DNA of 64,000 nt from Gluconacetobacter asukensis. Lineage in GTDB: Bacteria; Pseudomonadota; Alphaproteobacteria; Acetobacterales; Acetobacteraceae. Positions 1 to 64,000 of this stretch are shown here, one piece after another (the first letter of the stretch is position 1; each line of letters starts with the position of its first letter). A program made the position numbers and the translations under genes. The notes beneath the pieces were generated by a model. That model searched no databases, was not told where the DNA came from, and saw nothing but the letters and a program-made list of their open reading frames with translations. Location of the stretch: assembly GCF_014174375.1 (NCBI RefSeq), contig NZ_JABEQE010000004.1, positions 186,001-250,000 on the forward strand, given 5' to 3'.

Positions 1-582
1 GTCGACGTTGATCTGCCAGATGGCGACGATCGGAAAGATCGACCGCACGATCCGGACAGAGGGATGGAGAAGAAGACGCATGGAGGGCAGCTCCGCGGGC
101 GGGACCCGAGCCAGCGCGGATGGCAGCAACGGTATCGCTTCCGCCGCGTGATAGGCCTCCACCCATGATCGCTCGAGCCGGGCAATATCCCGAAGATAGG
201 GGAGCGCCGCCGCGGGTTCGAACTGCGCGATAAATTCTGAAAAACCTGCTCCGTAATCGAGCATGATCGGCGAACGCGGCGGTTCTCCGGCGACGTAAAC
301 GCGGGCCATGGCAGCGAAGAATTCATCACCGACAAGGCGGCATGTCACGGGAAAGGCGGCTTTCAGGGTTTCGATCAGACCGGCCACGACATTGTTGCGA
401 TAGACGGCAAACCGCCTGGCGCCCGGTCGCCCGTCGGGTCCGGTCAGGCCTGAAGGGACGGCCATGCCGGGATCGAGAATCGCGTTGGCAAATGCGGCCT
501 GAAGCTGCGCAAGGTCCCGCACGACGGCACCGTCGCCCCGGCTTTTCCGGATGGGTGCGGATTGATCAATCAGCTCGGGCAT
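1..582 (-). CDS. bufC: BufC/HvfC-like DUF2063 partner protein (3' end cut by window)
   Basis: The frame runs open from an ATG at 582 to the left edge: 194 codons, C-terminus missing. It carries the DUF2063 N-terminal pattern: an AFANAILDP helix, a [10 protein letters not shown] stretch near residue 60, and [13 protein letters not shown] followed by [12 protein letters not shown]2063 proteins are the obligate partners of MNIO (DUF692) enzymes and are thought to present the precursor peptide to the enzyme. The start overlaps the bufB stop by 17 bases, indicating translational coupling and the usual bufA-bufB-bufC order. The family call is firm; the role as substrate-delivery partner is family knowledge. 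A BufD (DoxX-like) gene may lie beyond the edge but cannot be seen. Confidence 0.82.
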
Positions 583-1510
583 GGCCGTCATGTCCGGTGG
601 GGTCGTTGCAGGATATGTGCGAAAAACCTTGAGATCGGTGGGATATCCCAACGGATGTCGCCGTCATGGTCCGCTCCGCGCGGTCCGCTTCCGCCTTCAG
701 CATCGACCAGTCGGGCACATCCATGTCCCATTCGATCAGGGTCGGGACAGGCCCGATGCGTGCGACCGTATAGGCAAACAGATCCCAGACAAGGTCTGCG
801 ACAGGACGGTCATGGGCATCGATCAGCAGGGGGCGTCCCTCGTCATCGGCATCGGGAGCAGAGCCCGCCAGATGAATTTCCTGCACATGGGCAAGCGGGT
901 AGGAGTCGATATAGGCGATTGGATCCCATTGCTGGTTGATCGAGGCGACATGGACATTGTTCACGTCCAGCAGCAGGCCGCAGCCCGTGCGTCGCACGAT
1001 TTCCGCGATGAAGCCGGTTTCCGACCAGGTGCTTTCGGCGAACGCCAGATAGGTGGACGGGTTTTCAAGCAGCATCTGCCGCCCCAGGGCGCCCTGCACC
1101 TGATCGACATGGTCTGCGACATGCATGAGCGTCTCGGCCGTATAGGGCAGCGGCAGCAGGTCGTTGAGGAAACCCGCGTCGTGGCTCGACCAGGCAAGGT
1201 GTTCCGAGACGAGAGCCGGAGCGTAGCGGTCGATCAGTTGTTTCAGGCGACCGAGGTGATCGCGGTCCAGCGGCCGCGCCGCACCGATCGACAGGCCGAC
1301 GCCGTGGAGCGACAGGGGATAGCGTTCGCGGATGGCCGCAAGATAGCGATGCGGCGGCCCACCTGCGCCCATATAGTTTTCCGCGTGCACTTCGAAAAAA
1401 CCGACATCGGGGGACGTATCGATAATCGTGCGGTAGTGCTCGGCCTTCAGGCCGACGCCGGCGCGTTTGGGCATTCTGGCGTGCGGGCTTGCGAAGAAGA
1501 ATTCCGGCAC
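566..1510 (-). CDS. bufB: MNIO family (DUF692) peptide-modifying iron oxidase, BufB-type
   Basis: This 314-residue protein is a TIM-barrel multinuclear non-haem iron enzyme of the DUF692 family, which oxidises cysteines of a ribosomal precursor peptide (to thiooxazoles in the characterised bufferins). The expected metal-site landmarks are visible: E44, H69 (SLHGVG), E103-H104 (VSEHLAW), E149-N150 (LLENPST), D182 to N185 (LLDVNN), H188, H213 (EIHLAG), D231/H233 and E260 (LIEWD). The start chosen is a GTG with GGGAGAG about nine bases upstream; an internal ATG at residue 13 is the alternative. It follows bufA after a hairpin and overlaps bufC, so the three probably form one transcript. The substrate is very likely the adjacent DUF2282 peptide. 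Confidence 0.88.
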
Positions 1511-1542
1511 GGTTCGCGTCTCTCCCGGATTGGAAAGGACGA

Positions 1543-1559
1543 CCGGGCCCGAGGCCCGG
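1543..1559 (-). other. Hairpin between bufA and bufB
   Basis: CCGGGCC at 1543-1549 pairs with GGCCCGG at 1553-1559 across a 3-nt loop. No T tract follows on the minus strand, so it looks less like a complete terminator than an attenuating or mRNA-stabilising hairpin. This is a common arrangement where a precursor peptide must be made in excess over its modifying enzyme. Confidence 0.5.
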
Positions 1560-1570
1560 CCGAGCCGGAG

Positions 1571-1903
1571 TCAGGCCTTGGGCGTGAGGCTGCCTGCTCC
1601 ATTCGGGGTGGAGATGGCCGTGCAGCTGCCCGCAGGTGTGAGCTTGAAGGCATTGCCCTGATAGTCGGTGGTGCTGGTGCCGGCACAGGTCGTTCCGGCA
1701 CCGGCATAGCAGTCGTTCTGACCCTTGAGCGCCACGCCGAAGCAGGGCTGGACCTTGCCGGATTTCACCTTGATGGTGTTCGCGGCCTGGATCTTCTTCT
1801 GCAGGGCCGTGAACTCCTGCGCGCTGGCCGGGGTGACGCTCAGTGCGCCCAATGCGGTCGCGAAGGCACCCATCACCAGGGTGGACATCAAACGATCGGA
1901 CAT
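1571..1903 (-). CDS. bufA: Bufferin precursor peptide (DUF2282, BufA-type)
   Basis: A 110-residue secreted peptide with a Sec signal ending near VTPASA (about residue 28). The mature part has four cysteines at 54, 65, 73 and 94 in the DUF2282 spacing: [28 protein letters not shown] and AGSC. Members of this family are modified on cysteine by the adjacent MNIO enzyme and chelate copper in the periplasm. I chose the ATG at 1903, which has AGGAG seven bases upstream; an in-frame ATG at 1909 is too close to that site. The frame stays open to 2371, but that upstream part has no signal-peptide logic. It is first in the operon, in front of bufB and bufC. Confidence 0.85.
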
Positions 1904-2115
1904 AAACATTCTCCTGGATGTTGGACCAGTGCCCCTCGGCGACCGGCGGATGACGGCCTGACCTGGCGCGTCTGTCTGGAGGTTCGACCGGATAGCCTCC
2001 GAGGTAACGCTCCCGGAGAGGAATTTTTGATCGGCGCCAGGTCCTGTTGGATGGATCAGCTTGCCGAGGACAGAGAGCGCCTGCTTTGTGACGCGGGAGT
2101 AGCTGCGCCGTGCGG

Positions 2116-2769
2116 CTATGGCGGTGTCGGCCAGGCCTGCATGGCGATGCGGGCGATTTCGTGCAGTCTTTCGCGGGGGATGCCGTCTCGGGCCTGTACT
2201 GCCATGCCGCGCAGGAGGGCGCTGTAGAAGGCGGCGAGGGCCTTGATGTCGGTGTCGGGGGGGAGGTCGCCGGCCTGGATTCCCTGCTGGAGGCGGGTGA
2301 CGAGGGCGGTTTCGGATTGGGTGCGTTGGGTGGCGAGCAGGTCGCGCAGGCGGGCCTGGGTGGGGGCGCATTGGGTGGCGGCGGCTGCGATCATGCAGCC
2401 GGTCGGCAGGTCGTCGCGCGTGAATTCGGTGGCGGCTGTTGTCAGCAGGTGCGCGAAGGTGCTGCGGGTGTCGGTTGGTTCCTGCAGGATGGTGGTGAAC
2501 CAGGCGCCGGCGCGTTTGACGTAGGCGTCGATGGTCTCCTGGTACAGGGCCTCCTTGCTGCCGAATGCGTTGTAGAAGCTCGATGCGCTGATGCCCATGG
2601 CGGCGGTCAGGTCGTCGAAGCTGGTGCCGTCATAGCCCCGATCCCAGAACAGGCGCATCGCCGCGCACAGGGCCTGCGCCCGGTCGAAGGATTGCGGGCG
2701 GCCTCGGCCGCGGCGGGTGGGGGCGGTCTTCGTGGCGGCCTGCGTGTCGACAATTATTTTTGTAGTCAT
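2116..2769 (-). CDS. TetR/AcrR family repressor
   Basis: A 217-residue regulator. The N-terminal helix-turn-helix (about residues 50-76) reads [26 protein letters not shown], the TetR signature; the remainder is the all-helical ligand and dimer domain. A basic [10 protein letters not shown] lead is typical of the subfamily that controls neighbouring oxidoreductases. The ATG at 2769 (MTTKIIV) is preferred; an in-frame start at 2808 would run into the operator region. It is divergent from the SDR gene at 2913, and the gap holds a perfect palindrome (2821-2836), so it probably represses the SDR gene and itself. The inducer cannot be read from the sequence. Confidence 0.85.
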
Positions 2770-2820
2770 CGCTCCATAAATCCTTGAACGCCGGGATGCG
2801 TCTCTCAATATGCCTCATGT

Positions 2821-2836
2821 TGGAGCGGGCGCTCCA
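2821..2836. promoter_or_regulatory. Palindromic TetR operator candidate
   Basis: TGGAGCGGGCGCTCCA is a perfect 7+7 inverted repeat (TGGAGCG/CGCTCCA) around GG in the TetR-SDR divergent gap. A third CGCTCCA half-site lies at 2770-2776, next to the TetR start. Position and symmetry fit autoregulation by the TetR protein; binding itself is inferred. Confidence 0.65.
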
Positions 2837-2912
2837 CATTTTAACCTATCCGTTTTCGCAAACCGGGCATGAGGGGCAGAGGCGCTTCCCGGCCCAGAAG
2901 AGGCATGGACCA

Positions 2913-3659
2913 ATGAGCAAGCTTTCAGGAAAAGTCGCGATCGTCACCGGGGCCTCCAAGGGGATCGGGGCCGGGATCGCCAAGGCGCTGGCGGCGGAAG
3001 GCGCTGCCGTCATCGTCAATTATGCGTCCAGCAAGGCGGGGGCCGATGCGGTGGTCTCCGCAATCACCGAAGCCGGTGGCAAGGCCGTTGCCGTGCAGGG
3101 CGATGTGTCGCGCAAGGCCGACGCGCAGGGCTTGGTCGATGCCGCGATCAGCCAGTTCGGCCGGCTGGATATTCTGGTGAATAATTCGGGTGTCTATGAA
3201 TTCGGGTCGATCGAGGAGATCACCGAAGAGCATTTCCACCGGCAGTTCAACGTCAACGTGCTGGGCGTGCTGCTGACGACCCAGGCCGCTGTGGCGCATC
3301 TGGGAGCCGGGGGCAGCATCATCAATATCAGTTCGGTCGTCTCGCGCATCACGCCGCCCAATTCTTCGGTCTATACCGGCACCAAGGGCGCGGTCGATGC
3401 CATTACCGGGTCGCTGGCGCGGGAACTCGGGCCGAAGCAGATCCGGGTGAATGCCATCAATCCCGGGCTGATCGAGACCGAGGGCACACAGACCGCGCAT
3501 GTCGTCGGCTCGGAGATGGAGCAGGCCATCATCGCGCAGACGCCGCTGGGCCGCACGGGACAGGTGCGGGACATTGCGCCGCTTGCGGTTTTCCTGGCGT
3601 CGGACGATGCCGGGTGGGTGACGGGGGAGACGCTGATCGCGTCCGGCGGCCTGCGCTGA
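2913..3659 (+). CDS. Short-chain dehydrogenase/reductase (classical SDR)
   Basis: A 248-residue classical SDR using NAD(P)H. The cofactor loop TGASKGIG is at 12-19, NNSG at 90-93, the catalytic serine at 140/141 and YTGTK gives Y154 and K158. The protein resembles 3-oxoacyl-ACP reductase-like SDRs of unspecified substrate. The ATG at 2913 is preceded by AGAGG; the frame is open earlier but lacks a ribosome site there. It is divergent from the TetR gene, whose operator lies in between, and ends at a bidirectional terminator. TetR-linked SDRs of this kind are often induced by electrophiles or aldehydes, but nothing here fixes the substrate. Confidence 0.85.
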   Translation: MSKLSGKVAIVTGASKGIGAGIAKALAAEGAAVIVNYASSKAGADAVVSAITEAGGKAVAVQGDVSRKADAQGLVDAAISQFGRLDILVNNSGVYEFGSIEEITEEHFHRQFNVNVLGVLLTTQAAVAHLGAGGSIINISSVVSRITPPNSSVYTGTKGAVDAITGSLARELGPKQIRVNAINPGLIETEGTQTAHVVGSEMEQAIIAQTPLGRTGQVRDIAPLAVFLASDDAGWVTGETLIASGGLR

Positions 3660-3721
3660 TATGGGGACCGGCCTGGCGCGACTGTGCCGGGCCGGGCTTC
3701 CGCCGGTTGGGGCCCGCGCAT

Positions 3722-3748
3722 AAAAAAACCGCCCCGAAGGGCGGTTTT
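3722..3748. terminator. Bidirectional rho-independent terminator
   Basis: An A-tract, a GC stem (CCGCCC/GGGCGG, tight loop) and a T-tract lie between the convergent SDR and cold-shock genes. The A and T runs on both sides mean it can work in both directions. Confidence 0.85.
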
Positions 3749-3772
3749 CCGAGGGTGCCGCTGGCGGAACCT

Positions 3773-3979
3773 TCACGCAGCCTTGAGATTGACCGCGGAC
3801 TTCTTGCCGTTGCGGCCAGCCTCGATTTCATACGAAATCTTCTGGCCCTCGTTGAGGGTGGCCATACCAGCGCGCTCAAGCGCGGTGATGTGGACGAACA
3901 CGTCGGCGGTTCCGTCCTCCGGCTGGATAAAGCCAAAGCCCTTGGTGGAGTTGAACCATTTTACGGTGCCTGTTGTCAT
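3773..3979 (-). CDS. cspA: Cold-shock domain protein, CspA family
   Basis: A 68-residue single cold-shock domain, the full family length. It has the RNA-binding motifs KGFGFI (13-18) and VFVHI (27-31) and the opening [12 protein letters not shown]. It acts as an RNA chaperone or transcription antiterminator in the cytoplasm. AAGGAG sits just upstream of the ATG. The leader before it is long (no gene until beyond 4400), as is common for csp mRNAs whose 5' UTR senses temperature, though I cannot prove a cold box here. It is convergent with the SDR gene and shares its terminator. Confidence 0.95.
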
Positions 3980-4429
3980 AACGAGGCTCCTTTACTTTAG
4001 TGCGGTGGTGCATACAAAACGTGTACGCAATCGTAACTTGTCACGGAACAACACCGACGCAACGCGCGTCAGGGGTCCTCATAAAAGCATCCACCGTTGT
4101 CATCTACACATGAATAAATTTCAGAAGCAAGTTAAAAATTCTTCCTTCTGTCATTATTACATGGAAATATTTTCTACATCATTGATTGTGCCTGTTATTA
4201 TCCGGAAAAGACAGCGAAATAAGGAATATTCCGCAATGAAATTCCTGCCTTCGGGCTGCGGCCCGGTGGGAAGGGTGGGAAAGGTGATGTCGGGGCCGTT
4301 ATGGGGCGGGAAGTGGCAAGGCCACTTGATGGCGGCTGGTTGTGGAGAACCCGGCTTTCCCACCCTTCCCACCAGTTGGGACGAGCCCATGGGGGTTGAT
4401 CCATGCCGGAGCGCCACCCGGAGGCGGTG
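3980..4429. other. Gene-free stretch: csp leader and an inverted-repeat element
   Basis: No convincing gene. The right half holds a perfect 19-bp inverted repeat (see 4265-4373). The left half (about 4000-4240) is AT-richer than the surroundings and must contain the csp promoter and leader. A short open frame across the inverted repeat (86 codons, minus strand) has no domain or ribosome site and is not called. Confidence 0.6.
4265..4373. repeat. Perfect 19-bp inverted repeat bracketing a 71-nt core
   Basis: GGTGGGAAGGGTGGGAAAG at 4265-4283 is exactly the reverse complement of 4355-4373. The core has a smaller pairing, GTGGC/GCCAC. It looks like a small mobile or REP-type intergenic element, or a long stem at the end of the ABC operon, which stops at 4430 on the minus strand. 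Confidence 0.6.
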
Positions 4430-6043
4430 CTATTGCGCGGCGGCGATCAGCAATTTCGTGTAATCGGAGCGCGGTGTGGTGAAGACGCTTTCCACCGTGC
4501 CGGATTCCATCTGCCTGCCGTGATACAGCACCGTCACCGTGTCTGAAATCTGTCGGACGACGGCGAGATCATGCGAGACGAAGATATAGGTCAGGCCCAG
4601 CTCCTTCTGCAGGTCGGTCAGCAGGGTCAGGATCTGGGCCTGAACGCATACATCCAGGGCCGAGACGACCTCGTCCAGGACCAGAACGCGCGGCTGGATG
4701 ACCAGGCCGCGCGCCAGTGCCACGCGTTGGCACTGGCCGCCGGACATCATGCCGGGGCGGCGTTCGATGACCGATCGCGGCAGGCCGACACGATCCAGGA
4801 TGTGCCGCACGGCTTTCTGCCGGTCGGCACGATCGACGCGCTGGAAATTGCCGATCGCCTCCTCGAGGATCTCGCCCACCGTCTGTTTCGGGTTCAGCGA
4901 GCCATGGGGATTCTGATAGACAAGCTGGATCTGGCGCCGGAATGCCAGTGTGCCGCGTGTTGTGGAAACATCCTGCCCCGCGACATGGATCGACCCGGCT
5001 GTCGGCTTGAGCAACCCCACCAGGGCACGCAGGATCGTGGTCTTGCCCGAGCCCGACTCGCCGACAAGGGCGTGGGTTGTTCCGGCCCGGACGGAAAAGG
5101 AAATATCATCCACCGCCCGGAAGGTCCTGCCTCGCGCAAGGGGGTATTCCTGGACCAGATTCTCGACGGTGACCGCTGCGTCCGGCTGGTCGCCGGTGAA
5201 GACCGGCCGGCCCGTGGCGGGAACGAAGCGTGGCCGGCTGTCGAGCAGGGTCCTTGTGTAGGCCGATGCCGGATTGGCGAAGATGTCGCGCGTTGCGCCC
5301 TCTTCCTCCACACGGCCGCCCCGCAGGATGATCGTATGGTTCGTGCGCGCGGCCGCCACGGAGAGGTCGTGCGTTACCAGCAGCACGGAGGTTCCGTTTT
5401 CCTGGCACAGCGTGTCCAGAAGATCGAGAATCTGCATTTGGACCGTGGCGTCCAGCGCGCTGGTCGGCTCGTCCGCGATGATCAGTTCCGGCTTCAGCGC
5501 AACCGCCATGGCAATGAGCACACGCTGGCGCATGCCGCCTGAAAGTTCGTGCGGATACTGGGAGAAGCGTCGCGCGGGCTCCTTGAGGCCCACCCGCTCC
5601 AGCAACGCGATCGAACGGGCGCGCACCGTCTCGCGCGGGTAGCGACCGTGCAGCGTGAACATCTCGCCGAGCTGCGCGCCCACCGTCTTGACCGGATTGA
5701 GGGAGTTGGACGGGTCCTGCGGGATGAATCCGATCCGCCGTCCGCGCAGGGCTTCCATCTGGCGTTCCGCGAGGCTGGTCATGTCGAGGCCGTCGAAATC
5801 GATGCTGCCCTTCTCCAGCACCGCCCCGCGGGGGAGTAACCCGATGATCGACTTGCCGATTGTCGACTTGCCGGAGCCGGACTCGCCCAGGAGTGCCGTC
5901 ATGCCGAACCTGGGGATGCTGAAGGAGACATCCTGCACGACATGGTGGCGTGCCGCATCGAAACCGCCGCGAGCGGGATAGAAGACATTCAGACCCCTGA
6001 CGTCCAGGACGGGCTGGGGCGAATGGTGAAGCTGTGCCGTCAT
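4430..6043 (-). CDS. Fused double ATPase of a peptide/nickel-type ABC importer
   Basis: A 537-residue protein with two complete ABC ATPase domains in one chain, as in the GsiA/DdpDF class. The first has Walker A GESGSGKST (53-61) and signature LSGGMRQR, with ADEPTSALD as Walker B. The second has GESGSGKTT, signature MSGGQCQR and LDEVVSALD. It powers import through the two permeases encoded just upstream. The ATG at 6043 overlaps the permease stop (ATGA), so it is the last gene of a four-gene operon (binding protein, DppB-like, DppC-like, ATPase). The cargo is a family-level guess (peptide, nickel chelate or other small amphipathic compound). Confidence 0.92.
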   Translation of the reverse strand: MTAQLHHSPQPVLDVRGLNVFYPARGGFDAARHHVVQDVSFSIPRFGMTALLGESGSGKSTIGKSIIGLLPRGAVLEKGSIDFDGLDMTSLAERQMEALRGRRIGFIPQDPSNSLNPVKTVGAQLGEMFTLHGRYPRETVRARSIALLERVGLKEPARRFSQYPHELSGGMRQRVLIAMAVALKPELIIADEPTSALDATVQMQILDLLDTLCQENGTSVLLVTHDLSVAAARTNHTIILRGGRVEEEGATRDIFANPASAYTRTLLDSRPRFVPATGRPVFTGDQPDAAVTVENLVQEYPLARGRTFRAVDDISFSVRAGTTHALVGESGSGKTTILRALVGLLKPTAGSIHVAGQDVSTTRGTLAFRRQIQLVYQNPHGSLNPKQTVGEILEEAIGNFQRVDRADRQKAVRHILDRVGLPRSVIERRPGMMSGGQCQRVALARGLVIQPRVLVLDEVVSALDVCVQAQILTLLTDLQKELGLTYIFVSHDLAVVRQISDTVTVLYHGRQMESGTVESVFTTPRSDYTKLLIAAAQ

Positions 6044-6906
6044 GATCTGTTTCCCGTCCCGCTCTCCCGCGCGCTGATGGCGTGGCTGATCCGGTGGGCC
6101 GCAAGGGCGACCAGCAGCGCCATCAGCCCGGGAAAGCTGCTCATCCACCAGGCGGTTGCCAGGTAATTGCGGCCGTCCGCGATCATCAGGCCCCATTCGG
6201 GGGCAGGAGGCGGTGCGCCGTAGCCGAGGAAGCTGAGCGTCGAGATCGAGAGAATGGCGGTGCTGAAGCGCAGGACCGACAGGGACGCGATCGAGGTCAG
6301 GCAGTTGGGCAGGATATGCCGCCGGACGACGGAGGCGAAGGTGCCGCCGGCCCCATAGGCGGCCTCGACGAATTCCAGGGCGCGGATGCGCCGCGCATCG
6401 CCCCGCACCACGCGGGCGAGAGACGGGAGCTGACCGATGCCGACCGCCACGGCGGCATGCAGCGTGCCGAAGCCGCTGAGGATGAGCACGCTGAGCGACA
6501 GCAGCAATTCCGGAATTGAAAGCATGATGTCCACCAGCCCCATCACCACGGCCTCCACGCGGCCGCCCGCCGCGCCGGCGAGCAGGCCGATGGCGCCCCC
6601 CACGCCCAGCCCGACGCCCACCGCGAGGATTGCGGCGGAGAGCGTGCGGGACGCGCCGTAGACGACACGCGCGAACACATCGCGCCCCAACTGGTCCGTT
6701 CCGAACAGATGCCGTGCCGAGGGGGCCTGCAGATGCTCGGACGCCGCCCCGTCAATCCCGCTGTAATGCGTGAAGAGCGCCGGGCAGAGCACCATCAGGG
6801 CCAGCATCGCGATGAAGGCGATCGAGATGCCGAGCGTCGGGGATGCGACGCCTCTCATCGTCCAGAACCCGGCCAGGCGCCGGACGAGAACAGCATAGCC
6901 AATCAT
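6040..6906 (-). CDS. ABC importer permease, DppC/OppC type
   Basis: A 288-residue inner-membrane permease with an N-terminal transmembrane helix (about residues 22-45), the OppC-type periplasmic linker HLFGTDQLGRDVFARVVYGA, and a binding-protein-dependent transport domain with the EAA-type loop EAAYGAGGTFASVVRRHILPN. It pairs with the DppB-type permease whose stop overlaps this start by four bases. The start at 6906 is fixed by that overlap; the frame extends well upstream inside the DppB gene. Confidence 0.9.
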   Translation of the reverse strand: MIGYAVLVRRLAGFWTMRGVASPTLGISIAFIAMLALMVLCPALFTHYSGIDGAASEHLQAPSARHLFGTDQLGRDVFARVVYGASRTLSAAILAVGVGLGVGGAIGLLAGAAGGRVEAVVMGLVDIMLSIPELLLSLSVLILSGFGTLHAAVAVGIGQLPSLARVVRGDARRIRALEFVEAAYGAGGTFASVVRRHILPNCLTSIASLSVLRFSTAILSISTLSFLGYGAPPPAPEWGLMIADGRNYLATAWWMSSFPGLMALLVALAAHRISHAISARESGTGNRS

Positions 6907-7850
6907 GACATCGTCCTGCCTTGCAGATGAATGCGGGGATCGAACAGCGGATAGACGAGGTCGATGGTCAGATTGATCAGCACATAGGCCGCCGCCGAGA
7001 TCATGACGACGGCCTGCAGCACCGCGACGTCCTGCCCGGCCACGGCCTGCTGCGTCAGCTGGCCGATCCCGTTGAGGCCGAAGATCGTTTCCGTCACCAC
7101 GGCGCCGGCCAGCAATTCGCCGAACACCAGGCCGCTGATCGTCAGGAAGGGCAGGATGGCGTTGGGGGCGACGTGGTGGAACAGCGTCCACAACGCGCCG
7201 GCGCCCTTGGTACGGACCACCGCCACGAACGGGCGCGCGGCGATTTCGTCGAGATTTCCCAGCAGCACCTGTGCGAGCGGCGCGCCGATCGGCAGGCTGA
7301 TGGCCAGGGTCGGCAGAATCATCGCCTCATAGGGGCCGGCGCCGACCACCGGCACCAGGCGGAGCTTGAAGGACAGGAACTGGATGAGCGCGATCCCGAA
7401 CCAGAAGACCGGAATCGCGCCGAGAAAGCCCGGCAGGGCGGCCAGCATGCGCCTGAGAAACGCGAAAGGAAGCGCCGTCGCCAGGAACGCGATGGCCATC
7501 GCCTCCAGGATGGCCACCACGAAGCTGAAGGCGGCGAGCCGGAGCGTGACCGGCAGAGTGGTCCGCAGCAGCGTGGACACCGGAACGCCCTGCTGCACGG
7601 AATATCCGAAATCGCCACGCAGCATGCCGGTCAGCGTGTGGAAATATTGCGCGACGCGTGAACCGTCGGCGCCGTAGGAGAGCCTGATTTCGGCAATCTG
7701 CTGGGGCGTCAGGCCGAGATCGGGGTCCTGGAACTTCACCGTGATCGCATCGCCGGGCATGACCTGGAGCAGGATGAAGCTGAACGTGAAGGCGCCCAGA
7801 AGAATGAGCAGGGCATGCAGGATACGGCGCAGGAGATAGGGAAACATCAT
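6903..7850 (-). CDS. ABC importer permease, DppB/OppB type
   Basis: A 315-residue integral membrane protein with the classic DppB opening (YLLRRILHALLILLGAFTFSFILLQVMPGD) and about six membrane segments. The conserved loop RPFVAVVRTKGAG..LFHHVAPNAILP contacts the ATPase. It sits nine bases after the binding-protein stop and overlaps the DppC-type gene (ATGA). Two ATGs are adjacent at 7850 and 7847; either could serve. It forms the translocation pore with its DppC-type partner. Confidence 0.9.
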   Translation of the reverse strand: MMFPYLLRRILHALLILLGAFTFSFILLQVMPGDAITVKFQDPDLGLTPQQIAEIRLSYGADGSRVAQYFHTLTGMLRGDFGYSVQQGVPVSTLLRTTLPVTLRLAAFSFVVAILEAMAIAFLATALPFAFLRRMLAALPGFLGAIPVFWFGIALIQFLSFKLRLVPVVGAGPYEAMILPTLAISLPIGAPLAQVLLGNLDEIAARPFVAVVRTKGAGALWTLFHHVAPNAILPFLTISGLVFGELLAGAVVTETIFGLNGIGQLTQQAVAGQDVAVLQAVVMISAAAYVLINLTIDLVYPLFDPRIHLQGRTMS

Positions 7851-7859
7851 GACACCTCT

Positions 7860-9521
7860 TCAGCGCGCGCCCAGCCACATGTCATAGAAATTCGGCCGCC
7901 CCACCGCCTCGAACGAAACGCCGTGCACGGCGGGGGCGCCCGCATAGACCTGCGGCTCTTCGAGGATGGGGATCACGTAACAGGCATCCAGGATATATTC
8001 CTGGGCCTCCTGCGTTTTCCTGAGCCGGTCCTGCGGGTTTACGTCCGCCGAGATGGCTTGCAGGAGTGCATTGAGCCGCGCGTCGGCGAAGGACTGCACC
8101 TTCGTGCTCTGGCCGCCCTTTTGCAGCAGGATATCCCGGTTGGACGGATAGAACTCGCTTTTCAGCACATCCGGGTCCGCCCGGCCGACCTCGGCCATCA
8201 TCAGCGGCGTTCTTGCCGGATCGAGATTGTCGATGATCACGCCGGCGGTGGAGCCCGACATGACGTTGAGCTGAACCCCGACCCGGCGCCATTGCTGTGC
8301 GATCAACTCCAGCATCGTACGGTTCTGCGGTTGCGGCAGGGCGAAATGGATCCCGAGTGCGAGGGGCTGGTTGTCCTTGTAGCGGAGTCCGTCATCGGCC
8401 AGATGCCATCCGGCTTCGTCGAGCAGGTGGGCGGCCAGGGCCGGATCGAAGGCAAGCTGCCGCGAGAGATCCTCGAACCCGGCGGCCTTCGTGGCGATGA
8501 CCGAACGTGCCAGGGGATAATTGCCGGAAAACAGCGCGGTGACGATCTCTTCGCGATTGGTCGCATGGAGCAGGGCCGCGCGCACCCGCCGGTCGGCGAC
8601 CAGCGGATTGTCCGGCCGGAAGGCCAGGGCATTGTTCACGCCGCGTGTGGAGGGAGCATAGAGCATGTAGCCGCGCAGGCGGACCTGTTCCTCGTCATAG
8701 GCGGCGACATCGCGGATGAAATCGGCCTGTCCGGCCAGAAGGGCGCCGAGACGGATGCTGTCCTCCGGCGTCACGAGGATGCGGACACGATCGAGCCATG
8801 CGCGGCGCGTGGCGCCGTCGGGGCCCCAGCGGTAATCGGGGCGCGCCGCCAGATCGACTTCCTTGCCGACGATTTCATCGGCGATCACGAACGGTCCTGA
8901 TCCGATGATATGCGTACCGAGCCCCAGCTCGTCGAAGGAGCGCTGCAATGTGGCGTGGGAGAGCAGCCCCGAGCCGATGACCGAGGTACCTTGCAGGAAG
9001 CCCGGCGAGGGCGTGTTGAAATCGAACCGGACCGTCAACGGGTCGATGACTTCGGAACGGGCGTAATTGTTCACCACTTCGGAGACAGGCAATCTCCGCG
9101 CCTTGCTGCCCCGGGCGAAGATGTCGAAATTTTCGGCGACCACCGCCGCATCGAGCTTCGAGCCGTCGGAAAACGTGATGCCGGGACGAATATGAAACGT
9201 GAACTGCGTATAATCGGCGTTGATTTCCCACGAGGTCGCGACCCAGGGCTTCATCTCCAGCGAAACCGGGTCCTGCCATGTCAGGCGGTCGGTGATCTGG
9301 TTCAGAATGCCGCCATTGGGGTAGAAACCTCCCGACGGCGAATAGAGATTGGTGTGAGCCTGATGTTCGAGATAGATCAATGTTCCGCCCTGAATCGGGC
9401 CTTCCGCCGCCATGGCAGGGAAGACCGCGCTGCCGAACGAGGCGGACAGCACCACGAGCAAGGCTGGCAGTGCCGCGCACATGCCACGGACAGGGGAGAG
9501 GGAAGCCTTTCGCCGATACAT
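7860..9521 (-). CDS. Family 5 extracellular solute-binding protein
   Basis: A 553-residue periplasmic receptor of the DppA/OppA/NikA class (SBP_bac_5), first gene of the ABC operon. A Sec signal with cleavage near PAMA is followed by the family pattern GGTLIYLEHQAHTNL, DRLTWQDP, TSWEINADYTQFTFHIRPGITFSDGSKLDA and ADRRVRAALLHATNREEI. The ATG at 9521 is preferred, with AAGAG about ten bases upstream; a GTG at 9530 is possible. The ligand is unknown. The neighbouring flavoprotein and AhpD-fold genes suggest an oxidisable organic compound rather than ordinary dipeptides, but this is inference. Confidence 0.88.
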   Translation of the reverse strand: MYRRKASLSPVRGMCAALPALLVVLSASFGSAVFPAMAAEGPIQGGTLIYLEHQAHTNLYSPSGGFYPNGGILNQITDRLTWQDPVSLEMKPWVATSWEINADYTQFTFHIRPGITFSDGSKLDAAVVAENFDIFARGSKARRLPVSEVVNNYARSEVIDPLTVRFDFNTPSPGFLQGTSVIGSGLLSHATLQRSFDELGLGTHIIGSGPFVIADEIVGKEVDLAARPDYRWGPDGATRRAWLDRVRILVTPEDSIRLGALLAGQADFIRDVAAYDEEQVRLRGYMLYAPSTRGVNNALAFRPDNPLVADRRVRAALLHATNREEIVTALFSGNYPLARSVIATKAAGFEDLSRQLAFDPALAAHLLDEAGWHLADDGLRYKDNQPLALGIHFALPQPQNRTMLELIAQQWRRVGVQLNVMSGSTAGVIIDNLDPARTPLMMAEVGRADPDVLKSEFYPSNRDILLQKGGQSTKVQSFADARLNALLQAISADVNPQDRLRKTQEAQEYILDACYVIPILEEPQVYAGAPAVHGVSFEAVGRPNFYDMWLGAR

Positions 9522-9772
9522 CAGCAGCACTCTTGCCGATGCCGATTCATCAAGAATTCACGATGACCAGAAACTGTGTCGAGAATATGCCCGATGCATG
9601 AGAGGAGAGAGCATTTGGAAGGGATAATACATAAACAGAATAGCCGTTTACTGGACATATTCCCTCCCTCGTTCTCTGAAATCTCGCGTTTCATATCTTA
9701 TGAGCATCAGGAGGGAGAAAACCATATCGTTTTTTGGTTGCAATAAAATAAATTTGGGTCAAATAATCGGTC

Positions 9773-10234
9773 ATGAGCCTTACACTCGACAATGTTGATC
9801 GGCGGATTCTGCGGGCACTCCAGAAGGATTCGTCCGTATCGCAGAGAGAGCTGGCGGATATCGTCGGCATGTCTCAGAATGCCTGCTGGCGGCGCCTGAC
9901 GGTGCTGCGGGAAAGCGGGCTTATCCTGAACGAGACCGTCAGGCTGGACCCGGTGAAGCTGGGGCTCAAGCTCAGCGTGTTCATGATGGTGCGCACGCGG
10001 CATCACTCTCATGAATGGCTGGAGCTTTTCTGCAAGATCGTGACCGCGATCCCGAACGTGATCGATTTTTACAGGATCGCCGGGAATTACGACTACATGA
10101 TCAAGGTCGTCGCCGCAGACATGGCGGATTTCGACACGATCTATCAGCGTCTCGTCTCGCAGGTCGATCTGGATTCCGTGACGTCGTACATCACGATGGA
10201 AACGATCACCGACAGGCGGGATCTGCCGGTCTGA
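9773..10234 (+). CDS. Lrp/AsnC family transcriptional regulator
   Basis: A 153-residue protein with an N-terminal winged helix (LDNVDRRILRALQKDSSVSQRELADIVGMSQNACWRRLTVLRESG, residues 5-50) and a C-terminal RAM/ligand domain (IAGNYDYMIKVVAADMADFDTI). These proteins form octamers that sense amino acids or related small molecules. The gene is divergent from the ABC operon across a 251-bp AT-rich gap and close to the flavoprotein operon that converges on it, so it probably controls uptake. The effector cannot be read from the sequence. Confidence 0.9.
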   Translation: MSLTLDNVDRRILRALQKDSSVSQRELADIVGMSQNACWRRLTVLRESGLILNETVRLDPVKLGLKLSVFMMVRTRHHSHEWLELFCKIVTAIPNVIDFYRIAGNYDYMIKVVAADMADFDTIYQRLVSQVDLDSVTSYITMETITDRRDLPV

Positions 10235-10275
10235 GTTCGGCCGTCGGTTGCTGACGGCGCGTAGCGGATGCGGGA

Positions 10276-10339
10276 CGGCAGGGCGAACCTGCCGACCGGC
10301 TGCATGATGCCCCGGCCGCCTGATTGCGTGGGCGGCCGG
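10276..10339. terminator. Two GC hairpins between convergent genes
   Basis: CGGCAGG/CCTGCCG (10276-10294, 5-nt loop) and CCGGCCGCC/GGCGGCCGG (10312-10339, 10-nt loop) lie between the Lrp gene (+) and the flavoprotein gene (-). Neither has a clear T-tract, so intrinsic termination is likely but not certain. Confidence 0.5.
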
Positions 10340-10360
10340 ACAGCATCGGTTCGACGTGGC

Positions 10361-11827
10361 TTATCCGGTCGGAAGAGCCGTATCGCACCATTCGTCGCCG
10401 AAAATTTCCGGGGTCGTGAACTGTTCCAGATTGGCGAAATGCCATGCGGCATCGGTCTGGAAAAATTGTGCGGCGATCCCGCGAACCAGCTTGTCCGCAC
10501 CGTCGCTGATGGCCGGGATATCGCCGCTCACCTTGCCCAACGACAGCGACGCCGCGAAGGAGAAGCAGTGAATATCGTCCAGCCCCTGGCGTTCCATGCC
10601 GGTCTTCGGCTGGAATTCGAAATTCGGCCCGAGATCGGGTGATGAGGCCAGTTCACCATTGATTTCGTTGCAGTGAATCTGGCCTGCCATGGCGTCAAGG
10701 CGATCCTTCCACAGGCGAATGCCGGGCGCGATGCGATGCAGTTCAGGCCGCCGGGCAAGCGATACGTCGAAGCCGGTGGCGGCGATGAGGAAATCGCATG
10801 TCATGGTGCCGCGGGTCGTTTTCAGCGCCACCGCGTCGCCTTCCTCCCGCGCATCGAGCAATCCGCAATCCAGATGGAAAAACGCATTGGGGTGGCGTGA
10901 GACGCGCAGGACGCTGGGGCGCGGCGGCGGGGTCTGGGCCGACATGACATAATCGAGGAAGCGTATTTTCCAGGCATCCGACAGTCCGGCAAAGCCGTTG
11001 ACCGAGCCCGGATAGCCAAGGCCAAGATATTTGTTGATGCGTGGCAGATCGCTGCGCCGGATCAGCAGGTCGACGCGTGCGGCCCCGTTTTCCAGCGCGG
11101 TGGCGGCGTTGTCCATTGCGGAGGCGCCGGCGCCGATCACCGCGACGCGGCGGCCGGCGAGGGCTGAGAAATCGATCGGGTCGGCCGCATGGGCCCGCAG
11201 GTGCCCTGGCAGATCGGCAATGACCGGGGGCAGATACTGGCTGCTGCTGCCGTCGCGGCCGGTGGCCAGGATGGCCTTGCGCGTGAAGATTTCCTGCCGC
11301 TGCCCATCGCGTTCGATCGTCAGCCGGATCACGCCGGAAGCCACCGGATCGACATCCAGGACCTTCACGTTGTTTTCCACGGGCAGGTCGAGAACGTCGC
11401 GGAACCAGATCAGATAATCCATCCACATGCCGCGCGGGATCAGTCCCAGCCCGGCCCATGCGTCTTCGCCATGACAATGCTCGAACCACGACCGGAAGGT
11501 AAGCACCGGAATGTTGAGGCAAGGCCCGGGCAAGATCTTGGGCGAGCGCAGCGTCTCCATCCGGGCATAGGTCACCCATGGTCCTTCCTGACGCGCGGGC
11601 GCCATGTCGAGAACCACATGATTGGCGATCCCGTATCGTTTCAGCGAGGCCGAAACCGCGAGGCCCGCCATGCCCGCGCCGATCACTACGGCATCATGGA
11701 TCGTCCGGCCCCTGAATTCATGGGGACGGACCCATGTCTTGGCGGGAAAATCGATCCATTCCAGTTCCCGCTGGACCTTGCGCTTGAGGTCCGCCAGGCG
11801 TGTCGTCATATCGGTGGTGCTGTTCAT
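10361..11827 (-). CDS. FAD/NAD(P)-dependent flavoprotein monooxygenase-like oxidoreductase
   Basis: A 488-residue two-dinucleotide-fold flavoprotein: FAD site VVIGAGMAGLAVSA (47-60) and NAD(P) site VAVIGAGASAMDNA (228-241), with the ATG-type strand AILATGRDG in between and AATGFD near the C-terminus. It resembles class B flavin monooxygenases, but the canonical fingerprint FxGxxxHxxxW/P is not clear, so the reaction (N-, S- or Baeyer-Villiger oxidation) is open. The ATG at 11827 is used; another at 11875 just follows the upstream stop. It is the last gene of a minus-strand operon after two AhpD-fold genes, an SDR gene and a TonB receptor. Confidence 0.8.
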   Translation of the reverse strand: MNSTTDMTTRLADLKRKVQRELEWIDFPAKTWVRPHEFRGRTIHDAVVIGAGMAGLAVSASLKRYGIANHVVLDMAPARQEGPWVTYARMETLRSPKILPGPCLNIPVLTFRSWFEHCHGEDAWAGLGLIPRGMWMDYLIWFRDVLDLPVENNVKVLDVDPVASGVIRLTIERDGQRQEIFTRKAILATGRDGSSSQYLPPVIADLPGHLRAHAADPIDFSALAGRRVAVIGAGASAMDNAATALENGAARVDLLIRRSDLPRINKYLGLGYPGSVNGFAGLSDAWKIRFLDYVMSAQTPPPRPSVLRVSRHPNAFFHLDCGLLDAREEGDAVALKTTRGTMTCDFLIAATGFDVSLARRPELHRIAPGIRLWKDRLDAMAGQIHCNEINGELASSPDLGPNFEFQPKTGMERQGLDDIHCFSFAASLSLGKVSGDIPAISDGADKLVRGIAAQFFQTDAAWHFANLEQFTTPEIFGDEWCDTALPTG

Positions 11828-11877
11828 TGCCCGTATCAATCCCTGTCTTGCCGTACAATCCTGGTCCGCACCCATGT

Positions 11878-12468
11878 TCACCAGGTCGCCGTGCCGAGCG
11901 AGAGCATGAGGCGGTTGGCCCATGCAAAGAACGAGGCGGAATTGATCAGATCCAGAATCATCAGATCATCGAAGCCCGCATGTTGCAGTGCTGCGATATG
12001 ATCCGGCTCGAGGCCCGCGGGTGTCGTGGTCAGGGCTTCCGAAACGTCCTGGACCAGACGCATCTCGGGACTGGGTTCGTCATCCGGTTTCCCGTGATCG
12101 AGAAAGGTCTGGACGGCGTCCTTCTGTTGCAGATACCGCGCCGCGAACCGCGCATGCACCGATGCGCAGAAGATGCACCCGTTGGTGCGTGAAACCACCG
12201 TCGCCGAGAATTCCCGCAGGCCGCGGCTCAGACCGCCTTCGGTGTTGTAGAAGATATCCTTGTCGCACAGGGTTCGGGCTTCCAGCACGTCGGGATCTCG
12301 TGCCAGCAGCATGAAATAGTCCGATTTGACCCGTCCCGGATCGACAAGGGCCTTGAGGATGGCGGGCGTTGCATCCTTCTCCGCGATGGGGGGAAGCCAG
12401 GGGCTCCATCCCAGCATCGCCATCGTGAAGACATTCGGCTCCGCGTGTGCGTTCGTTGCCTCGGTCAT
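11878..12468 (-). CDS. AhpD-like alkylhydroperoxidase domain protein (Avi_7169-like)
   Basis: A 196-residue carboxymuconolactone decarboxylase/AhpD-fold protein with the redox motif NGCIFCASVH (C98, C101, H105) characteristic of alkylhydroperoxidases. The pattern FTMAMLGWSPWLPP and DYFMLLARDPDVLEAR resembles the family named after Agrobacterium vitis Avi_7169, which is nearly always paired with the Avi_7170 type; that partner is the next gene upstream, 23 bases away. A strong AAGGAGG precedes the ATG at 12468. It probably removes peroxide or acts as a thiol reductase beside the flavoprotein. The pairing is a family-level recollection; the motif is directly visible. Confidence 0.78.
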   Translation of the reverse strand: MTEATNAHAEPNVFTMAMLGWSPWLPPIAEKDATPAILKALVDPGRVKSDYFMLLARDPDVLEARTLCDKDIFYNTEGGLSRGLREFSATVVSRTNGCIFCASVHARFAARYLQQKDAVQTFLDHGKPDDEPSPEMRLVQDVSEALTTTPAGLEPDHIAALQHAGFDDLMILDLINSASFFAWANRLMLSLGTATW

Positions 12469-12491
12469 GACAGCATTCCTCCTTCGGGATA

Positions 12492-13124
12492 TCAGTTCGT
12501 GCCGCGATCGCGCAGCACTTCCAGCCCGCGCACGAGGCGAAGCTGGAATGACAGGAAGGCGATCAATTGTGAGAGGGTGACGATACCCGACACGCTCCAT
12601 CCTGCTTCGGCCAGGCGCTCCATGTGCGCAGGCCTGACATCGCGCGGGTGAAAGATGAGGAGATGCGCGTGTTCGATCGCGCCGGCCAGTCTCTCGCCCA
12701 GCCAGCCGCGCCTGTCTTCCGATATCCGATAATGCGGGCCCGGCTGGTCTTCGGCCGTGAGCGGTCCCTCGGGGAAACATCCGTAAGGGCCTTTCAGGAG
12801 GCTTTCCGACGCCAGCTCGCGGATCAGCGCGCCCAGTTCTGCGTCTTCGGGCTGCGCCTCGTCGAGCAGAAGGCCGTAAAACGCTTCGGCCGAGGCGATA
12901 TTGTGCAGCAGAACGGTATAGAAGCCGAGTGCGCGCCGCTCGACGCAGGTGACTTCGGTTTCATCCCGGGGGTAGAAAAGCGCCTGGAAGGTGGCCTGTG
13001 CATTGGCGCGCAGAACCGGGCGGTGCTCCCGCAGTGCATTCAGATGCGGATGGGCCCCGATATTCACGAGATGGTCGATAACATCGGGTATCGACGTCAT
13101 CCTGCTGGTTTCCGTAAACGACAT
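12492..13124 (-). CDS. CMD-fold protein (Avi_7170-like), partner of the AhpD-like gene
   Basis: A 210-residue carboxymuconolactone-decarboxylase-fold protein. It has PDVIDHLVNIGAHPHLNALREHRPV near the N-terminus and the helical core VERRALGFYTVLLHNIASAEAFY, but no CxxC, so the redox pair is degenerate (a single Cys near residue 60). It matches the description of the Avi_7170 CMD family, encoded next to the CxxC-bearing partner downstream. The two may form a hetero-oligomer in which only one is redox-active. AGGAC precedes the ATG. Confidence 0.7.
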   Translation of the reverse strand: MSFTETSRMTSIPDVIDHLVNIGAHPHLNALREHRPVLRANAQATFQALFYPRDETEVTCVERRALGFYTVLLHNIASAEAFYGLLLDEAQPEDAELGALIRELASESLLKGPYGCFPEGPLTAEDQPGPHYRISEDRRGWLGERLAGAIEHAHLLIFHPRDVRPAHMERLAEAGWSVSGIVTLSQLIAFLSFQLRLVRGLEVLRDRGTN

Positions 13125-13197
13125 GTCCTGGAGTCCTATATGACGAACCTCTGTGATGGCCGGCAGGGCCGGCCCATGTTTGCGGAGCGGCTGGAGA

Positions 13198-13893
13198 TCA
13201 GAGCCGACGCGGCCTGACCGTGATTTCGGTCACCTGAGAGTCCGGCGGGGCATCGACGACCAGCCTTACCGCTGCCGCATGGGCTTTCGGGTCGCTGAGC
13301 GATCCGCGCGCGAGGTGGGGTTCGTCGGTGTCGAGCGGGTCTCGGTCCGCGCGGTTCATGGGCGTTGCGGTGGGACCGGGCGCCACGGTCGCGACACGCA
13401 GACCGTTGTCGACCTCTTCCAGGCGCAGCGCATCCGCCATCGCGCGCAATGCGAATTTTGTGGCGGAATAGATGATATGTCCCGGCACGGCCCTGGTTCC
13501 TGCCCCGGACCCGATGAAGACGACCTGCCCCCTTGTGGCGCGCAAGGCAGGCAGGAAGATCCTGGTCAGTTCGGCCGGTGCGAAGACGTTCATGGCAAAA
13601 CTGGTCTGCCATGCGGCAGGATTGCCCTGCTCCAGCGTGTGTCGCTCTGAAATCGCGGCTGAATGGACCAGAACGTCCAGCCGGGGGGCATGCGCGACCA
13701 GCGGCGGGAACGAGGCGGGATCGGTCAGGTCGAGATAAACGGGACGAACATGCGGGATGGCGGCTAACCGCTCCAGCCCCGCCTTGCTGCGGCCACAGGC
13801 GATGACATCGTGATCGGTGGCCAGGATCTCCACGATCGCGAAGCCGATCCCGCTTGTGGCGCCCGTTACCAGCGCGACCGGCTTTTCGCTCAC
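13198..13893 (-). CDS. Short-chain dehydrogenase (SDR)
   Basis: A 231-residue SDR with the cofactor loop TGATSGIG (10-17), HSAA (77-80), catalytic S129 and YSATK (Y142, K146), and the PG turn VAPGPTATPM. I chose the GTG at 13893 because AAGGAG lies nine bases upstream and it gives the normal short N-terminus before the first strand; an ATG at 13935 would add a 14-residue tail. It lies between the TonB receptor and the CMD pair on the minus strand and is probably part of the same catabolic set. Substrate unknown. Confidence 0.82.
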   Translation of the reverse strand: MSEKPVALVTGATSGIGFAIVEILATDHDVIACGRSKAGLERLAAIPHVRPVYLDLTDPASFPPLVAHAPRLDVLVHSAAISERHTLEQGNPAAWQTSFAMNVFAPAELTRIFLPALRATRGQVVFIGSGAGTRAVPGHIIYSATKFALRAMADALRLEEVDNGLRVATVAPGPTATPMNRADRDPLDTDEPHLARGSLSDPKAHAAAVRLVVDAPPDSQVTEITVRPRRL

Positions 13894-13947
13894 GCCTTCA
13901 CGCTCCTTGTGGTTGCATGACGATGGAGATGACATGGAATGTGGACC

Positions 13948-16500
13948 TTAGAACGTCATCGAGAATTTTGCGTAGTAATATCCGCCCATGAAGCCGGAGG
14001 GCGAAAAGGTCGCATATTGAAAGGAGCCTGTGGGAGCCGAGGCCTTGCGGCTGACGCGCGTGGGATATTTGTCGAAGAGGTTGTTGGCGCCGACCGTCAG
14101 ATGCGCGCGCCTTGTGAGCGCGACGTCGAAACTCAGGTCCGTGTTCCATTGCGGCCGCACTTTGGTCCACAGATTGGCCGGATCGGACGGGTTGATGATG
14201 TAGATCACGCTTCCATAGCGAAGCTCCTGCAATCCGATCGTGTAGCGTCCCTTGTGCCATGTGAGCGACCAGGTCTCGCGGTTTTTAGGCGAGGTGCGCA
14301 AAAGGTCGTTCTGGGCGAACTGGTTGTAATATTGCTGCCCGTAAGCCGCCAGAATGCTGGGAGTGGAGCGATAGCGCGAAATCTCGGTATCTGCGACATT
14401 GGCGTAGAAGCCGAACTGGAGGCTGTGACCGTTGGCCAGATTCCACAGATAGGTCGCATTCACGTCGGCGCCGTTCGTCGTGGTATCGACGGGGTTGGTA
14501 TAATATTGCATGTAGCGGACACCGACGACGCCGACGCTGGCCAGTAGATCCTCGATTGACGTGCCGCCGAAATTCGACGTGCTTTCAAGCCGGTCATTGA
14601 TGCTGATGCGGTAGATGTTCGCCGTCAGGTGGAAATTGTCGACGGGCGTGGCGTCGATGCCGAGGCTGAAGCTGCGCGAATACTCACCCTTGCGCCCTTC
14701 CGCTCCGAGCAGGTGGGCCACCTGACTGACCGAGGACGCATACAGCGTCTGATAGCCGGGCGAAGAGAAGATCGTGCTGTAATACAACCCGGCGAGTGTG
14801 GGGGGCCTGTATCCGGTATTGACGCTGCCACGGATCGCCCAGCGCGAATTGAAATTGTAGCGCGTACCGATGGAACCGGTATATGCGGTGATCGTGTCGG
14901 AGTAATTGACGGCGTGGCCGCCGGCCGTGATCTCCCATTTCGGGGTGATCCAGCCATCGAGATTGATGTGGCCGTCAAAGATGTCTCTGTAATGGTTGCC
15001 AGCCGATGAAGGGGGCGTGCCGGAATAGGCCGAGGCGCCTGGCGATGCGAGATTGCCCTTGTGCGGGCCATCCAGGATGGGAACGCCGCCATTGGCGTAG
15101 GACTGATAGTCGCCCACGGTCATCTGATAAGTGTCATGGCGGTATTCTCCCCCGAATTCGACCGCCAGCGGTTTCACGAGGAACGGCAGGCTGATGCCGC
15201 GCGATGCCTTGAAGCCGGCGCTGAGGTCCGAGGTGATGAACGAGCCATCATAGAATGTGGTCTGGCTGTTCAGCCCGAATGTCGGACTGAGCGTGTCATA
15301 GGCACCTGACCGCAGCTGGTCCCTGCCATACAGGACATAGAAATCCCAGTTCCATCCGACGACGTTGCGGGCGCGGAGGCCGCCATTGACCTGAAAATCA
15401 TTCTCTTCATAGGTCAGCTTCGGATTATATCCGTTTGGAAAGATGGCGCGTACGTTGGCGTCGGCATTGGGATTGCGGAAGAAGCCCGGCGTTTCGACCG
15501 TGCGATGGGCATAGGTGGTGGTGTTATAAAGTTCGACGCGATCCGAGAGCGGCACCATGGCGTTGACGCTGAATGTTTCCAGCATCGAGCGGTTCAGGCC
15601 CTGGATGCGGTTCACTTCATCGCCCAACTTTGCCTCGCGCGGGTCAAGTGACCCATCAGGCATTGCAAAATATTTCTGGGTGGTGTTGGGGCCGGAACGC
15701 ACTGTCGGCTGCTGGTGGGACACCTGCCCGGCGAAGTCCAGATATCCGCCATGCGACCCGAGCGCGACGCCGTAATCGCCGTATCCGTCGATGCCCACGC
15801 CGTCTCCAGCGTAATATCCGCTGTCCTGTAGCGTAAACGACCCTTTGTTGATGTTGGACTTCAGGACGATATTGACCGCGCCGCCGATGGCCTCCTGGCC
15901 GTAGAGCGCGGTAGCGCCTTCGGTAATGATTTCGATATGATCGATGGCGCTGATGGGGATCAGGCCGATATCGGCAGGGTCCGAGCCCGATGCCGGCCCG
16001 ACGCCGAGCCCGAAATTGGCGCCCAGATGGCGGCGCTTGCCGTTTACCAGGATCAGGGTTTCGTCGACGCCCAGATTCCGCAGGATCATCACGCGGGCGA
16101 GGTTGTTGCTGCCGATGCCCGCCGAAGGTGGTGAATTGAGGGCGGGCGCCATCTGCGCCAATGCCGCGACCACGCTGGTCTGGCCGGTTTGCAAAAGCTG
16201 CTGCCCGGATACGACTGTGACGTTGGTCGTGCTGTGCCGACGTGTGCTGTCCGACAGGACCGTCGCCGCACCGCTGCGCGCCGCCTGTACCGAGATGGAC
16301 TCGCCGGCTTCGTCAGCGTCCGAGACTGTGCTTTTCAGAAGGTCATCGGCATGGGCGACCCGGCCGCTCATGCACAACGCGACCTCGGAGGCACTTGCGA
16401 GAAGCAGGGCGAACAGATTGACCCGCCTTGGGAGAAAATTTCGTGCGGTCATTCCACGATACCCGGAAAAGCCGACATTATTTGCCTTACCCTGCACCAT
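13948..16500 (-). CDS. TonB-dependent outer-membrane receptor
   Basis: An 850-residue receptor. The N-terminal secretion signal ends near RVAHA (about residue 51). The plug domain follows (TTNVTVVSGQQLLQTGQTSVVAALAQMAPAL, ARVMILRNLGVDETLILVNGKRR, GATALYGQEAIGGAVNIVLK), then a 22-strand barrel ending in the aromatic YYAKFSMTF. It imports a ligand with TonB energy and is first in the operon with SDR, CMD pair and flavoprotein; the ABC operon downstream could complete inner-membrane transport. The start at 16500 has GGTGA six bases before it; an ATG at 16452 is the alternative. The ligand is unknown. Confidence 0.9.
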   Translation of the reverse strand: MVQGKANNVGFSGYRGMTARNFLPRRVNLFALLLASASEVALCMSGRVAHADDLLKSTVSDADEAGESISVQAARSGAATVLSDSTRRHSTTNVTVVSGQQLLQTGQTSVVAALAQMAPALNSPPSAGIGSNNLARVMILRNLGVDETLILVNGKRRHLGANFGLGVGPASGSDPADIGLIPISAIDHIEIITEGATALYGQEAIGGAVNIVLKSNINKGSFTLQDSGYYAGDGVGIDGYGDYGVALGSHGGYLDFAGQVSHQQPTVRSGPNTTQKYFAMPDGSLDPREAKLGDEVNRIQGLNRSMLETFSVNAMVPLSDRVELYNTTTYAHRTVETPGFFRNPNADANVRAIFPNGYNPKLTYEENDFQVNGGLRARNVVGWNWDFYVLYGRDQLRSGAYDTLSPTFGLNSQTTFYDGSFITSDLSAGFKASRGISLPFLVKPLAVEFGGEYRHDTYQMTVGDYQSYANGGVPILDGPHKGNLASPGASAYSGTPPSSAGNHYRDIFDGHINLDGWITPKWEITAGGHAVNYSDTITAYTGSIGTRYNFNSRWAIRGSVNTGYRPPTLAGLYYSTIFSSPGYQTLYASSVSQVAHLLGAEGRKGEYSRSFSLGIDATPVDNFHLTANIYRISINDRLESTSNFGGTSIEDLLASVGVVGVRYMQYYTNPVDTTTNGADVNATYLWNLANGHSLQFGFYANVADTEISRYRSTPSILAAYGQQYYNQFAQNDLLRTSPKNRETWSLTWHKGRYTIGLQELRYGSVIYIINPSDPANLWTKVRPQWNTDLSFDVALTRRAHLTVGANNLFDKYPTRVSRKASAPTGSFQYATFSPSGFMGGYYYAKFSMTF

Positions 16501-16840
16501 TTTTTCACCATCTCGTTGGATTTTGACCTCGTTACGAAATGTATATGAAGAATTTTGCGGTTTCCTCCCCTATTTCGATATCATTTTGAAGGTGGATGGG
16601 TTGGATGATCGGAAAATCGAGCAATGATGGATTTTTTGATCGCGATTCGAAAAGGCTTCGCTTGAACGGTGCCGAGTGCCTTCCCAGCGCGCCGGGGCGA
16701 TATCAGGCACGGCGCCCTGAGACTGTCTGTGGGGCGATTTCCATGCAGGTTCGCCGACGAAGGTTTTGTCTGGAGACCGCAGGGAAGCACGGCTTTGGAC
16801 TGAGGCGCTTGCGGGCTGGCCGGAAGGCGCCGGGTACGCG
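16501..16840. other. Gene-free stretch between two minus-strand operons
   Basis: The AT-richer part nearest 16500-16640 is the likely promoter region of the TonB receptor operon; the rest is the downstream end of the nucleobase operon. I see no open frame with gene-like features and no clear terminator hairpin. Confidence 0.5.
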
Positions 16841-17527
16841 TTACCTCTGGCGGGGGGCGGCCTCGGCGGGTAGCAGGCCGGCGGTGTGGGCGGCGGCGAT
16901 GACGTCGCCGCTGGGGACGTTGATCCAGCGTTCGGGCGACAGGGGGCCGGCGGTGTCTCGCCATGCCTGCACCATTTCGCAGCCCAGCGTGTAGCCGAAC
17001 CAGCGGGGAATGTCGGCCTGGCCGAAGAACCAGAGAGCGTGGTCGTAGCCGGTGGCTGCCATCGGCGGCAGGCGGTCGTGATGGTGCAGGATGGTCGGGC
17101 GGTCGACCGCGTTTTCCCATGGGGCGGGCGGGGTCTGGCTGAGGGTGCGGGCGAAATGGCAGGCCAGGCCCTCGCTGACCATGGCCTCGCCGAAGGTGCG
17201 GCCGTAGCCGGGGCCGGCCATGCGCAATGTGTGGTGGGCCTCGTGCAGCATGTCCCGCGTCAGGATGCCGTTGGCGATGGTGGCGGCCGTGTTCGGGTTG
17301 TCGGGGTTGATGGTGAGCGACACCAGCCGGGCGTGCCAGGCGCGGCCGCCCATGCCGACCTCGGGGATTGTGCCGGCGCGGCCGCGCTGGATGAGGATAT
17401 CGAGCGGCGGGGGCGGGAGCATGGTTGCGAGCAGGGTGTGGGCCTGCGCGATGGCCTGGTGGATGCCCGCCTGTTGGGCGTGCAGGCCGCCGGTCGCGTT
17501 CAGCCAGTGGAGGTGCCAGTTGTGCAT
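16841..17527 (-). CDS. Predicted zinc protease, DUF2268-like
   Basis: A 228-residue protein with a zincin motif HEAHH (95-99) and a third-ligand candidate in VSEGLACHFA (E119), the arrangement seen in DUF2268 putative Zn-dependent proteases. No signal peptide or membrane segment is visible, so it is probably cytoplasmic. The ATG at 17527 has AAGAG eight bases upstream; an earlier TTG at 17614 would overlap the permease gene. It is the last gene of the nucleobase operon, an unexpected place for a protease; the function in that pathway is unknown. Confidence 0.68.
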   Translation of the reverse strand: MHNWHLHWLNATGGLHAQQAGIHQAIAQAHTLLATMLPPPPLDILIQRGRAGTIPEVGMGGRAWHARLVSLTINPDNPNTAATIANGILTRDMLHEAHHTLRMAGPGYGRTFGEAMVSEGLACHFARTLSQTPPAPWENAVDRPTILHHHDRLPPMAATGYDHALWFFGQADIPRWFGYTLGCEMVQAWRDTAGPLSPERWINVPSGDVIAAAHTAGLLPAEAAPRQR

Positions 17528-17582
17528 GCGGTCCGCTCTTGCGCCGGAGTGTGGCGCAGGATGCGGAGGGGGGTGGAGTCTG

Positions 17583-19082
17583 TCAACGATTCCGGGTTCT
17601 TGCTGGATTGACAAGGGATAAACCGTTCGTTTCCCGGGCGTCGTGACCTGGTGTCGTTGCCTTGGGGGAGCGGTTGAGGGCGGTGTAGAGGCTGCCTCCG
17701 GTGATGATGCCCAGGAACCAGGAGACGGCGTTGATGGCGTCCTGACCGGGGAATGTGCCGGCCGGGAGCAGGGTGGGCGGCAGGATGAGCAGCAGGGTCA
17801 GGGCGGTGGCGGCGAGGGCGGACGGGCGCCAGCCATGCCGGCCCGCATAGAGGCCGGAGAAGGTGTAGAGCTGGGAGAGGTCGAGCGTCTGGCGGCGGAC
17901 GAGGTAGTAATCGGCCAGCATGATGCCGGTAATGGGCGCCAGCACCGCCGAGAGGATGCCGAGCAGGGCGAAGACGGTCTGCGGATGGTCGAACCACATC
18001 CAGGGGGCGGCGAGCAGGCCGAGCAGGATGACCGCGATGCCCGCGCGGTCGAAATCGAGGCGGCGCGGGAACAGGCTGAGCAGGTCGTAGGCGGCGGGTA
18101 CGATGTTGCCGGCGACGTTGACCGACAGGGCGGCGATGATGATCGTGATGCCGCCGACGAGCGTGAGGGGGGTGCTGTGGATCTGGGTCAGGATTTCGAC
18201 CGGATTCCACATGGGTTTTCCGAAGGTGACGATCGTGGCCGAGGTGATGAGGATGCTCATGGGCGTGAAGATGATGGCCGTGACGGGCAGGCCGATGAGC
18301 TGGCCGATGGCCTGGTCGCGCTGCGAGCGGACGAAGCGACTGAGATCGGGGATATTGACCGCGAAGGACGCCCAGATGCCGATGATGCTGGTGATGGCGG
18401 CACCGCCCTTGAGGGCGAGGTCCGCCCCATGCACGGTGGAGGGAATGCTGAAGAGCGGGCCGGTGCCGTGGCAGATCCTGATGGCCCAGAGTGAAGCGGC
18501 GCCGGCGACGACGAGGACCAGCGGACCGGCGACCAGCTCGAAATTGCGGATGCGGTGCATGCCGTGGGCGGCGACGAGGGCGTGCAGGCCCCAGATCAGC
18601 GCCATGGACAGCCACAGCCCGAGCGATGCGCCGCCACCGGGGAGGTGCAGGCTGTTCCATGCCGGCCAGAGGCTGGCGAGGATGGCGTTGAGCGCTTCGG
18701 ACGCCGCGTAGGACTGGACCGAGAACCAGAAGATGGCGACCACGGCGCGGATGGCGACGGGGATGACAGCGCCGCGCGGACCGAAGGCGGCGCGGATCAG
18801 GACGCAAAAGGGAATGCCCCATTCGGTGCCGGCGCGGGCATTGAGCCACATGGCGGCGAAGAGGGAGCAATAGGCCGTCCAGACGATCAGCAGGCACTGG
18901 AGGGCCGAGAAGCCGACGGCCATGAGGCCGGCCGCGGCTTCGTAGGCGACGACGTTATGGACCATGCCCATCCAGACCGCGGCGAGTGTGACCCAGGTCC
19001 AGTCGCGTTTCTGCCGGGGCAGGGGCGCGATATCGGGATTCCAGAGCAGGGGGTCGCGGAGGGGCTGCGTCGTGTCCAGCAT
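17583..19082 (-). CDS. NCS1-family nucleobase permease
   Basis: A 499-residue transporter with about twelve membrane segments and the NCS1 hallmark lead NPDIAPLPRQKRDWTWVTLAAVWMGMVHNVVAYEAAAGL, typical of cytosine, allantoin, uracil or hydantoin carriers. NIPDLSRFVRSQRDQAIGQLIGLPV is the conserved internal loop. It carries the substrate over the inner membrane and lies downstream of the LysR gene and the cytosine-deaminase-like gene, so the operon would import a nucleobase-like compound and deaminate or hydrolyse it. The exact substrate is not evident. Confidence 0.88.
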   Translation of the reverse strand: MLDTTQPLRDPLLWNPDIAPLPRQKRDWTWVTLAAVWMGMVHNVVAYEAAAGLMAVGFSALQCLLIVWTAYCSLFAAMWLNARAGTEWGIPFCVLIRAAFGPRGAVIPVAIRAVVAIFWFSVQSYAASEALNAILASLWPAWNSLHLPGGGASLGLWLSMALIWGLHALVAAHGMHRIRNFELVAGPLVLVVAGAASLWAIRICHGTGPLFSIPSTVHGADLALKGGAAITSIIGIWASFAVNIPDLSRFVRSQRDQAIGQLIGLPVTAIIFTPMSILITSATIVTFGKPMWNPVEILTQIHSTPLTLVGGITIIIAALSVNVAGNIVPAAYDLLSLFPRRLDFDRAGIAVILLGLLAAPWMWFDHPQTVFALLGILSAVLAPITGIMLADYYLVRRQTLDLSQLYTFSGLYAGRHGWRPSALAATALTLLLILPPTLLPAGTFPGQDAINAVSWFLGIITGGSLYTALNRSPKATTPGHDARETNGLSLVNPARTRNR

Positions 19083-19115
19083 GGGCTTCTTTCCGGATGG
19101 GCCCGGCGCGGGGGG

Positions 19116-19991
19116 CTAGGCCTTGCGTCGGGCGACGCGGGGGGTGATCTGCCGGGAATGGGCGGCGATGGTGTCGGCGAGCGCCTTGACGGGGCCTTCG
19201 AGCGTTTCGGTTTTGCCGATCACGATGAAATCGACCTCCGGCGTTTCGGGCAGGCCCTCGGCGACGGGCAGCGAGCGGTCGTACTGGCGGAGGAAGGAGG
19301 ATTGCGCGGTGACACCGTAGCCGGCGCGGACGGCGGCGAGCAGGGCGGTCAGGTTTTCGGACGTGAAGGCGACGTACCAGGGGATTTCGGCGGCGTTGAG
19401 GCATTCGAGCGCGATCAGGCGGGTGATGGCCGGCTCGGGGAACACGACGAGGGGGAGGGCGGTGCCGGGCTCCCAGTTGCCGAACCAGGTCAGGGGTTCG
19501 CGCCAGATGGTGGTGCCGCGTGCATCGCCGATGCGGCGCTTGGTGCAGAGCAGGTCGACCGAGCCGTTGTCGAGATCATTCTGGAGCGAACCGCTGAGGC
19601 CGACGCGGAGATGGACGTCGACCTTGGGATATTTCTCGCGGAAGATGCCCAGGATTTCCGGCAGGCGGGTCATGGTCAGGTCTTCGGAAATGCCGAGGCG
19701 GATATAGCCGCGGATGACGGAGCGGTCGAACCAGGTGAGCGCGCGGTCCTGCGCCGAGAGGATGTCGCGCGCCAGCGCGATCATCATGTGTCCGTCCTGG
19801 GTGAGGGTGACCTGCTTGGTGCTGCGCACCAGGAGCGTGCGGTTGACGGCCTGTTCCAGGCGGCTGACATGCTGGCTGACGGTGGACTGGACGATGCCGA
19901 GACGGCGGGCGGCGGAGGTGAAGTGCAGGGTCTCCGCGACCGCGAGGAAGGAGCGGAGCTGCTGGGGGTCGAGGTCTCGGGCGTCGTCCAT
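19116..19991 (-). CDS. LysR family transcriptional regulator
   Basis: A 291-residue LysR protein with the N-terminal helix-turn-helix (LDPQQLRSFLAVAETLHFTSAARRLGIVQSTVSQHVSRLEQAVNRTLLVRS, residues 7-58) and a periplasmic-binding-fold effector domain. It is encoded inside the operon it probably controls, between the deaminase-like gene (14 bases upstream) and the permease. A palindrome of LysR type lies at 23743-23761, upstream of the operon's first gene. The co-inducer is presumably the imported base or its product. Confidence 0.9.
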   Translation of the reverse strand: MDDARDLDPQQLRSFLAVAETLHFTSAARRLGIVQSTVSQHVSRLEQAVNRTLLVRSTKQVTLTQDGHMMIALARDILSAQDRALTWFDRSVIRGYIRLGISEDLTMTRLPEILGIFREKYPKVDVHLRVGLSGSLQNDLDNGSVDLLCTKRRIGDARGTTIWREPLTWFGNWEPGTALPLVVFPEPAITRLIALECLNAAEIPWYVAFTSENLTALLAAVRAGYGVTAQSSFLRQYDRSLPVAEGLPETPEVDFIVIGKTETLEGPVKALADTIAAHSRQITPRVARRKA

Positions 19992-20005
19992 GATGGATTC
20001 CTGTT

Positions 20006-21205
20006 TCAGAACGGAGCCTTCATTTCAGGACGATGGCGGACGAAGGTCCAGACCCCTGCCTTCCAGCCGCTGAGGACCGGGCGCAGTTCGCGCAGTGCCG
20101 TGGCCGGGTCGGGGGCGTCGATCAGGACGATATCGGCGATGCCGCCTTCCTCGATGATCGCGGGGACGCCCAGGGACGAGGCGGGGCTGATGGTGAGCAT
20201 GTCCCAGATCATCGCCAGGTCGGCGTCGGACGACGCGCCGGTGATGTTGGCGAAGAGATTGCCCATGCGCAGCAGGTTGGCGTCGCCGAAGGGGGTGAAG
20301 GGATTGACGATATTGTTGGTGGCCAGGGCGCAGCGGCCGCCCATGCGGGCGTAGCGCATCAGCGGGGCCATGGCGCCGCGCATGAGGAACAGGTCGGTGG
20401 CGGGCAGGGCCGTCAGCACGATATCGGCCGCCAGCAGCCCTTCCAGGATGGCGGTCTGCTGGTCCTGGGGCAGGACGGCCAGTTTGGTGGCGTGGCCGAT
20501 GGCGACCCGTCCCTGATAGCCGGTTTCGATGACATGTTGGATGAGGTAGGGCAGGCGGCTGGCCGTGGGGTCGAGGTCGAAATCGATATGGAAATCGGCG
20601 TTGCAGCCGTGCTTCGCGGCGAGGGCGAGGATGCGGCGGATCTGCTGCTCGGGGTCGGGGTCGGTATAGGGGCAGCCGCCGACGCTGTGGGCGCCGAGGC
20701 GCAGGGCTTCGTCGAGCAGGGCTTCGCCGCCTGGGTATTGCGTGAGCCCGTCCTGGGCGAAGGCGCACAGGCGCAGGTCGATGGCGTGGCTTGCCTCTGC
20801 GGCGAGGGTGAGGAGGGCTTCCAGGCTGCGCGAGCCGGCGGCGTGGTCGACCTCGACGAAGCTCTGCATGATCGTGGTGCCGTGAGTGACGGCCTCGCGC
20901 AGGACGCGGGCGCTGCGGTCGTGCACGTCCTGAATCGTGAATTGGGCTTTCAGTTCGGTTATTTTTTGGATTGCGGCGGCAAGGGAGGCACCGTCGGTGC
21001 CGCAGCGGTGCAGGGTGGCCGCCTTGTCGAGATGGATGTGGCTTTCCACGAAACCGGGGAAAGCCAGGTTGCCGCCGCCGTCATATTCGGCGGCGGCGGG
21101 GGATGCGATCCGGGGATGAAGGGCGGCGATCCGCCCCGCGACGATGCCGATATCGAGCGGCGCGGGGCGGGAGGCGAGGCGGACGTTCCGGATAATGAGG
21201 TCCAT
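20006..21205 (-). CDS. Cytosine-deaminase-like amidohydrolase
   Basis: A 399-residue metal-dependent hydrolase of the CodA-type amidohydrolase clan. Metal ligands are visible at SHIHLDKA (H56, H58), DFHID (H206) and GHATKL (H238). Where E. coli CodA has the catalytic metal Asp in a HDD sequence before DPWYPLG, this protein reads ATNNIVNPFTPFGDANLL (N297/N298), so the last ligand looks substituted. Related proteins with NN at this point are annotated only as cytosine-deaminase-like, and the true substrate may be another cyclic amide. It lies between the TonB receptor and LysR genes and is probably cytoplasmic. Confidence 0.8.
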   Translation of the reverse strand: MDLIIRNVRLASRPAPLDIGIVAGRIAALHPRIASPAAAEYDGGGNLAFPGFVESHIHLDKAATLHRCGTDGASLAAAIQKITELKAQFTIQDVHDRSARVLREAVTHGTTIMQSFVEVDHAAGSRSLEALLTLAAEASHAIDLRLCAFAQDGLTQYPGGEALLDEALRLGAHSVGGCPYTDPDPEQQIRRILALAAKHGCNADFHIDFDLDPTASRLPYLIQHVIETGYQGRVAIGHATKLAVLPQDQQTAILEGLLAADIVLTALPATDLFLMRGAMAPLMRYARMGGRCALATNNIVNPFTPFGDANLLRMGNLFANITGASSDADLAMIWDMLTISPASSLGVPAIIEEGGIADIVLIDAPDPATALRELRPVLSGWKAGVWTFVRHRPEMKAPF

Positions 21206-21262
21206 ATGGTCTGATAGCCTGTCTGGTTCTTGTGTTTTTGGTTGTGACCGGGCCGATCGGGC

Positions 21263-23623
21263 TCAGAATTCGGTGGAGAGCTGGGCGGCGACGGTGAAGC
21301 CCGCGCCGATGATGTAGGTCGGCGAGCCGGCGGCGCCGATGAGCGTGCCGTTGACGCCGCGTGTGGCCTGCGCGTTGGGCAGCACGGAGCCGAGGCCGGC
21401 GAGGTAGTGGGTGTCCCACAGATTGACGAAATTGAGCTGGAATTTCGGGTGCTTGATGTAGCGGTAGGACGGCAGGTAGATGCCGATGGTCATGTCGCCG
21501 TGGGTCTGGGCGGGCATCTTCTCGTCGTTCATGAAGGTGGAGTATTGGGACGAGAGATATTTGAAGCCGAAATTGCCGAAGAACAGGGAATCGTCATAGG
21601 ACAGGCCGAACGAGGCCTGGAAATGCGGGCTCTGCACCGCCGTCTTTCCCTTGGTGGGCAGATAGTCGTTGCCGACCCTGAAATCGTTGTCGATCGAGGT
21701 GTGCAGATATTCGAACGAGGCGTAGGGGCTGAAATGCATGAAGGGCACCGTGCCCAGCTCGATATCCACGCCGCGCGAGGTCTGGCCGCCTTCGTTGATG
21801 GTTGTGGAGACGGGCAGGTTGCCGACATAGGTCTGGGTGGCGATCTGGCGGTTGGTGAAATTGTAGTTGAAGAAGGTCACGCTGCCGAGGATCTGGCGGC
21901 CCTGGTAGCGGTAACCGACTTCCTCGGCGATGGAATATTCGTCTTTCTGCTGGCCGGCGCCCAGTGACGTGACCTGGCCGGTGGCGGGGCTGGTGCTGCC
22001 GAAGAAGCTGGTGCCCAGCGGGGCGCGGAAGCCGGTGGTGGCATTGAAGAAGAGCTGATGCTCGTGATTGATGTCGTAGCCGACCATCAGGCGCGGCAGG
22101 AGCTGGAAGCTGTTGTCGTGCGTGCGGTACTCGGTGCCGGGGATGTGGTTGGTGCCGACGCGATCGACCATCACGGTCTTGATGCCGCCGGTGATCTGCA
22201 GGCGGTCGTGCAGCAGGCTCAGTCGGTCGTTGAGGAAGATGCCGTTGACCTGTGTCATGAGGTTGTAGTCGCCCGAGCGCAGGGGGCGGCCATTGGCCAT
22301 CATGACCGTGGGATCGGTGCCGCGGGGGCCCTGCGGTGCGCCGCCGGCCGTGACGGGGGTGTAGTCGATCCAGTTAGAGAAATCGTCGTACTCGTACCAG
22401 CTGCCTAGCGTGAGCGTGTTCTTGCCCTCGGTCCAGTTGAGCTTGTCGACGAAGCCGGTGCGATAGGGCGAGTTGAGGTAACGCTGGACGGCGGGCGCCT
22501 GTCCGCTGGCGGCGCCGGGAAGGGCGGAGCCGGGGGCTTCGAACTGGTTGCCCCAGTAATAGCCGCCTGTCGGCAGGGTGGTGCCGCTGAGGCCGCCGCC
22601 GGAGCCGTGGAAGAAATAGGGCTCGACATCGGCCGTGATGTGCTTTGTCAGGCGGAAGGTGGAGGGGAGGCCGATATTGAAATCTTCCCACGGGTTCTGG
22701 TACATGCGCCAATAGGCGGCGTTGGTGGCGGGCGATCCGCCCGGCATGTAGGTGGGGCTGTAATAGTTGGAGCGGCCGTTGGCGTTCCACTGGGCCAGGG
22801 TGGGTTCGTAGTAATTCGAGATCGTCTGGTCCGCCCAGGTGAAGACGGCCGCCACGCGGTTGCCGTGGCCCCATTCCTTGACGAATTTCGCGTCGATATG
22901 CAGGCGCCTGTCGGTGCCTGGGCCGGTGAAATGCTGGTCGTAGAAATTGGAGAAGGACAGCCAGCCCCGGATGCCGGTATGGCCGATATCGCCGGTGTTG
23001 ATGCGGATGAACTGCTTCTTGGAATCCCATGTGCCGAACATGGCGGACGCATAGCCGCCGAATGTGTGCGACGGGTCGATGGTCCTGAAGCTGACCTGTC
23101 CGCCGAGATCGACATAGCTGGGGGTGTCGATCGGCGATGAGCCCTGGGTGATGGAGGCGCTCTGCAGATTTTCGGAATCGATGAGCTGCGAGGGGTAGAT
23201 GGTGCCGTTATTGGGGTCGTTCTGCGGCGTGCCGTCGACCATGAAGCCGATTTCCTGCTGGTTGAGGCCGCGCAGGGTCATGGTGACCTGGTTGCTCATG
23301 CCGAAGGCATCGGAGGTCGCGACATTGGCGCCGGGCATGTTCTGGACCAGGTTCAGGGCGCCGGCGCTGGCGACCTGCTTGGTAATATAGGAGCGGTCCA
23401 CGGTGCTGACCGAGGCTTCGGCACGGGTGCGTACCATCTGGCCTGACCCCGCCGCCTGACGCAGCGTGCCGACGACCGATACGGACTCGGCGCGGGGAAC
23501 GGGTGCCTTGCGGGCGGGCTGCGCGGCCGGCTGCGCCTTCGGTCGGGTGGCGGCGGAGGCGGAGAAGGGCACGATCGAGACAGCGCACAGAAGCAGAGAA
23601 ACTCTGAAGGAAATGGGATTCAT
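21263..23623 (-). CDS. TonB-dependent receptor of the nucleobase operon
   Basis: A 786-residue outer-membrane receptor: signal peptide to about SASA, a Pro/Ala-rich linker (RPKAQPAAQPARKAPVP), plug with VSVVGTLRQAA, LNLVQNMPGANVATSDAFG and VTMTLRGLNQQEIGFMVDGTPQNDPN, and a barrel ending FTVAAQLSTEF. I chose the ATG at 23623 (MNPISFRV), which begins a proper signal peptide and has AAAGG upstream; the frame continues open to 23719. It is the first gene of the operon with the deaminase-like enzyme, LysR and NCS1 permease, so an exogenous nucleobase or analogue is the likely ligand. Confidence 0.88.
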   Translation of the reverse strand: MNPISFRVSLLLCAVSIVPFSASAATRPKAQPAAQPARKAPVPRAESVSVVGTLRQAAGSGQMVRTRAEASVSTVDRSYITKQVASAGALNLVQNMPGANVATSDAFGMSNQVTMTLRGLNQQEIGFMVDGTPQNDPNNGTIYPSQLIDSENLQSASITQGSSPIDTPSYVDLGGQVSFRTIDPSHTFGGYASAMFGTWDSKKQFIRINTGDIGHTGIRGWLSFSNFYDQHFTGPGTDRRLHIDAKFVKEWGHGNRVAAVFTWADQTISNYYEPTLAQWNANGRSNYYSPTYMPGGSPATNAAYWRMYQNPWEDFNIGLPSTFRLTKHITADVEPYFFHGSGGGLSGTTLPTGGYYWGNQFEAPGSALPGAASGQAPAVQRYLNSPYRTGFVDKLNWTEGKNTLTLGSWYEYDDFSNWIDYTPVTAGGAPQGPRGTDPTVMMANGRPLRSGDYNLMTQVNGIFLNDRLSLLHDRLQITGGIKTVMVDRVGTNHIPGTEYRTHDNSFQLLPRLMVGYDINHEHQLFFNATTGFRAPLGTSFFGSTSPATGQVTSLGAGQQKDEYSIAEEVGYRYQGRQILGSVTFFNYNFTNRQIATQTYVGNLPVSTTINEGGQTSRGVDIELGTVPFMHFSPYASFEYLHTSIDNDFRVGNDYLPTKGKTAVQSPHFQASFGLSYDDSLFFGNFGFKYLSSQYSTFMNDEKMPAQTHGDMTIGIYLPSYRYIKHPKFQLNFVNLWDTHYLAGLGSVLPNAQATRGVNGTLIGAAGSPTYIIGAGFTVAAQLSTEF

Positions 23624-23742
23624 CCTTTTTTCGTTCCTGTTTCGTATCATATTGGGCATCACGAAGCGGCCTGTCACCAGGCGCCACGGTGCGGCGGAGG
23701 AAGCGCGGAATGGGGGCATGGTGGACCCGTTCCGGCGCTGAC

Positions 23743-23761
23743 TAATTTCGATATGAAATTA
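23743..23761. promoter_or_regulatory. LysR-type palindrome
   Basis: TAATTTCGATATGAAATTA is a perfect 7+7 inverted repeat around GATAT and contains the T-N11-A core of LysR sites. It lies 120 bp before the TonB receptor start, fitting control of that operon by its own LysR protein. It could also influence the phage-side promoter to the right. Confidence 0.6.
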
Positions 23762-23984
23762 GATGGCACCTACTTATCGCGATGTCAAACTGATTCGGGC
23801 CGATAATGTTCTTGGGGGGAAACGAGGGGCGAAAGGTTGCGGTGTCCTGAGGGCGGGGTGGGATTTTTGTCTTCTGGCATAAAAAACAAACCAAACCATC
23901 CCGAGGGAATGTAGGGATGAATAAGGATATCCGGCCTCCCGGATCGGGCGATATGGTCGGCGCGGTGAGACCGGGGGGAAGGCG

Positions 23985-24506
23985 ATGGCGGCGGACGCGG
24001 GGGAGAAGCAGGCGCGGGGGTTGACCGTGCGGCAGGCGCGGTTCGTCGCGGAATATCTGGTCGACCTGAACACGACGCGGGCGGCGATGCGGGCCGGGTA
24101 TGGGGCGGGGTATGCGCGCCGGCATGCGTGGAAGCTGCTGCGGTCGGTGCGGGTGCGCGAGGCGATCCGGCAGGCGGAAGCGGCGTTGGAGGCGCGGACG
24201 CAGTTCAGCCAGGATCGGGTGATTGCCGAGCTGACGCGGCTGGCCTTCTACGATGTGGGTACGATTGCGGCGCATCCGCTGAAGGGGCCGGAGGATATCG
24301 CGACGTTGCCGGTGGAGGTGCGTGCGGCGGTGACGGGGTGGTCGTGGGACAAGGCGGGAAACTTCACGGTGCGGCTGGCGCCGCGTACGCCGAGCCTGGA
24401 CCTGCTGGCGCGGCATTTCGGCCTGCTGAAGGATGTGAAGCAGCATCTGGGCCGTGACGGCAAACCTGTTGATCCGCCAGGCTTTTACACCGTCGTCGTC
24501 CGCTAG
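23985..24506 (+). CDS. Phage terminase small subunit (Terminase_2 type)
   Basis: A 173-residue DNA-recognition subunit of a packaging terminase. Its N-terminal helical domain LTVRQARFVAEYLVDLNTTRAAMRAGYG.GYARRHAWKLLRSVRVREAI matches the Terminase_2 family, with LAFYDVG in the middle. It selects phage DNA for the large subunit encoded downstream. This is the first gene of the phage cassette; the left flank is the chromosomal TonB operon, read in the opposite direction, with no integrase between. The ATG at 23985 follows GGGGGGAAGGCG. Confidence 0.85.
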   Translation: MAADAGEKQARGLTVRQARFVAEYLVDLNTTRAAMRAGYGAGYARRHAWKLLRSVRVREAIRQAEAALEARTQFSQDRVIAELTRLAFYDVGTIAAHPLKGPEDIATLPVEVRAAVTGWSWDKAGNFTVRLAPRTPSLDLLARHFGLLKDVKQHLGRDGKPVDPPGFYTVVVR

Positions 24507-24516
24507 GAGGGGTGAA

Positions 24517-24570
24517 GGGGACGACTGTCCCCTTCCGGGTGCAGGGCAGAGCCCTGCGGAAAGATCGGGG
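24517..24570 (+). repeat. Pair of adjacent GC hairpins in a gene gap
   Basis: GGGGAC/GTCCCC and, after a short spacer, GCAGGGC/GCCCTGC lie between the small terminase gene and the next small gene. Twin-hairpin units of this style recur between genes in acetic acid bacteria, so it may be a dispersed repeat rather than a phage signal. It could also trim the message after the terminase gene. Confidence 0.45.
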
Positions 24571-24580
24571 GAGAGTATTC

Positions 24581-24814
24581 ATGCGACAGCATAAAGAACT
24601 GGCCGAGGGCGAGATGATTCCGGGCGAGGCTGAGGATTTCGGCGTGGGGAAACTGACCGGCGCGCCGAAGCGGGGGGCTTCCGGCAAGATGGATGGTGGG
24701 ATGCTGAAGGACCATGAGCGCGCGGCGGCGCCGGCATCGCGTCCGCGTGGGGGGCGGATGGGGGTGGCGCCGCTGCCCGATCATGGGCCGCATAGCATGG
24801 GAAAGGGGCGCTGA
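24581..24814 (+). CDS. Small hypothetical phage protein
   Basis: A 77-residue protein (MRQHKELAEGEMIPGEAEDFG..) rich in Gly, Met and charged residues, with an ARG/PRGGRMG stretch and no recognised domain or membrane segment. GGGGGAGAG precedes the ATG at 24581 by a few bases, the main reason to call it. It lies between the two terminase subunit genes, 15 bases before the GTG of the large subunit. Low-complexity composition suggests a disordered packaging accessory. Function unknown. Confidence 0.55.
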   Translation: MRQHKELAEGEMIPGEAEDFGVGKLTGAPKRGASGKMDGGMLKDHERAAAPASRPRGGRMGVAPLPDHGPHSMGKGR

Positions 24815-24829
24815 GGGCGCCGGCTGCGC

Positions 24830-26302
24830 GTGCTGGGGTATAATCGGGCGTCGGTGCCGACGATCCGGCGGTTTATGGAATCGGATGCCTTTATCAGGGG
24901 GCTGATGGGGCCGTTCGGGTCCGGGAAAAGTTCGGGCTGTGTCTGGGAGATCGTGCTGCGGGGGTTGCGGCAGGCGCCGGGGGCGGATGGGGTGCGGCGT
25001 TCGCGCTGGGCGGTGATCCGCAATTCCTATCGCCAGCTTGAGGACACCACGATCCGCACCGTGCATCAATGGTTTCCGCCGGTGCGCTTCGGGCGGTGGA
25101 AGCCGAGCGAGCATTCCTATGTGATCGACCGCATGGTGGCGGAGGGGGATGAGAAGCCGGCCGAGATCGAATTTCTGTTTCGCGCGCTCGATCGGCCGGA
25201 CCAGGTGGGGAACCTGCTGTCGCTGGAGCTGACCGGGGCGTGGGTGAACGAGGCGCGCGAGGTGCCGTGGGCGATCATCGAAGCGGTGCAGGGGCGTGTG
25301 GGGCGGTATCCGGCGCGGCGGGATGGTGGGGCGACATGGTCGGGCGTGATCATGGATACCAATCCGCCGGATGCGGAATCGGACTGGTACCGGTTCTTCG
25401 AGGAAAAGGACCATGGGGAGGCGGTGGCGGCGCTGGCGCAGGTGATTCCGGGCATGACGATCGAGCGCTTTGCGCGGATCTTTCGCCAGCCCAGCGGGCG
25501 GGCTTCGGTGGCGGAGAATCTGGACAATCTGCCGCCCGGTTATTACCAGCGGCTGGCGGTCGGGAAAAGCGACGAGTGGAACAAGGTTTATATCGACGGG
25601 GATTATGGGTTCGTCATGGAAGGGCGGCCGGTCTTCGGCGAATATAATGACGGGTTCCATTGCCGGGAGTGCCGGACGGTGCCGGCGCTGCCGGTTTATC
25701 GGGGGTGGGATTTCGGGCTGACGCCGGCCTGTGTCTTTACGCAGATGCTGCCGTCGGGGCAGTGGATCGTGGTGGACGAGCTGGTGTCGGACGCCATGGG
25801 GATCGAGCGGTTTGCCGAGATCGTGGGGCGGCATTCGGCGCAGCATTTTCCCGATACGCGCTTTGTCGACATCGGCGATCCGGCGGGGATGCAGAAGGCG
25901 CAGACCGACGAGCGGACCTGTTTCGAGATCCTGCATGCGCGGGGGATTGCCATCGAACCGGGGATGCAGACGCTGGCGATCCGGCTGGAGAGTGTGCGCC
26001 GGCCGTTGCGCACGTTGCTGGACGGGGCGGCGCCGGGCTTTGTGCTGCACCCGCGCTGCACGACCGTGCGCCGGGCGCTGATGGGCGGCTACCAGTATCG
26101 GCGCGTGCAGGTGAGTGGCGAGCGCTATACCGACCGGCCGGAAAAGAACCGGTGGTCGCATGTGATGGACGCGCTGCAATACGTGGCCACGCGGCTGTTC
26201 GGCAGCGAATTGCGCGGGGTCGGCGGGGCGGAGGCGGATGACGATATCTGGCGCGCGCTGCCCGATGACGGGCGGACGCGATCGCACATTACGGGATACT
26301 GA
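24830..26302 (+). CDS. Phage terminase large subunit
   Basis: A 490-residue packaging motor: ATPase domain with Walker A GPFGSGKSS (27-35), a catalytic-strand region LTGAWVNEAREVP, and a C-terminal nuclease domain with an acidic start GWDFG and the closing SHVMDALQYVATRLFG typical of phage terminases. It translocates DNA through the portal and cuts it. The start is GTG, 15 bases after the preceding stop. Arrangement terS, small gene, terL, then portal is the normal late-gene order. Confidence 0.92.
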   Translation: MLGYNRASVPTIRRFMESDAFIRGLMGPFGSGKSSGCVWEIVLRGLRQAPGADGVRRSRWAVIRNSYRQLEDTTIRTVHQWFPPVRFGRWKPSEHSYVIDRMVAEGDEKPAEIEFLFRALDRPDQVGNLLSLELTGAWVNEAREVPWAIIEAVQGRVGRYPARRDGGATWSGVIMDTNPPDAESDWYRFFEEKDHGEAVAALAQVIPGMTIERFARIFRQPSGRASVAENLDNLPPGYYQRLAVGKSDEWNKVYIDGDYGFVMEGRPVFGEYNDGFHCRECRTVPALPVYRGWDFGLTPACVFTQMLPSGQWIVVDELVSDAMGIERFAEIVGRHSAQHFPDTRFVDIGDPAGMQKAQTDERTCFEILHARGIAIEPGMQTLAIRLESVRRPLRTLLDGAAPGFVLHPRCTTVRRALMGGYQYRRVQVSGERYTDRPEKNRWSHVMDALQYVATRLFGSELRGVGGAEADDDIWRALPDDGRTRSHITGY

Positions 26303-26303
26303 C

Positions 26304-26561
26304 ATGGCAGGATTGGTGATTCCGGCGCATCTGGGGGCGCATCTGGGGTTGGGGCGGCGTAGCTGCCGCCAGTGCCGCCATCATGGCGTGGAGGGCGGCG
26401 ATGTGGTGTGCCGGCGTTATCCGCCGCAGGTGACGGTGGTGCTGGTGCCGCAGGGGGCGCCGCGCGTGGGGCAACTGGCGCCGCAGCCTTTTGCCACCTT
26501 TCCGCCGGTGGTGCCCGAGCATGTGTGCGGCGAGTTCTCGCCCGGCGGCGAGGGGGGCTGA
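26304..26561 (+). CDS. Small Cys/His-rich phage protein
   Basis: An 85-residue protein placed between terL (one base away) and the portal gene (two bases away). It contains SCRQCRHHG..GGDVVCRRYPPQVTVV, a possible zinc-knuckle. No family is recognised. The ATG at 26304 directly follows the terL stop. The tight spacing on both sides makes it a likely translated gene rather than a gap. Possibly a packaging or portal accessory; unknown. Confidence 0.6.
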   Translation: MAGLVIPAHLGAHLGLGRRSCRQCRHHGVEGGDVVCRRYPPQVTVVLVPQGAPRVGQLAPQPFATFPPVVPEHVCGEFSPGGEGG

Positions 26562-26563
26562 AC

Positions 26564-28456
26564 ATGGATGCGGCGGAGCGGGATGGACCCGACATGGATC
26601 TGGCGGAGCGGCTGCGGCGCTGGATCGAGATCGCGAATATTGCGGAGGAGCTGGACGAGGCGACGCACGGGCGGGTGGCGGACCGGGTGGCGCGCGACTG
26701 GCGGGCCGACGAGGCCACGCGGGCCGAGTGGAAGGAGAATTGCCGCCGCTGGCTGGATCTGGCGCAGCAGGTGGCCGAGCCCAAGACCTATCCCTGGCCG
26801 GGGGCGTCGAACGTCATCTATCCGCTGCTGACGGTGGCGGCGGTGCAGTTTGCAGCAAGAGCCTATCCGGGCATCGTGCGTGACCGGGACGTGGTGCGGG
26901 GCACCGTGCTGGGGGACGATTCCGGTGTGCCGGTGCCCGATCCGCTGCGGCCGGGGCAGGTCTTGATGGGGCCGGATGGCGGGCCGTTGTGGCTGGTGCC
27001 GCCGGGGGCGAAGCGGGCGCGGGCGACGGCGATCGGCCGGCATATGAGCTGGCAGTTGCTGGACGAAATGGCGGAGTGGGAGGAGCAGACCGACAAGTTG
27101 CTGCTGAAGCTCTCCATTGTCGGCACCATGTTCCGCAAGACCTATTTCGACCCGGCGTTGCAGCGTAATGTCAGCGAGACGGTCGACCCCATGCGGCTGT
27201 GCATCGATTACCACGCCAAATCCTTCGCCACCGCGCCGCGGATTACCGAGGAGATCGACCTTTATCCTTGGGAGATCGAGGAGCGGATTCGGGCCGGGCT
27301 GTTCCTGGAGCAGGATTATGGCGGCAATCATGAGGCCGGCGAGGACAGCGATGCGCCGGTGACGTTCCTGGAGCAGCATCGGCGGCTGGATCTGGATGGG
27401 GACGGGTATGCCGAGCCCTATATCGTGACCATTGCCCGCGATTCGGGCCGGCTGGCGCGCATTGCCGCCGGGTTCGACATGGATGGGGTGATGTTCGATG
27501 CGCAGGATCATCGCATCCGGCGGATCGAGGCAGTGTCGTATTACACCAAATTCTCCTTTATCCCGTCGCCGGATTCCGCGATCTACGATATCGGGTTCGG
27601 CACCTTGCTGCATCCGCTGAATGCGGCGGTGAATACCAGCCTGAACCAGATGTTCGATGCCGCGCATCTGGCCAATGCCGGCGGCGGCTTTGTCGGCTCG
27701 GGCATGTCGCTGAACAGTGGGTCGGTGCGCTTTCAGGTCGGCGAATACAAGGTGGTGAATACGCCGGGTGCCACGTTGCGCGAGAATCTGGTGCCGTTGC
27801 AGTTTCCGGGGCCCAATCCGGTGCTGTTTCAGCTTCTGGGGTTTCTGGTCGATGCCGGGCGGGAGATTGCGTCGGTCAAGGATATCCTTTCCGGGGCCAT
27901 GCCGGGTGGGAATGTGTCCGGCGTGCTGGGGCTCGCGGTGATCCAGCAGGGGCTGAAAGTGTTCAGTGCCATCTTCAAGCGGATTCATCGCAGTCTGGGC
28001 GGGGAGTTTCGCAAGCTCTACCGGCTGAACCGGCTGTATCTGCCCGATGAATCCGGCTTTCGGGACGGCAGTGCGTTCTTTCGCGTCACCCGTGCCGATT
28101 ACGAGCAGGGGGGCGGGGTGGAGCCGGTGTCGGACCCCGAGATCGTCACCGACATGCAGCAACTGGCGCGCGCCAATTTCCTGCTCGCCTTCAAGGACGA
28201 TTCCTGGTGCGACGGGCATGAAATTCGCCGCCGTGCCTTCGAGGCTGCTGCCATCGGGATGGTGGACAAGGTGTTGCGGCCGACGCCGGTACCCGATCCG
28301 GCGGCGATGGCGCGGGCGGCGGATCTGGATCTGCGCGCGAAGCGTGAGGCGCGGGAGATGGAGATGCGGGTGGGGAGCGAGGCGGTGGAACAGGTCTCGA
28401 CGCTGGCTGAGGCGGCTTTGCGGTTGGCGCAGGCTCGGAAGGTGGAGCGGGAGTGA
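26564..28456 (+). CDS. Phage portal protein (podovirus type)
   Basis: A 630-residue portal. The N-terminal part has RRWLDLAQQVAEPKTYPWPGASNVIYPLLTVAAVQFAARAYPGIV, a pattern common to P22/N4-like portals, followed by mixed alpha-beta clip and stem regions (SPDSAIYDIGFGTLLHPLNAAVNTSLNQMFDAAHLANAGGGF) and an alpha-helical C-terminus rich in Arg, Glu and Ala. It forms the dodecameric channel in the capsid vertex and docks the terminase. The ATG at 26564 follows the small gene's stop. The gene ends just before an AT-rich hairpin element. Confidence 0.75.
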   Translation: MDAAERDGPDMDLAERLRRWIEIANIAEELDEATHGRVADRVARDWRADEATRAEWKENCRRWLDLAQQVAEPKTYPWPGASNVIYPLLTVAAVQFAARAYPGIVRDRDVVRGTVLGDDSGVPVPDPLRPGQVLMGPDGGPLWLVPPGAKRARATAIGRHMSWQLLDEMAEWEEQTDKLLLKLSIVGTMFRKTYFDPALQRNVSETVDPMRLCIDYHAKSFATAPRITEEIDLYPWEIEERIRAGLFLEQDYGGNHEAGEDSDAPVTFLEQHRRLDLDGDGYAEPYIVTIARDSGRLARIAAGFDMDGVMFDAQDHRIRRIEAVSYYTKFSFIPSPDSAIYDIGFGTLLHPLNAAVNTSLNQMFDAAHLANAGGGFVGSGMSLNSGSVRFQVGEYKVVNTPGATLRENLVPLQFPGPNPVLFQLLGFLVDAGREIASVKDILSGAMPGGNVSGVLGLAVIQQGLKVFSAIFKRIHRSLGGEFRKLYRLNRLYLPDESGFRDGSAFFRVTRADYEQGGGVEPVSDPEIVTDMQQLARANFLLAFKDDSWCDGHEIRRRAFEAAAIGMVDKVLRPTPVPDPAAMARAADLDLRAKREAREMEMRVGSEAVEQVSTLAEAALRLAQARKVERE

Positions 28457-28460
28457 GGAT

Positions 28461-28663
28461 GTTCTTTTTTTGAAAAAAAAGAACCAAAAAAACTTCTGAT
28501 CTGTTGGGTTCGGTGGGGTTGGTGGGTTGGGTGGAGATGCCCGGTTTATTCTTGTGATTTAAAAATACAAGACTATCGATTTTTAGGAATACTCCCTCTC
28601 CATCCTGATGCTATCGAGAAACGTCGAAAAGTCTTTTTGCTTCTTTTTCTTCAGAAAAAGAAG
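28461..28663 (+). repeat. AT-rich twin-hairpin element, copy A (long form)
   Basis: A left hairpin (28461-28484, GTTC...GAAC arms with T/A runs) and a right hairpin (28640-28663, CTTC...GAAG arms) bracket about 155 nt. The core from GATTTTTAGGAATACTCC through ATGCTATCGAGAAACG to the right hairpin is nearly identical to copy B at 30954. Base composition is far lower in GC than the phage genes. It contains no gene. Confidence 0.8.
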
Positions 28664-28690
28664 AAGACCCACAGAAAAGGAACACCCCCG

Positions 28691-28975
28691 ATGGAGCAGC
28701 GTCAGGCGATGTTGGAGGATCTGTCGGAGGAGGCGTTTCTGGCCTGGCGGCATCATCCGGTGACGCGGGCGGTGCGTCTGTTTCTGACGGATTATGGCGA
28801 GAGCATCGAGCAGCGGATGCTGGGCCAGTGGCGGGCGGGGACGATTACGCTGGCGCAGGAGCATGAGGCGCGGGGCCGGGCGGCGCTGGCGGCCGAGATG
28901 GCCGAGCTGCGATGGGCGGCGATGCGGGCGTTTTACGGTCAGGGGTCGGGAGAGAAGGAGGCGGGTGATGCGTGA
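28691..28975 (+). CDS. Small phage protein upstream of the GroES-like gene
   Basis: A 94-residue, mainly helical protein (MEQRQAMLEDLSEEAFLAWRHHPVTRAVRLFLTDYGESIEQRML..) with no recognised domain. AAGGA precedes the ATG at 28691. It overlaps the GroES-like start by eight bases, so the two are translationally coupled and probably work together. Its WRHHP and LFLTDYG pattern is seen in uncharacterised podovirus head genes as far as I recall. Function unknown. Confidence 0.65.
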   Translation: MEQRQAMLEDLSEEAFLAWRHHPVTRAVRLFLTDYGESIEQRMLGQWRAGTITLAQEHEARGRAALAAEMAELRWAAMRAFYGQGSGEKEAGDA

Positions 28976-29381
28976 GGGACGCATTCTGAAATTCGACCAG
29001 CAGGAATTCGTGGTTTCGGACTGGGATGGGGTGAATCGGGCGGGATATGTGCCGCTGGACGACAAGATCCTGGTGCTGGCGGATGTGCATGCCGAGATGA
29101 CCAGCGGGGCGGTGCAGTTGCCGGCGGAATATGTGGAGCGCCAGACGCTGGCGGCCGAGCATGGGACGGTGATTGCGGTGGGGCCGGCGGCATTTCGCTG
29201 GAACGATGATGGCACGCGGCAGTGGGTGGGAACGATTCCGGCGGCGGGGGATCGGGTTTATTTCGAACGCTATGCCGGGCAGCTGCTGAAGGGTGAAGAT
29301 GGGCGGCTGTACCGGCTGATGTCGCAGCGCTGTATTGCCGCGATTGCGGCGGTGGCGAAGCAGGAGGGAGAGCTTGCATGA
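28968..29381 (+). CDS. Phage-encoded GroES-like co-chaperonin
   Basis: A 137-residue protein whose residues from about 35 on align with the Cpn10 fold: PLDDKILVLADVHAEMTSGAVQLPAEYVE, then AEHGTVIAVGP, GDRVYFERYAGQLLK and a final LYRLMSQRCIAAI, which mirrors the GroES pattern V-[GEV]-AVG-GD-V-F..YG..IMSESDILA. The N-terminal 30 residues are an extra arm. It would cap the host GroEL to fold the capsid protein, like T4 gp31. Overlaps at both ends (8 bp upstream, ATGA downstream to scaffold) tie it to head assembly. Confidence 0.8.
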   Translation: MREGRILKFDQQEFVVSDWDGVNRAGYVPLDDKILVLADVHAEMTSGAVQLPAEYVERQTLAAEHGTVIAVGPAAFRWNDDGTRQWVGTIPAAGDRVYFERYAGQLLKGEDGRLYRLMSQRCIAAIAAVAKQEGELA

Positions 29382-30286
29382 CGGACGAGCGCGAAGAGGG
29401 CGTGGCGCTGCACGCGGAGGCCGAGGGCCACGAGCCGGTGGCCGATGCGCCCGAGGCCGTGACGCCTGTCGAGGGGGATGCGGAGGTCGAGGCGCAGGCG
29501 CGGCGGATGGGCTGGGTGCCGCGGGACGATTTTCGGGGTGATGTGGAGAAATGGCGGCCGGCGCGGGATTTTCTCGATCGGGGGATGACGCTTCTGCCGG
29601 TGTTGCAGCAGCAATATCGGGCGTTGGATGGGCGTTATGCCACCATGCAGGCGCAGTTGCGCGACAGCCAGAAGGCGCTTGCCGATCTGACGGAGCGCAC
29701 GCGGCGGGCCGACGAGCGGGCGTATCAGCGTGCGGTGCGCGATATCGAGGGCCGGCGGCAGGCGGCGGTGGCCAGTGGCGACACGACGGCGTTTGCGGTG
29801 GCGGAACGGGATTTGCAGGATCTGCGCGATACGGCGCCGCTGCCGGCGGCGCGGGTGGAGGCACCGCCGGCCCCGGCCCCGGCACCGGTGGAGCGGGTGG
29901 AGAGCATGCCGACGGAGATTATGGATTTCGTGCAGGCGAATCCGTGGTTTTCGCGCGATGCGGAGGCGCGGCAGGATGCGATTGCGATCCAGTCGGCGGT
30001 GGATCGGCAGCATCCGGGGTTGAGCCTGGCGGAGCGGCTGGAGATCACGCGGCGCAAGGTGCGGCAGTTGCATCCGGCCCTGTTCGAGAACAGGCGCCGG
30101 GAGGCGCCGCCGCCGGTGAGTCCGTCGCGGGGTGAGGGCGGGCGCGGGGGAAATCCGCGCGGGTTCGAGGCGCTGCCGGCGGAGGCGCGGCGGGAATATG
30201 ACCGTTATGCCCGCGCGCTGGCGGGCAAGGGCAAGCCGCTGACGAAGGACGAATGGGCCGGATATTATTGGGAGAACGACGCATGA
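29378..30286 (+). CDS. Putative phage scaffolding/head-assembly protein
   Basis: A 302-residue, highly charged, coiled-coil-rich protein with RDFLDRGMTLLPVLQQQYRALDGRYATMQAQLRDSQKALADLTERTRRADERA, a Pro/Ala linker and a basic C-terminal half. This composition and the position before the capsid gene fit a scaffold; the RMGWVPRDDFRGD..KWRPARDFLDRG start recurs in scaffold-like proteins of related podoviruses. It overlaps the GroES-like gene by four bases and the next gene by four. No protease domain is seen. Confidence 0.6.
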   Translation: MTDEREEGVALHAEAEGHEPVADAPEAVTPVEGDAEVEAQARRMGWVPRDDFRGDVEKWRPARDFLDRGMTLLPVLQQQYRALDGRYATMQAQLRDSQKALADLTERTRRADERAYQRAVRDIEGRRQAAVASGDTTAFAVAERDLQDLRDTAPLPAARVEAPPAPAPAPVERVESMPTEIMDFVQANPWFSRDAEARQDAIAIQSAVDRQHPGLSLAERLEITRRKVRQLHPALFENRRREAPPPVSPSRGEGGRGGNPRGFEALPAEARREYDRYARALAGKGKPLTKDEWAGYYWENDA

Positions 30287-30777
30287 GCGACGAAACACGC
30301 GGGCGCGTGCCGCTGAACGAGGCGGCGCGGAGCCGTGTCGCCCAGAATGTTGCATCGGGTGCTGCGCCGGGGGTGGGTTCTGGCAGGCATGTGGCCTCGC
30401 GCCGGCCGTTCGGGCTGCGGGAGCAGAAGCTGGCCTATCCGGATCGGGAAGGGTACCACCGGCACTGGTTCAATGACGAGCCGGGGCGGATCGCGCGGGC
30501 CGGGGATGCGGGCTACAAGCAGGTTCTGGATGAATCCGGAAAACCCGTGAGCATGACCGTGGGTGTCGCGCGTGGCGGCGGGGCGCAGATTGCGTATCTG
30601 ATGGAAATCCCGGCCGAATGGTATCGGGAAGATATGGCGGCGCAGGAATCGGGGCATCGGGAATTGATGGAGCAGATCCGGGAAGGCCGTGTGCCCGGTG
30701 GCCCCACGGGCGCGGACCGGCAGGCGCAGTATGTGCCGCGGGATGTGGGGATTTCGATCCGGGAAGAGCGACGCTAG
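30283..30777 (+). CDS. Hypothetical phage head protein
   Basis: A 164-residue protein coupled to the scaffold gene by an ATGA overlap. It has FGLREQKLAYPDREGYHRHWFNDEPGRIARAGDAGYKQVLDESGKPVSMTVG, a pattern I associate with uncharacterised phage head proteins that include a YHRHWFND motif, and ends in a polar segment (PTGADRQAQYVPRDVGISIREE). No domain is assigned. Position before the capsid suggests a head-assembly or maturation role. A hairpin element follows. Confidence 0.6.
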   Translation: MSDETRGRVPLNEAARSRVAQNVASGAAPGVGSGRHVASRRPFGLREQKLAYPDREGYHRHWFNDEPGRIARAGDAGYKQVLDESGKPVSMTVGVARGGGAQIAYLMEIPAEWYREDMAAQESGHRELMEQIREGRVPGGPTGADRQAQYVPRDVGISIREERR

Positions 30778-30953
30778 GCGTCTGGTTGTAAATGCGCGCT
30801 GGTGGCGATCCGACGCGCGTTTCCTGTGCTTCGGTGCTCACGGCCATATAGGCCGCTCCGCTTCGGTGCTCGGAAACACACGACGGGCGCGGCCCGTAGC
30901 GGGCCGCTCTCGCTCACCAGCCCACATTTCCAACCAGACTCCAGGAGTAGGGC
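30778..30953 (+). repeat. Gene-free stretch with GC-rich palindromic repeats
   Basis: CTTCGGTGCTC occurs twice (around 30831 and 30863) and bracket a short palindrome (GGCC..TATA..GGCC). GCTGGTG..CACCAGC pair over longer range (about 30799 and 30916). This looks like a dispersed intergenic unit of acetic acid bacteria rather than a phage gene. Together with the element at 30954-31151 it fills the 459-bp gap before the next gene; no open frame here is convincing. Confidence 0.45.
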
Positions 30954-31151
30954 GTTCTTTTTTGAAAAAAAGAACCAAAAAACTTTTTGGATTTTGGGTT
31001 CGGTTTCTCGTGGTGAGGCAGGGTCTGGAATGGGGTCCTGATTATTTTAATATAGTAAAACTATGGATTTTTAGGAATACTCCCTCTCCATCCATATGCT
31101 ATCGAGAAACGACTGAAAGTCTTTTTGCTTCTTTTTCTTCAGAAAAAGAAG
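30954..31151 (+). repeat. AT-rich twin-hairpin element, copy B (long form)
   Basis: The left hairpin (30954-30975) and right hairpin (31128-31151) match those of copy A. The shared core includes GATTTTTAGGAATACTCC and ATGCTATCGAGAAACG, with only a few differences from copy A. It lies in the same orientation as copy A, 2.5 kb away. Confidence 0.8.
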
Positions 31152-31236
31152 AGTTCAGGCAGCACAAACAGGCAAGGCCGATTCGGCGGGCGCATGGCGT
31201 GCCTGCCGCCTTTTCACCCGTGCAGAGGTCTGCCCG

Positions 31237-31830
31237 ATGAATTCCAATGCTCCATTTGGCCTGCGGCCGATGGCTTATGCGTCCGGTGCGCCGTATGCCG
31301 GCGGCGTGCAGGTTTACTATGTGCCGGCGAGCAACCCCACGCCGTTGTTTCTGGGTGACCCGCTGGTGGTTCTGCCGGGGGCGGATGCCAATGGCGTGCC
31401 GGCGGTGGGGATTGCCACGGCCGGGGCGTCTGGCCTGGTGACCGGGGCGATGCAGGGCATTGCCAGCAATGCGGGCGAGCTGGTGGTGCCGCTGTTGCAG
31501 AACCAGGCGCCGTATCTGCCGGCGGGGCAGGCGGCCTATGTGTATGTGGCCGACGATCCGAATCTGGTCTTTGCGGTGCAGGAGGATTCGGTGGGCGGTG
31601 CGCTGCCGGCCGGTGCGGTGTCGGGCAATGTCAACCTGGTGGCGGGGGCGGGATCGACCGTGTCGGCGCAGTCCGGGTGGCAGATCCAGTCGAGCAGCGC
31701 GGGGACGCTGGCGACCGGGCAGATGCGCATTCTGCGGGCGTATCAGGCGATCGACAATGCGATCGGCGCCAACGCGAAATGGCTGTGCCGCATCAATCTT
31801 CATTCCATCACCAGCACGCTTGGCGTCTGA
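31237..31830 (+). CDS. Phage structural protein before the capsid gene
   Basis: A 197-residue, Gly/Ala/Val-rich, mostly beta protein (MNSNAPFGLRPMAYASGAPYAGGVQVYYVPASNPTPLFLGDPLVVL..) encoded 12 bases before the capsid gene. The composition and position fit a head decoration or stabilisation protein. Repeated short beta units (GDPLVV, VVPLLQ, AAYVYV, NLVFAV) suggest a trimer-forming barrel. No named family was recognised. The ATG at 31237 starts the first gene after the hairpin element. Confidence 0.6.
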   Translation: MNSNAPFGLRPMAYASGAPYAGGVQVYYVPASNPTPLFLGDPLVVLPGADANGVPAVGIATAGASGLVTGAMQGIASNAGELVVPLLQNQAPYLPAGQAAYVYVADDPNLVFAVQEDSVGGALPAGAVSGNVNLVAGAGSTVSAQSGWQIQSSSAGTLATGQMRILRAYQAIDNAIGANAKWLCRINLHSITSTLGV

Positions 31831-31842
31831 GGAGTCTGTTCA

Positions 31843-32751
31843 ATGGCCGTAATTACGACGGGCGCGCACCCCAAGGCTCTCTGGCCCGGTATCAAGGCGT
31901 GGTGGGGGCGCAGCTATGACGAGCATCGCGTCGAATATCTGGATCTGTTCGACAAGCAGACGTCGGACAAGGCGTATGAGGAGGAGGTCGAGATTACCGG
32001 CTTCGGCCTGGCGCCGGTGAAGCCGCAGGGGCAGCAGATCTATTACGACACGGAAGCGCAGGGTGCGGTCAGCCGCTTTACGCATGTGGCGTATGCGCTC
32101 GGCTATATCGTGACCTATGAGGAGCTGCGCGACAATCTGTATGAGGCGGTGTCGAAGCGCCGGGCCGCGCAGCTGGCGTTTTCGATGCGCCAGACCAAGG
32201 AAAACGTGCTGGCCGGCATTTACAACATGGCGTTTTCGGCCAGTGCGCTGGGGGGTGACGGGGCGCCGCTGATTTCGGCCAGTCATCCGACGCTGGCGGG
32301 CAGCCAGTCGAACCTGCTGGGGACGGCGGCCGATCTGTCGGAGGCGGCGATCGAGGATCTGACGGTGCAGATCATGCAGTGTCAGAACAACCGGGGGATG
32401 CGGATTTCGGCGCTGCCGCGTACGCTCAATGTGCCCTCGGCGCTGTGGTTCGAGGCCAACCGGGTGTGCAATTCGGTGCTGCAGAACGATACGGCGAACA
32501 ATGCGATCAACGTGCTGCGCGCCACCAACGCGTTCCCCGAAGGCATCAAGCTGAACCATTACTTCACTAGCCAGACGGCGTGGTTCATCCGGACCAATGT
32601 GCCGAATTCGCTGACCTATTATGAGCGCGATCCGATCTCGTTCGATCAGGACAATGATTTCGACACAAGGAATGCCAAGGCGGCCTGTTATGAGCGCTAT
32701 TCCGGCTATTGGGCGGATTGGCGGGGGCTGTATGGGACGCCTGGCGTTTAA
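31843..32751 (+). CDS. Major capsid protein (putative)
   Basis: A 302-residue protein resembling HK97-fold capsid proteins of the Mu gpT-like group: VEYLDLFDKQTSDKAYEEEVEITGFGLAPVKPQGQQIYYDTEAQG (N-arm), YALGYIVTYEELRDNLYEAVSKRRAAQLAFSMRQTKENVLAGIYNMAF (spine-helix-like), then a beta-rich domain ending YWADWRGLYGTPGV. It is the only protein in the cassette with the right size, position and composition. It follows the beta-rich head protein and would be folded with help from the GroES-like protein. Confidence 0.7.
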   Translation: MAVITTGAHPKALWPGIKAWWGRSYDEHRVEYLDLFDKQTSDKAYEEEVEITGFGLAPVKPQGQQIYYDTEAQGAVSRFTHVAYALGYIVTYEELRDNLYEAVSKRRAAQLAFSMRQTKENVLAGIYNMAFSASALGGDGAPLISASHPTLAGSQSNLLGTAADLSEAAIEDLTVQIMQCQNNRGMRISALPRTLNVPSALWFEANRVCNSVLQNDTANNAINVLRATNAFPEGIKLNHYFTSQTAWFIRTNVPNSLTYYERDPISFDQDNDFDTRNAKAACYERYSGYWADWRGLYGTPGV

Positions 32752-32757
32752 GGTTCT

Positions 32758-32877
32758 CTTCTTTTTCTGAAGAAAAAGAAGCAAAAAGGCTTTTGTTCGT
32801 TTGGTGTTGTACGGGCGGGTAAAAGTCTTTTTCTTAAATGATCAAAAGTTTTTTGGTTCTTTTTTTCAAAAAAGAAC
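32758..32877 (-). repeat. AT-rich twin-hairpin element, copy C (short, inverted)
   Basis: The same two hairpins as copies A and B but in reverse order: CTTC...GAAG arms at 32758-32781 and GTTC...GAAC arms at 32856-32877. The middle is short (about 75 nt) and lacks the ATGCTATCGAGAAACG core. It starts seven bases after the capsid stop. Confidence 0.75.
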
Positions 32878-32903
32878 AGAACGCTGACAATGGAGCAATC
32901 CTC

Positions 32904-33050
32904 ATGACCAAACGCAAACTGACTCCTCCGACTCCCCGCCGTCCGGCCGTGGTGGAGGTGCATCACCATTATCACGGCACCACGCAGGCACCCGCCGAGG
33001 CGAAGACCGTGCCGGTACGCCGCAAGCCGGCGGCGACGCGTCGGGGCTGA
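32904..33050 (+). CDS. Small basic His-rich phage protein
   Basis: A 48-residue basic protein (MTKRKLTPPTPRRPAVVEVHHHYHG..RRKPAATRRG) after the capsid gene and its element. GGAG lies eight bases before the ATG at 32904. Low complexity and a HHHYH cluster hint at metal or nucleic-acid contact, but no function can be assigned. It is short enough to be missed by gene callers. Confidence 0.45.
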   Translation: MTKRKLTPPTPRRPAVVEVHHHYHGTTQAPAEAKTVPVRRKPAATRRG

Positions 33051-33104
33051 CGGGGTGGGCGCGGCCGATGGGGCCGGCTGCGCCCTGATGCGGGGAGGGA
33101 CGGC

Positions 33105-33512
33105 ATGGCGGATGTGACGACTGTTCAGGTGATCGCGAATGGTCCGCGTAATCTGGTCTTGCGCGTGACGGATGTCAGCGATGGGACCGGGCTGGCGGCG
33201 ATGAAGATCGTGGATGCGCAATCCATGGCTTTTTCGGTCGGCGGGGCGGTGCCGGGGGTGCATCTGACGGTGCGGCGCATTGCCTATGACGTGCATGGGA
33301 TGGTGGCGCGGCTGCAATGGGAGGCGACGGAGCCGGTGGATCTGGCGACGTTGTCGGGCTTTGGGCATCTCGATTTTCGTCGGTTTCAGGGCGTTCCCAA
33401 TCCGAAAGTGGCGGGGGCGACGGGGTCGATCCTGCTGACGACGATGGGGGCCGGGGCGGGGAGTGCGGTCACGATCGTTCTTGAGATGATCAAGGGTGTG
33501 CCGCAGGCGTGA
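33105..33512 (+). CDS. Hypothetical phage structural protein
   Basis: A 135-residue beta-rich protein (MADVTTVQVIANGPRNLVLRVTDVSDGTGLAAMKIVDAQSM...) containing NLVLRVTDVSDGTG and LSGFGHLDFRRFQGVPNPKVAGATGSILL, a pattern found in uncharacterised proteins between the capsid and tail genes of related prophages. No known catalytic motif. It lies 55 bp after the small basic gene and 13 bp before the next gene. A head-completion or tail role is plausible. Confidence 0.6.
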   Translation: MADVTTVQVIANGPRNLVLRVTDVSDGTGLAAMKIVDAQSMAFSVGGAVPGVHLTVRRIAYDVHGMVARLQWEATEPVDLATLSGFGHLDFRRFQGVPNPKVAGATGSILLTTMGAGAGSAVTIVLEMIKGVPQA

Positions 33513-33525
33513 CGGGAGGAGCAGT

Positions 33526-34080
33526 GTGAGCGAGCCCTGGCGGTACCGGCCTGGCGACCATTATGTGCTGGACGATCTGTCGGGCTTCAAGATCCGGCGG
33601 TCTCGGGCACGCACCATCCCTGGCGGGCAGACCGGGCAGGCGTTGGTGGATGGAAGGCGGTGGGAGGCGCAGCAGCCGCAGGATTTCGTGCGCGGGGTGG
33701 CGGACGAGCAGAGTGTGGATGTGGCCCGGCCGCGCCAGGAGAACCGCTTTACCGTGGTGGGAACCTGCGTGGCGGCGCCCGCCGCCGCCGGGAGCGGCGT
33801 GGTGGCGGTGGCGTCCACGCTCGGTTTCGCCGTTGGCGACCGGGTTCAGATCATGTTGGACCGGGGCGAGAATGTTGCGGTTTCGATTGTGGCGATCGGT
33901 GGCGGGATGCTGACCATCGTGCCTGTTCTGCCGGGTGCGGCGGGGGTGCTGGGCGGGGGGATGGAGAACATGGTGCTGAAGATAGCGCAGGGTTCATCCT
34001 CGTCTTTTCTGATGGCGGAGGGCGGTGTGCTGCTGGGGACCGAGGACGGGCTGCTGCTGGTGCTGGAGGCCGGGGCGTGA
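33526..34080 (+). CDS. Phage structural protein with a shared beta module
   Basis: A 184-residue protein. The N-terminus (YRPGDHYVLDDLSGFKIRRSRARTIPGGQ..ALVDGRRWEAQQPQDFVRGVADEQSVDVARPRQ) resembles other phage head-tail proteins. Residues about 87-150 (GSGVVAVASTLGFAVGDRVQIMLDRGE...GGGMLTIVPVLPGAAGVLGGG) match a beta module that also occurs twice in the gp4-like protein downstream. The start is a GTG at 33526 with GGAGG just upstream. The stop overlaps the next GTG (GTGA). Function unknown. Confidence 0.65.
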   Translation: MSEPWRYRPGDHYVLDDLSGFKIRRSRARTIPGGQTGQALVDGRRWEAQQPQDFVRGVADEQSVDVARPRQENRFTVVGTCVAAPAAAGSGVVAVASTLGFAVGDRVQIMLDRGENVAVSIVAIGGGMLTIVPVLPGAAGVLGGGMENMVLKIAQGSSSSFLMAEGGVLLGTEDGLLLVLEAGA

Positions 34081-34409
34081 CGCAGGTTGCGGTATCGCAG
34101 TTGCCGGACAGCGCGGATGTGCGCAATGGCGACCTGCTGCTGGTCTCGCGCCAGAGCGGGGCCGGATGGATGAGTTGCCGGGCCGCGCTGTCCTATGTCC
34201 TGGCGTGGCTGGGGGTGGGGAAAGCCGGCGGGATCGCGCCGCTGGATGGCGAAGGCGCGCTGATGCTGAACGGGGTGGCGGCGCTGCATGTGGATGAAGG
34301 CGGCCATCTGATTTTGGACGTGGCACTGCCGACCGCGGACCCCGGTGTGAAAAACGCGCTGTGGACGCAGGGCGGTGTTCTTCTGCTTTCGGCGGGGCCG
34401 ACATCATGA
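34077..34409 (+). CDS. Small phage tail-region protein
   Basis: A 110-residue protein starting at a GTG that overlaps the previous stop (GTGA). It opens TQVAVSQLPDSADVRNGDLLLVSRQSGAGWMSCRAAL, a pattern typical of short fibre-attachment or tail-collar proteins, and ends with LSAGPTS. The next gene's ATG overlaps its stop. Its size and place suggest a link between the head-tail complex and the fibre protein downstream; no domain is recognised. Confidence 0.6.
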   Translation: MTQVAVSQLPDSADVRNGDLLLVSRQSGAGWMSCRAALSYVLAWLGVGKAGGIAPLDGEGALMLNGVAALHVDEGGHLILDVALPTADPGVKNALWTQGGVLLLSAGPTS

Positions 34410-35602
34410 TGCTGTTTCGTTGTGGATTGGTTGCCGGCGCCCTGGCGGTGCCGGTGTCCGCGTGGGCGCAATATGCGCCGTTCCAGCCGCCGGGCGGTCT
34501 GGCGCCGGCCACGCTGGTGGGCAGCCAGACGCTGGCGCAGATGCAGGCGGCGACCCTTGCCGTGCAGGCTGTGGCGGCGGCGGCTGTTCCGTCGTCGCAA
34601 AAGGGGGTGGCGGGCGGTGTCGCGGCGCTGGATGACGGCGGCGACGTGACGGCGCCGCTGACCGGTGATGCCACGCATGCGGCTGTCACGCCTGCCGGCG
34701 GGTCTGCGACCATGCTGGGTGCCTATCTGGGCATGCTGGCGAAATCGTCCGATCTGTCGGCCTATCTGACGGTGGCGGCCGCAGGGCAGAGCTATGCGAC
34801 GCAGACGGCGCTTGCCGCCACGGCGGCGATCGCCAATGCCGCCATCCCGTCCGGCAGGATTGGTGCGGCGTCGGGCGTTGCCGGTCTGGATGCATCGGGG
34901 CGGGTGACGGCGCCGATCGCGGGCGATCTGACGCCGGCGGTGGTGACGCCCACCGGGGGCAGCCAGGTCAACATTGCCGATGCGCTGGCCTCTTACGCCA
35001 CCCAGGCCGGGTTGACGGCCGAGACGACGCGCGCGACGGGTGCCGAGGCGACGTTGCAGTCCAACATCAACATCGAGGCGACGACGCGCGCGAATGCGGA
35101 TGCGTTGCTTTACCCCAAGACGGGAGGGGCTATCTCAGGGGCGGTGACAATTGGCGGAACTTTAACGACAGCGCAGAACGTTAATATTGGTTCCGGTTCT
35201 GTCGCCGTGGCGGCAAACGAGGTATTTAAATCTAATGGCGGCGGCATCTATTATGACGCGCAGATCACAGTAACCGGCGGCACATCTGGGGCGGTTAACG
35301 GCGGCAATATGTCGATTAACGCTGCGATCGTCAGTTTAGCCACCGGAACAGGGCAGCTTGCGAAAGCGCCAACTCCCGCTGCCGGCGACAACTCCACGAA
35401 CATTGCCACCACGGCCGCCCTCCGCCGGGAAATCGCCACCGGCTACACTGTCGTGACGCTTCCGACCGATGCGCGGAGATATGCGGGCGCGCGAGCATAC
35501 GTCACCGATGCAACCGCGTGCACCTTCCTCGGATCTCTGACCGGCGGCGGCGCGACGTTCTGCCCGGTGATCTATAACGGCACAAGCTGGGTCGCGGAGT
35601 AA
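34406..35602 (+). CDS. Fibre/spike-like phage protein with N-terminal signal-like peptide
   Basis: A 398-residue protein. It starts with what looks like a Sec signal peptide (MMLFRCGLVAGALAVP..SAWAQ), odd for a virion protein. A repetitive Ala/Gly-rich body follows, including two related units (GVAALDDGGDVTAPLTGDATHAAVTPAGG and GVAGLDASGRVTAPIAGDLTPAVVTPTGG) and a helical NIADALASYATQAGLTAETTRATGAEATLQSNINIEATTRANADAL. The last 165 residues (from about 35100) have visibly lower GC and a different style (YPKTGGAISGAVTIGG, YTVVTLPTDARRYAGARAYVTDATACTF), as in exchanged tail-fibre tips. Two ATGs are adjacent. Confidence 0.7.
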   Translation: MMLFRCGLVAGALAVPVSAWAQYAPFQPPGGLAPATLVGSQTLAQMQAATLAVQAVAAAAVPSSQKGVAGGVAALDDGGDVTAPLTGDATHAAVTPAGGSATMLGAYLGMLAKSSDLSAYLTVAAAGQSYATQTALAATAAIANAAIPSGRIGAASGVAGLDASGRVTAPIAGDLTPAVVTPTGGSQVNIADALASYATQAGLTAETTRATGAEATLQSNINIEATTRANADALLYPKTGGAISGAVTIGGTLTTAQNVNIGSGSVAVAANEVFKSNGGGIYYDAQITVTGGTSGAVNGGNMSINAAIVSLATGTGQLAKAPTPAAGDNSTNIATTAALRREIATGYTVVTLPTDARRYAGARAYVTDATACTFLGSLTGGGATFCPVIYNGTSWVAE

Positions 35603-35606
35603 CGCC

Positions 35607-35852
35607 ATGACCACGAGCAATCATATCCTCTATCGCACGGCGGACGAGGTGGTGACGCCGCCGAGCTATACCGATCCAGACACAGGTGCCACGATCACGC
35701 CGCCAGCGTTTGTCGCCTCGCCGAAAGGCACCGTGATCCTGACCCAGCAGATCGACGATCCGGCATCGGTGAGCGTGCCGGCTGGGTTTGCGCTGGCGGC
35801 TGATCCGGCGGGGGCATATCCGGTCGGCAGTCTTTATCCGGTGCCGGCATGA
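35607..35852 (+). CDS. Small phage protein after the fibre gene
   Basis: An 81-residue protein (MTTSNHILYRTADEVVTPPSYTDPDTGATITPPAF..) that shares the lower GC of the fibre's end and probably travelled with it. The final AGAYPVGSLYPVPA is Pro/Gly-rich. Its stop overlaps the gp4-like start by four bases (ATGA). It may be a fibre-assembly chaperone or a tip subunit; no family recognised. Confidence 0.55.
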   Translation: MTTSNHILYRTADEVVTPPSYTDPDTGATITPPAFVASPKGTVILTQQIDDPASVSVPAGFALAADPAGAYPVGSLYPVPA

Positions 35853-37735
35853 TGACCGGGAGCGCGGGCTGGAACCCCGGGACATCCGACATCATCAACG
35901 GCGCGCTGCGGCTGATCGGTGCGATGGCCAGCGGGGAGGTGCCGCCGGCGAATGAATATCAGGACGCGCTGTCTGCGCTGAACGGGCTGATCAAGGCGTG
36001 GCAGGTGTCGGGCGTGCATGTCTGGGCGCAGGGTGAGGGGACGGTGTTTCTCCAGCCTGGGCAGGCCCGGTATGGGATCGGCGTCGGCAGCGCGGACCAT
36101 GTGGCGCAGGGCTATGTGGCCACGGTTGCGGGAGCGCCGGTGGTGGCGGGGGCGGCGCAGGTGACGGTGGCCTCTGTTGCCGGTATCGCGGCCGGCTGCC
36201 GGATCGGCATTGTGCTGGATGGGGGCGGGCTGTTCTGGAACTCGGTGCTGTCGGTGGTCGGTGGGACGGTCTATCTGGCATCGGGGCTGGGGGGGCCGGT
36301 ATCGGCGGGGGCGGTGGTGGTCGCTTATGGCGCGCCGTTCGTGCGGCCGCTGACGGTGATCGGGGCGCGGACCGTCGATCTGGCGACGGGGGTGGAGACG
36401 CCGCTGATTCCGATGTCGCGGCTGGATTATGCGAACCTGTCGGGCAAGGGGACGCCGGGTGGGAGTCCGGTGCAGTATTTTTACGATCCGCAGGTGGGGA
36501 CCGGTCTTTTCAGTGTCTATCCGGCGCCTGCCGGCGGGCAGGTGGCGGTGACCCTGACCTGCCAGCTTCCGTTGCAGGATGTGGGTGGTGCGGCCGATAG
36601 TGCCGATGTGCCGCAGGAATGGATCTCGGCGCTGCGCTTCGCGCTGGCGGTGGAACTGGCGCCGGAATATGACTGCCCGGCCCAGCGTTTCGAGATGCTG
36701 AAGGCAATGGCGGCGGAGAAATTCGCCGTGGTGGCGCAGTGGGATCGGGAACCGGCGGGGACGACCACCTGCCCGTTCAGCCAGCCGGTTTACCAGATGA
36801 TCGCGGGCGCGTTGCGGCTGTGCGGGGCGGTGGGGCCGCAGGAGGTGCCGCGCCTGGGGCTGGTGGAGAATGCGTTCGCGTCGCTGAATGCGATGGTGCA
36901 GGCGTGGCAGGCTTCGGGCATTCATGTGTGGGCCGAAGAAGATTGCACGCTGTTCCTGCAGCCGGGGCAGGTGCGGTACCTGATCGGGGCCGGGTCGGCG
37001 GATGCGGTTGCGGTGAGCAGCCAGTGCATTGAAACGGTGCTGGCGGCGGCGGGTGCCGGGGCGCAGGTGACGGTTGGGGCTGTGGCGGGGATCGCTGCCG
37101 GCTGGCGGGTTGGACTCTGGCTGGATGGCGGGGGCGTGTTCTGGACCGGTGTGGTGGCGGTTTCGGGGGGCGGACTGACGCTGGCCGCGCCGTTGCCGTC
37201 CGCGGCGTCGGAGGGGGCGCGGGTTGTGGCCTATCCTTGCCCGATGGTGCGGCCGTTGCGGGTGCCGGCGGCGCGGCGGCGGCAGTTCGCGGGCGGCGGG
37301 CAGGCGGTGGAGGTCCCGCTGGTGCCGATGTCGCGGCTGGATTACGCGAATGTTCCGAACAAGAGCGTGCCCGGTGTGGTGACGCAGTTCTTCTACGATC
37401 CGCAATTGGGGGTGGGGGTACTGCATGTGTGGCCCGCGCCCTCGGACAGTGGCAGTGCGGTGGCATTTACCGCGCAGCGGCCGTTGATGCCGTTTGCCGA
37501 TCTGGGTTCGGTGCCGGATTTTCCCGATGAGTGGCTGGCGGCGATGCGGTGGAACCTCGCTGTGGAATTGTGGCCGGAATATAACGGATCGGGGAAAGGT
37601 CCGGTCAATCCGGCGCAATATGCGATTCTGAAGCAGGAGGCCGTCAGCAAATTGATGGTGGCGCAGGCCTGGGATCGGGAGCCGCAATCGGTGCTGTTTG
37701 GTGCCGGCGCGGGGCCGGCCGGGCGGGCGGGGTAG
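35849..37735 (+). CDS. Tandem-duplicated gp4-like tail accessory protein
   Basis: A 628-residue protein made of two homologous halves (about 14-302 and 315-614). Each has a helical lead like P22 gp4 (ALRLIGA..EVPPANEYQDALSALNGLIKAWQVSGVHVWA / ALRLCGAVGPQEVP..AFASLNAMVQAWQASGIHVWA), the segment FLQPGQARYGIGVGSAD / FLQPGQVRYLIGAGSAD, a GIAAG beta module, PLIPMSRLDYAN / PLVPMSRLDYAN, a YFYDPQ / FFYDPQ strand, and a closing helix ALRFALAVELAPEY / MRWNLAVELWPEY. P22 gp4 (166 residues) has neither the duplication nor the inserted beta module. It would seal the portal and connect to the gp10-like hub. Confidence 0.75.
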   Translation: MMTGSAGWNPGTSDIINGALRLIGAMASGEVPPANEYQDALSALNGLIKAWQVSGVHVWAQGEGTVFLQPGQARYGIGVGSADHVAQGYVATVAGAPVVAGAAQVTVASVAGIAAGCRIGIVLDGGGLFWNSVLSVVGGTVYLASGLGGPVSAGAVVVAYGAPFVRPLTVIGARTVDLATGVETPLIPMSRLDYANLSGKGTPGGSPVQYFYDPQVGTGLFSVYPAPAGGQVAVTLTCQLPLQDVGGAADSADVPQEWISALRFALAVELAPEYDCPAQRFEMLKAMAAEKFAVVAQWDREPAGTTTCPFSQPVYQMIAGALRLCGAVGPQEVPRLGLVENAFASLNAMVQAWQASGIHVWAEEDCTLFLQPGQVRYLIGAGSADAVAVSSQCIETVLAAAGAGAQVTVGAVAGIAAGWRVGLWLDGGGVFWTGVVAVSGGGLTLAAPLPSAASEGARVVAYPCPMVRPLRVPAARRRQFAGGGQAVEVPLVPMSRLDYANVPNKSVPGVVTQFFYDPQLGVGVLHVWPAPSDSGSAVAFTAQRPLMPFADLGSVPDFPDEWLAAMRWNLAVELWPEYNGSGKGPVNPAQYAILKQEAVSKLMVAQAWDREPQSVLFGAGAGPAGRAG

Positions 37736-37740
37736 GGGCG

Positions 37741-40700
37741 ATGGCGGTTCAGCAGGTGGCCTTTGCCGCGCAATCGTACCAGGCGCATTCGGTGGCGCTG
37801 GATGCGCAGCGTTGCGTCAATTTCTATGCAGAATATGCGCCGAAGGATGCCAAGACGCCGGTGCCGGTGTGGGGCTGCCCGGGCATGGTGGCGTTCGCGC
37901 GGTGCGGGGCCGGGCCGGTGTGGGGCATGTGCCTGATGGGCGGGGCGCTGTATGTGGTTTCGGGGCAGGCGCTGTATCGGGTGGATGCGGATGGGTCGAG
38001 CGTCGAATTGGGCGCGACCTGGGTGACGGGGCCGGTGTCGATGGATACCAATGGCACCGACCTGGTGTGGGTGGATGGGGAATCCGGCTGGTCCTATTCG
38101 GTGGCTGGCGGGGTGCAGCAGATCACGGATGAGAATTTCCAGCCGGCTGACAGCGTGGTGTATTTCGATACTTATTTCGTCTTCAACCGGGCCGGGACGC
38201 AGGAATTCTTTCTTTCGCCGCAGGAGGCGGTGACGCCGTTCGACGGGACGATGTTCGCTTCCAAGGAGGCGACGGCCGACCCTTTGCTGGCGATCGTGAA
38301 TTCGCATGAGCAGCTTTATCTGTTCGGCGCGGCGCGGACGGAGGTTTGGTACGATGCCGGGAGTGCGGCGCCATCCTTTCCGTTCCAGCGGTTCGATGGG
38401 GCGTTTATCCAGCGGGGCATTGCGGGGCCGCACGCGCATTGCCTGGAGGATAATACGCTCTTTTTCCTGGGCGATGACGGGATGTTCTATCGCCTGTCGG
38501 GGTATCAGCCGCAGCGTGTTTCGACCCATGCGATCGAGGGGGCATGGCAGGCCTATGTGACGCGGGCGGATGCGCGGTGTTTCAGCTACACGCTGGAGGG
38601 GCATAAATTCGTCACCCTGCTGTTTCCGTCCGCGGCCGCGACCTGGGTGTATGATGTGGCGACCGGCCTGTGGCACGAGCGGGAATCCTGGACCGGCAGC
38701 GGAGCCGACAGTTCGATCGGTCGCTGGCGGGCCAATTGCGCGATCATGGCCCATGGCCGGGTGCTGGTGGGCGATTGCCTGAGCGGTGTGGTCGGGGTGC
38801 TGAATCCGCTGGTCTATACCGAGCTGGGGGCGACCATGCGCGGGTTGCTGGCCGCGCCGCCGGTGCAGGGGCTGCGCGGGCGCGTGTTCATGCGGCGGTT
38901 CGAGCTGGATGTGGAGACGGGGATCGGTCTGCCGGGCGTGCCTGCCGTGCGGAACGTGACCTATCAGCCGCAGGGGGTGGAACTGACGACGCCCACCGCG
39001 CTGACGCGGGCGACGGCGCCGGAGGGCATGGCGGTGGGAATGGCCAGTCTGCTGGTCAGCCTGTGGGTGGATCTGCCCGATGATGGCGCGCCGCGTGGGC
39101 TGGTGCTGGGCAGCGGGGAGGCGACGGGCAGCCGGCCGGGCTTCTTTATCGGCGTGGCCAATGACGACACGCTGGCCGGGGCGCAGATCGTGGTGCGGGC
39201 GACCGACATGCAGGGCGGGGAGATCGTGAGTGCGTCTTACGATTTTTCCGGTTGGGGGGCGGGGTGGGTGAATCTGCTGCTGTCGCTGTCGCCGGGGGAG
39301 CGGCAGGTGCAGCTTTATGCCGGAGGGGCGGCGCTGGTGCCGGCCTCGGTCGTCTGGTCGTCGGCGGCGCCGGTCGGCAATGTGGCGGGGCAGGGGTGGC
39401 GCGTTGCGCCCTGGAACGGGGTCGTCGAGGGGGCGGGGCTGCTGGCGGCGCCGCAGTTTGGCGGCCATACGGCGGGGTCGACCGCCGTTTATAACGGGTG
39501 GGCGAATACATCGTGCATGCCGGACCGGTCGGGGAACATGATTTCGCTGGGCAGCGGGGCGGTGAACGCGGTCTCGCCTTCCGGCGCAGTGGTGTGGACG
39601 CTGGTGAAGGCTGATGTGCAGGCCGACATCCTGACCATGGCGCCGGGACTGGACATGCTGAATTTTCGGCTGAATGCGGCCTCGGTGCTGCTGCTGGGGC
39701 AGTATCTGGTGGTGGGGGTGGATGACGGCGCGGTGTGGGAAGGGATTGCGCTGTATCAGGCCAATGGTGGGGCGGCGCCGGTCTTTCTGGGATTCGTCTA
39801 TAACGCCATTGGCGGGCCGGGGCCGATCTATGGGGCCAATCAATGTTTCCTGGCCGGGTCTCAGACGATCGACGATCCGATCCTGTCCTATCAGGTTGAT
39901 TATCCGGCGGTGCCGCGTGTGGTGCTGGTCTTTCCCAGTATTGCGCAGATCATCAGCGGGGCGGCGCGGTCGGGTGGGCTCAACGGGCTGTATCCCCAAT
40001 TGGGCAGTGCGGTGGCGTGGGCCGCGTGCCGGGTGCCGGTGATCAAATGTGCCTATCCCGCGCAGCTGGGGACGCATCTGCTGCTCCAGTCCGGTTATAA
40101 CGGCAATGTCGGGTTCTTTCTGCCGGACGGGCAGGGCGGGACCAACCATTATCTGTATTTCAGCCGGGGCGACATGGCGGCCAATGCGGTGGAAGGGGGG
40201 AATGCCAACCCGGAATTGCAGGCGGTGATAGGGCCGGCCTGGCCGCATGGGGCGATGGTGCGGATTGCCATGGGAGTTGTCAGCTACGATGCGCTGGCGG
40301 CGCAGTTTGCCGGCAATACCCTCACGGGGCTGAACGGGACATTGCCGATGTATACGATCGACAATGAAAACTGGATCGATGCTGCCGGTGCCGTGCAGAT
40401 TCCGTTTGCGGACGAATATGCGTTCATTGCCGACGGGCAGAAGGGGGGGACGGATGTTTATGGCGGGCAGCCGGGGCTGACGCCGATCGGGGGGAGTGGC
40501 GACTGGCTGGTGTCGTTTCTGCTGGTGGGGCTGTCGGACAGTGCGGCCAACCGGGGCAACGCGAGCATGTGGGACACGGTCCGGGTGTTCCGGTATTCCG
40601 CCGGGCGGGCGACGCAGATCGGGGCGCCGGTTTCGGGCGAGGCTTATGCCGCCACCGACTGGGCGGGCTACACGATCGGGCCGTGGAGCGATGGCAATGC

Positions 40701-41361
40701 CGTGGCCTATGTGAGCGGGCCGGTGGTGACGATCTGCGGCAATATGAAGCAGACGGCGGTGGGGACGTATCCGGTGCCGGCCGGCACGCAGTATCAGACG
40801 CGTTTCGGCAGCCTGGCCTTTGCCACGGCGCGGATTGCCGATCTGTTCGTGGCGGCGCCTGAGGATTTTGTGGATCTGTCGGTGGCGGCGAACCGGGCGT
40901 TGTTTCTGAGCGATGCGGATGGGGCGCGCTATCTGGCGTCTGACGGGTCGGCGCCGCTGGGGGGGGCGCCGCCGGTTTTCCTGACCGTGGCGGCGGGGGC
41001 GCCGGTGGCGGCGTTTGCCGATAATGGCGGGGTGGGTGGCGGCTTTGCCGTGACGGGGGGGATTGTGCCGGCGGGATCGAATCCGGCGGGCAGTGCATTT
41101 GTGGAATCGGTTGATGATGCCGGCGACGATCCGCCCGGTGTGGACCCGCGGATCATGCTGGACTGGTCGGATGACGGGGCGCGGACCTGGAGCGCGCTGC
41201 GGCTATGGCGGTCGATGGGGCGGCAGGGGGCGTATCGGACGCGGCTGCGCTGGCAGAAGCTGGGGCAGGCGCGGCAGCGGGTGCTGCGGTTGCAGGTGAC
41301 GGACCCGGTGCGGCGCAATCTGATCGGGTTCTATCTGGACACCGAAACGGGGATGGAGTGA
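37741..41361 (+). CDS. gp10-like packaged-DNA stabilisation protein with a large insertion
   Basis: A 1206-residue protein. Residues 1-392 (RCVNFYAEYAPKD, GPVSMDTNGTDLVWVDGE, ELYLFGAARTEVWYDAG, FQRFDGAFIQRGIAGPHAHC) and the last 80 residues (DPRIMLDWSDDGARTWSALRLWRSMGRQGAYRTRLRWQKLGQARQRVLRLQVTDPVRRNLIG) follow P22 gp10 (Phage_stabilise), a six-fold tail hub. Between RFELDVETGIG (~398) and DPPGVDPRIM (~1128) lies an insertion of about 730 residues, starting with a LamG/jelly-roll-like part. P22 gp10 itself is 472 residues, so the added length equals the insertion. It probably binds gp4-like protein and gains a receptor or shell function from the insert. Confidence 0.75.
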   Translation: MAVQQVAFAAQSYQAHSVALDAQRCVNFYAEYAPKDAKTPVPVWGCPGMVAFARCGAGPVWGMCLMGGALYVVSGQALYRVDADGSSVELGATWVTGPVSMDTNGTDLVWVDGESGWSYSVAGGVQQITDENFQPADSVVYFDTYFVFNRAGTQEFFLSPQEAVTPFDGTMFASKEATADPLLAIVNSHEQLYLFGAARTEVWYDAGSAAPSFPFQRFDGAFIQRGIAGPHAHCLEDNTLFFLGDDGMFYRLSGYQPQRVSTHAIEGAWQAYVTRADARCFSYTLEGHKFVTLLFPSAAATWVYDVATGLWHERESWTGSGADSSIGRWRANCAIMAHGRVLVGDCLSGVVGVLNPLVYTELGATMRGLLAAPPVQGLRGRVFMRRFELDVETGIGLPGVPAVRNVTYQPQGVELTTPTALTRATAPEGMAVGMASLLVSLWVDLPDDGAPRGLVLGSGEATGSRPGFFIGVANDDTLAGAQIVVRATDMQGGEIVSASYDFSGWGAGWVNLLLSLSPGERQVQLYAGGAALVPASVVWSSAAPVGNVAGQGWRVAPWNGVVEGAGLLAAPQFGGHTAGSTAVYNGWANTSCMPDRSGNMISLGSGAVNAVSPSGAVVWTLVKADVQADILTMAPGLDMLNFRLNAASVLLLGQYLVVGVDDGAVWEGIALYQANGGAAPVFLGFVYNAIGGPGPIYGANQCFLAGSQTIDDPILSYQVDYPAVPRVVLVFPSIAQIISGAARSGGLNGLYPQLGSAVAWAACRVPVIKCAYPAQLGTHLLLQSGYNGNVGFFLPDGQGGTNHYLYFSRGDMAANAVEGGNANPELQAVIGPAWPHGAMVRIAMGVVSYDALAAQFAGNTLTGLNGTLPMYTIDNENWIDAAGAVQIPFADEYAFIADGQKGGTDVYGGQPGLTPIGGSGDWLVSFLLVGLSDSAANRGNASMWDTVRVFRYSAGRATQIGAPVSGEAYAATDWAGYTIGPWSDGNAVAYVSGPVVTICGNMKQTAVGTYPVPAGTQYQTRFGSLAFATARIADLFVAAPEDFVDLSVAANRALFLSDADGARYLASDGSAPLGGAPPVFLTVAAGAPVAAFADNGGVGGGFAVTGGIVPAGSNPAGSAFVESVDDAGDDPPGVDPRIMLDWSDDGARTWSALRLWRSMGRQGAYRTRLRWQKLGQARQRVLRLQVTDPVRRNLIGFYLDTETGME

Positions 41362-41978
41362 TGCCGGCGGCACCGCGCCAGACCCTGCCGGTGGGGGACT
41401 GGCCATTCGTCGACACCACGACCGGGCGGCTGACGCTGTCGGCCTATCAGTTTCTCGCGCGGCTGCAGGCCGGGTCCAGCGGGTCGATCCGCAATCTGTC
41501 GGTGATTGCCGGGGCGCTGGGCGTGCCGGTGGCAAGTATTGGTGCCAGCGGGCCGGCTTCGGTGATCCTGCCGGCGTCCTTTCCGCCGCCGGCACCCGTG
41601 CCGGCGGGGCGGGGGGAGCGGTTGCTGGCGTTGTTGGCGGCCGTGCCGCGCCCGGTTGCGCCGGGTTCGCGGATGTTGCCCGTGGCGCCGGCGCGGCCGG
41701 GGGATGTGGTGGTGCTGCATCATGGCGCGCGGGTGATGGACGGGTTCGGCGGGCCGGAGGGGCGTGTCGCCGGGTGGGTGGGCGATGTCTTCCTGCAACG
41801 CGATGGCGGGCCGGCGGGGGCGGTGTGGGCCAAGCAGTCGGGCGCCGGGACGGTGGCGGGCTGGGCGGTGCTGGGGCAGGGGGCTGGTGGGGGCGTGCTG
41901 CCGCTGGTCAACGGGAATATCGCGCCGGTCGGCATGCTGTCCGATCCGGCGGGGCAGACAATCGGGGTGCCGATCTGA
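41361..41978 (+). CDS. Hypothetical phage tail protein
   Basis: A 205-residue protein whose ATG overlaps the gp10-like stop by one base (TGATG). It starts TLPVGDWPFVDTTTGRLTLSAYQFLARLQAGSS, an opening common in tail-tip and adsorption proteins, then has a Pro-rich region (PPAPVPAGRGE) and beta segments around VAGWVGDVFLQRDGG. No enzymatic motif. It precedes two more small distal genes. Possibly an adaptor of the distal tail structure; function unknown. Confidence 0.6.
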   Translation: MPAAPRQTLPVGDWPFVDTTTGRLTLSAYQFLARLQAGSSGSIRNLSVIAGALGVPVASIGASGPASVILPASFPPPAPVPAGRGERLLALLAAVPRPVAPGSRMLPVAPARPGDVVVLHHGARVMDGFGGPEGRVAGWVGDVFLQRDGGPAGAVWAKQSGAGTVAGWAVLGQGAGGGVLPLVNGNIAPVGMLSDPAGQTIGVPI

Positions 41979-42436
41979 TGGGCAACAGCACGCTGATTAC
42001 CGATTATCTCGGTTACGGCACGCTTGCCGCGCGGCCGGTGGCGCCGAACCTGCCGGCAGGGTGTCTTGGGGTCTATTACGCCACCGATACCGGGCAGATC
42101 CAGGTGTGGAACGGGGCGTGGCAGGATTGGGCGCCGTCCGCCATTTCGTTCTCGGGCAGTCTGGTGGCGGCGGGGAGCGGGCAGGGCACGGCGGCTGCCG
42201 TGTCGTCGGAAGTCAATCTGTTCACCAATGTGCCGGCCGGCACCGGAGCGGTGCTGGTGGCGGGGCTGGTAGGAACCTGGCGCAAGGTGCTGAACCGGGG
42301 CGGTTCCGCGCTGCTGGTCTATCCGCCCGTGGGGGGCGTGATCGATGCGCTGGCGGCGGGGGTGCCGGTTGCGATCGTGCCCGGTGGAGGCGCCACGTTC
42401 TGGCAGAACAGTGCAACGCAATGGTATTCGGAATGA
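41978..42436 (+). CDS. Hypothetical phage tail protein
   Basis: A 152-residue beta-rich protein whose ATG overlaps the previous stop (TGATG). It reads MGNSTLITDYLGYGTLAARPVAPNLPAGCLGVYYATDTGQIQVWNGAWQDWAP, where the GVYYATDTGQIQVWNGAWQ segment resembles beta-strand repeats of phage tail-fibre and tape-end proteins. A KVLNRGG..LLVYPPVGGVIDAL follows. The next gene overlaps by ATGA. No function can be assigned beyond a distal-tail role. Confidence 0.6.
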   Translation: MGNSTLITDYLGYGTLAARPVAPNLPAGCLGVYYATDTGQIQVWNGAWQDWAPSAISFSGSLVAAGSGQGTAAAVSSEVNLFTNVPAGTGAVLVAGLVGTWRKVLNRGGSALLVYPPVGGVIDALAAGVPVAIVPGGGATFWQNSATQWYSE

Positions 42437-43038
42437 AGAGAATCCTGTTGATGCTGGCCGGTGTGCTGGTGCTGGCGCCATATGCTGCGGGCCCGGCGCG
42501 GGCGCAAATGGTGGGGCCGGTCGGGCATGGTGAAATTCCCTCCTGTCCCGACAGCGGCGGCAACCATCTGAATTACGTGCCTGCGAGCGGAAGTTTTTCC
42601 TGCGGCACCACGGGCGTGCCCTGGATGGGGGCGATGGTGACCCTGTCGGCGGATGCGGCGATGGCGGCGACCGGCGGCAGTTTCGTGCAGATGAATGTGT
42701 GGAACAGCGAAGTTCTCGATACGTCGTCTTTCTGGTCGGCGGGTGTGCCGGGGCAGTTCACGATTCCGGCCGGGGTGAGCCGGGTGCGGGTTGCGCTGTC
42801 GGTTGCGCAGTCGGGTATCGGGTCCAACCAGTTCCTGGTGTATCGGAATGGGGTGCGGGTTGCCGGGTCGTTCCGGATCTCGGTGCCGGCGGGTTACAAT
42901 AATGACGGGGTGACCGGTATGTCGGGCGTCATTCCTGTGGCACCGGGCGATGCGATCAGTGTTTCCTATGCCTCGGCAGCGGCTTTTACGTTGTCGGCCG
43001 ATGTGAGTACCTGGTTCCAGATCGAGGCCGTTCAATAG
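42433..43038 (+). CDS. Secreted-looking beta-sandwich phage protein, last gene of the cassette
   Basis: A 201-residue protein with an N-terminal signal-like segment (MKRILLMLAGVLVLAPYAAG..ARAQ) and a C1q/TNF-like beta region (TFSC..VPWMGAMVTLSADAAMA, FTIPAGVSRVRVALSVAQSGIGSNQFLVYRNGVRVAG, ISVSYASAAAFTLSADVSTWFQIEA), typical of knob or spike domains. With the fibre-like protein at 34406 it is the second cassette protein with a signal peptide. The stop at 43038 is the right end of the cassette; 122 bases later a chromosomal nitroreductase begins. Confidence 0.6.
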   Translation: MKRILLMLAGVLVLAPYAAGPARAQMVGPVGHGEIPSCPDSGGNHLNYVPASGSFSCGTTGVPWMGAMVTLSADAAMAATGGSFVQMNVWNSEVLDTSSFWSAGVPGQFTIPAGVSRVRVALSVAQSGIGSNQFLVYRNGVRVAGSFRISVPAGYNNDGVTGMSGVIPVAPGDAISVSYASAAAFTLSADVSTWFQIEAVQ

Positions 43039-43160
43039 AATCTGTCTGGAAATGAGGACGGAGCCCGCGTGAGGTGCATATCCGCGTCACGCTGTCTGGC
43101 CTCTTGACCGCGTTGCCCGTGGCGGCCCACCTTCTGCCCGTCGAGAGAAGATGAGGCGGG

Positions 43161-43814
43161 ATGATGGATCTGATCGAAATTCTCAAGCATCGCTATACGG
43201 CCAAGGCCTATGATACCGGCCGCCGGCTGCCGGACGATGTCGTGGCGCAGTTGATGGCGGCGCTGCGTTTCAGCCCGTCCTCGGTCAATGCGCAGCCCTG
43301 GCACTTCATCGTGGCCGACGATGCGGCCGGCAAGGCGCGCGTGGCCACGGGGGCGGCGGGGCCGTTTGCCTATAATGCGCCGAAGATCCTCAATGCCTCG
43401 CATGTCGTGCTGCTGTGCGCGCGCACGACCCTGCCGCCGGCGCATTTGCAGGCGGTGCTGGACCAGGAGCAGGCGGACGGCCGCTTTGCCGGTGAGGAGG
43501 CCCGCGAGGGGCAGCGCAAGACCCGGGGCGGCTATGTGGCGCTGCACGAGGAGGCGGGCGATCTGCCGATGTGGACGCAGAAGCAGGCCTATATCGCGCT
43601 GGGCTTCCTGCTGTTGGCCGCCGGCGCGCTGGGGGTGGATGCGACGCCGATGGAGGGTTTCGATGCCGAGGCGCTGGATGCTGCGTTCTGCCTGACGGAG
43701 AAGGGGCTGGCGCCGGCGGTGATCGTGTCGCTGGGTTATCATGCCGAGAGTGATTTCAACGCGAAACTGCCGAAATCGCGGCTGGCGGACGATGTGGTGT
43801 TCTCGCGCGCCTGA
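43161..43814 (+). CDS. nfsB: NfsB-like NAD(P)H nitroreductase
   Basis: A 217-residue oxygen-insensitive nitroreductase of the NfsB/FRase I type, an FMN enzyme reducing nitro and quinone compounds with NAD(P)H. It opens with HRYTAKAYDTGRRLPDD and has LRFSPSSVNAQPWHFIV, QKQAYIALGFLLLAAGALGVDATPMEGFD and the final VSLGYHAESDFNAKLPKSRL, all typical of the group. Two ATGs (43161 and 43164) follow GGCGGG. It is the first clear chromosomal gene to the right of the phage cassette. Confidence 0.88.
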   Translation: MMDLIEILKHRYTAKAYDTGRRLPDDVVAQLMAALRFSPSSVNAQPWHFIVADDAAGKARVATGAAGPFAYNAPKILNASHVVLLCARTTLPPAHLQAVLDQEQADGRFAGEEAREGQRKTRGGYVALHEEAGDLPMWTQKQAYIALGFLLLAAGALGVDATPMEGFDAEALDAAFCLTEKGLAPAVIVSLGYHAESDFNAKLPKSRLADDVVFSRA

Positions 43815-43865
43815 CGGCCGGTCCGGCCTTCGGGCGTCTCTGGATTATCTGTGCGGGAAGCGTTC

Positions 43866-45125
43866 ATGACCACCCTGTCCGGCGCCGACGCGCGCGATGC
43901 CGATCTGGCGGCCCAGTATGAGGCCTATCCCTATCCCGAGCGCGACCCGCGCGATGAGGCGAAGCGGCTGCTGATCGGCAGCCCCAGCCATCTGCGGGAG
44001 ATCGACTACTGGGTGTTTGGCGCCCGCCGGCCGGAGGCGGCCCCATTGCGGGCGCTGGTGGCCGGGTGCGGCACCGGGGATGGGGCGATCATGCTGGCCA
44101 CGCATCTGGCGCGTGCCGGACGGGCGGGCGAGGTCGTGTGCGTCGATCGTTCGGCCCATGCGCTGGGGATTGCCCGGGCGCGGGCCGCGGCGCGGGGGCT
44201 GGGGAATATCCGCTTTGTCCAGGGCTCGCTGACTGCACTGGGTGAGCTGGATCTGGGGGCGTTCGATTATATCGATTGCTGTGGCGTGCTGCATCATCTG
44301 CCCGATCCGCTGGCGGCGCTGCGCGGGCTGGTGGGCCTGCTGGCGCCGGGCGGGGGGATGGGGCTGATGGTCTATGCCCTCTATGGGCGGACCGGCGTGT
44401 ATATGGTGCAGGAGGCGCTGGAGATTCTGGCGCCGCATGACCAAAAGCCGGCGGAGCGGCTGGGCACCGCCAAGCGGGTGATGGCCGCGCTGCCGGCCAC
44501 GGCGTGGCTGCGCCAGAACGGCAATTTCGGCGACCATCTGACCGGGGGTGATGCCGGGTTGTACGACCTGCTGCTGAACCCGCGCGACCGGGCCTATACG
44601 ATTGCCGCTTTTCTCGACCTGCTCGACGCGGCGGGGCTGGAGCCGACGTGCCTGATGGAGCCTGCGCGCTATGACCCCGCGCTGTTCCTGCCCAATCCGC
44701 GCCTGCGGGCGCGCGTGGCGGAGCTGGGCTGGCGGGAGCGGGCCGTGGTGGCCGAGGCGCTGACGGGCAACATGGCCACCCATGTGGCCTATGTAGTGCG
44801 CAAGGGGGCGCGCGTGGCGCCGCCCGATTGCGGCGACGAAGACGCGGTGCCGGTGATGCGGGAAATCCCCGGCGCCGAGCTGGCGCGGCAGATCAGCCCC
44901 GATGGCATCCTGCCCTTTGCCTTCGGCACGCTGACCGTGCCGGTGCCGGTGCCGCCGCAGATGCGGACGATCCTGCCGCTGGTGGACGGCGCGCGCAGCG
45001 TGGGCGCGCTGGCCGGGCTGATGGCCGGGCGGGGGATGGAGCGGGCCCGGTTCCTCAAGGTCTGGCGCGAGGGGTTTACCGTGCTGGAAAGCCTGAACCG
45101 GTTGTTGCTGCGGGCTGCCGCGTAG
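43866..45125 (+). CDS. SAM methyltransferase with extra C-terminal domain
   Basis: A 419-residue protein. Residues 1-200 are a class I SAM-dependent methyltransferase with ALVAGCGTGDGAIML (motif I), VCVDRSAHAL and DYIDCCGVLHHLPDP. The C-terminal third (from about 300) contains ISPDGILPFAFGT and TILPLVDGARSVGALAGLMAGRGMERARFLKVWREGFTVLESLNRLLL, reminiscent of a methyltransferase regulatory or winged-helix domain. The ATG at 43866 has GGGAAG just before it. Substrate unknown. It stops six bases before the convergent levanase-like gene. Confidence 0.75.
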   Translation: MTTLSGADARDADLAAQYEAYPYPERDPRDEAKRLLIGSPSHLREIDYWVFGARRPEAAPLRALVAGCGTGDGAIMLATHLARAGRAGEVVCVDRSAHALGIARARAAARGLGNIRFVQGSLTALGELDLGAFDYIDCCGVLHHLPDPLAALRGLVGLLAPGGGMGLMVYALYGRTGVYMVQEALEILAPHDQKPAERLGTAKRVMAALPATAWLRQNGNFGDHLTGGDAGLYDLLLNPRDRAYTIAAFLDLLDAAGLEPTCLMEPARYDPALFLPNPRLRARVAELGWRERAVVAEALTGNMATHVAYVVRKGARVAPPDCGDEDAVPVMREIPGAELARQISPDGILPFAFGTLTVPVPVPPQMRTILPLVDGARSVGALAGLMAGRGMERARFLKVWREGFTVLESLNRLLLRAAA

Positions 45126-45131
45126 GGCGTG

Positions 45132-46805
45132 TCAATCGTGGTCCTGGCCGCCGGAGGAGGATGGTGCCGGCCAGATGCCGCGCATGGGATAGAGGGTGCC
45201 CCCCTTGAAGCGCACGCTGCCGCCTTCGCTGAACAGGGCGACGCGATCGAATCGTTCGGATGGAAAGATTGTTTCCGTCATCACCGTCTGCCCGCTATCG
45301 GCGAAGAGTTCCATGGACGCCGCGTCCATCAGTAGCCGCAGGGTGATGGGCTGGTGCGTGGCGGTGCGTGGGGCGGTGTCGATCCGGGGGGCGAATTTGG
45401 GCGAGAAGGCCGGGTCGGCGGCCTTGCGCCGGTCGCTGAAATAGCGGCCGGTCGTGCCGTCATAGCCGACGCGGAGTTCTTCGCCGCGCGCATTGGAGAA
45501 GACGAGGCCGAAGCGGACAGGCCCGGTGGGGCGGTCGAAGTGCAGTTGCAGGTCCGACTGGCTGACGGTGGCGGGGGGGATATCCAGCTTCAGCGTGCCG
45601 TCGATCGTGTGGGCGGGCAGGGTTTGGGGGGCGCCGTGCAGGGTTGCGAGCTCCTGCACCGGCGCGGCGAAAAGCCGGTAGCCTGTTGCCAGCCTGTGCA
45701 GGGTGAGCGTGCGCGGTACGGTCATGGCGCCGCGCCATTGTTCGGTCGGAACCTGGCGCGCATAGTCCCAGTTCGCCATCCAGCCGATCGCGATGCGACG
45801 GCCGTCGGTCGCCGGCACGCCGGCCCAACTGATGACGGCGTAATTGTCCCGCCCCCAGTCGAGCCACATGGCCCCCTGTTTCCGCACGTCTGCCGCGAAG
45901 CGGGAATCGGGGGTGAAGTGTGTGCCGTCGAAATCGCCGACGAAATATTGCGCGCCGGAGCCGCCATTGGGGGCGCCGGCGTTGAGGCTCTGCAGTAGCA
46001 CCCATTTCGTCTCGCCGCTTTCCGGCACGATCAGCGCGAACAGGTCGGGGCATTCCCACACGCCGCCATGGGCGCCGAGTCCCTGGCCGAACTGGCTGAG
46101 GGAGTGCCAGTTTTTCAGATCGGGTGAGCCGTAGAAGGCGGTGTGGTCGCCTTCTGCCAGGGTCATCACCCATTGGTGGGAGGCGGCGTGCCAGGCGACC
46201 TTGGGGTCGCGGAAATTCTTCTGGTCCCCGGGGTTGGGCAGGACGGGATTGCCTGCGTATTTGTGCCAGGTCCGGCCGCGATCCAGGCTGTAGGCCAGGT
46301 TCTGCTGTTCCGGCTGTGCCTTGCCGGCGGCCTGGAAGGCGCGATTATGCGCCGTGTAAAGCGCGACCATCGGCGGGATGCCGTTGGTGCCCAGGCCGCT
46401 GCTGTTGCTTTCATCGACGACAATGCTGCCCGACCAGGCTTCGCCGTCTTCGTCCGGGGCGAAGGCCACAGGCAGGTTTTGCCAATGCATCAGGTCGCGC
46501 GAGACCGCGTGGCCCCAATGCATCGGCCCCCACAGGCTGGCGCGGGGGTTGTGCTGGTAGAAGAGATGATACTCGCCGTCGAAATAGACCAGACCGTTCG
46601 GGTCGTTCATCCAGTGCGCGGGTGGCGAGAAATGGAATTGCGGGCGGTGGTTTTCGGCGTAGCTGGCCGTTGGGATGGCTTCCATGGTCGCTGGAAGGGC
46701 CGCATCATGCGCGCTGCCTTCCGACGGCCCCGGATGCGCTGCGGTGCAGGCACCGAGCAGCAGGCAGGCGAGGGAGGCGGGCAGGGACGCATGGGAACGG
46801 GTCAT
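45132..46805 (-). CDS. GH32 levanase/fructanase-type lipoprotein
   Basis: A 557-residue glycoside hydrolase family 32 enzyme attached by a lipobox Cys20 (LLGAC). The catalytic triad is clear: WMNDPNG (nucleophile D68), FRDPK (D200, transition-state residue) and WECPD (E251, acid-base). The second half is the beta-sandwich domain found in GH32 enzymes. It releases fructose from levan, inulin or sucrose outside the inner membrane. The ATG at 46805 is used; a GTG at 46814 is possible. No levansucrase or sugar transporter is next to it. It converges on the methyltransferase gene without a clear terminator. Confidence 0.9.
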   Translation of the reverse strand: MTRSHASLPASLACLLLGACTAAHPGPSEGSAHDAALPATMEAIPTASYAENHRPQFHFSPPAHWMNDPNGLVYFDGEYHLFYQHNPRASLWGPMHWGHAVSRDLMHWQNLPVAFAPDEDGEAWSGSIVVDESNSSGLGTNGIPPMVALYTAHNRAFQAAGKAQPEQQNLAYSLDRGRTWHKYAGNPVLPNPGDQKNFRDPKVAWHAASHQWVMTLAEGDHTAFYGSPDLKNWHSLSQFGQGLGAHGGVWECPDLFALIVPESGETKWVLLQSLNAGAPNGGSGAQYFVGDFDGTHFTPDSRFAADVRKQGAMWLDWGRDNYAVISWAGVPATDGRRIAIGWMANWDYARQVPTEQWRGAMTVPRTLTLHRLATGYRLFAAPVQELATLHGAPQTLPAHTIDGTLKLDIPPATVSQSDLQLHFDRPTGPVRFGLVFSNARGEELRVGYDGTTGRYFSDRRKAADPAFSPKFAPRIDTAPRTATHQPITLRLLMDAASMELFADSGQTVMTETIFPSERFDRVALFSEGGSVRFKGGTLYPMRGIWPAPSSSGGQDHD

Positions 46806-46983
46806 GGACTCCACTTTCTGTCAGTCGCGCGCAGGTCGGGCCGTTGCAGCGGCGCGGCGGAATGCTGATCATTTGTAAAAAGACGAGACAGATGCGAGAG
46901 ATGTACCACTATTGATTACGATATTGTGATGAATATGGCGGTATAGGGAAATCATATGGGTTCCGGGGAAGAGGGCGTCTTTT

Positions 46984-47970
46984 TCAGGCTGGCGATGGTT
47001 TTCGGCGGGCAAAGTTGCGGCGGTATTCGCTGGGGCTGAGTTTGACGCGGCTGCGGAAATGGTGCCGCAGGGCGAAGACGCTGCCGAAACCGACGGCTTC
47101 GGCGATGTCTTCCATCGGGCGTGACGTTTCCTGCAGGAGCGTCTTGGCGGCTTCGACGCGTTCGGTGGCCAGCCATTCGCCGGCCGGCATGCCGGTGGCC
47201 GCGACGACGCGGCGTTCGAAGCTGCGGCGGCTCATCGCGGCTTCGTCGGCCAGGCGGGCGATGGGCCAGGATTGATGGAGTGCCTGGCGGACACGGTCGA
47301 GGACGGGGGCGATATCGGCTTCGGCGCGCAGGCTGACGGGGCGTTCGAGAAACTGCGCCTGGCCGCCGGTGCGATGCGCGGGCATGACGATGCGGCGGGC
47401 CACGGAATTGGCGGCCGCCGGCCCGTAATCCTGCCGGACGATTTCGATCAGCAGGTCGATGCCGGCGGCGCTGCCGGCGGAGGTGAAGATGCGGTCGGTC
47501 TCGCGATAGAGCGAGGTGCTGTCGACGCGGAGGGCGGGAAAGCGGCGTTGCAGGGCCTGGGCGTGGCGCCAGTGTGTGGTGACCGCCGCGCCGTCGAGCA
47601 GGCCGGTGGCGGCCAGCACGAAGGCGCCGGAACAGATCGACGCCAGGCGGGCCCCGCGCGCGTGGGCGCGGCGCAGCCGGGCCACGAGTGTGGGGGGGAC
47701 CGGCGCCTCGGCGCCCTTCCAGCCGGGGATGACGATCAGGTCTGCCTGGTCCAGGAGTTCCGCTCCGTGGTCGGCGAGGATGCGGACGCCGCCATGGGCG
47801 CGCAGGGGGCCGTCCTCGATGGCGCAACTGGCGAAGCGGTACCAGTCCGGCCCCATTTCGGGACGGGGCAGGCCGAAGATTTCGGACACGATGCCGAATT
47901 CGAAGGTGCAGAGCCCGTCATAGAGCAGGGCGGCGACCAGCGGGCCGGTTGTGTTTGGCATGATCTGCAT
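46984..47970 (-). CDS. ftrA: GlxA/FtrA-type AraC-family regulator
   Basis: A 328-residue regulator with an N-terminal DJ-1/PfpI-like domain (EFGIVSEIFGLPRPEMG, DLIVIPGWKGA, SICSGAFVLAATGLLDG) and a C-terminal AraC helix-turn-helix pair (IARLADEAAMSRRSFERR, EDIAEAVGFGSVFALRHHFRSRV). FtrA-type proteins are commonly encoded beside a rhodanese gene, and one lies divergently at 48047, so the symbol is given on context. Two start ATGs (47970 and 47961) are close. It probably activates the rhodanese gene; the ligand is unknown. Confidence 0.8.
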   Translation of the reverse strand: MQIMPNTTGPLVAALLYDGLCTFEFGIVSEIFGLPRPEMGPDWYRFASCAIEDGPLRAHGGVRILADHGAELLDQADLIVIPGWKGAEAPVPPTLVARLRRAHARGARLASICSGAFVLAATGLLDGAAVTTHWRHAQALQRRFPALRVDSTSLYRETDRIFTSAGSAAGIDLLIEIVRQDYGPAAANSVARRIVMPAHRTGGQAQFLERPVSLRAEADIAPVLDRVRQALHQSWPIARLADEAAMSRRSFERRVVAATGMPAGEWLATERVEAAKTLLQETSRPMEDIAEAVGFGSVFALRHHFRSRVKLSPSEYRRNFARRKPSPA

Positions 47971-48046
47971 GATGATTGTCGTTTATGCCAATTGCAAGCG
48001 TGGCGTGGGGAAAGGATGCTGGCGGGGAGAAGCAGGGAGGCTTTCG

Positions 48047-48448
48047 ATGGCAACGTCCGTCACCTTTGTTCCGCCCGCGCCGTCTGCCGAAGCCGTTGCG
48101 CATTTCTCGGCGCTGTTCGCGTTCGAGACCGATTGCTGGGATGTGCACGAGGCTTTGGCCGGGGAGGCCGATTTCGTGTTGCTTGATGTGCGGAGCCCGG
48201 ATCTCTTCGCCAGGGGGCATGTGGGCGGGGCGATCAATCTGCCGCATGGGAAAATCACGGCTGTACGCATGGCAATGTGGCCTGACGAGACGGTTTTCAT
48301 CGTTTACTGCGCGGGGCCGCATTGTAATGGCGCGGCGCGCGGGGCCCTGCGTCTGGCCCGGTTGGGGCGGCCGGTGAAGATCATGGCTGGTGGTGTGATG
48401 GGCTGGCTGGATGAGGGTTTTGCCCTTGAGGATGGTACCCATGCTTGA
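48047..48448 (+). CDS. Rhodanese-like sulfurtransferase
   Basis: A 133-residue single rhodanese domain with FVLLDVRSPDLFARGHVGGAINLPHGKI and the active-loop VYCAGPHCNGAARGALRLARLG; C88 is the likely sulfur-carrying cysteine and C93 lies five residues on. The CxGxxCNGA loop is characteristic of the FtrA-linked subgroup. GGGAGG precedes the ATG at 48047. The stop overlaps the DUF1272 start by eight bases, so the two are translated together. It may transfer sulfur or detoxify cyanide or arsenate. Confidence 0.88.
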   Translation: MATSVTFVPPAPSAEAVAHFSALFAFETDCWDVHEALAGEADFVLLDVRSPDLFARGHVGGAINLPHGKITAVRMAMWPDETVFIVYCAGPHCNGAARGALRLARLGRPVKIMAGGVMGWLDEGFALEDGTHA

Positions 48449-48632
48449 GATGCGCCCCGATTGCGGCTGTTGCGGCAGGGTGCTTCCGCAATCATCGGCC
48501 GAGGCGATGATCTGCTCTTTCGAGTGTACTTTCTGCGCGGCCTGCGCGTCGGAGGTGCTGGACCATCGGTGCCCGAATTGTGGCGGGGAGCTGGTCAGGA
48601 GGCCGATCCGCGATGTGTCGGCTTCGGCGTGA
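48441..48632 (+). CDS. DUF1272 small Cys-rich protein
   Basis: A 63-residue zinc-binding-like protein: MLEMRPDCGCCGRVLPQSSAEAMICSFECTFCAACASEVLDHRCPNCGGELVRRP, with cysteines at 8, 10, 11, 25, 29, 32, 35, 44 and 47, exactly the DUF1272 pattern. It overlaps the rhodanese gene by eight bases and is translated from an internal ATG. The family is small and uncharacterised; the context suggests a sulfur or metal role tied to the rhodanese. Confidence 0.85.
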   Translation: MLEMRPDCGCCGRVLPQSSAEAMICSFECTFCAACASEVLDHRCPNCGGELVRRPIRDVSASA

Positions 48633-48683
48633 CGTGCGGAATTCGTATCCTGACCAGTTTGCGACTGGGGCGATGACCCTGTA

Positions 48684-49250
48684 TCAGTTCATCGGGAAGC
48701 GAACCGTGTCCGACGGCACCACGCGAACGGTTCTTGATCCTGCGTCGAACCCCGATAACAAGCGGTTGTGGTGATCGACGATCTGCTCGGCAGTCAGTGG
48801 GCCGAAATCGGCGGTTGTATGACCATCACTGAGTAACAACACGTCGAAGCCCAACGAAACGGCCCGCCGTGTGGTGGTATCGATGCAGAATTGGGTCATG
48901 CAGCCGCCGATTATCAGACGATCGACACCAAGCTCTGCCAGACGTTCGCTCAGGTCCGTGTCGTGGAACGAGTCGCAACTGCGCTTGTGGACGATGACCG
49001 TATCGTCGCGCGGTGCGATTTCGTCGCGGAACAGCCAGCCGGTCGTTCCGACCGCCAGACGATGCCCGGCGTTCCCGTCATGCTGAACGAGGATGACGGG
49101 AATTCCCGATGCTTCCGCTGCATGTTTCATCCGGCCCAATCGTGCCGCGACCGCATCGAGGCGGGCATCGATGGACGATTGCCGATCGGCATGGGCCAGC
49201 CCTGTGAGGATGGCCCGCTGGAGGTCGATGATGAGAAGGGCTGTTGTCAT
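48684..49250 (-). CDS. Isochorismatase-family cysteine hydrolase
   Basis: A 188-residue cysteine hydrolase with the triad visible: D9 (TALLIIDLQ), K89 (IVHKRSCDSF) and C122 in GGCMTQFCIDTT. It resembles small amidases of the nicotinamidase or isochorismatase superfamily; the substrate is not evident. The ATG at 49250 overlaps the GNAT gene's stop (ATGA), so it is the second gene of a two-gene operon. Confidence 0.85.
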   Translation of the reverse strand: MTTALLIIDLQRAILTGLAHADRQSSIDARLDAVAARLGRMKHAAEASGIPVILVQHDGNAGHRLAVGTTGWLFRDEIAPRDDTVIVHKRSCDSFHDTDLSERLAELGVDRLIIGGCMTQFCIDTTTRRAVSLGFDVLLLSDGHTTADFGPLTAEQIVDHHNRLLSGFDAGSRTVRVVPSDTVRFPMN

Positions 49251-49696
49251 TGGCTGTCGATCCATAGTGCCATTCCTCTTGCATCTGGCAGGACATTCGA
49301 GAAACCGAATCGTTCGTAGAGCCGCCAGGCTTCGCCATTTGCCATCAGGCTTACATATGTTTCGGCAGGAATGGTGGATCGGATATGACGCATGATAGCG
49401 CCCACGATCGCAGACCCGATTCCGTGCCCGTGATGGGCAGGATCGACGGCGATATCGACGAAATGGATGAAGAGCGCGCCGTCGCCGATCATCCGTCCCA
49501 TCCCCACGATGTCAGCATCGTACACGACATGCACCCCGTAGAGTGTATGGGGCAGGCCCATCTGGGCGGCGCGCAGGCTGCGCGGTGTCAGACCGCTTAT
49601 TCTGCGCAGACGGCAATAGGTTTCTGCGTCGGGAACGCCTGCGCGGAAGGCGTATCCCTCAGGTAAGGGATAATGGTCCTGGAGACCGGGAGACAT
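49247..49696 (-). CDS. GNAT acetyltransferase
   Basis: A 149-residue GNAT with the acetyl-CoA-binding stretch VDIAVDPAHHGHGIGSAIVGAIMRHI (motif A) and the C-terminal LMANGEAWRLYERFGFSNV. I chose the ATG at 49696, which has AGGAGG upstream; an earlier in-frame ATG at 49726 lacks a ribosome site. It is coupled to the cysteine hydrolase gene by an ATGA overlap. Acceptor substrate unknown. Confidence 0.85.
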   Translation of the reverse strand: MSPGLQDHYPLPEGYAFRAGVPDAETYCRLRRISGLTPRSLRAAQMGLPHTLYGVHVVYDADIVGMGRMIGDGALFIHFVDIAVDPAHHGHGIGSAIVGAIMRHIRSTIPAETYVSLMANGEAWRLYERFGFSNVLPDARGMALWIDSQ

Positions 49697-50008
49697 GATG
49701 GCTGTTTCCTCCTGGGAAGCCTCCATCGTCAGCCTGACTGGTCGTTTCTGGTAAAATGACTCAACACAAGCCGACTGATGCGGCTTGAGTCATGAAAAGA
49801 GACCCTATGCCGCTCCGCGAACGGAGCGCCACCAGGCATGTGAAGCTGTATTTTCTGTGTGGGTCATGGATTCATGCGTGCCATATTAAAGCCTCTTGCG
49901 CAATGGGAAGATGTCCGCTTGTGGTGAGCGGACATCGCGAAGTGGAGCGCCTCTTTCCCGCGCCGGCATTGTGTATTCGCAGACTTGTCCGGGCATGATT
50001 CGGTGTGC
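49697..50008. other. Gene-free stretch
   Basis: It carries the promoter of the GNAT operon (right of 49700) and the downstream end of the COG0523 GTPase gene. An AT-rich patch lies around 49740-49890. No open frame with a ribosome site and no hairpin of terminator type was found. Confidence 0.45.
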
Positions 50009-51238
50009 TCAGGCGGGCTCTGCTGCCTGTTCGGCCCAGATGGGGAACGGGTCGGGCAGGTTGGCGTGGCGGTGGGGGAGGAAGCTGCCCCCTGTTTCCT
50101 CGTCGGGTTCGGGGGCGAGGCAGGCGTCCAGGGCGGCGCGGATGGCGGGTTGGTCCATGGTTGTGCCGATGAAGACCAGTTCCTGCCTGCGGTCGCCGTA
50201 TGTGTCGTTCCAGTTGTGGGCGAGTGTGCGGCGCCATTCCTCGTCCTGGGGCCAGTGTTGATGGGGGATCGCGGCCCACCAGCGTCCGGCGGCCTGGTGG
50301 CGGGCGAGGGCGCCGGCGATGCTGAGTTCGCCCACCCAGTCGGGGCGGGTGGCGAGCCAGAAATAGCCCTTGGCGCGGACCAGGCCCGGCCAGCCCTGTT
50401 CGATGAAGCGGGCGAACGCCGCCGGCACGAAGGGGCGCCGCGCGCGGTAGACGAAGCTGCCGATGCCGTATTCCTCGGTTTCGGGAACGTGGTCGGTGTG
50501 GCCGTGAAGTTCCTTGAACCAGAGCGGGTGCGTATGGGCGCGTTCATAGTCGAAGCGGCCGGTGTTCAGCACGCGTGCGAGGTCGACCCGGCTGTGGTCG
50601 GTTTCGATCAGGTCGGCGTCGGGGTTCAGCGCGCGGATGATCTGGCGGGCGGCGTCGCGCTGCGCCGGGGTGGCGCTGCCGGTCTTGTTCAGGACCACCA
50701 CATCGGCGAATTCGATCTGTTCGACCAGCAGGTCGACCAGCGCGCGGTCGTCGCCGTCGCCCGCGACCTCGCCCCGGTCGCGCAGGAAATCGGCCGATCC
50801 GTAATCGTTCAGCAGGTTGGCGGCATCGACCACCGTGACCATCGTGTCCAGCCGGGCAAGGTCGCTGAGGCTGTTGCCCCGTTCGTCGCGGAATTCGAAG
50901 GTTGCGGCTACGGGCAGGGGTTCGGCGATGCCGGTGGATTCGATCAGCAGGTAATCGAAGCGGCCTTCGCGCGCCAGGCGGCCGACCTCGTGCAGCAGGT
51001 CGTCGCGCAGGGTGCAGCAGATGCAGCCATTGCTCATCTCGACCAGTTTTTCGTCGGTGCGCGACAGGTCGCCGCCGCCGTTGCGGACCAGGTCGGCGTC
51101 GATGTTCACCTCGCTCATGTCGTTGACGATGACCGCGACCTTGCGGCCCTCGCGATTGTTGAGGATGTGGTTGAGCAGCGTGGTCTTGCCGGCGCCCAGA
51201 AAGCCGGACAGCACGGTGACGGGAAGGCGGGTGTCCAT
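50009..51238 (-). CDS. COG0523 GTPase (ZigA/CobW type), zinc metallochaperone
   Basis: A 409-residue G3E-family GTPase with Walker [10 protein letters not shown] (12-20), the metal-binding GCICCTLR (C72, C74, C75), [10 protein letters not shown], and VVLNKTGS as the base-recognition NKxD variant. The C-terminal CobW domain ends with a Pro-rich [11 protein letters not shown] tail. Such proteins deliver zinc to selected enzymes when zinc is scarce. A Zur-like box lies 44 bases upstream of the ATG, supporting zinc control. ZigA or YeiR-type are the nearest known roles. Confidence 0.88.
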
Positions 51239-51281
51239 GACGCGATGCTCCGTGGCGGTTGCGTTTCCGGCCTCTAGACCG

Positions 51282-51300
51282 TATGTTATAATATATCAAT
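51282..51300. promoter_or_regulatory. Zur-box-like dyad
   Basis: TATGTTATAATATATCAAT is a quasi-palindrome (TGTTATAATATATCA, 13 of 15 positions symmetric) matching the AT-rich, GTTATA-type operator of alphaproteobacterial Zur repressors. It lies in the divergent gap between the COG0523 GTPase gene and the gene at 51325. Both would be derepressed in zinc limitation. Confidence 0.65.
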
Positions 51301-51324
51301 ACTCGCTGGAGCGGTGCCTGCCCG

Positions 51325-51684
51325 ATGTCTTCCTGCCCGACACGCCATCGCCTGACCGATCTGGCATCCTGCGGTGCTATCCGGACGGCCGGACGGTCCA
51401 TCCTGGTGCATCCTCGCATGCCCGGGGCGCGGGTGCGGGAGGCGGCGCGCCTGCATCTGACGGAGGGGGCGCGGCTGGTGCAGGCGCGGGGCACGGTTCA
51501 GGACATTCGCCGGCGGATTGCCGGGGCGTTTACGGCGCATACCGGGGCGCTGCTGGACGATGCGCTGGTGCTGGCGACGCTTTCTGCATTGCCCGAGGCG
51601 GAGCGGATGCGGCTGCTGCTGACGATCGATGCGGCCGATGCCTGCGGCGGGGCCGATGATGCGCCCGTGACGGTCGCGGCTTGA
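51325..51684 (+). CDS. Hypothetical protein divergent from the zinc GTPase
   Basis: A 119-residue protein ([45 protein letters not shown]..) without a recognised domain, signal peptide or membrane segment. An Arg/Ala-rich helix ([50 protein letters not shown]) fills the middle. It begins 25 bp after the Zur-like box and is followed 9 bp later by another unknown gene, so it probably belongs to the zinc-starvation response. Function unknown. Confidence 0.6.
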
Positions 51685-51693
51685 GCGGTGTTC

Positions 51694-52263
51694 ATGATCG
51701 AAAGCTGGCCGGCTCCGGCGATGGGGAAGGCTCCGCGCGTTCGGGCCTCCAGCATGCCCGGCAGTCTGGTGGATCTCGCCGCGTCTGGCGTGGACATGGT
51801 GGTGTGGGCGCGGGACGTGCCGCCTGTCTGGCATGAGACGCTGGAGACGTGCGCCCTGCCGGACGGGTGCATCACCCTTGCCGGGACACTGGACGAGGTG
51901 ACACTTGCGTTGCGGCGGCCCGATCTGCGGCGACGCTATCCGGCGTTTCTGGTCGAGGATGTCGCGCAGACGGCGGCCCTGGTGGCGACGCTGGCGGTGT
52001 GTACGAGCCTGACCGTCATGCTGGGCGATCCGGCGGCGTGGCCGGGTGCCGACCCGTTGCCGGCCGCGCGGCTGCGGGCGTTGTGCTGCTATGGCGCGGG
52101 CACGGTGGACTGGGTGTCGGGCCGGGTGGGGGGATGCGATCTGGTCAGCAGCATTTCACCCTATGCGCTGGCCTTCGTGCCTGCCTGGGGCGAGGCGCAT
52201 GTGGCGTGGCGGTTCGCCCGGCTGCGGGAGCGGGCGGTGGGGCTGGAGATCGTGGCCGGGTAG
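51694..52263 (+). CDS. Hypothetical protein in the zinc cluster (possible DUF1826 relative)
   Basis: A 189-residue protein. The centre (PAFLVEDVAQTAALVATLAVCTSLTVMLGDPAAW, RLRALCCYGAGTVDWVSGRVG) is faintly reminiscent of the DUF1826 family, members of which are often linked to Zur-controlled zinc genes, but the conserved His-Asp pair is not evident, so this is only a hint. A GTG at 51688 is an alternative start. It follows the gene at 51325 and ends before a strong terminator. Confidence 0.5.
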   Translation: MIESWPAPAMGKAPRVRASSMPGSLVDLAASGVDMVVWARDVPPVWHETLETCALPDGCITLAGTLDEVTLALRRPDLRRRYPAFLVEDVAQTAALVATLAVCTSLTVMLGDPAAWPGADPLPAARLRALCCYGAGTVDWVSGRVGGCDLVSSISPYALAFVPAWGEAHVAWRFARLRERAVGLEIVAG

Positions 52264-52288
52264 AAGCCGTGCGGGCGAACGGGCATGA

Positions 52289-52319
52289 ACCGCGCGCCGG
52301 CCCGTTGCCGGCGCGCGGT
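52289..52319. terminator. Strong GC hairpin between convergent genes
   Basis: ACCGCGCGCCGGC (52289-52301) pairs perfectly with GCCGGCGCGCGGT (52307-52319) over a 5-nt loop. It separates the zinc-cluster gene and the TonB receptor stop at 52332. No long T-tract follows, so it may rely on stem strength. Confidence 0.7.
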
Positions 52320-52331
52320 CCTGGTCCGGGG

Positions 52332-55292
52332 CTAGAAATCCATGCCGGCCTGGAGGAAGGCGTAGCGGCCGATCACGTTCTGGCCGTAGGCTGCGAGGTC
52401 GGTGTTGATGACGCCGTCGGGGACGAAGGGCGGGTTCTTGTTGAACAGGTTGTTGACGCCGGCCTGGAACGTCCACTGGCGCAGGCGATAGCCCAGCGTG
52501 ATGTCCTGCGTGAAGATGCCCGGCACCTTGTAGTAGGTTGCCGAGGCGGGCAGCAGGTCCTTCGAGCCGTTATTGAGCTTCATGCCGCCGATATAGTTCA
52601 TCATGTAGGTGATGCTGTACGGTCCGTGCGTCCATGTGACCGTGGCGTAGTCGGACACGCGCGGATGGGCGACGCCGGCGCCGGCATAGGCGCCGCCGCC
52701 CGCGTAATACAGCCGTCCGGCGCCGTTGAGTACCGGCGAGCCGGCATAGGGGCGCACGTTGTAGGCGATCAGTTCCTGGAAGTTGTTCGAAACGCTCAGC
52801 ACGTCGAGCGAGGTCAGCCGGATGCGGTAGTCGAGGTCGAAATCGATGCCGTCGGTGTTCATCGTGCCGAGATTCTGCATCGTCGCGTTGACCATGGTGA
52901 TCTGGCCGTTGGCGTCACGCGGCGAGATGTCGGCGCAATAGCCCGGCGACGAGCCGGTATAGCACTGGTCGACGATATATTGCGTGCCGACGCTGCCGAT
53001 CGTGTTCTGCAACGAAGTGTGCCAGTATTCGACCGATGCCGAGAGACCGGGGACCCAGCGGGGCGTCACCACCGTGCCGAACGTGTAGGTGCGGCCGATT
53101 TCGGGGCGCAGTTTGGGGTTGCCGCCTTCCAGCGTCGGCAACTGGTTGGCATAGGCCTGCGACGGGTGGGCCAGGTTGGCGCCGTAGCGCGCGCAGTTGG
53201 CCTCGACCGTCGCTGCCGCCGCGCCGTAATAGGACGGACGGGTGCAGGGATCGACCGCCGCCGGATAGCCGACCGACTGGCCGCCATAGAGTTCGTAGAC
53301 GTTGGGCTGGCGGAAGGAGGTACCCAGGGTGGCGCGGAAGCGGATGTCGCGCACGGGCGCCCAGTTGATGCTGGTCTTCCAGTTCTGGGCATTGCCGAAC
53401 GTGTTGTAGTGCGACCAGCGGCCCTGGGCGTCGATCGTCAGGTCCTTGGCGAAACGCACGTTGTGGAGCAGCGGGATCTTGGCTTCGCCATAGATTTCGG
53501 TCGCGTTGAAGCCGCCGCTGGTGGACGAGGTATAGGAGCCCGCGATGTTGCCGGCCTGGACCTCGGGGTCCGCGTAATAGGAGAGCTGTTCGCTGCGATG
53601 TTCCAGGCCCAGGGCGAGGCCGATGGGGCCGCCGCCTTCATAGGGCAGTTTTACCACCTCGTTGTTGTTGACGCGCAGGTTGAAGTCGCGGAGCTGGTAG
53701 GTGGCATGGTCGACTTCGGTATGTTTGGCATAATTGACGGCGGAATCGGGCCAGGTCTGGAACGGGTTGAACAGCGTGCAACCCGGCTGGCTGGTACAGA
53801 CCGACGGATTGTAGGAGACGCCGCCGCCCGCCGTGGAGACGCCCAGTTCCTGCATGATGTCGGCATAATTGACCATGCCCTGGGTGCGCATGGTGTTCTG
53901 CGTCTGCCCGTAGGTCATGGACGCATCGTATTTCCAGTTGTCGACGATGGTGCCCTTGCCGCCGGCCACGACCTGCCAGGTATCGTTGGCGGAATCGTAC
54001 TGGCGGGGACCGAATTCGGTCGTCCGCTTGTACATGCTGACATTGTTGCCCCAGACATTGTACGGGTTGCCGGCGGGCAGGACGAAGGCGGCCGGCAGGT
54101 CGTTGACGCCGACGCTGCCGGTCAGCGGTTCGGGCGAGAGCTGGGCCTGCGAGGATTTGTGCGTGTAGCGCGCGTTGGCGTACAGGGTCAGGTGGTCGTT
54201 GACGTCGTAATGCGTGTCACCCGTTGCGGCGGAGCTTTGCACATACTGGTAGAGCGTGCCTTGCGGGCCGTAATTGTACCGTTCGGACGCCGTCAGCGGC
54301 GAGAAGCCGCCATTGCCGTTGGGAAACATCTCGACCCCGCCGACGATGGGCGTGGCGGTGGGGGTGATGCCCGACCCGTAGACGATGGTGCCGCCGGGGG
54401 CGGGGTTGTTGATCTGCGGGTTGTAGCCCCAGGCGCGGTCGCGCTGCATGATCGAGCCCTGGGTGAGATACTGGCCGCCGATCGTGATGTTGCCACGATG
54501 ATGGTCGAAATCGAACCCCTTGATCGCGGAGATCATGCCCGTGCGGTTGTCGCCGTACTGGGTCAGGCCGCCTTTCAGCGTGACGTTGCCGGTCGTCAGA
54601 TTGTGTTTCAGCTTGACGTTGATGACGCCCGACACCGCGTCGGCGCCGTAGAGTTCCGACCCGCCATCCTTCAGGATTTCGACGCTTTCGATCATCGAGG
54701 CGGGGATGGTGTTGAGATCGACGCAGGAACCGCCTGCCCCGCCATTCTGCACCTGCCGCTTGCCGTCGACCAGGACCAGCACCCGGTTGGAGCCCAGATT
54801 GCGGATATCGGGGCAGGCGATGCCGCCGCCGCCGTTGGTCGACGTGTTATAGGTGCCTGACGTGCCCATGGAGGGCAGCCGTTGCAGATAGTCCGACAGG
54901 GTGGTGGCCGAGGTGCGCTGGATATCCCTGGCGGTGATGATCTGCACCGGGTTGGCGTTGGAATTGTTCGAGGTCTGCAGCATCGAGCCCGTGACCACCA
55001 CGGATTCCGGCGCCGACGGCTCGGGCATCGGGGCGGCGACCAGGCGGGCTACCTGCGCCTGCCTCTCCCGTGCTGCCGGGGCCGGGGCGGACGCCGGCGT
55101 CGCCGGTGCGGCTGTTGCTGCTACCGTGGGTCTGGCCGAGCGGTTCGCGCCATGGTGTGCGGCTGTCCGGTGCTGGGCGGCGTGGGGCTGGGTCCCGACG
55201 GCCGTCTCGGCACCGGCCGCCGGGGCCAGAGCGATCGCGCCGGCGAGGGCCGGAAGCGGCAGAAGCCATTTTCTGTCGAACGATGGAGGCAT
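52332..55292 (-). CDS. TonB-dependent receptor next to the cell-wall salvage genes
   Basis: A 986-residue outer-membrane receptor with a signal peptide (ending near PAAGA), a Pro/Ala-rich linker, plug (PVQIITARDIQRTSATTLSDYLQRLPSMG, NRVLVLVDGKRQ, GSELYGADAVSGVINVKLK) and a barrel ending in RYAFLQAGMDF. The ATG at 55292 starts the signal peptide; the frame is open earlier. It is divergent from dadA at 55611, so a shared regulator may control both. By context its ligand could be a muropeptide or amino sugar, but a TonB plug does not reveal the ligand. Confidence 0.88.
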   Translation of the reverse strand: MPPSFDRKWLLPLPALAGAIALAPAAGAETAVGTQPHAAQHRTAAHHGANRSARPTVAATAAPATPASAPAPAARERQAQVARLVAAPMPEPSAPESVVVTGSMLQTSNNSNANPVQIITARDIQRTSATTLSDYLQRLPSMGTSGTYNTSTNGGGGIACPDIRNLGSNRVLVLVDGKRQVQNGGAGGSCVDLNTIPASMIESVEILKDGGSELYGADAVSGVINVKLKHNLTTGNVTLKGGLTQYGDNRTGMISAIKGFDFDHHRGNITIGGQYLTQGSIMQRDRAWGYNPQINNPAPGGTIVYGSGITPTATPIVGGVEMFPNGNGGFSPLTASERYNYGPQGTLYQYVQSSAATGDTHYDVNDHLTLYANARYTHKSSQAQLSPEPLTGSVGVNDLPAAFVLPAGNPYNVWGNNVSMYKRTTEFGPRQYDSANDTWQVVAGGKGTIVDNWKYDASMTYGQTQNTMRTQGMVNYADIMQELGVSTAGGGVSYNPSVCTSQPGCTLFNPFQTWPDSAVNYAKHTEVDHATYQLRDFNLRVNNNEVVKLPYEGGGPIGLALGLEHRSEQLSYYADPEVQAGNIAGSYTSSTSGGFNATEIYGEAKIPLLHNVRFAKDLTIDAQGRWSHYNTFGNAQNWKTSINWAPVRDIRFRATLGTSFRQPNVYELYGGQSVGYPAAVDPCTRPSYYGAAAATVEANCARYGANLAHPSQAYANQLPTLEGGNPKLRPEIGRTYTFGTVVTPRWVPGLSASVEYWHTSLQNTIGSVGTQYIVDQCYTGSSPGYCADISPRDANGQITMVNATMQNLGTMNTDGIDFDLDYRIRLTSLDVLSVSNNFQELIAYNVRPYAGSPVLNGAGRLYYAGGGAYAGAGVAHPRVSDYATVTWTHGPYSITYMMNYIGGMKLNNGSKDLLPASATYYKVPGIFTQDITLGYRLRQWTFQAGVNNLFNKNPPFVPDGVINTDLAAYGQNVIGRYAFLQAGMDF

Positions 55293-55610
55293 GGTGCAAG
55301 CGAATCCCTGAACAGACTGCCGCGTCGTGAGGCGGCACGAATTCATGCCGACGGACGGAGCAGCCGCCACCTGACATGGTTTCGTAACGGAATGAAGCGA
55401 TAACGTAACAGTCCAGGTCAAATGCCGAATTGTCGGCGGCATATAACGTTAGGTTAACCGCTCGGGGCGCTGTCGGGCCGGGAATAACCTGGGGTTAACG
55501 TCACGCATCATATTGGAATTGGTGCCTGCCCCCGGACGCGCCCTATTGCGGGAACTCGGCCGTGTCGCGCGACGGCGCGCGGTTTCGGTACGGGAGGATC
55601 GATCAGAGGT
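55293..55610. promoter_or_regulatory. Divergent promoter region, TonB receptor and dadA
   Basis: No gene. The AT-rich part around 55390-55510 contains several TAACG/GTTAAC words (55385, 55403, 55445, 55493) and a small inverted repeat GCCGA/TCGGC (55424-55437). These could be operator half-sites for a regulator shared by both genes; a specific factor is not identifiable. Confidence 0.45.
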
Positions 55611-56837
55611 ATGCGGCACGCGCGTTCGGTTACGGTTATCGGGGGCGGTGTGGTCGGGTTGTCGACCGCTTATGCCTTGATCCGGCAGGGTCATGCAGTT
55701 CGCCTGGTGGAACAGCTTTCCGAGGTCGGCCAGGGCGCCAGCTTCGCCAATGGCGGGCAGTTGAGCTACCGTTACGTCGCGCCGCTGGCCGATGCCGGTG
55801 TGCCGCGCCAGGCCCTGGCCTGGATGATGCGCCCCGGTGCGCCGGTATCGTTGCGGTTGCGCGCCGATCGGGATCAATGGCGCTGGCTGCTGTCCTTTCT
55901 CGCGGCGTGCCGGGCCGGAACCAATCGCGCGCATGGGCACCGCCTGCTGGACATCGCCCTGCTGGCGCAGCGGGTCATGACGGCATGGCGCGCCGAGGGG
56001 CTGGAGGAATTCTGCTGGCGCCGCCCGGGCAAGATGATCGTCCACCGCACGGCGGCCACGCTGGCGCATGCCGCGCGGGGGATCACGCAGCCCGATGCGC
56101 AGTCGGTGCTGACGCCCGCCGAATGCGTGGCGCGCGAGCCGGCGCTGGAGACATTGCGCGGCGCGCTGGCGGGCGGAATCTTTACCGCAGGCGAGGAAGT
56201 CGCCGACTGCCACCTGTTCTGTCGCGCGCTGCTGGCACGGCTGGCCGCCAGCCCGGATTTTACGCATGTCCGGGGCGTCGCGACGCTGGAGGCCGCGCCG
56301 GACAATCGCTGCGCGGTGCGGATCGACGGCCAGGCCGGCCCCCAGACCGACCTGATCGTCGTTGCCGCCGGGCTGCGCACGCGCGCGCTGCTGCGTGCCG
56401 TGGGTGAGGATATTCCGTTATATGGGCTGAAGGGATACAGTCTGACCCTGCCGGTCCGGGCCGGGGGCACGCCCGATATCAGCGTCACCGACTACGATAA
56501 CCGCGTGGTCTATGCCCGGCTAGGCGAGCGGTTTCGCATTGCCGCCATGGTCGATATCGGCGCCGATGACGATGACGCCTCGCCCCGGCGGATCGCGCAG
56601 TTGCGGCGGCTGGCGCAGGCCAGTTTCCCCGATGCCGGGCCGTATGACGATGCTGAGGCCTGGGCGGGCTTTCGCCCCGCCACGCCCACCGGACTGCCCG
56701 TGGTGGGGCATACCGGCCGTGCCAACCTGCTGGTCAATGCCGGGCAGGGGGCGCTGGGCTTCACGCTGGCCCCCGCCTGCGCCACCCTGCTGGCCCTGCT
56801 GGTGGGTGGCGAGGCCGCCGGCGCGCCCGCCCCGTAA
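55611..56837 (+). CDS. dadA: D-amino-acid dehydrogenase (DadA-like)
   Basis: A 408-residue FAD-dependent dehydrogenase of the DadA/DAO fold with the N-terminal dinucleotide motif VTVIGGGVVGLSTAYALIRQGHAVRLVE, GASFANGGQLSYRYVAPLA, and C-terminal GFRPATPTGLPVVGHTG..NAGQGALGFTLAPA. It oxidises D-alanine and other D-amino acids to oxo acids at the inner face of the membrane, feeding electrons to the chain. It starts the plus-strand run with two secreted serine hydrolases, so it could use D-Ala released from peptidoglycan. The symbol follows the family; no experimental link. Confidence 0.85.
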   Translation: MRHARSVTVIGGGVVGLSTAYALIRQGHAVRLVEQLSEVGQGASFANGGQLSYRYVAPLADAGVPRQALAWMMRPGAPVSLRLRADRDQWRWLLSFLAACRAGTNRAHGHRLLDIALLAQRVMTAWRAEGLEEFCWRRPGKMIVHRTAATLAHAARGITQPDAQSVLTPAECVAREPALETLRGALAGGIFTAGEEVADCHLFCRALLARLAASPDFTHVRGVATLEAAPDNRCAVRIDGQAGPQTDLIVVAAGLRTRALLRAVGEDIPLYGLKGYSLTLPVRAGGTPDISVTDYDNRVVYARLGERFRIAAMVDIGADDDDASPRRIAQLRRLAQASFPDAGPYDDAEAWAGFRPATPTGLPVVGHTGRANLLVNAGQGALGFTLAPACATLLALLVGGEAAGAPAP

Positions 56838-56858
56838 TCGCACGAAGGATCTGACTGC

Positions 56859-58160
56859 ATGGCCCGCTTCGCCTTTCCGCGTTTCCTGTGGCTGTCGCTG
56901 GCCCTGGCGGCCCTGCCGGCCGGTGCGGGGGCGGCCAGCGGCAATTCGTCCGACGCGGCGCTGGAGACGGTCCTGCAACAGGGCGAGGCGCGGCCGCTGG
57001 CGGGGCTGGCGGCGGCGCGGCTGCATGGCGGCCGGATGGTCTACAGCCATTACAGCGGATTTCGCTATCGCATGGACGGGCATAGCCTGCCCGTGACGCC
57101 GCAGACGCGCTTTCGGATCGCTTCGGTCTCGAAACTCGTCACCACGATCGGCCTGATGCGGCTGGTCGAACAGGGGCGGGTGCGGCTGGATGACGATGCG
57201 TCGGGCTATCTGGGCTTTGCGCTGCGCAACCCCGATTTTCCGTTGGTGCCGATTACGGTGCGGATGTTGCTGAACCATACGTCGAGCATCCGCGATGCCG
57301 GCGGTTATCTGATTCCGCCGGGGCAGGATATCGCGACCCTGTTCGATACCGCGCACCCGCCCGGCCCCACCGGCGATCATTTCGCCCATGGTGCCGGCCG
57401 GGCGCCGGGTGCGTGGTTCGAATATTGCAATCTCTGCTACGGGCTGGTCGGCACCATCATCGAACGGGTCAGCGGCGAGCGTTTCGACCGCTACATGCGT
57501 GCCCATGTGCTGGACCCGGCGGGCATTGCCGGTGGCTACGACCCGCTGGCGCTGCCTGACCCCGACGCGCTGGCCACTCTGTATCGCCATCTGCCGCAGG
57601 GATGGGTGGCGACGGCCGATGACCGGCCCCTGCGCGGCCGGACGCCGGCCGAACTGGCGCATTATCGGGTGGGCAGCAATGGCACCCTGTTCTCGCCGCA
57701 GGGCGGGTTGCGGGTGTCGATCCCCGAGATGGCGCGGATCGCGCGGCTGATGATGCAGCGGGGCACGCTGGATGGCGTGCGGATCCTGTCGCCGGCCTCG
57801 GTGGAGATGATGGAACATCCGACCTGGATCTATGACGGGCATAACGGCTTGTCGGGGGCCGATGGCGAGGGGCCGATCGATTGCTATGGCCTGTCCGTCA
57901 TCTGCCTGCTGGGGCAGCACGATGCCGCCGGCCGGGGCGACACGCCGTATCCCGGTTATCGCGGCGGCCTGCGCGGCCATCTGGGCAATGCGTACGGGCT
58001 GCATTCAGGCCTGTGGTACGATCCGGAGACGGGTGACGCGCTGCTGTTCGCCGCCACCGGATACCCGTCCGATCCGGAGACGCGGCCCGGCCGCTATTCG
58101 TACTTCACCCGTGTGGAAGAAGAGATTCTTGGAGTGCTTGCCCGTGCCGATACCTTCTGA
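56859..58160 (+). CDS. Secreted serine-beta-lactamase-fold hydrolase
   Basis: A 433-residue protein with a Sec signal (to about GAGAASG). It has the SxxK motif SVSK (S89, K92), the YxN-type motif in FEYCNLCYGL (near 189) and HTSSIRDAGGYL after the second strand. The long C-terminal domain ends PETRPGRYSYFTRVEEEILGVL. This is the class C beta-lactamase / D-aminopeptidase-like family; the reaction may be removal of D-amino acids or peptide bonds of muropeptides rather than antibiotic hydrolysis. It lies 21 bases after dadA and overlaps the next gene by 17 bases. Confidence 0.8.
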   Translation: MARFAFPRFLWLSLALAALPAGAGAASGNSSDAALETVLQQGEARPLAGLAAARLHGGRMVYSHYSGFRYRMDGHSLPVTPQTRFRIASVSKLVTTIGLMRLVEQGRVRLDDDASGYLGFALRNPDFPLVPITVRMLLNHTSSIRDAGGYLIPPGQDIATLFDTAHPPGPTGDHFAHGAGRAPGAWFEYCNLCYGLVGTIIERVSGERFDRYMRAHVLDPAGIAGGYDPLALPDPDALATLYRHLPQGWVATADDRPLRGRTPAELAHYRVGSNGTLFSPQGGLRVSIPEMARIARLMMQRGTLDGVRILSPASVEMMEHPTWIYDGHNGLSGADGEGPIDCYGLSVICLLGQHDAAGRGDTPYPGYRGGLRGHLGNAYGLHSGLWYDPETGDALLFAATGYPSDPETRPGRYSYFTRVEEEILGVLARADTF

Positions 58161-59328
58161 CCTGCGCCTGCCCCGCCCCACGCGGCGGGAGATGCTGCGC
58201 GGCGGCGCCCTGCTGGGCCTGACCGGCGTGGCGGGCTGCGCATCGCGTCCCGGCGGGGCCGATTTCGCGCCGGTCGGCCGCCTGCTGGACGAGGCCGTAG
58301 CGCGTGGCGACGTGCCGGGCGTGGTGGCGGCGGTGGGGCATGACGGGCGCGTCGTCTATCGCGGCGTCTATGGGCATCGGGCCCTGCTGCCGGTGCCCGA
58401 ACCGCAAAGCTGGACCACGCGCTTCGACATGGCGTCGCTGACCAAGCCGACGATGACCGCGCTGGCGGCGATGCAGCTATGGGAACAGGGGGCCTTCGCA
58501 CTGGACGAGCCGGTGGCGCGCCGCCTGCCGGCCTTTGCCGCCGCCGGCAAGGAGGGCATCACCATCCGCCACCTGCTGACCCATTATTCCGGCCTGCCGC
58601 CCGACCTGGAACTGTCCACCCCCTGGCAGGGCAAGGATGAGGCGGTGCGCCGCGTGATGGACACCCGGCCCGACCGGCCGGCCGGCGAGCGGTTCGTCTA
58701 CAGCGACATCAATTTCATCACGCTGGGGCTGCTGGTGGAGACGCTGAGCGGCCAGCCGCTGGACCGGTACGCGGCGCAGCATATCCTGGCGCCGCTGGGC
58801 ATGGTGCATTCCGGCTTCCGCCCCGATGCGGGGCTGATCCCGCAGATCGCGCCTACCCAGTTCGACGAGAACCATGCGATCCTGCGCGGCGTCGTCCATG
58901 ACCCGACGGCGCGGCGCATGGGCGGTGTCGCCGGCCATGCCGGCCTGTTTTCCGATGCCGACGACATGGTGCTGTATGCGCAGGCCCTGCTGGACCGGCG
59001 TGCCGGGCGGCCCAGCGCCTTTCCGCTGAAGCGCGAGACGCTGGTGCTGATGACCACGCCGCAGCAGCCGGCCGGCAGGACCGACCTGCGCGGGCTGGGC
59101 TGGGACATCGCCACCCATTATTCCACGCCGCGTGGCGACCTCTTTCCTGTCGGCTCGTTCGGCCATACCGGCTTTACCGGCACTTCGTTGTGGATGGACC
59201 CGGTCAGCGACAGTTTCGTGCTGATCCTGACCAACCGGGTGCACCCCGATGGCAGCCATGGACGGCAGACCGTGCAATTGCGCCATGATGTGGCGACCGC
59301 CGCCGCCCGCGCGCTGGGGATCGCATAG
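58144..59328 (+). CDS. AmiE-like serine hydrolase (muramyl-L-Ala amidase candidate), Tat lipoprotein
   Basis: A 394-residue beta-lactamase-fold hydrolase with a Tat-like lipoprotein lead (RR at 14-15, lipobox GVAGC, Cys32). Active-site SxTK is SLTK (S98, K101) in FDMASLTKPTMTALAAMQL; YSDIN follows near 185. In B. subtilis the related serine hydrolase AmiE, encoded with NamZ and MurQ, cleaves the MurNAc-L-Ala amide. Here NamZ and murQ are also nearby, so AmiE-like is the best guess. The GTG at 58144 has GGAG nine bases upstream and overlaps the previous gene. Confidence 0.75.
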   Translation: MPIPSDLRLPRPTRREMLRGGALLGLTGVAGCASRPGGADFAPVGRLLDEAVARGDVPGVVAAVGHDGRVVYRGVYGHRALLPVPEPQSWTTRFDMASLTKPTMTALAAMQLWEQGAFALDEPVARRLPAFAAAGKEGITIRHLLTHYSGLPPDLELSTPWQGKDEAVRRVMDTRPDRPAGERFVYSDINFITLGLLVETLSGQPLDRYAAQHILAPLGMVHSGFRPDAGLIPQIAPTQFDENHAILRGVVHDPTARRMGGVAGHAGLFSDADDMVLYAQALLDRRAGRPSAFPLKRETLVLMTTPQQPAGRTDLRGLGWDIATHYSTPRGDLFPVGSFGHTGFTGTSLWMDPVSDSFVLILTNRVHPDGSHGRQTVQLRHDVATAAARALGIA

Positions 59329-59334
59329 CCGGGA

Positions 59335-60288
59335 TTACGCGCGCGCGGCGAGTGAGGCGGCCAGGGTTGCGATCCATTCGGGTGTGACCGGCCAGCCCGC
59401 CAGGCGGGCGGCGCGGAGGGCGGCGCCGCCCAGTGGCGGCAGGACCGGCGGCAGGGGAGGCGTGCCCAGCGTCGTTTCCATATGGGCGAGGAACGGGCGG
59501 CTGTTGAAGATGCTGCCGCTATGGCTCCATGGCTCGTCGGGCAGGCCGGCGCGGGTGGCGGCGGTGCGCACCTGTCCGGCCAAGGCCTCTGCCGCCCGGT
59601 GCAGGATGGCGATCGCCTCCGGCAGGCCCTCATCGGCGCAGGTGGCGACGAAGGCGGCCTGGGCGGCGATGGCGGAGCGGGGATGGGGCTGTCCGCGCAG
59701 CCATTCCAGCAGGCCGTCCGGCGTGGGGGTGATGCCCAGCCGTTGGGCCAGGCGCCGGGCGAGACGATGCACATCCGGCGGGTCGTCGGCTGGCGGGCCG
59801 GCATCGATCCATTGCGTCAGATGCCGCATCGCGTCGCGGCCGATGGCGTAGCCGCTGCCCTCGTCGCCCAGCAGATAGCCCCAGCCGCCCACCCGTAGCG
59901 TGGTGCCGTCGGCGGCGCGCGCCAGGACGATCGATCCGGTTCCCGACAGGGCGAGGATGCCCGGTTGGCCGCCCAGCGCACCGTCCAGCGCGATGTCGGC
60001 ATCGCTGCATAATTGCGTCGGCAGGGGTGCGGTCCAGTCCGCCAGGGCGCGGGACTGGGCGGCGGAGGACGGGCGCCGGCTGCTGAAGCCGGCCAGGCCG
60101 AGGACCAGGGCCTGGGGGGATGCCGCCAGCAACGGGGCGAGGGTGGCGTGCAGATTGTCCAGCCAGTCCGGCCGGTCGAAAGCGTTGGCCCCCGCGCCCT
60201 CGCGCCGGGACGGGACGAGGCCCGCGCGCGTCACCAGGGCAGCCTGGGTGCGGGTGCCCCCGGCATCCACGGCGAGAATGCAGGTCAT
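59335..60288 (-). CDS. BadF/BadG-type sugar kinase (MurK-like)
   Basis: A 317-residue ASKHA-fold kinase with the phosphate loop LAVDAGGTRTQAAL (near residue 7), an adenosine motif LSGTGSIVLAR and GDEGSGYAIGRDAM. The BadF subfamily includes the Clostridium MurK, which phosphorylates MurNAc and GlcNAc. With the SSS symporter, NamZ and murQ here, a cytoplasmic MurNAc kinase is needed, so MurK-like is the best call. The ATG at 60288 lies 13 bases after the namZ stop. A GlcNAc-kinase role cannot be excluded. Confidence 0.78.
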   Translation of the reverse strand: MTCILAVDAGGTRTQAALVTRAGLVPSRREGAGANAFDRPDWLDNLHATLAPLLAASPQALVLGLAGFSSRRPSSAAQSRALADWTAPLPTQLCSDADIALDGALGGQPGILALSGTGSIVLARAADGTTLRVGGWGYLLGDEGSGYAIGRDAMRHLTQWIDAGPPADDPPDVHRLARRLAQRLGITPTPDGLLEWLRGQPHPRSAIAAQAAFVATCADEGLPEAIAILHRAAEALAGQVRTAATRAGLPDEPWSHSGSIFNSRPFLAHMETTLGTPPLPPVLPPLGGAALRAARLAGWPVTPEWIATLAASLAARA

Positions 60289-60301
60289 GATCGGTGTCCG
60301 G

Positions 60302-61567
60302 TCAGGAATGGTAGAGCAGGACGGTGCGGCGGCGGCGTTCGAAATCCGCCAGGTCGCCCTGCCAGCTCGCGATGATCGCGCGCGGGGCGGTGCCGGCATC
60401 GATGGCGTGGCGGATGCTGTCGGTGCCGAACAGCAGGTCGGCGGTCCGGCCGGTGCCGCGCCATAGCGGGCCCTGGCAGAGCGGGCGGGCCGCGCAGAGC
60501 AGGGCGAGGCCGGTGGCCAGCGCGTCGAAGCGCCGGCGGTCGGTAATGACCAGGTTCAGTCCATGGACCAGTCGGTCGCGGTCGACGGAACTGCTGGGGG
60601 TGAACCAGGTTTCGCGGATGGCCAGGCCGGGCAGATCGGCCTGGCGCAGGGCGTCGACCCATGGGCGGGCGTCGACTTCCGGTCCGCCCAGTTGCAGGAA
60701 CGGCAGCGCCGTGCCGCGCCCGACCGACAGGACCGTGCCTTCGAACAGGCAGGTGCCGGGATAGGCGATGGCGGTTTCGAGCGTCGGCATGTTGGGGCTG
60801 GGGGCGATCCAGGGCAGGCCGGTCTGGTCGAAGAACAGGGTGCGCGACCAGCCGCCCATCGTCACCACGCGCGGCGGATCGCCGGCGGGGTGCAGGCAGT
60901 AACGGTGGAAGAACAGCGCCAGCTCGCCCATCGTCATGGCATGTTGCAGGGCGATCGGCGCCCGGCCGATGAAGGAGGCCTGGGCCGGTTGCAGGACCGG
61001 GCCGGAGGGCGCCTGCGCGCCGATGGGATTGGGGCGGTCCAGCACGATGACGGGAATGGCCAGCCGCGCGCAGGCCGCCATGACGTCGTACAATGTCGAG
61101 GCATAGGTGTAGAAGCGCGCGCCGACATCCTGGATGTCGAACAGCAGCAGGTCGATGCCCGATGTCTGGAGAATGCGCTCCAGCGGGGCGCCGGACGTGT
61201 TGTAGATGTCGAAGACGGTGATGCCGGTGGCCGGGTCGGTGGTGCGGGGTTCGGACGCGCCGGCGGGGGCCGAGCCGCGAAACCCGTGTTCCGGCCCGAA
61301 GATCGCCTGAAGCTGGATGCCGGGTGCGGCGTGCAGGATGTCGGCGATATGGCGCAGGGTGCGGTCGGTGCTGGTCGGGTTGGCGACCAGCCCCACCTTG
61401 TGCCCCGCCAGCAGGCGATAGCCGTCGGCGCGCAGCCGTTCGAAGCCGGTCGTGACCGGGCGGGAGGGGGCGCCTGGGGCATCGGCCCGTGCGTGGGTGC
61501 GGGGCATGGCGGCGGCCAGTGCGCCGGCGCCCAGGCCGGCAAGGGCCGTCCGGCGGGTTGTGGTCAT
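60302..61567 (-). CDS. namZ: NamZ-type exo-beta-N-acetylmuramidase (DUF1343, GH171)
   Basis: A 421-residue DUF1343 protein, the family of the exo-lytic muramidase NamZ. The N-terminus has a Tat-like RR (TTTRRTALAGLG) lead to ARADA. The catalytic-site motif IFGPEHGFRGSA (89-100), ITVFDIYNT, LLLFDIQDVGARFYTYASTLYDVM and VLDRPNPIG are the family hallmarks. It removes terminal MurNAc from glycan chains outside the cytoplasm. Its ATG overlaps the SSS transporter stop (ATGA), so uptake and release are coupled. The kinase gene follows. Confidence 0.9.
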   Translation of the reverse strand: MTTTRRTALAGLGAGALAAAMPRTHARADAPGAPSRPVTTGFERLRADGYRLLAGHKVGLVANPTSTDRTLRHIADILHAAPGIQLQAIFGPEHGFRGSAPAGASEPRTTDPATGITVFDIYNTSGAPLERILQTSGIDLLLFDIQDVGARFYTYASTLYDVMAACARLAIPVIVLDRPNPIGAQAPSGPVLQPAQASFIGRAPIALQHAMTMGELALFFHRYCLHPAGDPPRVVTMGGWSRTLFFDQTGLPWIAPSPNMPTLETAIAYPGTCLFEGTVLSVGRGTALPFLQLGGPEVDARPWVDALRQADLPGLAIRETWFTPSSSVDRDRLVHGLNLVITDRRRFDALATGLALLCAARPLCQGPLWRGTGRTADLLFGTDSIRHAIDAGTAPRAIIASWQGDLADFERRRRTVLLYHS

Positions 61568-63030
61568 GGGGTGGCCTTCTGGAAGCGTCTGAAGCCGGAA
61601 GCGAGAGTGGCGAAGCAGAAGAACAGGACGACGCCCAGCGGGACGATCCATGCGAAGCTGATGGCCTGCCCGCCGGGGCGGAGCTGGAATTCGGCCAGGG
61701 CCACGGCGGCCAGCGTCGCGCCGTAAGCGGTCATGACGGCGCGGCTGTCGGTGTGGCGCGCGACCAGGCCGAACAGGAAGGCGCCCAGCATGGGGCCGTA
61801 GGCATAGGCACCGACCGACAGGCCGAACACGACCAGCGAGGTGGCGCCCTGGCCGAAGGATTGCGCCACGGCGATCAGCAGCACCGCCCAGAAGCAGGTC
61901 AGCCAGCGGGCCAGCGACAGGTCGCCCAGGCCCAGGGCGCCGGCCACGCGCCGGCACTGCGCCGGGAAATCGGTCATCGCCGCGCTGGTCAGGGCGTTGA
62001 GCGTCGAGGACAGCGAGCCCATGGTGGCGCTGAGGATGCCCGCGACCAGCAGGCCGGACAGGCCGGCCGGGGCATCGTGGACGATGTAATACGGGAAGAT
62101 GTCGTCGCCGCGCAGGGCGTGGTAGGCCGCGCCGCCTGCCTGGGGGGCCGACAGCAGGATGCCCAGCAGCGACAGCGCGCCGAACAGCAGCCCGACCACC
62201 AGTGCGCTGGCGACCAGCGCCAGCCTTGCGTCGCGCAGGCTGCGGGCGGCCAGGATGCGCTGCACCATCAGATGGTCGGTGCCGTGCGACGCCATGGCCA
62301 TGACCGCGCCGCCGATGAGGGCCGAGGCCGGGGCGAACGGGTCGGCCAGCAGCGCCGTGCCGTGGTCGAACAGGTGGAAACGCCCCGCATGCGCCAGGTC
62401 GGCGACTGTGCCGGGGCCGAGCCCGTGCCAGATGACGACGGCGCAGAGGATCGCGCCCAGCAGGTAGGTGCAGAACTGGATGACGTCGGACCAGATGACG
62501 GCCTTGAGCCCGCCGAACACCGTATAGAGCAGCGTCATCGCCATCAGCGCGCCCATGATGGCCAGGGGGCCGTGGGGCAGGTGGAAGGCCGCCAGCAGCA
62601 TGGCCAGTGGCAGCGTGCCGGCCAGCAGCCGCACGGCCTCGCCGATCACCCGGGTGACCAGGAAGGTCAGGGACACCGCGCGCTGCATCGGCGCGCCGAA
62701 GCGCTGGCCCAGGAACTGGTAGGGCGTGCGCATGCCCCCCGCAAGGTAGCGTGGCAGCAGCAGCCATGCGACCAGGTAGCGCCCCATCAGGTAGCCGATC
62801 GCCAGCCCGACGAAGACCATGCCGCGATGGAAGGCCACGCCGGGCACGCTGACGACGGTGAGGGTGGAGGTCTCGGTGGCGACCAGCGACAGGCAGATGC
62901 CCCACCAGGGCAGGTCGTGCGTGGCGCCGAGATAGGATTGGGCGGTTTTCTGCCGCCCCGCCATCCACAATGTCAGCAGCGGCAGGGCGGCGAGGTAAAG
63001 GCCCATCACCAGAAGATCGAGCGTTGACAT
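61564..63030 (-). CDS. SSS-family sodium:solute symporter (MurNAc import candidate)
   Basis: A 488-residue membrane protein with about thirteen helices of the LeuT-fold sodium:solute symporter family: YLGATHDLPWWGICLSLVATETSTLTVVSVPG, VIGEAVRLLAGTLPLAML, TVFGGLKAVIWSDVIQFCTYL and SGLLVAGILSATMGSLSSTLNALTSAAMTDF. It is the first gene of an operon with namZ and the kinase and is divergent from murQ, so it probably imports MurNAc or a related amino sugar without phosphorylating it. B. subtilis uses the PTS protein MurP instead. The ATG at 63030 is fixed by alignment of the first helix. Confidence 0.85.
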   Translation of the reverse strand: MSTLDLLVMGLYLAALPLLTLWMAGRQKTAQSYLGATHDLPWWGICLSLVATETSTLTVVSVPGVAFHRGMVFVGLAIGYLMGRYLVAWLLLPRYLAGGMRTPYQFLGQRFGAPMQRAVSLTFLVTRVIGEAVRLLAGTLPLAMLLAAFHLPHGPLAIMGALMAMTLLYTVFGGLKAVIWSDVIQFCTYLLGAILCAVVIWHGLGPGTVADLAHAGRFHLFDHGTALLADPFAPASALIGGAVMAMASHGTDHLMVQRILAARSLRDARLALVASALVVGLLFGALSLLGILLSAPQAGGAAYHALRGDDIFPYYIVHDAPAGLSGLLVAGILSATMGSLSSTLNALTSAAMTDFPAQCRRVAGALGLGDLSLARWLTCFWAVLLIAVAQSFGQGATSLVVFGLSVGAYAYGPMLGAFLFGLVARHTDSRAVMTAYGATLAAVALAEFQLRPGGQAISFAWIVPLGVVLFFCFATLASGFRRFQKATP

Positions 63031-63084
63031 GGCGTTCCCGGGCGTTCCTGGCGTCCGCCCGCGTCGGGGTGCGGCGCGTGCGGT

Positions 63085-63131
63085 CAATACCAGAACAGAA
63101 CCATAGGAAAATTGGTTTTGCAATGGTATTG
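63085..63131. promoter_or_regulatory. 47-bp dyad operator candidate between the salvage operon and murQ
   Basis: CAATACCA (63085-63092) and TGGTATTG (63124-63131) are exact reverse complements; inside them AACCA (63099-63103) and TGGTT (63113-63117) form a second pair about the same centre (63108). Fifteen of the outer nineteen base pairs match. The site is 48 bases before the murQ start. It would suit a dimeric or tetrameric sugar-phosphate regulator (RpiR/MurR or GntR type), none of which is in view. Confidence 0.7.
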
Positions 63132-63178
63132 TCCTGGCGTTATGAGAGGGGCCTGTTCAACCGCCCGCAGGACCCGCC

Positions 63179-64000
63179 ATGACCGAGACCGACCGGCCCG
63201 CCATCCCCACCACCGGGACCGAGCAGCGGGACCCGCGCTATGCCGATATCGACATCTGGCCGGTCCGGTCCGTGCTGGACGCGCTGGCCGAGGCGCAGAT
63301 GGCGGCGACGGCGGCCGTGCGCGCGGCGGTGCCGGAGATCGAGGCGGTGGTGGATGCCGCCCTGCCGCGCCTGCGACAGGGTGGGCGGCTGGTCTATGTC
63401 GGTGCCGGGACCTCGGGGCGGATCGGGCTGCAGGACGGTGTCGAGCTGGGGCCGACCTTCGGCTGGCCGGCGGAACGGCTGGTGCTGCTGCTGGCCGGCG
63501 GGCCGCAGGCGATCTTTCAGGCCGCCGAGGGCGCCGAGGATCGCGAGGATACCGGCCGGGCCGAGCTGCTGGCCCACGCGCCGGACGCGCGGGACGTGGT
63601 GTTCGGCATCGCCGCCAGCGGGGGGACGCCCTATACCTGTGCCGCCGTCGCCGCCGCGCGGGAATGCGGTGCGCTGACGGTGGGCATAAGCTGCAACGCG
63701 ACGGGGCGGCTGCTGCGCGAGGCGGAATACGGCATCGTGACCGTCACGGGGCCGGAGGCGATTGCCGGTTCGACGCGGCTGAAGGCCGGCACGGCGCAGA
63801 AGGCGACGCTGAACCTGCTGTCCACCGCGCTGATGATCCGGCTGGGCCATGCCTATCGCGGGCGGATGGTCGATATGCGCGTGATGAACGCGAAGCTGGA
63901 CCGCCGGGCCGCGCGGATGGTGGCCGATCTGGCCGGCGGGTCGGATGACGAGGTTCGCGCGGCGCTGGTGGCGACGGGCGGCAACGTCAAGCGCGCCGTG
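63179..64000 (+). CDS. murQ: N-acetylmuramic acid 6-phosphate etherase (3' end cut)
   Basis: The first 274 residues of MurQ, running off the right edge. The SIS-fold glycine loop VYVGAGTSGRIG (72-83), DGVELGPTFGWP, GIAASGGTPYT, ISCNATG and EAIAGSTRLKAGTAQK are clear. It converts MurNAc-6-phosphate to GlcNAc-6-phosphate and D-lactate in the cytoplasm. It is divergent from the NamZ-transporter-kinase operon, with the large dyad in between. The ATG at 63179 follows CAGGA with an eight-base gap. Confidence 0.92.
   Translation, partial: MTETDRPAIPTTGTEQRDPRYADIDIWPVRSVLDALAEAQMAATAAVRAAVPEIEAVVDAALPRLRQGGRLVYVGAGTSGRIGLQDGVELGPTFGWPAERLVLLLAGGPQAIFQAAEGAEDREDTGRAELLAHAPDARDVVFGIAASGGTPYTCAAVAAARECGALTVGISCNATGRLLREAEYGIVTVTGPEAIAGSTRLKAGTAQKATLNLLSTALMIRLGHAYRGRMVDMRVMNAKLDRRAARMVADLAGGSDDEVRAALVATGGNVKRAV

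Follow-up and report, generated by a model that had tools for sequence, protein, structure and literature searches.

A P22 gp10-type tail hub in Gluconacetobacter with a LamG-type domain and a further segment nested in its insertion

P22 gp10 is a tail hub protein of 472 aa, and in short-tailed phages gp10 is usually regarded as no more than a passive plug. Two solved hubs, 9vyg ('Stabilization protein') and 7eeq ('Needle head proteins'), are 442-446 aa long. The small terminase of known gene transfer agents has been reported (PMC11841831) to be without a DNA-binding domain. We analysed a stretch of 64,000 nucleotides of Gluconacetobacter asukensis DNA (the window), in which an open reading frame with an ATG start at 37741-41361, on the plus strand like the hub parts and the terminase, portal, capsid, adaptor and small-protein genes described below, encodes 1206 aa. 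Judged by its sequence, the product is a P22 gp10-type tail hub (PHROG 578) of a podovirus-type particle.

The hub core (gp10/tubeB type, residues 1-398, 37741..38934) was found with PHROG 578 and with our own HMM, which has the window hub itself in its seed. In the profile search PHROG 578, 'head closure Hc3', matched residues 1-401 at an E-value of 8e-105, and PHROG 19101 matched residues 1131-1203 at 8.5e-13. The latter match lies in the closing module (residues 1131-1206, 41131..41361 with the stop codon), which is also seen in the C-termini of 7eeq and 9vyg and in uninterrupted hubs. About 730 residues stand between the core and the closing part, as the original prediction of a gp10-type hub with an insertion of that size had it. 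The point at which the core was said to be split is also borne out, as both solved hubs align in two pieces that flank the insertion, 9vyg_M with residues 21-317 and 1132-1177 and 7eeq_1 with residues 41-318 and 1134-1203. Searched with a single sequence, the second pieces taken by themselves give weak E-values (0.12 for 9vyg_M and 0.025 for 7eeq_1), which improve to 3e-4 and 1e-5, respectively, for the chains in the profile search. As for P22 gp10/tubeB, the hub gene is directly behind a gp4-like adaptor gene (35849-37735). The closing module contains an Asp-box-like SDDGxRTWS stretch, and BNR matches in relatives are below the cut-off.

The hub is present in 13 of the 14 Gluconacetobacter genomes that were searched. 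It is frameshifted in two of the 13 other copies and continuous in the remaining 11, so an assembly artefact was ruled out as the source of the extra length. None of the 46 matched phage records covers 80% of the query, and the best 40 of the 46 cover at most 39%, so the insertion is absent from these records. In close relatives that lack the insertion the open frame is about 465-545 aa long (for example L013, L025-L027, L031 and L181), and over residues 1-408 L181 and L182 share 70% identity with a phage hub that has the N-terminal part of the domain described next. The family is therefore not uniformly long.

The insertion was predicted to begin with a LamG-like stretch at 39040-39370. These are residues 434-543, and they fall within a segment that we assign with moderate confidence as the N-terminal part of a LamG-type domain (LamG-N, residues 402-560, 38944..39420). 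That the insertion has a LamG-type start thus stands, but LamG does not simply lead it: the domain is split around an unrelated segment and resumes at residues 1033-1128 (LamG-C, 40837..41124), just before the closing module, so the insertion is nested. The assignment of LamG-C is strong: in hhalign it matches LamG-type proteins from other Alphaproteobacteria, in which the domain is contiguous, with an E-value of 2e-17. For LamG-N, the profile aligned with the N-terminal part of contiguous LamG domains at an E-value of 0.011, and the alignment score of 23.3 was not reached in any of 150 column shuffles (18.8 or less). In four alphaproteobacterial proteins (L236-L239), the N-part is followed by LamG-C within one frame, and PF13385 is above the cut-off over the N-part in two of the four. 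Both LamG parts are thus homologous, in order, to PF13385-positive domains, and residues 402-560 and 1033-1128 are probably two parts of one LamG-type domain with a nested fold.

More direct searches returned less. The whole hub protein had no match to PF13385 or any other Pfam family at E 1, the LamG-N piece of L020 had no Pfam match at E 5, and the LamG-N HMM found nothing significant in L236-L239 (best E-value 1.1). When the alignment of residues 394-1206 was compared by hhalign with contiguous LamG domains, the alignment was meaningful for LamG-C only. When the insert and LamG parts were searched against PDB sequences, the closing module was the only part with a significant match, tblastn of the LamG parts against phage and plasmid collections gave no matches or chance-level matches only, and the L115 C-part protein without the hub end gave no matches as a query. 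One weak match (E 4), which we did not count as evidence, was to an annotated lectin-domain protein that carries PF13385. Among 299 genomes of the order, LamG-C was found only in Gluconacetobacter (12 genomes).

In 11 metagenomic phage contigs of the same lineage, nine of them distinguishable, HMMs place a gene boundary at the inner joint, behind LamG-N. In these contigs, gene 1 encodes the hub core and ends with LamG-N, which shares its HMM with the window hub, while one or two later genes encode a variable domain, or almost nothing, followed by LamG-C and the hub closing module. Four of the 11 have two such C-part genes. The cargo at the joint falls into five groups that have no blastp match to each other (E 1e-3) apart from a 29-residue link; one phage group matches Cadherin_3, and some phage versions have almost nothing at this joint.

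In the window, the joint is occupied by a segment of 472 residues (561-1032, 39421..40836) that belongs to no known family. It matched the Gluconacetobacter copies and nothing else in the searches that we made, with no Pfam match at E-values up to 5, no PHROGs match and no PDB sequence below E 1. A propeller fold had been guessed for it from reading the sequence, and we dropped this identity as no search supported it.

The hub belongs to a cluster that looks like that of a podovirus-type particle. The small terminase subunit (TerS, 23985..24506) has PF03592 at residues 13-149 and keeps the Terminase_2 domain, with PF03592 positions 1-132 of 141 present, a part that we take to hold the DNA-binding domain. 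It is followed by the large terminase subunit (TerL, 24830..26302; phrog_2, with phage matches and Mx8 and BcepC6B among the relatives), the portal protein (26372..28456; phrog_1216 at 1.6e-7, SU10_portal below the cut-off), the major capsid protein (31843..32751; phrog_4523/371, at most 58% identical to annotated phage capsid proteins) and the adaptor gene upstream of the hub (35849..37735), in which SU10_adaptor (E 2.6e-14) and phrog_12985 each match two stretches, corresponding to two fused gp4-like adaptor (tubeA) domains. The start of a small protein (41361..41978) overlaps the hub stop; this protein aligns in all 13 other copies and over its whole length in 11, and in G002 and G006 the compared stretch ends within it. 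An extra gene at 34361-35602 is variable between copies. Of the plus-strand open reading frames of the cluster that were searched against PHROGs and, for some, Pfam, none matched an integrase, repressor or replication gene at E 0.001.

The cluster (terminase, portal, capsid, fused double adaptor and hub) co-diverges with rpoB. Over 13 genomes and 78 pairs, with a second, diverged element copy in one species left out, the Mantel correlation between element and rpoB distances was 0.97 (p 0.0001), the vertical inheritance with the host that is expected of a gene transfer agent. The Gluconacetobacter species appear to have inherited the cluster from a common ancestor. The chromosomal surroundings of the element are of at least three kinds, which points to movement or duplication of the element. 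The cluster is mostly under purifying selection, as would be expected for the structural genes of a gene transfer agent. Compared with the window over 13 copies, omega was 0.01-0.09 for the capsid, 0.08-0.29 for TerL and 0.17-0.40 for the hub, and it was looser for TerS (up to 0.55), the adaptor (up to 0.57) and gene 33496 (up to 0.58). In the 12 intact hubs, median omega was 0.17 in the core, 0.62 in LamG-N, 0.37 in the nested segment, 0.48 in LamG-C and 0.20 in the closing module.

We considered whether LamG-N and LamG-C could be two independent small domains that merely occur in succession, given that they are 472 residues apart in the window and in separate genes in the phage contigs, that the LamG-N profile match is weak alone and that the LamG-N HMM misses the contiguous proteins. 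We think this very unlikely, because the parts cover, in order, one contiguous domain aligned with the four bacterial proteins, and because each uncut contig with one part also has the other by HMM search, even in L115-L117 and L126, where the pair is located at another point of gp10. A structural role for the nested segment, which would then extend or seal the tail or form a shell instead of acting in surface binding, would be in keeping with its slower evolution than the LamG parts and with the lack of any known lectin or enzyme family in its 472 residues. Given the unlike or nearly empty cargo at the same joint, including the group with Cadherin_3 matches, exchangeable adhesins fit better than a fixed structural part, and we hold the structural role to be improbable.

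The cluster could also be an ordinary old defective prophage, its hub insertion being the former phage's receptor-binding part with no present use. Against this, all 13 other copies have open TerL, TerS and capsid frames, omega is far below 1 for the capsid, TerL and portal, and co-divergence with rpoB extends across the genus. The two frameshifted hubs and the interruption of some other genes (three copies have stops in the 28794 frame, and 29378 is broken in one) would be in line with such a prophage, and the variable extra gene would fit as well. DNA-ejection and transglycosylase genes follow the hub in L022 and were not found behind the window hub, nor was the L022 transglycosylase/ejection-type protein found in the genome by a search run without a positive control. 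Weighing these points, we regard a defective prophage as unlikely, and the Gluconacetobacter cluster, inherited with the chromosome and kept under selection, is most likely a domesticated podovirus-type particle and possibly a gene transfer agent.

We propose that a LamG-type lectin-fold domain was inserted between the hub core and closing module, and that the 472-residue segment was in turn inserted in it, just before its C-terminal part. In the phages, the parts from separate genes would reassemble on folding into a whole LamG domain and a whole hub, and the nested or swapped segment may be displayed outside the hub ring as a surface-binding adhesin. In Gluconacetobacter the same arrangement is one continuous gene in a chromosomally inherited cluster under selection, which may produce particles and transfer DNA. 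This account as a whole, from the nested insertion and displayed adhesin to a domesticated particle that may be a gene transfer agent, we consider reasonably probable. A bolder version is tentative and, in our opinion, rather doubtful: the hub would work by split-domain complementation, with a fixed half that ends within LamG and either of two alternative C-part proteins, bearing different adhesins, to supply the rest of LamG and of the hub. A mixed ring might then be displayed by one virion, and one combination would have been fused and frozen in a Gluconacetobacter podovirus-type gene transfer agent.

In this hub gp10 looks like a chassis, with a built-in lectin-type domain opened at one point for different domains by nesting or gene splitting. 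This suggests that podoviruses could change surface binding via the hub itself, possibly through a split domain completed in trans. If the cluster is a gene transfer agent, it would, going by PMC12946183, be the first podovirus-type one in Alphaproteobacteria, and because it is inherited under selection across the genus, a search for such an agent could well start in Gluconacetobacter. Among the open-access papers listed on gene transfer agents, Gluconacetobacter prophages, tail hubs and LamG phages, no title or abstract opening describes the element or a split hub.

Among the closest known systems is another podovirus-type candidate domesticated cluster, from an unrelated host; encapsidated DNA has been seen for that candidate, whereas the Gluconacetobacter cluster is described from its sequence. 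Unlike the known gene transfer agents, as far as the accessible part of PMC11841831 describes them, the window TerS keeps the domain reported absent there. The dual tubeA phages (PhiGT1-like and Bcep22-like) have two adjacent tubeA adaptors, as the window does, but in the window these are fused in one gene, and the accessible part of PMC10386132 describes no hub insertion. With respect to the Laminin_G_3/ConA-like lectin domain (PF13385), LamG-N and LamG-C map in order onto alphaproteobacterial domains, but in the hub they are interrupted by a domain (window) or by a gene boundary (phage contigs). Finally, the window hub shares its core, its closing module with the SDDGxRTWS stretch and its position behind the adaptor gene with P22 gp10/tubeB, and both its ends align with the 9vyg and 7eeq hubs; it differs from these uninserted proteins in having roughly 730 additional residues ahead of the closing module. 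In the related phage contigs the hub is split over two or three genes.

The forward-strand open reading frame at 37741-41361 encodes a P22 gp10/tubeB-type tail hub of 1206 aa, in which residues 1-401 match PHROG 578 (head closure Hc3) and residues 1131-1203 match PHROG 19101. Both ends also match the solved hubs 9vyg_M and 7eeq_1 among PDB sequences, the C-terminal pieces of these weakly by single sequence and better by profile, and Pfam at E 1 returned no family for the hub protein. None of the 46 phage records with a hub match reached 80% query coverage, and among the 40 of these 46 that were listed coverage never exceeded 39%; the open frames of relatives without the insertion are about 465-545 aa. 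The large insertion in a gp10-type hub that was originally predicted is real. The prediction, which had a LamG-like segment only at the start of the insertion, was incomplete, as the inserted lectin-type region in turn serves as an insertion site and has a gene-split counterpart in phage contigs.

Using HMMs of aligned relatives, window included, we delimited the core (residues 1-398), LamG-N (402-560), a nested segment (561-1032), LamG-C (1033-1128) and the closing module (1131-1206). The LamG-C profile matched at E 1 in 29/289 genomes of the class, mostly at chance level, and at E <0.001 in four class genomes outside the window's own, with the best places at loci L236-L239; across 299 genomes of the order, LamG-C matched in Gluconacetobacter only (12 genomes). 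At L236-L239 an N-part precedes LamG-C in one frame. Our LamG-N HMM gave nothing significant on these loci (best E 1.1, L239). PF13385 passes its cut-off over the N-part of L237 and of L238, falls short of it in L236 and does not cover that part in L239. Profile against profile, LamG-C (E 2e-17) and LamG-N (E 0.011) align to these loci at the right places and in order. The LamG-N alignment score of 23.3 was reached in 0/150 column shuffles (maximum 18.8), compared with 15.8 for the reversed profile and 13.0-15.9 for three other hub alignments. Given these profile alignments and the PF13385 coverage, which together link LamG-N to L236-L239, we regard LamG-C as well assigned and LamG-N as moderately so.

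The hub is a conserved chassis whose inserted parts evolve faster. In 30-residue bins across eight relatives, identity to the window is 0.79-0.95 in the core, 0.64-0.90 over residues 391-1140 and 0.94-0.96 over residues 1141-1200. From 62-66 pairs for each segment among 12 intact hubs, median omega is 0.17 for the core, 0.62 for LamG-N (range 0.28-1.00), 0.37 for the nested segment (0.14-0.48), 0.48 for LamG-C (0.23-0.85) and 0.20 for the closing module, and the nested segment is itself under selection. The LamG domain would close around the nested segment, which would stand outside the hub ring and may bind a surface.

In 11 viral contigs (L020, L021, L022, L023, L100, L103, L104, L115, L116, L117 and L126; nine distinguishable, since L115-L117 have identical coordinates), LamG-N closes the first gene, and LamG-C and the closing module lie in the one or two genes that follow it; the cut contigs L024 and L102 agree as far as they are present. 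Our scans were pattern-based and capped, one of them at the best 80 of 251, so these counts are not a survey. Sequencing error as the origin of the split is unlikely, because adjacent L022 genes share a one-base overlap and LamG-C begins at about residue 12 of the shortest L022 C-part, which is 178 aa long. Two C-part genes each occur in L020, L022, L023 and L100. By blastp at E 1e-3, the cargo before LamG-C falls into groups with no match between them: L020_2 and L021_2; L020_3, L022_2, L023_2 and L100_2; L103_2 and L104_2; L102_2 and L115_2; and L023_3, which has only 29 residues in common with L100_3. Some C-parts have almost no cargo, three have Cadherin_3 matches (two above cut-off), and the window's nested segment has no likeness to any C-part cargo (best E 0.5). 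In L115-L117 and L126 the LamG pair sits at an earlier gp10 point, where the first gene ends near core position 309-324 and the second gene of L115 picks up at PHROG 578 position 344; this placement treats LamG as one unit.

The uninterrupted hubs L181/L182 are 70% identical over residues 1-408 to a phage hub that carries LamG-N. The same genome as the window has a second, uninterrupted hub relative (L002, G000:C10:26837-28087; 34% identity over residues 3-396), which is probably part of another prophage. Other gp10-type hubs, L028 (5992-8946), L029 (6001-7632) and L192 (6866-8620), have insertions of about 515, 70 and 80 residues at quite different points, so insertions are tolerated at several sites in this family.

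The cluster holding the hub has been inherited across the genus. By its named relatives, the genome of the window (G000:C4) is of Gluconacetobacter type. We found the hub in 13/14 Gluconacetobacter genomes searched, and two of the 13 have it spread over two frames; the genome without it is an 87% complete assembly of about 1310 contigs. The insertion alone matched 7/299 family genomes, all Gluconacetobacter, and the capsid protein 9/299, two of these outside the genus at 29-34% identity. In a Mantel test on 78 pairs from 13 genomes, excluding the second copy G003b, distances of TerL, portal, capsid and 31237 co-diverge with rpoB (r 0.970, p 0.0001). Where flanking host genes are shared, TerL, portal and capsid have dS values similar to theirs (0.11 against 0.06-0.13 in G010; 0.25-0.33 against 0.34-0.37 in G005). 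The cluster sits in three or more chromosomal contexts: one defined by its downstream flank, whose upstream flanks are of two or more kinds (window, G010, G001, G005, G008, G009, G007), a second in G013, G004 and G003a, and a third defined by its upstream flank (G002, G006, G011, G003b). These contexts, and the two copies in one species, require us to assume either that the cluster moved or that it was duplicated long ago, with later losses. G. diazotrophicus PA1 5 (NC_011365.1) has two diverged copies about 100 kb apart (L007, L008).

Comparing each of the 13 other copies with the window, omega is 0.01-0.09 for the capsid (31843), 0.08-0.29 for TerL (24830; relatives include Mx8 and BcepC6B), 0.10-0.28 for the portal (26372) and 0.17-0.40 for the hub, reaching 0.55, 0.57 and 0.58 in the looser TerS (23985), adaptor and 33496. 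TerL, TerS and capsid frames are open in all 13, the hub in 11 and the portal in 10; the other three portals have a stop at aligned residue 10, so their start must lie further in. Frame 28794 has stops in three copies and 29378 is in two pieces in one. The cluster may form particles. Within the capsid gene cluster, 28794-29381 has a match to phrog_3188, a co-chaperonin GroES family, over residues 87-184 (E 5e-8). The putative ORF of 413 aa that separates the capsid gene from the adaptor gene (34361-35602) is variable cargo, matched in 4/14 copies, window counted (window, G005, G002, G006). At the cluster end, 42433-43038 encodes a protein of 201 aa that seems, by eye, to have a signal peptide and may have a C1q/TNF-like look; neither Pfam nor PHROG gave a match for the ORF that contains it, 41764-43038. 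Most of this protein could be aligned in 6/13 other copies, the G002 and G006 stretches ending before it.

Past the hub, L022 leads to a DNA-ejection protein and a transglycosylase, and L029, read by eye, to proteins resembling those of L022. The window has neither in this place, bacterial-type genes following from 43161 (nitroreductase, methyltransferase, GH32, AraC-type regulator), and a search of its genome with the L022 transglycosylase, run without a positive control, gave no match. Before the hub, two gp4-like adaptor domains are fused in one 628-aa gene (35849-37735), whose halves match each other and which aligned as two or more pieces in 7/13 other copies. The adaptor pair is also fused in L022 (559 aa) and, by look, in L020 (492 aa); PhiGT1- and Bcep22-like phages have adjacent tubeA pairs, according to PMC10386132.
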